A DNA stretch of 20,657 nt, taken from IMG/VR virus record IMGVR_UViG_3300006928_000138, positions 1 through 20,657 of that record. One strand, given 5' to 3'. Origin of the DNA: a virus. Position 1 is the first letter of the stretch; each line of letters opens with the position of its first letter. The translations under genes and the position numbers were made by a program. The notes beneath the pieces are model-generated. The model saw nothing but the letters and a program-made list of their open reading frames with translations. It did no database searches and was not told where the DNA came from. Of this stretch, positions 1-20,657 are shown piece after piece.

Positions 1-489
1 ATGATGGGAGGAGGATCCCCACCACCACCACAGATAATATATCCACCACCAGCTCCTGCTCCTGCTCCAACAACGCAGGTTCCAACTCAAGCTCTTGCTA
101 GTCAATCTGCTTTAAATGAAGTAAGTGGAAAACAGCAAAGATTGAATATGGAGTTAGGTGCTCAATTGGATAGAACTAATGCAGAATTCTTTACTGGTCA
201 GGATATTCGTCGTGGTCAGGCTGCTGCTGCCGAAGATCGGTTAACTGTTGCTAAGACAGCAGAAGAAAATCGTTCTCTTCAAAGAACTGCTGGTCAAGAG
301 GCTCGTGCCCAGACAGCAGAAACTGGTCTACAGTATAGAAGAGGACTAGAGACTGCAGGAGAACAAGATAGAGCGTTAACAAGAGAGACAGGTAAGGAAC
401 AAAGAACAACAGACTTGCAAAGAGAGATGTTCCGTCGCTATAAAGAGAATAGAGATTTCGAACAGGCTCAGAGCCAATACAGAACATGA
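1..489 (+). CDS. Proline-rich, helical hypothetical phage protein
   Basis: I do not recognise a function for this 162-residue product. Residues 5-35 are proline- and alanine-rich and probably disordered. From about residue 36 to the end the protein is rich in Q, E, R and A with no proline, as expected for a long helix or coiled coil. It has repeated TAE/TAG-type steps around residues 80-130. The ATG is the first base of the window, so any upstream ribosome-binding site or true upstream start cannot be seen. The MM start followed by a Gly/Pro-rich stretch looks like a natural N-terminus. Its stop overlaps the next start by four bases (ATGA), so the two are probably translationally coupled. Its place just before the terminase suggests a virion or packaging role, which is inference only. 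Confidence 0.65.
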   Translation: MMGGGSPPPPQIIYPPPAPAPAPTTQVPTQALASQSALNEVSGKQQRLNMELGAQLDRTNAEFFTGQDIRRGQAAAAEDRLTVAKTAEENRSLQRTAGQEARAQTAETGLQYRRGLETAGEQDRALTRETGKEQRTTDLQREMFRRYKENRDFEQAQSQYRT

Positions 490-971
490 AGAAATGGATT
501 CAGACTTTATCTAACAAAGATCGTGAATCCTTTCTTGAATTTTGTAAAAAAGCAAGTTCTCCAATACAAATATATTTATTTTCCCGTTTTTTAGGTTTTC
601 AAGGGACAGTTGTGGAATGCAACGAATGGTCTACGAAAGAATTTAAAAAACGAAATTTTAACGTAGTTTTAGAATCTGAAATAGACAATATGCAGATTGA
701 TATAAATAAATTACGTGATGCAATTGATATGGGAATCGTTAAACAGGATATGGGTGCAGCAAGAATAGCAATGCTCCAAAAGGAATTACGTGGAGCTATA
801 AAACAAATAGAAGACAAAAAAATTCTGCAGGATAAACAGGGATTAATTCTTGCTGGTGCAGATAGAGCATTACGTGAGATGTTATCTATCTTCAGAGATG
901 ATCCTATCGAAGGACCTTTACAAGAAGCATCAATGGGAGTCTGGACAAAAATTCTTCAGGAAGAATCTTAA
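486..971 (+). CDS. Helical protein upstream of terminase, possible small terminase subunit
   Basis: The product has 161 residues. Residues 1-60 include an aromatic-rich stretch, and residues 65-135 form a long predicted helix of charged and Ile/Leu heptad-like character containing LESEIDNMQIDINKLRDAI. The start overlaps the previous stop as ATGA. The gene ends 24 bases before the large terminase start. A small helical protein directly before TerL, of this size, is what small terminases usually look like. I see no clear helix-turn-helix signature, so the assignment rests on position and helical content. It could equally be another small virion protein. Confidence 0.45.
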   Translation: MKKWIQTLSNKDRESFLEFCKKASSPIQIYLFSRFLGFQGTVVECNEWSTKEFKKRNFNVVLESEIDNMQIDINKLRDAIDMGIVKQDMGAARIAMLQKELRGAIKQIEDKKILQDKQGLILAGADRALREMLSIFRDDPIEGPLQEASMGVWTKILQEES

Positions 972-995
972 GCAAAAGTACGCTAAGCTACGTTT

Positions 996-2519
996 ATGGC
1001 AGGTACAAGTATTTACAGCGTCTACAGGCGTACAGCCAGGGCAGCTGCAAAACAACAAGTAGTTAAGAAAACTTCTAATGTTGATGTAGAAAAAGCTAGA
1101 AAAAATTTTGCATATTTTTGTGATGTTGTAGGGGGAAAACCTCCTGCGAAACACCACCTTGAGTGGCACAAATATCTTTGCACAGGAGATGATAGCGAAT
1201 GTCTAAAAAGTATTGCTGGTCCCAATATTGATATACTAGCTCCTAGAGGATCTGCTAAATCTACCGTATTAGGCTTATATACAGCATGGTCTATTGGCAT
1301 ACATGCTTTAAATAAAATGCCTTTAAAAATTTTATATATTTCATACACCGTCGATGTAGCTAGACCAAAGAGTGCAGCAATAAAAAGAATAATTGATGAA
1401 AGTAAAGTTTATAAAGAAATTTTTCCTATGGTAAAAATTGCCAAGGGAATAAACTCTAATGAATATTGGAGTATAGATTGGAAGTTTGCAGGTATAAAGT
1501 CTACTGGTGAAGAAGAGTTTACTGTTTGTTGTGCAGGATTAAAAGGTGCTGTTACATCAAAAAGATCTCATCTCTGCATAATTGATGACGCAATAAAAAG
1601 TGCCGATGATATTAAAAATAAAGATATTCGTCAAGCTATGGAAGATAACTGGAATGCTGTTATTGTTCCTACCATGTTTGAAGGGGCAAGAGCCATTTGT
1701 TTAGGAACTAGATTTAGACATGATGATATTCATAGTAGTACTTTTCTTCCTGCTAATGGTTGGAAACAAATAGTACAATCTGCGATAACTGTAGATAAGG
1801 AAGGAGAAGAAATATCATACTGGCCTGACATGTGGTCTTTAGATTATTTAAGTCAAAGAAGAAGAATTGCTCCAATAGCTTTTAGTTTTCAATATCAGAA
1901 TCAAGTTGTTCAAACTAGTGAATTGTCTTTATCTCCAGATTTAATTGTTAAAGGTACTATATCTACCGATTTTGATGCTTTAGGAGTTGGAGTAGATTTA
2001 TCTGCTGGAGTTAGAGAAAGAAATGATTATACAGTTTTTGTTATGGGTGGGAGAGTAAAAGATAAAGTTCATATTATAGATTGCAAACGAGTTAGGGTGA
2101 TGGGAAATTTAGAAAAATTAGAACTTTTGATGGAAATGATGGAAGAGTGGGGAGTAATTATGAAAGATGGTAAAAACTATTTTCCTACAGGAACTTCACT
2201 TCATATATGGTCTGAAGCAGTTGCATATCAAGCTTCTTTAGAAGCAGACTTTAAAAGAATTTGTCAAACAGAACAAGGTTTATACAATCTAATCTGGCAT
2301 CCAGTAAAAGGTTTTCGTGGAGATAAAGTTGCAAGATTTCGTGGAATTATGGGACTTTTTGAACAAAGAAAAATTATTTTTAACAAGTATCGTAAGTTTG
2401 GTGCTCTTACAGATGAGATAGTTAATTTTGGAGTTAGCTCACATGATGATTGCGTAGACGCTTTAGTTTGGCTATGTAATGGGTTAATGACTCGTGGAAA
2501 ACTTGAGTTAGAGTATTGA
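996..2519 (+). CDS. terL: Terminase large subunit (packaging ATPase and nuclease)
   Basis: This is the motor that cuts concatemeric phage DNA and pumps it through the portal into the prohead. At 507 residues it is within the usual TerL range. The ATPase half has a Walker A-like loop APRGSAKST at residues 82-90 with Lys88. A Walker B strand LCIIDD ends at Asp197-Asp198. The RNase H-like nuclease half begins near residue 330 with VGVDLSAG (Asp334), has W-SEAVAYQ near residues 404-412, and ends with SHDDCVDAL (Asp484, Asp485, Asp488) as the last acidic cluster. The ATG at 996 has no obvious Shine-Dalgarno sequence, and no better upstream start is apparent. The AbrB-like gene and portal follow. 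Confidence 0.93.
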   Translation: MAGTSIYSVYRRTARAAAKQQVVKKTSNVDVEKARKNFAYFCDVVGGKPPAKHHLEWHKYLCTGDDSECLKSIAGPNIDILAPRGSAKSTVLGLYTAWSIGIHALNKMPLKILYISYTVDVARPKSAAIKRIIDESKVYKEIFPMVKIAKGINSNEYWSIDWKFAGIKSTGEEEFTVCCAGLKGAVTSKRSHLCIIDDAIKSADDIKNKDIRQAMEDNWNAVIVPTMFEGARAICLGTRFRHDDIHSSTFLPANGWKQIVQSAITVDKEGEEISYWPDMWSLDYLSQRRRIAPIAFSFQYQNQVVQTSELSLSPDLIVKGTISTDFDALGVGVDLSAGVRERNDYTVFVMGGRVKDKVHIIDCKRVRVMGNLEKLELLMEMMEEWGVIMKDGKNYFPTGTSLHIWSEAVAYQASLEADFKRICQTEQGLYNLIWHPVKGFRGDKVARFRGIMGLFEQRKIIFNKYRKFGALTDEIVNFGVSSHDDCVDALVWLCNGLMTRGKLELEY

Positions 2520-2543
2520 GGATTTAAACTAGAAGTACTAACA

Positions 2544-2729
2544 ATGCCAGAACCAACTTTTTACAAACTTGAGCTTGAGCAAGATGCTTATGGTTCAGCT
2601 GTAATTTCTTTACCTGATGAGCTGTGTCATGACATGGCACTTCAACCAAATGAAAGGTTTGATGTTGAAGTTGAAGGAGATGTAATTACTTTGAAGCGTT
2701 TACATGCTGGTTATGTCATTGACCAATAG
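2544..2729 (+). CDS. Small AbrB/MazE-like swapped-hairpin protein
   Basis: The product has 61 residues. Residues 18-53 read as the core of the SpoVT/AbrB (MazE-type) fold: a strand AVISLPDEL, a short helix DMALQPNERFD, then strands VEVEGDVITLKRL. The family normally works as dimers that bind DNA as transition-state regulators or antitoxin operator-binding subunits. Here the gene sits alone, 24 bases after the terminase stop and 16 bases before the portal start, with no toxin gene beside it. A toxin-antitoxin role is therefore unlikely from context. A phage regulator, or a reused fold in packaging or head assembly, is more plausible. Fold assignment is by pattern only. Confidence 0.6.
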   Translation: MPEPTFYKLELEQDAYGSAVISLPDELCHDMALQPNERFDVEVEGDVITLKRLHAGYVIDQ

Positions 2730-2745
2730 CAAAGGGATCTAATTA

Positions 2746-4995
2746 ATGGAGAGTAATAGTAAAGCTGTTCTTGATGAAATGATAAAGTCCGTCATTACTC
2801 GTGACGGAAAAGGGTCAGCTGACACAATGCTGGTTAGTTCTCACTTATCCCAAATGAAGATGTTTGGTATAAGGCAGGGAGTTGAGTTCTATCCACAACA
2901 AGATAATTTTGGAACACAAAGATTTGATTTCATTCAGCAGGTTATAAAGTTTAATCAATTAGATGCAAGATTAGACGCAATATGGGATAGATTCTTAGCA
3001 TATGGAAAAGGATTATTTTATATAAGACCTACTAAAAAATCTTATAGAATTTATTGGTTTAATAAAGATTCTTATAGGACATATTATTCTCCTGAAGGTG
3101 AGCTAGAGGAAGTCGTAATTATTTACCCATATAAGGTTAAATCTTCAAAGGGTTTTTCTGGGGTGGGATTAAATACAGATAAAAGATATATGAGATTAAA
3201 AATTACTGCTACAGAAATAGAAGAATATCATGCAGAACAAGAAATAAAGTTTGATCAGGAAAATACAAATTTTGCAACTTTTGATAAAAAAATTGTAGAA
3301 AACACGATGGAGTTTATTCCATGTGTTGAAGTGTTTAATAATCCTGACGCATTTGGAACTGATGGTTCAGGAGAGTTTGATTTTATTGCTAATCAAATTA
3401 CTGCTCATGATGAGATGGTGAAAAATATAAGAGCAAACTTATCATTCTTTGGTAATCCAACTCTTCTATCATCTAGACCAAAACAAGACATTGTAGAAAG
3501 CGACTCTGAAACAGCACAAAGACCAAGTATATCTAGTCAATCAGGTTTTGCTTCGAATGTTGATTTATTTAGTTCTACTTATAAGCAGGATCCAATAACA
3601 AGACAACAGCCAGGATATGCAGGAAGACCAGGCAGTGGTATGAGAGTTCCTAGAGTTATTGCTAATTTAGAGCCATCTGACAGAGTAGGCTTTATAACTC
3701 CAAATGCTGTTAGTTCTGATCAAGCTAGATTCTCCGAACAACTTAGAAGTGAGATTAGATTGGCTCTTGGAGGAATAGATGATTTAAGTATCACTAATGT
3801 AACAGCTACAGAGATTAAATCTGCATACGGTCGTGTAAGTGCGACAGCTAAGAAAAAATGTTTACAGATTTACCAGTATGGAATTTGTAAAGTTTTTGAA
3901 TTAATTATTTTCCAAGAAGAACAAATTTTCAGAAAATCCTTAGCTTTTACTTCAGGAATAAAATATCCACAATTACCAGAAAATGACGAAGATCCAAAAG
4001 CTTTAGAAAAGTACGAAAAGCAAAAAATTAAATATGAACAAAAACTGCAACAAGCTATTAATACTGCAGTAGAAACAAGAGAAATTCCAGATGGAGTATT
4101 AGGACTAGCTCCTGATGGGGACAGGACAGTTCTTTGGAGGTGGATGGGTCCTGTTTATGAGGACACAGCTCAAGATAAACTCAATCAATCCATCTTCACT
4201 AGAAACCTTCAAGAATTGGGGGTTGATAGTATAGAAGCACTGAAGTACTTATTTCCTTCAAAAACTGACGACGAAATTGCAGCGATGCTTTCTGGTTTTC
4301 CGTTTAGAATGGTAGGTGAAGTACAAAGGGCATATTCCGCATTTATTGACTTAATAAATCAGGAAATGCGAACCCCACATCCTCAGCAGCCTAACTTACC
4401 GATGGCAGCTGATCCACGTTTGGATTTAACTCCATTCTTATATCGAACATTAGAAAGTTTACAAAAAGAGGTAACTTATGCAGGACGCTACCGCTCAGCA
4501 GACCCAATCAGCACCCCAGACATCCCCGACCCAGCAGAGCAGCTACGTGGCTCCTCAAGCAGCCCAAGCTCCTTCCGTGGCGACTTCCCAGCAATGGGTA
4601 GCCCCAACACAGGCAACACAGGCTCCAGCTCCAGTAGCTCAAGCCCAGATGGGGGTACAAGGGATCCAATACAACCCTACGCAGTATCAGCCCCAGACAC
4701 AGCAGGCAACTCCACAAGCGGAGAACCCTTACAAGGACGCATTCAACAGGGTAGTGGGACTCCTGAGTTCACCAGTTCAATTCCCGTTCCAGGGTCAACA
4801 GTCAGCAACGACTCCAGCAGCCGACCAAGCCAATTACGGATACCAACAAACAACCCCATACAGCAACGGGGGTCAGCAGACTTATATGCCTTCGAGCAAC
4901 AACAGCCAGGCATACTCCAACAACTCTTCCCAAACTTCTCAGGAGATAACCAACGACCAGCTCCTAGCCAACGGGGTAAGCGAGCAAAGTCTTGA
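2746..4995 (+). CDS. Portal protein with long Ser/Pro/Gly-rich C-terminal tail
   Basis: The portal forms the ring at the head vertex through which DNA enters. The first ~575 residues look like a portal: an N-terminal helical part with FNQLDARLDAIWDRF (from about residue 69), a beta-rich wing with FIPCVEVFNNPDAFGTDG, then a long helical region containing RSEIRLALGGIDDLS (about residues 332-347) and a K/Q-rich helix PKALEKYEKQKIKYEQKLQQ. It lies directly behind the terminase and before a scaffold-like gene, the usual order. The total of 749 residues is long. The final ~172 residues (from 578) are low-complexity S/P/G/N/Q sequence translated from the same DNA as the next gene's start, in another frame. 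The core assignment is good; whether the whole tail is needed is uncertain. Confidence 0.82.
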   Translation: MESNSKAVLDEMIKSVITRDGKGSADTMLVSSHLSQMKMFGIRQGVEFYPQQDNFGTQRFDFIQQVIKFNQLDARLDAIWDRFLAYGKGLFYIRPTKKSYRIYWFNKDSYRTYYSPEGELEEVVIIYPYKVKSSKGFSGVGLNTDKRYMRLKITATEIEEYHAEQEIKFDQENTNFATFDKKIVENTMEFIPCVEVFNNPDAFGTDGSGEFDFIANQITAHDEMVKNIRANLSFFGNPTLLSSRPKQDIVESDSETAQRPSISSQSGFASNVDLFSSTYKQDPITRQQPGYAGRPGSGMRVPRVIANLEPSDRVGFITPNAVSSDQARFSEQLRSEIRLALGGIDDLSITNVTATEIKSAYGRVSATAKKKCLQIYQYGICKVFELIIFQEEQIFRKSLAFTSGIKYPQLPENDEDPKALEKYEKQKIKYEQKLQQAINTAVETREIPDGVLGLAPDGDRTVLWRWMGPVYEDTAQDKLNQSIFTRNLQELGVDSIEALKYLFPSKTDDEIAAMLSGFPFRMVGEVQRAYSAFIDLINQEMRTPHPQQPNLPMAADPRLDLTPFLYRTLESLQKEVTYAGRYRSADPISTPDIPDPAEQLRGSSSSPSSFRGDFPAMGSPNTGNTGSSSSSSSPDGGTRDPIQPYAVSAPDTAGNSTSGEPLQGRIQQGSGTPEFTSSIPVPGSTVSNDSSSRPSQLRIPTNNPIQQRGSADLYAFEQQQPGILQQLFPNFSGDNQRPAPSQRGKRAKS
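4466..4472 (+). promoter_or_regulatory. Ribosome-binding site inside the portal gene
   Basis: AAGAGGT lies five bases before the ATG at 4478. It is one of the better Shine-Dalgarno-like sequences in the window and supports internal initiation of the scaffold-like gene inside the portal coding sequence. Confidence 0.6.
4478..4995 (+). other. Dual-coding overlap of portal tail and scaffold N-terminus
   Basis: Both frames are open for 518 bases. The plus strand is visibly C-rich and T-poor here compared with both flanks. Scaffold codons end in C (AAC, TAC, AGC, GCC) where those after the portal stop end in T. By my reading about 28 scaffold codons in the overlap are followed by a codon starting AA, AG or GA. 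In none before the portal stop is the third base T, which would create a portal-frame stop. After 4995 such T-ending cases appear at once (ATT AAT, CTT AAT, AAT AAT, ATT GAA, CAT AAG). Confidence 0.75.
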
Positions 4996-5482
4996 AGTAA
5001 TTAATCATTTTGGTGCAGATGCTCCTGCAATCCTTAATAATTATGCTTGTCAGATTGAAGATTCTTTAATTCAGACAAATCAGCAATTACAAGAAGCAGT
5101 AGGCTTATTACAAGAGATGTCAACAGAGCATAAGGCATATGAAAAGATTCTTACAGATCCAGATGTTTTAGCAGATTATACATGTGAGTTCTTTGGAGAG
5201 AATGGACCTTATCCAGTAGAAGATGAAGCACCAGCTGCTCCAACTTTTGCAGGTCAGCAACTACCTAACCCAGCTGCTGCACAAGGACAAGCTCAGGCTC
5301 AAGCTCCAGCTAGACCTCAAATGCCTGTTCCTCCACAGCCACAAGCTCCTACAAATTCACAGGACTTCTGGAAAGATTTCGGTGGAGCAGCCGATAGAGA
5401 TCCACAAAATGCTTGGAGATATTTAAATGCTGCACAGCAGAATCCACAAGTATTCCGTGAGAAACTTCTCGTAATGGAATAA
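4478..5482 (+). CDS. Probable head scaffolding protein
   Basis: The product has 334 residues. Residues 1-~160 are Q/A/P/T/S/N-rich low-complexity sequence. Residues ~160-250 are helical and acidic, including SLEVINHFGADAPAIL and QTNQQLQEAVGLLQEM. Another Q/A/P linker follows, and the end is a compact acidic/aromatic segment with DFWKDFGGAADRDPQNAWRYL. A helical, Q/A-rich protein between portal and coat is typical of a scaffold, which fills the prohead and leaves on maturation. No protease motif was seen. The start is supported by AAGAGGT at 4466. The first 518 bases lie inside the portal gene in the +1 frame, and codon use shifts sharply at the end of that overlap. A terminator follows its stop. 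Confidence 0.72.
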   Translation: MQDATAQQTQSAPQTSPTQQSSYVAPQAAQAPSVATSQQWVAPTQATQAPAPVAQAQMGVQGIQYNPTQYQPQTQQATPQAENPYKDAFNRVVGLLSSPVQFPFQGQQSATTPAADQANYGYQQTTPYSNGGQQTYMPSSNNSQAYSNNSSQTSQEITNDQLLANGVSEQSLEVINHFGADAPAILNNYACQIEDSLIQTNQQLQEAVGLLQEMSTEHKAYEKILTDPDVLADYTCEFFGENGPYPVEDEAPAAPTFAGQQLPNPAAAQGQAQAQAPARPQMPVPPQPQAPTNSQDFWKDFGGAADRDPQNAWRYLNAAQQNPQVFREKLLVME

Positions 5483-5491
5483 TTAAAAAAA

Positions 5492-5526
5492 GGGGTGATT
5501 TTTAAAATTTCACCCCATTTTATTTT
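5492..5526 (+). terminator. Intrinsic terminator after scaffold gene
   Basis: A perfect 7-bp stem, GGGGTGA (5492-5498) with TCACCCC (5510-5516), and an 11-base A/T loop are followed by ATTTTATTTT. It starts ten bases after the scaffold stop. It would end, or attenuate, transcription of the packaging/portal/scaffold group before the capsid group. Confidence 0.8.
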
Positions 5527-5532
5527 CTAACT

Positions 5533-5961
5533 ATGAAAAACAAAAAAGCCAGTACTACAGAAAAAGCAGATAAATTTTTACAGAGTATAGGAACTGCAGG
5601 AGGTGCTATAGGCTCTCCACAGTTAATAGGATTTGGTGGTATGGATACTATGTCTCAAGTTGCTGCTGGTAATAGAGATGAATATGCAAATATAAGAATG
5701 AAAGAAGGAGATACAAGAATTGTTGAAGGAGCAAAAATGCCTTCTGATTTAGATGCCTCATATTTAAAATTGAATTTACCGGGATCTCCTTTACCAGCTA
5801 ATGGTTTACTAGTCCCTCAGAATCTAAGAGCTGCAGAAAGAAATCAAGATATGATTGGAGTGAATGAGCAAATGTTTTTAGCACAGTATTTACCAGCAGC
5901 TGGATTAAGTCAACTACCTGTAGGTCAGCCTCCTTTAGAATCAAAGAAAGGTAAGAAGTAA
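5533..5961 (+). CDS. Hypothetical head-region protein
   Basis: The product has 142 residues and I do not recognise it. The N-terminal 20 residues are basic. A Gly-rich stretch follows (TAGGAIGSPQLIGFGGMD, about residues 21-38), then an acidic/basic middle, a proline-containing part (LPGSPLPANGLLVPQNLRAA) and a basic C-terminus ending KSKKGKK-like. It lies just after a terminator and ends immediately before the next ATG (TAAATG at 5959-5964), so the two small genes form a pair ahead of the coat gene. No Shine-Dalgarno sequence precedes the ATG. It could be a minor head or internal virion protein; this is inference from position. Confidence 0.6.
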   Translation: MKNKKASTTEKADKFLQSIGTAGGAIGSPQLIGFGGMDTMSQVAAGNRDEYANIRMKEGDTRIVEGAKMPSDLDASYLKLNLPGSPLPANGLLVPQNLRAAERNQDMIGVNEQMFLAQYLPAAGLSQLPVGQPPLESKKGKK

Positions 5962-6186
5962 ATGGAACACGCAAAAGCAAAAAAAGCTAAAAAAATGGCA
6001 AAAGATTTTATGGCAGCTGCAGCTATAGAAGAACAGATGGCAATGGCGAGTCAACCTGATTTACAACCTGCTGATGGATATGTAACTCCAATGCACAGAA
6101 TAGGTGTTGTACCTTCAGCACAATATTCATTAGGCAATATGACAAACGGATATACATCACGTCAGCAAGAAAACGCCATAGTTTAA
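5962..6186 (+). CDS. Small hypothetical head-region protein
   Basis: The product has 74 residues and I do not recognise it. The first 20 residues are strongly basic and helical (lysine/alanine-rich), followed by an Ala/Met-rich helix (FMAAAAIEEQMAMASQ) and a polar C-terminal half with GYVTPMHRIGVVPSAQYS. Its ATG follows the upstream stop with no gap, which suggests coupled translation. The coat gene starts 123 bases later after a structured leader. A role in the head is inferred from position only. Confidence 0.55.
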   Translation: MEHAKAKKAKKMAKDFMAAAAIEEQMAMASQPDLQPADGYVTPMHRIGVVPSAQYSLGNMTNGYTSRQQENAIV

Positions 6187-6309
6187 ATAAAACTTATATA
6201 ATCTCGTTTATTAAGGGTAAGTATAATTGTACTTAATGGAATTTATTTTCCAGTTTCAAATGAACACAATTAAGTGTTCGCTATCAGCAAACCTAGCTGA
6301 CTTCTAAAA
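6187..6309 (+). promoter_or_regulatory. Leader of the coat gene with candidate -10 boxes
   Basis: This is the longest non-coding stretch of the window, directly ahead of the probable major capsid gene. It has TATAAT at 6197-6202 and again at 6222-6227, neither with a convincing TTGACA partner, and three inverted repeats (see 6218-6300). A promoter or RNA leader here would let the coat gene be expressed independently of the upstream genes. The coat ATG at 6310 has no Shine-Dalgarno sequence. Confidence 0.4.
6218..6300 (+). repeat. Three short inverted repeats in the coat leader
   Basis: Repeat one: TAAGTA (6218-6223) with TACTTA (6230-6235). Repeat two: GAACAC (6262-6267) with GTGTTC (6274-6279). 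Repeat three: TCAGC (6284-6288) with GCTGA (6296-6300). The first two have six-base spacers that include AATT, and their centres are 44 bases apart. They could be operator sites on DNA or hairpins in the mRNA leader. None has a following T-run, so they are not terminators. Confidence 0.5.
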
Positions 6310-7455
6310 ATGTTTATAGATAACGATTTTCCGAAGCTGCTGGGTGCGGAACTGTATAGACCACATCCTGCGTATATCGTTGAAATGGCTTCCGAGCCTG
6401 TGGTAGTACATGACTTCACCAAGCAGCCAGGGCAGACCGTTCAACTCGATAGATACAGATTCTTTGGAAATCCAGGTACAAAAACTTCTCGTGAGCGTAC
6501 TCAGGATCAAACAATCGGAACTGCTAACAGCAGATCTATCGTAAAGGACAAGGTACTTGTATCTCTTAGGGAATATACAGGTCCTGCTGACCCTAATAAT
6601 ACAACTCTTCCTAGCACATTTAAGATTGCTAGAGAAACCCTAATGACAGCTCAGCGTCTATTGCTTGATACTGGAAACTTAAACATGTTCCATCAATCAA
6701 TTGGTTCGTTGACCTTGTTAGACGATTACCGTAGATGGAGAGACAGAGTATTCATTGATGAACTATTCAAATCTGAATCTCGTGGTGCTGCATCTGATAC
6801 ACAGGGTGGTTATTACTATCCAAATGGTAAGACAAAGTCAAACTCCACAACATTGAATGCTTACTCTGCTACAGAATATGCTTCTGAGCGTTTCAAGTTC
6901 AATGTTAAAACTGACCTCCTTGAGGTAGTTAAGAGTCTAAGAAAGCGTCACGTACCAGTATTCGCAGACGGATATTATCGTTGTATAGCAGATCCTTCAT
7001 TCATGAAAGATCTAAGAGCCGATCAAGGCTTCCGTGAGATAGCAAGATATCCAGGAATGGGTCAGGGTTCACCTTTAATGGGTGCTATGGCTCCTAACCA
7101 AGCAATCTATGCTGGTGGACAGTATGGACAAGCTCAGTTCGTAGCTGGTGAGCCAGTTATGCCTTCTGGATTCGTGTTTGAAGGAGTAAGATTCTTTGAA
7201 TCTACAAACTTCCCATCTAAGACAATTTCGGTCGATATTGGAGATGGAAACGGTGCATCCTCAAGAACAACTCCAGCAGGATTGTTCTTCGGTCCACAGG
7301 CAATTGGTGTTGGTATCGGTGGTCCTAACGCTCAAGTTTTAATTAACAATAATGATGATTTCTCAAGATTCATTATCCTTATATGGCAGCTTTATGCTGG
7401 TTTTGCAAACTTGAATAAGGACTTCATTACCACTTCCTTCACAATTACAGAGTAA
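6310..7455 (+). CDS. Probable major capsid protein
   Basis: The product has 381 residues, the size of many phage coat proteins. It lies after portal and scaffold, where the coat gene is expected. The sequence is a mixed alpha/beta soluble protein with no signal peptide or membrane segment. Features include a basic extended N-terminal part (SRERTQDQTIGTANSRSIVK, about residues 59-78), the segment FADGYYRCIADPSFMKDLRA near residues 218-237, and a Gly/Phe-rich C-terminal domain ending FITTSFTITE. The ADPSFMKDLRAD stretch resembles the N4 gp56-type coat group, but I cannot confirm the family. Codon choice is more C-ending than in the late connector genes, as often seen for abundant proteins. An AGGAGGT follows its stop for the next gene. 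Confidence 0.75.
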   Translation: MFIDNDFPKLLGAELYRPHPAYIVEMASEPVVVHDFTKQPGQTVQLDRYRFFGNPGTKTSRERTQDQTIGTANSRSIVKDKVLVSLREYTGPADPNNTTLPSTFKIARETLMTAQRLLLDTGNLNMFHQSIGSLTLLDDYRRWRDRVFIDELFKSESRGAASDTQGGYYYPNGKTKSNSTTLNAYSATEYASERFKFNVKTDLLEVVKSLRKRHVPVFADGYYRCIADPSFMKDLRADQGFREIARYPGMGQGSPLMGAMAPNQAIYAGGQYGQAQFVAGEPVMPSGFVFEGVRFFESTNFPSKTISVDIGDGNGASSRTTPAGLFFGPQAIGVGIGGPNAQVLINNNDDFSRFIILIWQLYAGFANLNKDFITTSFTITE

Positions 7456-7456
7456 T

Positions 7457-7463
7457 AGGAGGT
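7457..7463 (+). promoter_or_regulatory. Strong ribosome-binding site for 7472 gene
   Basis: A consensus AGGAGGT lies eight bases before the ATG at 7472 and immediately after the coat stop. Most genes here lack such a site, so this one suggests high translation of the following head protein. Confidence 0.8.
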
Positions 7464-7471
7464 ATTAACTA

Positions 7472-8290
7472 ATGGCAACTTATAAAAGTGACGCAGGAGC
7501 AATCCTAGAACCAGGTAATCAGATTGGACGTTTATCATCCTTCAACCATGAAGGTGTTAAAGGTTGGCCTGGAGTTGAAGCATTCGAACTTATTGGATTC
7601 CACAAGGTTTCTACTAAGTCAGGTTCAAAAGCAAACCACAAGAGCTTCAACATCACAATCCCTTCTCCCGATCGTCGTCCTGATGATCGTGTACGTAGTG
7701 ACCGCAGCAGCTTAGTAGTAAATGCTAGTTCAGACAGACCAGCATATGTCTATGGAGCTTCTATAGCTATAGGTCAAGACATCCCTTCAGGTGGTCTACC
7801 ATCTTTCCCTGCTTCTCCAGTGACAGCAGATATCGGTGGTACTAATACTGAAGTGATATTACTTGGTCCTGATAATGGTGGTGCTCCTTTAGGTGTTCCA
7901 TCTACTCAGCAAAATGGTCTAGCAGCAGCTACAAGTACTTTGACATTCAGTGGTACAACCATTGCTCAAGGTACATCAAACGTATCTGTTGGTAAACTTC
8001 CATTTTGGACAGTAGTAACAGGTGGTGGTATTACTGCAGCAAACGCAGCTAATTCCATGATGTACAAGGTAACAGCAAACACAACATTTAAAATTTATAA
8101 TGTTAACGCAGTTACTGATACTTCAGTTAATGGTGATGGTCTATTCATTTCTGATGATGATCATGATGCAGGTAGAGCAGCATACATCGTATGCCGTGTT
8201 AACTACTTACGTCCAGCTGCAGGAGTAAGCTTCAGTGATATCCAAGGATTCATTGACTTTGCTTCTCAGGTAGGCGGAACAGATTCTTAA
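7472..8290 (+). CDS. Probable head decoration or accessory capsid protein
   Basis: The product has 272 residues. It is rich in Gly, Ser, Thr, Ala and Asn, mostly beta-like, with no membrane segment. Residues 55-75 carry a basic patch with PDRRPDDRVRSD, residues ~100-180 are Gly/Pro/Thr-rich loops, and the C-terminal part (NYLRPAAGVSFSDIQGFIDF) is more ordered. It follows the coat gene by 16 bases, has the best ribosome-binding site of the left half, and is closed by a strong terminator. Coat and this protein would therefore be made together in large amounts. That pattern fits a decoration or second head protein, but I recognise no family. Confidence 0.55.
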   Translation: MATYKSDAGAILEPGNQIGRLSSFNHEGVKGWPGVEAFELIGFHKVSTKSGSKANHKSFNITIPSPDRRPDDRVRSDRSSLVVNASSDRPAYVYGASIAIGQDIPSGGLPSFPASPVTADIGGTNTEVILLGPDNGGAPLGVPSTQQNGLAAATSTLTFSGTTIAQGTSNVSVGKLPFWTVVTGGGITAANAANSMMYKVTANTTFKIYNVNAVTDTSVNGDGLFISDDDHDAGRAAYIVCRVNYLRPAAGVSFSDIQGFIDFASQVGGTDS

Positions 8291-8312
8291 TTCATATTCT
8301 TAGAATTAGTAG

Positions 8313-8344
8313 AAAGAGCGAGTCTTTATGGCTCGCTTTTTCAT
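8313..8344 (+). terminator. Strong intrinsic terminator after head genes
   Basis: The hairpin pairs AAAGAGCGAG (8313-8322) with CTCGCTTTTT (8332-8341) around a nine-base loop, giving a GC-rich six-pair core AGCGAG/CTCGCT that runs into a T tract. It lies 22 bases after the stop of the accessory head gene. Confidence 0.88.
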
Positions 8345-8397
8345 TGTCAAGAAAAATTTATTGAGGTAAGCTATTTAAAGAAGGATTATTTGAAATT

Positions 8398-8838
8398 ATG
8401 CTGTATCAACACAGAATTACTGGAGGGATAGTAGAGAAGATATCTCAACATGGAGAAGGAGTATCTATGGTCGTTAATGCTCAAGATGAAACTGAGTACG
8501 TAAATGATGAAGACTTAATTCCATGTGTTGGAGCTACTGGTGAAAAAATTAAAACAGAGGAGAGATTAAAAGCTGAGCTTAATGCCTCTGGAGATAAAGA
8601 AGCAAAATTAAGTAATAAAGAAACTTTTCCTGTAGATACTAGAATAAATATTAATACTGCAGGTGCTAGACAAATAGCAGATGCCTTACCTGGAGTGGGT
8701 TTAAAGACTGCTAGAGATATTAAAGATTTACAAACTACACTCTCAGGGGAAAGATTTACAAAATTAGAACAGCTAAGAGGCATTAAACGTATAGATTGGG
8801 ATGAGATATTTAAAGAAAACTTAGTGAGAGTAGACTAG
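8398..8838 (+). CDS. Helix-hairpin-helix DNA-binding protein in the connector cluster
   Basis: The product has 146 residues. The N-terminal ~45 residues form short beta strands (GGIVEKISQHGEGVSMVV, then EYVNDEDLIPC) of small-barrel type. Residues 50-75 are a charged linker. Residues 83-109 are a ComEA-like helix-hairpin-helix: ININTAGARQIADALPGVG with the hairpin Leu97-Pro-Gly-Val-Gly101, then KTARDIKD. A second helical turn with LEQLRGIKRIDWDEIF follows. Such motifs bind the DNA backbone without sequence preference. It is the first gene after the head terminator, with AGAAGGA at 8379-8385. Lying next to connector-like genes, it may hold the packaged DNA end at the neck. The domain is well supported; the role is inferred. 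Confidence 0.75.
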   Translation: MLYQHRITGGIVEKISQHGEGVSMVVNAQDETEYVNDEDLIPCVGATGEKIKTEERLKAELNASGDKEAKLSNKETFPVDTRININTAGARQIADALPGVGLKTARDIKDLQTTLSGERFTKLEQLRGIKRIDWDEIFKENLVRVD

Positions 8839-8839
8839 T

Positions 8840-8860
8840 AACAGGTAAATTTTACTTGTT
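8840..8860 (+). repeat. Inverted repeat just before the 8864 start codon
   Basis: AACAGGTA (8840-8847) pairs with TACTTGTT (8853-8860) over eight positions with one G-U pair, loop AATTT. It fills almost the whole 25-base gap and ends three bases before the ATG, where it could mask or mark the start site in RNA. There is no Shine-Dalgarno sequence. The core GGTA-AATT-TACTT resembles the first repeat of the coat leader. Confidence 0.55.
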
Positions 8861-8863
8861 TGA

Positions 8864-9343
8864 ATGAAGCTCGATACCTTTATACAATCAAAAGTACGTT
8901 GGCATTTAGGTTATAACATAACTTCAATACCAGCTGGTGACCAAGCCAGATTAGAAGAAGCATTAAATAATGTCCAAGATTCTTTTTGGGTTAGTAAAAT
9001 TATTGAACAAATAGGACGTTGTGATGAAGCAGAGAAAAGAACTGATATGACTGGAAGCATTAATAATGATACTGTTCCAAGAAATAGAATTGAAAGTATT
9101 GCTGGTGACGTTGACAGAACAGTTGCAACTTCAGATTTTCGTGAAACTTTAAAAACTTGGACAGAAATTTATATTTACGAAACGGATAGATTAGCAATGC
9201 ATTTATACGTTCCTAATTATAGAAATCCAGCTCAAGCAAGATATAGATTTAATAGAGAAGGTGCAGAATTTATACAAGCACTTCCTGGTCCAGCTGATGT
9301 AGCTGTTGGAACAAGATTACTATTAGAAGTAAGTCATAGATAG
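8864..9343 (+). CDS. Probable head-tail connector or neck protein
   Basis: The product has 159 residues, soluble, with helices in the first 60 residues (ARLEEALNNVQDSFWVSKII), a polar middle and a helical/aromatic C-terminal half (TWTEIYIYETDRLAMHLYVP). It ends in a small beta element (VAVGTRLLLEVSHR). Head completion and connector proteins of tailed phages are often of this size and lie at this place between coat and tail genes. The start is the only suitable ATG after the inverted repeat. I recognise no specific family; another neck or tail-adaptor protein is possible. Confidence 0.5.
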   Translation: MKLDTFIQSKVRWHLGYNITSIPAGDQARLEEALNNVQDSFWVSKIIEQIGRCDEAEKRTDMTGSINNDTVPRNRIESIAGDVDRTVATSDFRETLKTWTEIYIYETDRLAMHLYVPNYRNPAQARYRFNREGAEFIQALPGPADVAVGTRLLLEVSHR

Positions 9344-9345
9344 CT

Positions 9346-9597
9346 ATGGTTCTACCTACTACAAAACTTGGATATACTTTAGGTATAAAAAGAAATAGAG
9401 ATATCATTAGTCCAAGAGAGAGACAGAAAGCCAGTCCTTTCAAAGGTAGACGTACTAGAATGGCAGGAGAAAAGCGAATAGATTTATTTGCTGTTCGCCC
9501 AGATGAAGCACCTTTTTCTTATACGAAAGGTACTAATCTACCTAAACGATTTACTCAAACTTTAGACATTCCAATTGATAGGGAGGAGGAAGACTAA
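9346..9597 (+). CDS. Small basic hypothetical protein
   Basis: The product has 83 residues. It is strongly basic in the first 45 residues (GIKRNRDIISPRERQ, FKGRRTRMAGEKR), with an acidic end DREEED. It starts two bases after the previous stop and ends with TAAATG, so it touches the next start. No membrane segment or known motif is visible. Its position between a connector-like gene and a lysine-rich small protein suggests a minor virion or assembly protein. The function is unknown. Confidence 0.55.
   Translation: MVLPTTKLGYTLGIKRNRDIISPRERQKASPFKGRRTRMAGEKRIDLFAVRPDEAPFSYTKGTNLPKRFTQTLDIPIDREEED
9584..9589 (+). promoter_or_regulatory. Ribosome-binding site for the 9598 small gene
   Basis: AGGAGG lies within the last codons of the upstream gene, eight bases before the ATG at 9598. 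It supports the 55-codon frame as a real gene. Confidence 0.65.
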
Positions 9598-9765
9598 ATG
9601 GCAGACAAAAAAGGTAAAATGCCACCACAATTATTAGAATATTTTAAAAATAAAAATAAAAAGAAAGAAGATGGCAAAGAAATGTCTGATAAGGAAAAAC
9701 GTAAAGAAGCTTTGGATAAGTCTAAGATGATAAAAAATAAAAAAGAAGAGAAAAAAGATAAGTAA
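9598..9765 (+). CDS. Very small lysine-rich protein (55 residues)
   Basis: The frame encodes 55 residues starting MADKKGKMPPQLLEYFKNKN and ending at TAA 9763-9765. About 40 percent of residues are lysine. After the MPPQLLEYFK segment it is a lysine/glutamate-rich helix. Evidence that it is real: an AGGAGG at 9584, an ATG directly abutting the upstream stop, and a structured start (PPQLLEYF) that is not simple A-rich noise. Short proteins with a PP-x-LL-x-YFK start and a lysine-rich tail are familiar to me from marine phage structural regions, but I know no function. DNA or scaffold binding by charge is a guess. Confidence 0.6.
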   Translation: MADKKGKMPPQLLEYFKNKNKKKEDGKEMSDKEKRKEALDKSKMIKNKKEEKKDK

Positions 9766-9778
9766 AAAAACCTTCCTA

Positions 9779-9784
9779 TATAAT
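9779..9784 (+). promoter_or_regulatory. Weak candidate -10 box before 9811 gene
   Basis: TATAAT in the 45-base gap before the GTG at 9811. I see no good -35 partner in the A-rich upstream DNA, so this may be chance in A/T-rich sequence. Confidence 0.2.
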
Positions 9785-9810
9785 TAAAACAAGTCCTATG
9801 AATAAATAAC

Positions 9811-10608
9811 GTGGCAAGTAGTAGTTCAAACAAACAACCGTTAATGGTTGATCGCCCAGCAACGAATTCAACCCTATGTACAGTTGCGTCGGGACAATCA
9901 TTTTTAACAAGTTTAATTCCAACAGCTGTTGGTAATGCAACAAAAGTATTTGATGTTGACTCCGCATTAACCGATACTTCAATTAGTGGTGCTTATATTG
10001 ATGAAATTTGGTTTACATATGCAAAAAGATCTATACAAAAACTTGATGCAGTAACTCCTACTCAAGGAACTTATTCTGCAACAGGTACAGTTTGTACAGT
10101 AACTCTATCAGGCGGACATAATTTAGAGATAGGTCAAAAAGTATTTTTAGATTTTCTTACATACAACACTGGTGTAGTTCCGAAAGATGATACCTTTGAA
10201 GTTAAAGATACGTTAAATTTCACATCTACTACTTTTGATGTAGATGTCCCATCTCAGTCAGCAGCAAATGGAAATGTTAATGTCTCTTTACCCGTTGATT
10301 TTTGTTTTTATCTTGTTAGTACAGGTACAATTACAAACATTAATCAATTCTTCCCCTTATTTACTCAAAGTATTCCACAAGTATCGGAGAATCAAATATT
10401 AAGTACAACACTTACAGAAAAATTACCTTTAATTAATCATCCTACAGTACAGTCAGGAGCTTTAAATTTTGCTGGATCTAATAATGAAATTGCTCCAAAA
10501 CAAAGAGGATTAATGCTGAGAAGAGGTCAAGCTTTATATGTAGCTGCTAGTGGAGCTACTGCGTTGACAAATGGATTCTACTGTAACGTACAGGGTGGTT
10601 TCTATTAA
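9811..10608 (+). CDS. Virion protein with one inserted HGL-type beta module
   Basis: The product has 265 residues from a GTG at 9811; an ATG at 9844 (residue 12) is the alternative. Neither has a Shine-Dalgarno sequence. I prefer GTG because the polar SSSSNKQPLMVDRPA start looks continuous. Residues 86-159 form a beta-rich module (TYS...GHNLEIGQKVFLDF...ANGNVNVSL) related to three modules in the next protein. The flanks (DEIWFTYAKRSIQ before, and PVDFCFYLVSTGTITN, RRGQALYVAAS after) appear to be one outer domain into which the module is inserted. It is a probable tail or neck structural protein; the exact role is unknown. It ends five bases before the next gene. Confidence 0.6.
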   Translation: MASSSSNKQPLMVDRPATNSTLCTVASGQSFLTSLIPTAVGNATKVFDVDSALTDTSISGAYIDEIWFTYAKRSIQKLDAVTPTQGTYSATGTVCTVTLSGGHNLEIGQKVFLDFLTYNTGVVPKDDTFEVKDTLNFTSTTFDVDVPSQSAANGNVNVSLPVDFCFYLVSTGTITNINQFFPLFTQSIPQVSENQILSTTLTEKLPLINHPTVQSGALNFAGSNNEIAPKQRGLMLRRGQALYVAASGATALTNGFYCNVQGGFY

Positions 10609-10613
10609 AGGTT

Positions 10614-12884
10614 ATGTCATTCGGATTTAAAAAATTCGAAGATAAATCTAATTTCGAATTAAAAAATAATTTTAAAAATTTTGAAAATATTCCAAAACGA
10701 CCTAGTACTTATCCAAGAGGATCTGATGGATATGAATTAGAAAGTGAAGTTAAATTTTATAATCAAGATTCTTTATGGACTAGATGGAGAAGAGGGTATG
10801 AGTTATATACATTTACGCAACAGATATTAGGATCTACTGCTAAAGAAAGAGATAAGAGAGGAGACTATAGATTATTTTTTACTTTTCAACAGTTTCCTGG
10901 AGTTTTTATACCTGCCAGAATATTTACTTTTCCATCCACTAATCAAGAATTAGGTGAGCATATATGTGGGATGAGAGATACAGATGGATTTAGTTTTTAC
11001 GATTTTGGGTTACCAATATTAGATGTCAGATACTTAGCACCTCAAGTAAATGCTACATATTCTCAAAATGGAACAACTTTGGTAGTAACAAAAAATGATC
11101 ATGGATTATTTCCTGGTGATGATGTTTACTTAGATATATCTACAGGTAGTGCGACAGATGAGACTCTAACAATTGTGAGTAAGACACAGAATACTTTTAC
11201 CTTAACTGCATCAGGATCTGCAACAACTTCAGGTAATGTTATTTATCACAACTCTACAGCATTTAATGATACTCGTTGGAGATTTGTGAGAGTAAAACTA
11301 AGATCGTTACCAACTGAAGTTGCCTTCTTAGCTGGAGAAAGAATGGCAGATCGCATAGTAGAAAGAGACTCTGGTATATCTTCAACATATGCAAGATCAG
11401 GTTCTACAGTTACTGTGACTTGTAGTTCTGCTCATGGACTATCTACAGATAATAAAGTGTTTGTTGATGTAAGTACAGGAGCTGTTATATCTGGTAGATA
11501 TACAATCGAAGTTACTAGCCCTACACAATTTAAATTCACCACAATCCCTACTGGAACAACTTCAGGAAATTTAAAATTATTTAGATTAATAAGAGGATTT
11601 AGATACGACGATTATGTTGGTTATACAGTAACAGGCTCCGATGCGACAACAAATGAAATTATTTTTCAAAAAGCAGATAGTTATGGAGCAAAAACTGTAG
11701 ATACAATTGCTAAGACAACTGTACCAGCTCATAGAGGTTTTGCAGTAGGGAGATTTTTAACTACAGAATTAAGATGGAATTGTTCTTGTCAAGATTTTTC
11801 TAGAAGAGATAGTTATAATTTATTTAGTAAAAATAATCATGAGAAGTTTCCTGTAACTGCAATTAGAGATACAAAACCGGGAAATATAATTCAAAATGAC
11901 GGATCTTTAGATGAAAGAAGAGATGAACCTGGAGTATTTAGAGATTTAGGTTATGTGACTATAAATAATTTTTATCAGTTACCTGAATATGAAGATGAAA
12001 AACAAGATTCTTTTCAAAATTTACAATATTATCAATTACGTTGGTGCAAGCATATTTACGCTGCTATGTGGTCAATACTTCACGACGAAGGTAATGAACC
12101 ACTTAAATTAGCTGCGAAATATACCCAAAATGGTATTAATATTACTGTAGATTTTGAGAATCATAATTTAAATAAAAATGATAAAATTCAATTAAATTTT
12201 ACAAGTGGGAATGCAATATCAGGTGAATATACGATTACTGATGTTCCCAATCCAAATAGTTTTACTGTTGTTTATCCTTTTACACAAACTACAGGTGGAT
12301 ATGTAACTGTAGAAAATTTAAAAAAACATGAGTATGTCGGAGCTTGGTTATTAGAACCTAGTGATAAACCAATTGGAAAAGGATTAGAAAGTTGGGAAAG
12401 GAGATGGGCAAAAGAAAAAAGAAAAATGCAAGAAGCAGTGGAAATTTTTGCTTTATATAATCGTTCAACAAAATGGGAAGGTAATAAAAATATTGTTGGT
12501 GATTTTAATTTACCTCAAGATATAGCTAATTTTGATCCATCTGTAATTGCTATGACTTTAACTGATAGTTTAAAAAGAGATGAAACAGGTGGGTTAAATA
12601 GATCGGGTAAAGCTTTTAATACAACAAATAGAATGATTGCAATGGTAAATAAGTTATTTAATAAAGCACCTACGGTTTTAGATGATATAAAATTTGGAAT
12701 TGTAAATAAACCATTATCAGAATTTACTAATGTTTTTGAAGCTGGATTGCTACAAGCTGGAGATTATATAAATGGAGAGTTATTAGATGCTGCAGACAAT
12801 ACAAGTAATATGGATGCTGGAACATATAATCCAGAGACTGCCCAAGATACAGTAGTAGATGCAGGACTATATATAAATGTCTAA
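10614..12884 (+). CDS. Large virion protein with three HGL modules and a SWIM-like zinc pattern
   Basis: The product has 756 residues, the longest in the window apart from the portal frame. Residues 1-146 are a charged N-terminal domain (WTRWRRGYELYTF; FFTFQQFPGVFIPARIF). Related beta modules lie at residues ~147-212, ~257-323 and ~501-567, each with the pattern (T/K)Y..(S/N)G....V....H.L...D.V.LD.STG, then FT and TTSGN. Between modules two and three, CSC at 390-392 (WNCSCQDF) and CKH at 478-480 (RWCKHIYA) give a CxC...CxH set as in SWIM zinc fingers, with a long 85-residue spacer. The C-terminal ~190 residues are helical (MIAMVNKLFNKAPTVLDDI). It is probably a tail, nozzle or fibre-adaptor protein; no enzyme motif was seen. 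Confidence 0.65.
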   Translation: MSFGFKKFEDKSNFELKNNFKNFENIPKRPSTYPRGSDGYELESEVKFYNQDSLWTRWRRGYELYTFTQQILGSTAKERDKRGDYRLFFTFQQFPGVFIPARIFTFPSTNQELGEHICGMRDTDGFSFYDFGLPILDVRYLAPQVNATYSQNGTTLVVTKNDHGLFPGDDVYLDISTGSATDETLTIVSKTQNTFTLTASGSATTSGNVIYHNSTAFNDTRWRFVRVKLRSLPTEVAFLAGERMADRIVERDSGISSTYARSGSTVTVTCSSAHGLSTDNKVFVDVSTGAVISGRYTIEVTSPTQFKFTTIPTGTTSGNLKLFRLIRGFRYDDYVGYTVTGSDATTNEIIFQKADSYGAKTVDTIAKTTVPAHRGFAVGRFLTTELRWNCSCQDFSRRDSYNLFSKNNHEKFPVTAIRDTKPGNIIQNDGSLDERRDEPGVFRDLGYVTINNFYQLPEYEDEKQDSFQNLQYYQLRWCKHIYAAMWSILHDEGNEPLKLAAKYTQNGINITVDFENHNLNKNDKIQLNFTSGNAISGEYTITDVPNPNSFTVVYPFTQTTGGYVTVENLKKHEYVGAWLLEPSDKPIGKGLESWERRWAKEKRKMQEAVEIFALYNRSTKWEGNKNIVGDFNLPQDIANFDPSVIAMTLTDSLKRDETGGLNRSGKAFNTTNRMIAMVNKLFNKAPTVLDDIKFGIVNKPLSEFTNVFEAGLLQAGDYINGELLDAADNTSNMDAGTYNPETAQDTVVDAGLYINV

Positions 12885-12886
12885 TT

Positions 12887-13315
12887 ATGGCAGTACAAAT
12901 TCAATCTCGTAGATCGAGCACAGCACATGACAGACCTTTTCCAATAAGACTAGGAGCTGGTGAATTAACGGTAAATAACAATAATATAAGTCCTGGTTTA
13001 TTCTTTGCAGATAATACTGCATCTCCTAGTACAGGTTTAATTAAAGTAGGTCCTGTTCATATTGGATCTACCGCACCTAATAGTTCCCCTGCTGGATTTA
13101 CATCTTCTAGTAAGGGTGAAACTTGGTTAGATACTGCTAGTACGCATATATTTAAGATTCATGATGGCTCTGCATTTCAAATACCAAAAGCAGTTGCATC
13201 TGTTTCTGCTGGGCTACCAGCTAATCCTGTCAACGGTCAATTAGTTTGGGATACAAATTCAGGTGGGTCTTTAAAAATATATTTATCTGCACTTGGTAAC
13301 TGGCAGGCTGTTTAA
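12887..13315 (+). CDS. Tail-fibre protein with QxRR-type N-terminal adaptor
   Basis: The product has 142 residues, beta-rich with many Ser, Gly and Asn. The start AVQIQSRRSSTAHDRPF...LGAGELTVN is a divergent form of the N-terminal adaptor seen again at 16058 (ATQVQFRRGTTAEH...GADGEVTVD). That adaptor is common at the start of phage receptor-binding or fibre subunits. The middle has a GETWLDTASTHIFKIHDGSAF stretch, and the end PANPVNGQLVWDTNSGG...LGNWQAV is a typical small fibre beta motif. The start is coupled to the previous stop through TAATTATG without a Shine-Dalgarno sequence. It is a probable fibre component; the receptor is unknown. Confidence 0.65.
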   Translation: MAVQIQSRRSSTAHDRPFPIRLGAGELTVNNNNISPGLFFADNTASPSTGLIKVGPVHIGSTAPNSSPAGFTSSSKGETWLDTASTHIFKIHDGSAFQIPKAVASVSAGLPANPVNGQLVWDTNSGGSLKIYLSALGNWQAV

Positions 13316-13558
13316 TTATTTATTTAATAAATGATCTAAAATTCTATCTAATTTACTATGTACTGCTTGCATTTCCCTTAAAAAATCTTCTTTTAATACA
13401 TAATCATGTAAAACTTCATTTTTTAACTTTTCTAAATTTCTTTCAATATTTTCAAATCTTCTATCTAATTTTTTATTAAAGTTACCTAAAGCCCTTGATA
13501 TACCAGCGAAGGCTCCAACACTTCCTGAAATAATAGCTGCAATGACTTGAGGCTCCAT
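13316..13558 (-). CDS. Small single-span membrane coiled-coil protein on the minus strand
   Basis: The product has 80 residues. Residues 4-24 (QVIAAIISGSVGAFAGIS) are hydrophobic and small-residue rich, fit for one membrane span. Residues 27-78 are a highly charged amphipathic helix (LDRRFENIERNLEKLKNEV, then SKLDRILDHLL), a likely coiled coil outside the membrane. It is the only convincing minus-strand gene. Its stop abuts the stop of the fibre gene at 13315, giving convergent genes with no space. The topology resembles small holin or lysis accessory proteins, but there is no lysin beside it and I do not claim a lysis role. Its ATG has no Shine-Dalgarno sequence; a TATAAT lies 7-12 bases upstream. 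Confidence 0.7.
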   Translation of the reverse strand: MEPQVIAAIISGSVGAFAGISRALGNFNKKLDRRFENIERNLEKLKNEVLHDYVLKEDFLREMQAVHSKLDRILDHLLNK

Positions 13559-13564
13559 AACTTA

Positions 13565-13572
13565 ATTATAAT
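13565..13572. promoter_or_regulatory. Palindromic TATAAT between divergent genes
   Basis: The 54-base gap between the minus gene (start 13558) and the plus gene (start 13613) contains the palindrome ATTATAAT, which gives TATAAT on both strands. On the minus strand transcription would begin almost at the ATG (leaderless). On the plus strand it would give a leader of about 34 bases. I see no clear -35 element on either strand. Confidence 0.35.
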
Positions 13573-13612
13573 GGTAGGCACAGTTTAAAATAGATAATTA
13601 TATGTAAATAAA

Positions 13613-14143
13613 ATGGCAACAGGTTACGAACCGAATATACAAGGAGCTATTGCTGCATTAAGAGATTTAATGATAGCCAATAATGTGAATAAGGCTCGTG
13701 AACCATATGAGCCTAATTATAGAGGATTAGTTGATGCAGTAATTGATTTAAAAGAAGGATTTCCAACTTTTGCTCCAGCACAAGTTACTTTTACAGCTAC
13801 TGCATTTGAGGCTGTGACTGAGGGAGATGCTTTATTTATGCGTACATCTGATGGAAAAGTTGGTAAAGCCAGTGCTGCAAATGGATTATTAGAAAATGCT
13901 TCTGTAATAGGATTTGCACAAATATCAGCATTAACAGATGAGTCATTACAGGTTGTTGTTGCTGGTCTAAAAGATATATCAGGATTAGACGCAGGGGATT
14001 TGTTTTTTTTATCTGCAACTACATCTGGTGCAATAACTGCAACTCCTCCTTCTTCTGCAGGTCAGGCAGTCGTAAGAATAGGTGAGGCTGCAACCGCAAC
14101 TAAATTATCTATTCAAATTGAACCACCTATTAAATTAAGTTAA
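13613..14143 (+). CDS. Fibre-region protein with YEPN repeats and AGD/EPPI domain (first of pair)
   Basis: The product has 176 residues. The N-terminus holds two copies of a short helical repeat: GYEPNIQGAIAALRDLM at about 4-20 and PYEPNYRGLVDAVIDLKEGFP at about 32-52. Residues ~60-176 are a beta domain containing AFEAVTEGDALFMRTSDGKVGKA, SGLDAGDLFFLSA, TPPSSAGQAVVRIGEAAT and the end EPPIKLS. The next gene encodes the same domain with one helical repeat. This beta domain is common in phage fibre and tail surface proteins. The stop and next start overlap by one base (TAATG). A run of eight T (14003-14010) lies in the gene but the frame stays open. Confidence 0.68.
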   Translation: MATGYEPNIQGAIAALRDLMIANNVNKAREPYEPNYRGLVDAVIDLKEGFPTFAPAQVTFTATAFEAVTEGDALFMRTSDGKVGKASAANGLLENASVIGFAQISALTDESLQVVVAGLKDISGLDAGDLFFLSATTSGAITATPPSSAGQAVVRIGEAATATKLSIQIEPPIKLS

Positions 14144-14595
14144 TGTCTTACGAACCTTATGCACCGAATGCTCAGGGTCTTACTGAAGCATTAATTGATT
14201 TAAAATCAAATTTTCCAGGTCAGGTAGCAAATAAGATAAATGGTTTTGCTGCAAATGCTTTTGAAAATTTAAACCAAGGAGATGCTGTATTTTCAAGATC
14301 TAGTGATGGTCAACTTGGAAAGGCGATAGCTAATGATACACAAGATAAAGCAAGGGTAGTGGGCTTTGTAGAAACAACTGTATCTGCTGGAAATTTAGTT
14401 CGATGTATTGTTGAAGGTATAACTCCTGTTTCAGGGCTAGATGCAGGTGATCATTATTTTTTATCTGCAAGTTCCGCAGGTTCTATTACAAAAACTCCAC
14501 CATCTAGCTCAGGACATTTTGTGACAAGGGTTGGTGAAGCTGCTACTACGACATCTTTGGTAGTAAAGACAGAGCCCCCAATAGAAATAAGTTAA
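14143..14595 (+). CDS. Fibre-region protein, paralogue of the 13613 product
   Basis: The product has 150 residues. The N-terminus carries one helical repeat (SYEPYAPNAQGLTEALIDLK with FP following). The rest matches the preceding protein position by position: AFENLNQGDAVFSRSSDGQLGKA, VVGFVETT, SGLDAGDHYFLSA, TPPSSSGHFVTRVGEAAT, ending EPPIEIS. The DNA of the two genes is well diverged, so the duplication is old or the two were acquired separately. The one-base overlap with the upstream gene implies coupled translation and perhaps a mixed oligomer. It is a probable surface or fibre component of the tail. Confidence 0.68.
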   Translation: MSYEPYAPNAQGLTEALIDLKSNFPGQVANKINGFAANAFENLNQGDAVFSRSSDGQLGKAIANDTQDKARVVGFVETTVSAGNLVRCIVEGITPVSGLDAGDHYFLSASSAGSITKTPPSSSGHFVTRVGEAATTTSLVVKTEPPIEIS

Positions 14596-14618
14596 CAATT
14601 TAGTGGGCGTAAAATAAA

Positions 14619-14626
14619 TATAAATA
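14619..14626 (+). promoter_or_regulatory. TATAAATA late-promoter-like box before fibre gene
   Basis: TATAAATA, identical to the T4-type late promoter core, lies 35 bases before the ATG at 14662 in the only sizeable gap of this part. It is weak evidence in A/T-rich DNA, and the window has no T4-type late regulator to support it. Confidence 0.25.
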
Positions 14627-14661
14627 AGTTCTTTTGGTTAAGGACTTGATCGAGATATGAA

Positions 14662-16053
14662 ATGGCAACTAGGAAGGCGTTAGTACTTGTTTCTGGTCTT
14701 TTTCAGGAGTTAAATTCTTCTGCAGATAAATTAGATTTTGCTGGAAATAGTACTACCGATTTAAGTGAAGGTACAAATGAATATTTTACACAGGCGAGAG
14801 CTAGAGGTTCAGTAAGTGTAGCGTCTGGAAATGGATTAACATATAACTCTTCTACTGGAGTATTAGGTACAAGTGCAATACCTAATACTCAATTAGCAAA
14901 TTCTTCAATAACACTAGGAGCTAGTTCTGTTTCTCTCGGAGGAACAATAGGATCAATAACAAACATGACCTCTATAAGGTCAGATGCATTTTTAGGTGGA
15001 ACTTTAACTTTAGATAGTGCTGGATCAGCAATTATATTTGAAGGAACAGCAAATGCACACGAAACTAATATTGAGGCTACTGATCCTACAGCTGACAGGA
15101 CAATTACATTTCCTGATGCATCAGGAACCGTAGCTCTAACAAGTGATATTTCTTATCCAGTAACCGCAAGTAATACTGTCACGTTTACAAATAAAACAAT
15201 AGCTCTTGGATCTAACACAGTTTCAGGGACATTAGCTCAATTTAATACTGCTGTTACAGATGCAACTCTTGCAACCACAACGGGTTCTGAAACTTTAACA
15301 AATAAATCTGTAAACCTTGCAAATAATACTTTAACTGGGACATTTGCTCAATTTAATACTGCTGTTTCAAATGCCACGTTAGTTTCAACTACTGGCACTG
15401 AAACCTTAACAAATAAAAGCCTTACTGCTCCAGTTCTTACAGGATCTTCAGCTTCTGCAGGGAGTATAGTTTTTAAAGAAGATACTGATAATGGAACAAA
15501 TTCTGCAACTTTAAAAGGTCCTGCATCGACAGCTGATGTTACTATTACCCTTCCAGCTGAAACAGGAACCGTACTTACAACTGCATCTTCAATTGCTAAC
15601 GGGAATCTTGCAAATAGTTCCTTAACTATTGGTAGTACTGGAGTTGCTCTTGGAAGTAGTGCAACAACATTTACTGGCTTAGCCTCGATAACTTCTACTG
15701 CAGTCGTTACAAATGACAGTGGATTTAGGATTAGAAATAATTCAGATAATACAAAAATTGGAGCTTTTAGTTCTGCCTCAATTACAGCTGGTCAGACTAG
15801 GACATTAACATTTCCTGATGCCAGTGGAACTATTGCTACTCAAGCTTATGTAAATAGTCAAATTTCTGCTGAAGATTTAGATATTGAAGCTGACTCAGGA
15901 ACAATTGCAATTGATTTAAATTCAGAAGTTCTAGACATAGAAGGAGGTACAAACATCACAACAGCTGCAACAGGTAACAAAGTTACAATTAATATGCCGA
16001 CATCCTTCGCTACGGAGGATTTTGCTACGGCTATAGCAGTGGCTTTAGGATAG
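14662..16053 (+). CDS. Long repetitive tail-fibre protein
   Basis: The product has 463 residues and a Thr/Ser/Asn/Ala-rich repetitive beta composition typical of trimeric phage fibres. An N-terminal part has FAGNSTTDLSEGTNEYFTQA. A 37-residue repeat carries TNK at 176-178, 213-215 and 250-252, with AQFNTAV between. A second motif, (T)ITFPDASGTV or close variants, occurs at about 147-157, 294-304 and 381-392. The C-terminus has an acidic stretch EDLDIEADSGTIAIDLN and ends DFATAIAVALG, close to the C-terminus of the next gene product (DQIALILALG). This suggests a fibre shaft built of repeated modules with an exchangeable end. It is the first gene after a 66-base gap. Confidence 0.85.
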   Translation: MATRKALVLVSGLFQELNSSADKLDFAGNSTTDLSEGTNEYFTQARARGSVSVASGNGLTYNSSTGVLGTSAIPNTQLANSSITLGASSVSLGGTIGSITNMTSIRSDAFLGGTLTLDSAGSAIIFEGTANAHETNIEATDPTADRTITFPDASGTVALTSDISYPVTASNTVTFTNKTIALGSNTVSGTLAQFNTAVTDATLATTTGSETLTNKSVNLANNTLTGTFAQFNTAVSNATLVSTTGTETLTNKSLTAPVLTGSSASAGSIVFKEDTDNGTNSATLKGPASTADVTITLPAETGTVLTTASSIANGNLANSSLTIGSTGVALGSSATTFTGLASITSTAVVTNDSGFRIRNNSDNTKIGAFSSASITAGQTRTLTFPDASGTIATQAYVNSQISAEDLDIEADSGTIAIDLNSEVLDIEGGTNITTAATGNKVTINMPTSFATEDFATAIAVALG

Positions 16054-16057
16054 TATT

Positions 16058-16462
16058 ATGGCAACTCAAGTTCAATTTAGAAGAGGAACAACAGCAGAAC
16101 ATTCAGGCTTTAAAGGTGCTGATGGTGAGGTCACAGTAGATACCACATTAAAAACTGTTGTAATACATGACGCACTTACTAGTGGAGGCTTCCCATTATT
16201 AAGACAAGATGGTTCAAATTCATTATTTACAAAAAGCGGTGATTTAAATAATTGTGCTTTAAAATTTAATGGTGATCCTAATACAGGCTTGATTAGTCCT
16301 GTTAGTGATGAGCTGACATTAGTAACTGGAGGAGTTGCACGTCTTACAATAGATTCTAATGGGGCAGTAACAATTCCAGGTAATGTAACTATAACGGGAA
16401 CATTATCTGCAACTACTACCAATTTTTCTGATCAAATTGCATTAATTCTTGCTCTAGGATAA
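16058..16462 (+). CDS. Tail-fibre subunit with QFRRGT adaptor
   Basis: The product has 134 residues. The start ATQVQFRRGTTAEH with GADGEVTVDTTLKTVVIHDA and GGFPLLR is the well-known N-terminal adaptor of phage receptor-binding proteins. The middle FNGDPNTGLISPVSDELTL with GGVARLTIDSNGAVTIPG is a fibre motif recurring in looser form in the 18429 product (FSDDTDTGIFRSGSG). The C-terminus FSDQIALILALG resembles that of the preceding long fibre. The start follows the previous stop by four bases (TAGTATTATG) without a Shine-Dalgarno sequence. It is probably a short fibre or adaptor linking a longer fibre to the tail. Confidence 0.8.
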   Translation: MATQVQFRRGTTAEHSGFKGADGEVTVDTTLKTVVIHDALTSGGFPLLRQDGSNSLFTKSGDLNNCALKFNGDPNTGLISPVSDELTLVTGGVARLTIDSNGAVTIPGNVTITGTLSATTTNFSDQIALILALG

Positions 16463-16463
16463 T

Positions 16464-16805
16464 ATGGCAAATACCTTCAAAAGCGACACTAAATTAAACG
16501 TAGTAACGGATGCCGTTACCAGTTCTAATGCAACTGTTGTTACCGCTGGTGGTAGTTCAACACTAGTTTTATTAAGTATCTTACTTTCAAATACCTCAGC
16601 ATCTAGTGTTCAGGTTGATGTTTCTTTAATAAAGAATAGTGGAGATAATACTCATCTCATAAAAAACGCACCTGTACCTGCAGGTAGTTCTTTAGAAATA
16701 ATAGCTGGATCAAAAATAATAATGCAAGCAAATGATATTCTCAGAATACGAGCTGCCACTGCAAGTAAAATAGATGCAACTGTAAGTTATCTAGATCAGA
16801 CTTAA
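16464..16805 (+). CDS. Small beta-rich virion protein
   Basis: The product has 113 residues, mostly alternating hydrophobic and polar residues as in a beta sandwich: STLVLLSILLSNTSASSVQVDVSLI, then SLEIIAGSKIIMQANDILRIRA. The hydrophobic stretches alternate and are too polar for a membrane span. The start comes one base after the previous stop (TAATATG). I have no family name. The compact single domain and location inside the fibre cassette suggest a fibre or baseplate accessory. The next gene's strong ribosome-binding site begins in its stop codon. Confidence 0.6.
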   Translation: MANTFKSDTKLNVVTDAVTSSNATVVTAGGSSTLVLLSILLSNTSASSVQVDVSLIKNSGDNTHLIKNAPVPAGSSLEIIAGSKIIMQANDILRIRAATASKIDATVSYLDQT

Positions 16806-16811
16806 GGAGGT
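16804..16811 (+). promoter_or_regulatory. Strong ribosome-binding site for the 16819 fibre
   Basis: AAGGAGGT, full complement to the 16S rRNA tail, lies seven bases before the ATG at 16819. Only one other gene in the window, at 7472, has an equally good site. It suggests this fibre is made in larger amounts than its neighbours. Confidence 0.8.
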
Positions 16812-16818
16812 ATAAAAC

Positions 16819-17988
16819 ATGGCTCTAACAACAGTAAGTTCAGATAGGCTTTCTACAAACGTAAAGAATACAAACTTTACTGCAGCTGAAAAACAAGATT
16901 TAACAGATGATATTTTACCTTTAGCTGGAGAGTTAGGTAATAGAAATTTAATAATCAACGGAGCTATGCAAGTGGCTCAACGTGGTACATCTGAAACTGG
17001 TGTCAACTCAAGTGGCTACAAAAATGTCTGTGATAGATGGAGATTTAATGCAAGTGGTTCAAACGTTGGTGCATATACCGTAAGTCAATCAACAACTTCT
17101 CCTGATGGTTTTGGTAGTTCACTTAAAATAGATTGCACGACTGCTCGGACACCAGCAAGTAATGAATTGTATGAAGTAGAACAACGATTTGAAGGTCAAA
17201 ACTTACAGGCTTTTGCAAAAGGTACATCAGCAGCAAAAAAATTTAGTGTAAGTTTTTATGTCAAAACTAATGTAAGTGGAAATTATGTTGTTTGGTTATA
17301 TGATGCTGACAATAACAGAAATATAGGTGCAGTCTATACTGTGTCAGATTCCAACTGGAATAGATATACAGTTTCTTTCCCTGCTGACACAACTGGTGCG
17401 TTTGGTAATGATAATGCCAGATCTTTAGATCTTAGATTTGTTCTTTTAGCTGGAACTGATTTCACAAGTGGCACTTTACCTACAGCAGCTTGGGAAGGTA
17501 CATCAAACGCAAATAGTAGGGCAGGTCAAACTGCTAATGTTGCAAGTAGCACAAGCAATGAATGGTATCTTACAGGAGTTCAATTAGAAGTAGGCAGCGT
17601 GGTAACAGATTTTGAGCATAGGTCATTCGGTAAGGAGCTTGGTTTATGTCAAAGATATTACTACCGAACAACTTGTGATGCAACTGGACAAAGATATGCA
17701 CTAGGTATGCAAATGACGGGTTCTACTGCCAGTATGCAAATTAATTTTCCCACCACTCTGAGAACAAAACCTACAGCATTAGAAACTTCTGGAACTGCTA
17801 GTGATTATTCTGTTTCAAGAACAAGTACTCATGAGGTTTGCAATACTGTACCTACTTTTGCTATAGCCACTCCTTATCTTGCGGTTGTAAACACTAGTCA
17901 AACAGATGCTTCTCTTAGCACTGGTCAAGCTGTGCAATTAAGAGCAAATGGCACAGGTTTCTTCTTAGGTTTTTCTGCGGAGCTTTAA
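16819..17988 (+). CDS. Receptor-binding tail-fibre protein, carbohydrate-binding type
   Basis: The product has 389 residues. A short helical N-terminus (TAAEKQDLTDDILPLAG) leads into NRNLIINGAMQVAQRGTS at about residues 42-59 and a following DRWRF. This is a recurring start of a jelly-roll, carbohydrate-binding-like domain in phage fibres. The sandwich continues through FSVSFYVKTNVSGNYVVWL and ends in WYLTGVQLEVGSVVTDFEHR near residues 250-275. A C-terminal domain of about 110 residues begins at FGKELGLCQRYYYRT. This is the clearest candidate for a host-receptor binding protein, with a strong ribosome-binding site and a dedicated assembly chaperone right after it. The receptor is not predictable. 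Confidence 0.85.
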   Translation: MALTTVSSDRLSTNVKNTNFTAAEKQDLTDDILPLAGELGNRNLIINGAMQVAQRGTSETGVNSSGYKNVCDRWRFNASGSNVGAYTVSQSTTSPDGFGSSLKIDCTTARTPASNELYEVEQRFEGQNLQAFAKGTSAAKKFSVSFYVKTNVSGNYVVWLYDADNNRNIGAVYTVSDSNWNRYTVSFPADTTGAFGNDNARSLDLRFVLLAGTDFTSGTLPTAAWEGTSNANSRAGQTANVASSTSNEWYLTGVQLEVGSVVTDFEHRSFGKELGLCQRYYYRTTCDATGQRYALGMQMTGSTASMQINFPTTLRTKPTALETSGTASDYSVSRTSTHEVCNTVPTFAIATPYLAVVNTSQTDASLSTGQAVQLRANGTGFFLGFSAEL

Positions 17989-17990
17989 TT

Positions 17991-18350
17991 ATGAAATACA
18001 AAGAATACAAAAATCCAATAATTAGTGATGAAAAAATCTATTTACGAATAGAAGATAATGGATCACAATTTATTTCATGTAATGAAAATAATGAAGATTT
18101 TAAAGCATGGGTAGCAGAGGGAAACACCCCTGAAGCTGCTGAATCTACAAGTTGGGCTGACATTAGAGAAAAAAGAAATCAAATATTAAAAGATACAGAC
18201 TGGACAATGACAACTGGATCGACTGTAGATCAAGCTCAGTGGGCTGCTTATAGACAAAACGTAAGGGATATTCCTCAGACTTATAAAGATAAGACTCCTG
18301 ATGATGTTATCTGGCCGACACAACCATCTACTGCAGGACCTAATACTTAA
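17991..18350 (+). CDS. Tail-fibre assembly chaperone
   Basis: The product has 119 residues. The N-terminal half is a small polar domain (YLRIEDNGSQFISCNENN). Residues ~59-112 match the tail assembly chaperone pattern: WADIREKRNQILKDTDWT, then QWAAYRQNVRDIPQTY and VIWPTQP. Such proteins help fold or attach the fibre encoded just upstream and are usually not in the finished particle. Its place directly after the receptor-binding fibre, coupled through TAATTATG, fits this. A 78-base A/T-rich gap follows, with a weak A/T inverted repeat but no clear terminator. Confidence 0.82.
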   Translation: MKYKEYKNPIISDEKIYLRIEDNGSQFISCNENNEDFKAWVAEGNTPEAAESTSWADIREKRNQILKDTDWTMTTGSTVDQAQWAAYRQNVRDIPQTYKDKTPDDVIWPTQPSTAGPNT

Positions 18351-18428
18351 ATTTTTAAAAAATTAGTAATAATTCTCAAAAATTAGCCTCTGTAAAATAG
18401 AAGAAGCAAATAAAAGATTTCAGTAATC

Positions 18429-19112
18429 ATGCCGTATATAGGTAATAATTTAAGGTCGAATAATGATTATAAAACGGTTGATGATGTATCAAGTTCGTTT
18501 AATGGAAGTACCACAACTTTTGCTTTAACAGTTGGTGGTTCTGCACCTGTACCATTTCCAAAATACGAGACACAATTAATAATTTCTGTCGGTGGTGTAG
18601 TTCAAGAGCCAGGAACAGGTTTTACATTATCAGGGACAAATATAGTTTTTGGTTCCGCTCCAGCGTCAGGTGAAAATTTCTTTGGTGTAATTTTAGCTGC
18701 TGCAGATTATCTAAATGCTGGTGGAACATTTCCTGATGGAACTACTTCAGTCCCTTCCATAACATTCTCTGATGATACTGATACGGGAATATTTAGAAGT
18801 GGATCAGGATTAGTTTCTATTTCAGCTAACGGAGTTAAGGTTGCCACCTTCCCAACAAGTGCAGGGAGTTCAGGCCAGGTGCTTTCCACTAATGGATCAG
18901 GTGTTCTCTCATTTGTTGATCAATCAGGTGGTGGAGCTGTCGGAGGAGGTTCTGACAAGCTGTTTATGGAGAATGGAACAACCATGACAACTAACTACAC
19001 ACTAGGCACTGAATTTGGAGCTACTTGCAATGCTCTGAGTGCAGGACCAATTACAATTAATGCAGGTGTCACGCTGACTATACCTAGCGGTTCAGTATAT
19101 ACGGTGGTTTAA
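18429..19112 (+). CDS. Tail-fibre protein
   Basis: The product has 227 residues. The start YIGNNLRSNNDYKTVDDVSS with FNGSTTTFAL is a familiar N-terminal attachment domain of marine phage fibres, followed by LIISVGGVVQEPGTGFTLSG. Residues ~110-155 have the motif SITFSDDTDTGIFRSGSG then GVKVATFPTSAGSSGQVLST, related to the 16058 product. A Gly-rich hinge (QSGGGAVGGGSDK) leads to a small C-terminal beta domain with TINAGVTLTIPSGSVYTVV. This gives a modular order of attachment domain, motif, hinge and tip. The start lies after a 78-base gap, so it may begin a new translation unit. The receptor is unknown. Confidence 0.78.
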   Translation: MPYIGNNLRSNNDYKTVDDVSSSFNGSTTTFALTVGGSAPVPFPKYETQLIISVGGVVQEPGTGFTLSGTNIVFGSAPASGENFFGVILAAADYLNAGGTFPDGTTSVPSITFSDDTDTGIFRSGSGLVSISANGVKVATFPTSAGSSGQVLSTNGSGVLSFVDQSGGGAVGGGSDKLFMENGTTMTTNYTLGTEFGATCNALSAGPITINAGVTLTIPSGSVYTVV

Positions 19113-19115
19113 ATT

Positions 19116-19700
19116 ATGCCTATCACATTTAATGGAAATGGAACAGTAACAGGATTGGCAGTTGGAGGCTTACCTGATGGCTGTGTAGACGCAGATACTC
19201 TAGCCAGTGGATTAGCTGCTCAAGGTATTCAAGAAATGGACCAATGGAGATTAAATGCTAATAAACAACTAACTACAAGCTGGAGTGCTGTATCAGCAAA
19301 TTTAGAACGTCAAGATAATACTTTTTCAACGCATATTGGAACTGGAATGTCTGAAAGTTCTGGGGTTTTTACTTTTCCTAGTACTGGGAAATGGTTAGTT
19401 CAAGCAAATGGTTATTTATATAGTAGTAATAACGAAATGCACTATGGACAAGTAAGGACTTTAGTAAGTTCTGATAGTGGTAGTAATTACACAATAGTTG
19501 GTTACGCAATAGGAAACGCATCAAGTGGTGGAGCTTACGGAAACTTTAACTCTATAGAATTAATAGATGTAACAAACACATCAACTTTTAGATTGAAATT
19601 TGATGTGCGAAGCGGTGCTGGTGGTAATGATGACTTTCTTGTTGGGTACACAGGAGAAAATGCCACTAGTTTTATATTTACACGTTTTGGAGGTACGTAA
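19116..19700 (+). CDS. Tail-fibre tip protein with C1q/TNF-like domain
   Basis: The product has 194 residues. The N-terminal ~40 residues (ITFNGNGTVTGLAVGGLPDG) form a short attachment segment. Residues ~44-194 read as a C1q/TNF-like jelly roll: WRLNANKQLTTSWSAVSANL, SGVFTFPSTGKWLVQANGYL, a middle FNSIELIDVTNTSTFRLKF and the closing strand ATSFIFTRFGGT. Such domains trimerise and serve as fibre tips binding surface molecules. The start follows the previous stop in TAAATTATG, and its own stop overlaps the next start. It is likely a co-translated partner of its neighbours. Confidence 0.75.
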   Translation: MPITFNGNGTVTGLAVGGLPDGCVDADTLASGLAAQGIQEMDQWRLNANKQLTTSWSAVSANLERQDNTFSTHIGTGMSESSGVFTFPSTGKWLVQANGYLYSSNNEMHYGQVRTLVSSDSGSNYTIVGYAIGNASSGGAYGNFNSIELIDVTNTSTFRLKFDVRSGAGGNDDFLVGYTGENATSFIFTRFGGT

Positions 19701-20278
19701 TGAGTTCAATTAAATTAACAGCTGATTCTGGAGGAGGAACCTTTGAATTAAAGGCTCCTGCTTCTGGTTCAAATGCTAGAGTATTAACTGTACCTGATAC
19801 AGCAAGTGGTACAGTTTTAACAACTACAAATCCAAAAGCAGGAAATATTATTCAAGTTGTCACTGCTTCAACCACATCTACAGTTTCAAATACAACAGAA
19901 ACTTTTGCAGATACAGGGTTAACTGCATCAATTACTATTTCAGCAAATAGTAAAGTTTTAGTTCTGTGTGTCCAACATTTAGACGTTCAACGAGGTAGTA
20001 GTTCGGTTGCCTGTACCTGTGCTGTGAAACTTTTAAGAGGTTCTACTGATCTTATTACACTCGGTAACACTAAAAATGTAGGTATAGAAGGTTCTACTGA
20101 TGTTCAGAAAATATTGTTTCTTCCTCTAAATTTTAGTTTTTTAGATACAGGTGCTTCAACAGGTTCTAATACATATAAACTTCAGGGAAGAGTTGCTAGT
20201 GCTTCTGATAGTGCAAGAGTAAGATTTCAAGATGATGGTAATTCCTCTAATATTACTTTATTGGAGGTAGCAGGATAA
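19700..20278 (+). CDS. Tail-fibre protein with beta-sandwich tip
   Basis: The product has 192 residues. The N-terminal segment IKLTADSGGGTFELKAPAS then RVLTVPDTASGTVLTT (to residue 42) has the same PD..GTVLTT step that recurs in the 14662 fibre. From GNIIQVVTAST (about residue 48) onward the protein is a beta sandwich with FADTGLTASITISANSKVLVLC and CAVKLLRGSTDLITL, ending NITLLEVAG. The arrangement (short shaft motif, then globular tip) fits a receptor-binding subunit. Stop and next start overlap (TAATG at 20276-20280). Confidence 0.75.
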   Translation: MSSIKLTADSGGGTFELKAPASGSNARVLTVPDTASGTVLTTTNPKAGNIIQVVTASTTSTVSNTTETFADTGLTASITISANSKVLVLCVQHLDVQRGSSSVACTCAVKLLRGSTDLITLGNTKNVGIEGSTDVQKILFLPLNFSFLDTGASTGSNTYKLQGRVASASDSARVRFQDDGNSSNITLLEVAG

Positions 20279-20607
20279 TGGCAAAATTAGATCACGATGC
20301 AATATTTAAAGCGTATCCAGATGTCGGTATTATTAATGATGAAACAGGTGCTTTTGATAAAGATGGTAAATCAATTACTTTAGATCAAAGCAAGATAGAT
20401 GCTGCACGAACCACACTAGATGCTGAAGCAGTTGCAAATAAATATAAAACAGATAGAACGATTAATGGTTCTACAACATATCCTGCCATAGGTGATCAAT
20501 TAGATTTACTTTGGCATGCAATAGATGCTGACTCAGATTTAAAAGTTAAGTTTAGTGCATTTTATAATTCTATTAAGGCAGTGAAAGATGCCAATCCAAA
20601 GCCCTAA
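20278..20607 (+). CDS. Small fibre-cassette protein with WHAIDADS motif
   Basis: The product has 109 residues. The first half is polar (DAIFKAYPDVGIINDETGAF) and the second half contains TYPAIGDQLDLLWHAID, then VKFSAFYNSIKAVKDANPKP. I have seen this second half at the ends of several marine phage tail proteins, but it has no named function that I know. Unlike its neighbours it is helical rather than beta-rich. It may be a tail-fibre attachment or assembly factor. It overlaps the upstream stop by one base and ends in TAAATTATG with the next start. Confidence 0.65.
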   Translation: MAKLDHDAIFKAYPDVGIINDETGAFDKDGKSITLDQSKIDAARTTLDAEAVANKYKTDRTINGSTTYPAIGDQLDLLWHAIDADSDLKVKFSAFYNSIKAVKDANPKP

Positions 20608-20610
20608 ATT

Positions 20611-20657
20611 ATGACAAGTAAATTAATAGTTAACAGCCTAAGACATACAGGAGCATC
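20611..20657 (+). CDS. Partial tail-fibre gene, cut by the window edge
   Basis: Only the first 15 codons are visible, reading MTSKLIVNSLRHTGA. This is a common N-terminal attachment motif of phage fibres in which SADAI-type residues usually follow. The start is coupled to the upstream stop in TAAATTATG. Length and tip domain cannot be seen. Confidence 0.6.
   Translation, partial: MTSKLIVNSLRHTGA

Follow-up and report, generated by a model that had tools for sequence, protein, structure and literature searches.

In the microvirus phiX174 the internal scaffold gene B is nested in gene A, and in phage lambda the scaffold Nu3 is nested in C. The Rz and Rz1 genes of tailed phages overlap out of frame on the same strand. 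The locus described here resembles each of these systems in part. As in phiX174, a scaffold gene lies out of frame over another gene, but the phiX174 genome is a tiny single-stranded DNA with a nested gene, whereas the present overlap is a terminal one between two head genes of tailed phages, one of which, Synechococcus phage S-EIV1, has a genome of 79 kb. As in lambda C/Nu3, scaffold coding is shared with a head gene, although the lambda products are in frame and of one sequence, whereas here the frames differ and the sequences are unrelated. The likeness to Rz/Rz1 is an out-of-frame, same-strand overlap in tailed phages, but those are lysis genes and one is usually nested within the other. 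Among large DNA viruses, long overlaps between genes on one strand in different frames seem to be uncommon: a study of 12,609 virus reference genomes gives annotated +1 overlaps a median of 14 nt (interquartile range 8-26; PMC8903798). Among the titles listed in literature searches, none concerns a portal-scaffold overlap. Overlapping genes are already known; a long terminal out-of-frame overlap of two tailed-phage head genes is, judging from those titles, apparently new.

The DNA analysed, hereafter the window, is a 20,657-base virus record. It encodes a large terminase, a portal and a major head protein, and has a second ORF that overlaps the portal gene as well as two small ones. The features discussed below are as follows.

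996-2519: large terminase (phrog_38 match)
2746-4995, + strand: portal ORF, 749 aa
2746-4476, + strand: non-overlapping portal core, 577 aa (fold match and 56% identity to S-EIV1 CDS AHV82224.1)
4467-4471, + strand: Shine-Dalgarno-like AGAGG of the scaffold gene, within portal codons (from the sequence)
4477-4995, + strand: portal C-terminal tail in the overlap, 172 aa and stop, predicted disordered (ORF, conservation, selection)
4478-5482, + strand: scaffold-type gene, +1 frame relative to portal, 334 aa with its own ATG (ORF, model helices, gene position)
4478-4995, + strand: putative dual-coding overlap, 518 nt (ORFs, codon counts, selection, conservation)
4717-4788, + strand: scaffold-dominated segment, QAENPYKDAFNRVVGLLSSPVQFP (naive pN/pS; model helix 84-96)
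4837-4938, + strand: portal-dominated segment, RIPTNNPIQQRGSADLYAFEQQQPGILQQLFPNF (naive pN/pS and bootstrap; model helices 711-719 and 723-727)
5198-5359, + strand: scaffold linker, residues 241-294, matched internal control beyond the overlap
6310-7455: major head protein (phrog_1357 match)

The ORF coordinates bear out the starting observation of the first-pass annotation, that the portal and scaffold genes are both open over 518 nt in different frames. Taken as a whole, the locus is very probably a genuine dual-coding overlap, in which a portal tail and a scaffold N-terminus are made from separate starts.

The portal gene follows the large terminase gene (996-2519) and starts at 2746, and its identity is supported by the predicted fold. 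The model, of low confidence (mean pLDDT 50.9), matches PDB portals (Foldseek E 5.9e-8), and its 46 Foldseek matches at E <=0.001 are titled portal, neck, tail or vertex structures, with low TM-scores of 0.13-0.26 by query length. Predicted phage portals are also matched, and model residues 1-471 give, with VIA, Z 14.4 and rmsd 5.1 over 272 aligned residues. At the sequence level, the protein matches phrog_20475 'virion structural protein' (E 3.5e-215); the Pfam family PF05133 SPP1_portal (E 0.03) falls short of the cut-off, and a sequence search of the PDB gave no credible match. The start of the overlap coincides with the end of the last helix in the modelled core (562-580, low confidence). 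Beyond it, most of residues 575-749 have pLDDT <50, and the tail contains two short helices, 711-719 and 723-727. Serine, proline and glycine make up 42% of the window's portal tail vs 18% of the preceding 300 residues, and the last 25 tail residues carry a mean net charge of +5.6 (205 sequences). A motif in the tail, GSADL..QPGILQQLFPN, is conserved at the sequence level in both clades of relatives described below: looser expressions of it match 151 and 174 of 205 tails, and [LF]FP[NS] is present in 201, whereas a PIPVPGS-type sequence occurs in just 133.

The second product is named scaffold-type solely for its position and helical shape. Its gene lies between those for the portal and the major head protein, with the two small ORFs between it and the latter. 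The model (mean pLDDT 59) contains a long helix at 182-226 and further helices at 228-239, 295-307, 309-319 and 323-333, and its N-terminus is disordered except for helix 84-96. PHROG gave no match at 0.01 and Pfam no credible family, its best E being 0.095; a Foldseek search with the model returned nothing at E 10 or less. Glutamine, alanine, proline and threonine account for 52% of scaffold residues in the overlap in the window's clade, so that the low complexity ascribed earlier to both products holds. In both models the folded regions are for the most part encoded elsewhere, and the overlap itself codes mainly for disordered tails.

Both proteins occur in aquatic phages of a widespread family that is related to cyanophage S-EIV1 and forms two clades, that of the window and that of S-EIV1, with portal cores 56-58% identical between them. 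Portal scans of IMG/VR confirmed 552 and at least 596 stretches, in sets that may share contigs, and the best 80 of each were used. The overlap was counted in sequences reaching 700 nt beyond the portal core, by a rule that demanded an ATG in the +1 frame. Of 416 loci, 331 matched the portal C-terminus, and removal of 45 short sequences and 58 duplicates left 228 distinct ones. In these homologous junctions, whose alignment had been proposed as a check, the overlap is kept in 225 of the 228, over 464-677 nt (median 548), and in all 225 the lengths differ in steps of 3. A frame-free count started from 329 loci with a portal match, of which 51 were excluded as too short or with an incomplete portal end; an ATG was preferred where one existed. 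It found the overlap in 275 of 278 (218 distinct 600-nt sequences), every one of the 275 in the +1 frame and with an ATG.

A portal stop near 4478 with an intact scaffold, the arrangement named beforehand as speaking against dual coding, was found in one of the 228 sequences only, L004. Its portal is 99.7% identical to that of the window and has one nonsense codon 31 nt upstream of the scaffold start, with the tail frame open beyond. We read this codon, from the sequence, as probably a recent mutation or sequence error and not an ancestral state. The other exceptions are L018/L202, by a 134-nt deletion, and L172, set aside in the count of 275 of 278, in which portal tail and scaffold switch frame several times, suggesting an indel-rich assembly. 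In a further relative (L267, 1752-2447) the scaffold has a stop after residue 231, with the remainder in frame behind it and the portal tail intact.

Among the matches listed, the best 80 or first 120 of a capped scan, no overlap-free relative was found in INPHARED, in GTDB contigs or at loci with the terminase DNA pattern; deeper relatives may lie beyond those matches. INPHARED searches gave S-EIV1 and one match at E 0.7 for the portal, only S-EIV1 for the major head protein, and S-EIV1 with one 20% identical record for the terminase. Of four loci on GTDB contigs, L355-L357 reach the junction and have both frames, and L358 ends short. L355, L356 and L357, contigs of this phage family, come from bins that carry the bacterial titles bacterium and Bacteroidetes, and may be phage DNA binned in error; the portal match of L357 is fragmented. 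Fifty-three terminase-pattern loci lack a portal profile match. The family's terminase (64-87% identical) is present in 28, and in one of these a portal begins just where the contig ends. A further 25 loci include 23 that encode a scaffold or head protein of the family and in which the stretch ends before the portal is complete: 16 of the 23 extend into the overlap and match the portal tail as well, and 7 begin beyond it. The remaining two, L290 and L324, match nothing. L397 (1-2529) has the family terminase with about 2.5 kb downstream without a portal profile match, unlike the window and S-EIV1, and its gene order may differ.

S-EIV1 (KJ410740), the only phage in the annotated collection (INPHARED) with such a portal (56% identical to that of the window), has the same arrangement: an overlap of 554 nt in the +1 frame with homologous products, 70 of 164 aligned residues being identical in the portal tail and 145 of 312 in the scaffold. 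The difference lies in the deposited annotation, in which the scaffold is a downstream stub only (6327-6728 of L002), so that the overlap is absent from the record. The same record (KJ410740.1 59285-62010) misses the scaffold start. It also appears to miss the major head protein, whose tblastn match at 60859-61983 (+) falls in a region annotated with one CDS on the minus strand and a short one on the plus strand. Moreover, the S-EIV1 terminase (544-3084 of L002, which is KJ410740.1 53537-63285) has 846 aa vs 507 in the window; its residues 202-526 match a Pfam intein-splicing domain (E 1.4e-11), so that an intein, absent from the window's terminase, is probably present there.

The first-pass annotation had also offered a competing account, that a C-rich segment was acquired and the portal frame is open there by chance. 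Put more fully, only the scaffold reading would be genuine, and C-richness and Q/A/P/T codons would account for the lack of portal-frame stops. The chances of this were gauged from risk codons, defined as scaffold codons preceding AA, AG or GA, which create a portal stop when they end in T. A recount agrees with the earlier figures: none of the 28 risk codons within the overlap ends in T, and 9 of 23 do so in the next 85 codons, where at least eight had been claimed; over the entire rest of the scaffold the count is 13 of 39. The absence of T-ending risk codons in the relatives' overlaps is true by definition and is not evidence. When the window's scaffold codons were shuffled synonymously, the portal frame came out free of stops in 0.36% of 20,000 trials with the overlap's own codon usage (mean 4.5 stops), in 0.005% of 20,000 with whole-scaffold usage and in none of 5,000 with the usage of the window's other ORFs; the third frame of the real overlap has 7 stops. 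For 215 distinct relatives, shuffled 400 times each with overlap usage, the median probability of an open portal frame is 0.015 and the maximum 0.13, values that leave some room for chance, as does the fair rarity of risk codons in the overlap (15.7-16.6% of codons). The third frame has stops in all 215, which are not independent tests because of their shared ancestry.

The more telling comparison is with the scaffold linker beyond the overlap (204 sequences, one skipped as too short). In the two clades its Q/A/P/T content is 0.60 and 0.53 vs 0.52 and 0.47 in the overlap, its mean C content 0.33-0.34 vs 0.35, and its risk codons 13.8-16.0% of codons. Despite this likeness, T-ending risk codons abound in the linker (233 of 575, 41%, and 310 of 891, 35%), and portal-frame stops occur at 5.58 and 5.56 per 100 codons and in all but 4 of the 204 linkers. 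The linker, alike in composition and yet riddled with portal-frame stops, contradicts a portal frame kept open by chance, as do the portal-frame NN/NS ratios below 1 given below and the tail motif conserved in both clades; this account is extremely unlikely. One supporting claim of the earlier annotation was wrong: C-rich DNA is not limited to the overlap, since a further patch of it occupies about 5200-5400, in the linker that the portal does not overlap. C-richness therefore follows the scaffold's own composition and not the overlap alone.

Selection was examined in 205 distinct sequences, 78 from the window's clade and 127 from the S-EIV1 clade, with 1500 pairs sampled per clade. The tests that had been proposed were replaced by our own versions, including an OLGenie-like fourfold count implemented without a tree, which is neither FRESCo nor OLGenie itself. 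Synonymous change is reduced in each frame within the overlap, as had been anticipated. In the window's clade, portal-frame synonymous differences are 0.56-0.76 before the overlap vs 0.23-0.48 inside, and scaffold-frame differences 0.60-0.80 after it vs 0.18-0.58 inside. In the S-EIV1 clade, portal synonymous change declines already before the overlap (pS 0.59, 0.52, 0.46; L002 5435-5686).

The OLGenie-like values are given in the order close pairs and all pairs for the window's clade, then close pairs and all pairs for the S-EIV1 clade. Within the overlap the portal frame gives NN/NS values of 0.47, 0.54, 0.51 and 0.71, all four intervals lying below 1, and SN/SS values of 0.55, 0.38, 0.26 and 0.32, with three of four intervals below 1; the interval that includes 1 (0.27-1.50) belongs to close pairs of the window's clade. 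Portal-frame dN/dS in the overlap is therefore below 1 (0.26-0.71, seven of eight intervals). For the scaffold frame it is 0.12-0.41, with all eight intervals below 1. Most controls lie around 1 or higher: NN/NS is 1.25, 1.07, 1.06 and 1.00 in the third frame of the overlap and 1.55, 1.31, 1.57 and 1.43 in the portal frame downstream of it. However, the downstream third frame is not neutral (0.64, 0.67, 0.52 and 0.77, three of four intervals below 1), nor is one SN/SS of 0.60 with an interval below 1, so that moderate departures of dN/dS can stem from composition.

The selection result is carried by more than the OLGenie-like count. Between clades, portal tails match better than synonymous shuffles with a mean z of 7.4 and a minimum of 5.1 (41 pairs), vs a mean of 3.6 and a maximum of 5.7 for the third frame, whose z stays above 0 because shared ancestry stays in. 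Scaffold N-termini exceed portal-codon shuffles between clades with a mean z of 7.8. This last figure bears on the proposal that the long portal is real and the scaffold starts further downstream, its N-terminal reading being spurious. The S-EIV1 record is annotated in just that way, with a gene only at 6327-6728 of L002, and the scaffold frame stays open in 42% of portal-codon shuffles (10% with other-ORF usage), so that an open scaffold frame alone says little. The proposal is hard to reconcile with the scaffold-frame dN/dS values and the between-clade match, with the conservation of scaffold residues 80-104, which contain the predicted helix 84-96, or with a start site whose ATG and Shine-Dalgarno are conserved among relatives. 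The motif upstream of the scaffold is CAAAAAGAGGTAACTTATG in 40 and CAAAAAGAGGTAACCTATG in 19 of the 78 sequences of the window's clade, and CAAAAGGAGATGAGTTATG in 117 of the 127 of the S-EIV1 clade, where the Shine-Dalgarno is AGGAG; in both clades the Shine-Dalgarno is embedded in conserved portal codons. A spurious N-terminus is hardly credible.

An RNA or DNA signal could in principle lower synonymous change without two proteins being involved, and the first 28 scaffold codons are indeed highly conserved at the nucleotide level in the window's clade (scaffold pS 0.18). But no RNA structure signal was found in five window segments (z -1.39 to +1.34), portal-synonymous changes are favoured, and such a signal would not hold a frame open over 464-677 nt with lengths in steps of 3, which makes it a very improbable source of the pattern. 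Both readings appear, from the sequence comparisons, to be kept by natural selection, purifying in both frames.

The two proteins are constrained in different places. A map of naive single-frame ratios in 24-codon windows, which serve to compare the frames and not as absolute values, has the more constrained frame alternating along the overlap, the two clades being alike in the middle and at the motif. Between about 4507 and 4788 the scaffold is the more constrained (bootstrap support for a lower portal ratio 0.00-0.08), most of all at NPYKDAFNRVVGLLSSPVQF. At 4717-4788 the naive pN/pS is 0.14 for the scaffold and 1.96 for the portal, and at the matching place in the S-EIV1 clade 0.25 and 2.13. 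The portal dominates at 4837-4938, with 0.27-0.33 vs 0.93-0.97 for the scaffold (bootstrap 1.00, window's clade) and 0.37-0.47 vs 0.82-0.83 in the S-EIV1 equivalent (bootstrap 0.92-1.00). Short helices are predicted in both dominant stretches. The ends of the overlap differ between the clades: only in the window's clade does the portal dominate over the first codons, and in the S-EIV1 clade the scaffold dominates over the last. Across much of the overlap middle, and at the overlap end in the S-EIV1 clade, the portal has a naive pN/pS of about 1-2. The comparison of relatives thus shows both frames conserved and under what appears to be purifying selection, strongest at different places.

The proposed working of the locus is that ribosomes starting at 2746 would make the portal core, which ends near residue 577, and continue into a disordered tail that is rich in S, P and G and closes with a basic stretch. 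Others, starting at the ATG at 4478 with its own Shine-Dalgarno, would translate the shared 518 nt in the +1 frame into a disordered, Q/A/P/T-rich scaffold N-terminus, the helical part lying beyond the overlap. With a start signal dedicated to the scaffold, a single message would be read by two ribosome populations, each in its own frame, and both proteins would presumably be translated. A programmed frameshift fusing portal and scaffold, alongside or in place of separate initiation, is geometrically possible, both frames being on the same strand and overlapping, but its likelihood is very small given that the scaffold has a conserved Shine-Dalgarno and ATG of its own and that the portal frame is selected well into the overlap.

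Under separate initiation, the tail can be placed by analogy. The C-termini of portals face the head interior in P22 and other phages, so that the tail should sit among scaffold molecules inside the procapsid. The motif GSADL..QPGILQQLFPN could then be a docking peptide for scaffold or shell.

As to origin, overprinting and its direction are plausible. The scaffold frame may be the older: the portal would have lost its stop and run on into the scaffold frame, aided by Q/A/P/T codons, which seldom create stops in the portal frame. The Q/A/P/T richness of the scaffold continues in the linker and the portal before the overlap is not S/P/G-rich, which favours the portal tail as the newcomer and points, weakly, to an older scaffold frame. 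By codon usage, the two frames of the window's clade are equally atypical (-0.329 and -0.327). Those of the S-EIV1 clade differ slightly, the portal being the more typical (-0.114 vs -0.168 for the scaffold), and the scaffold frame is more typical in just 22 of 127 sequences; if anything, this seems to lean against scaffold-first, although not decisively. A fuller proposal, that a portal tail arose de novo by overprinting on the scaffold N-terminus and now docks the 12-subunit portal to that same scaffold, the overlap being kept by assembly and not by genome compression, is a tentative one and on balance doubtful. If the docking reading were true, a single DNA segment would write both partners of an assembly contact.

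The retention of a 464-677 nt overlap of head-assembly genes across a diverse aquatic phage family, with constraint divided between the two proteins, provides a natural system of hundreds of sequences in which to test how two proteins share DNA. It also points to an unannotated gene start in the isolated cyanophage S-EIV1 and predicts a portal tail motif that is testable in a cultured phage.
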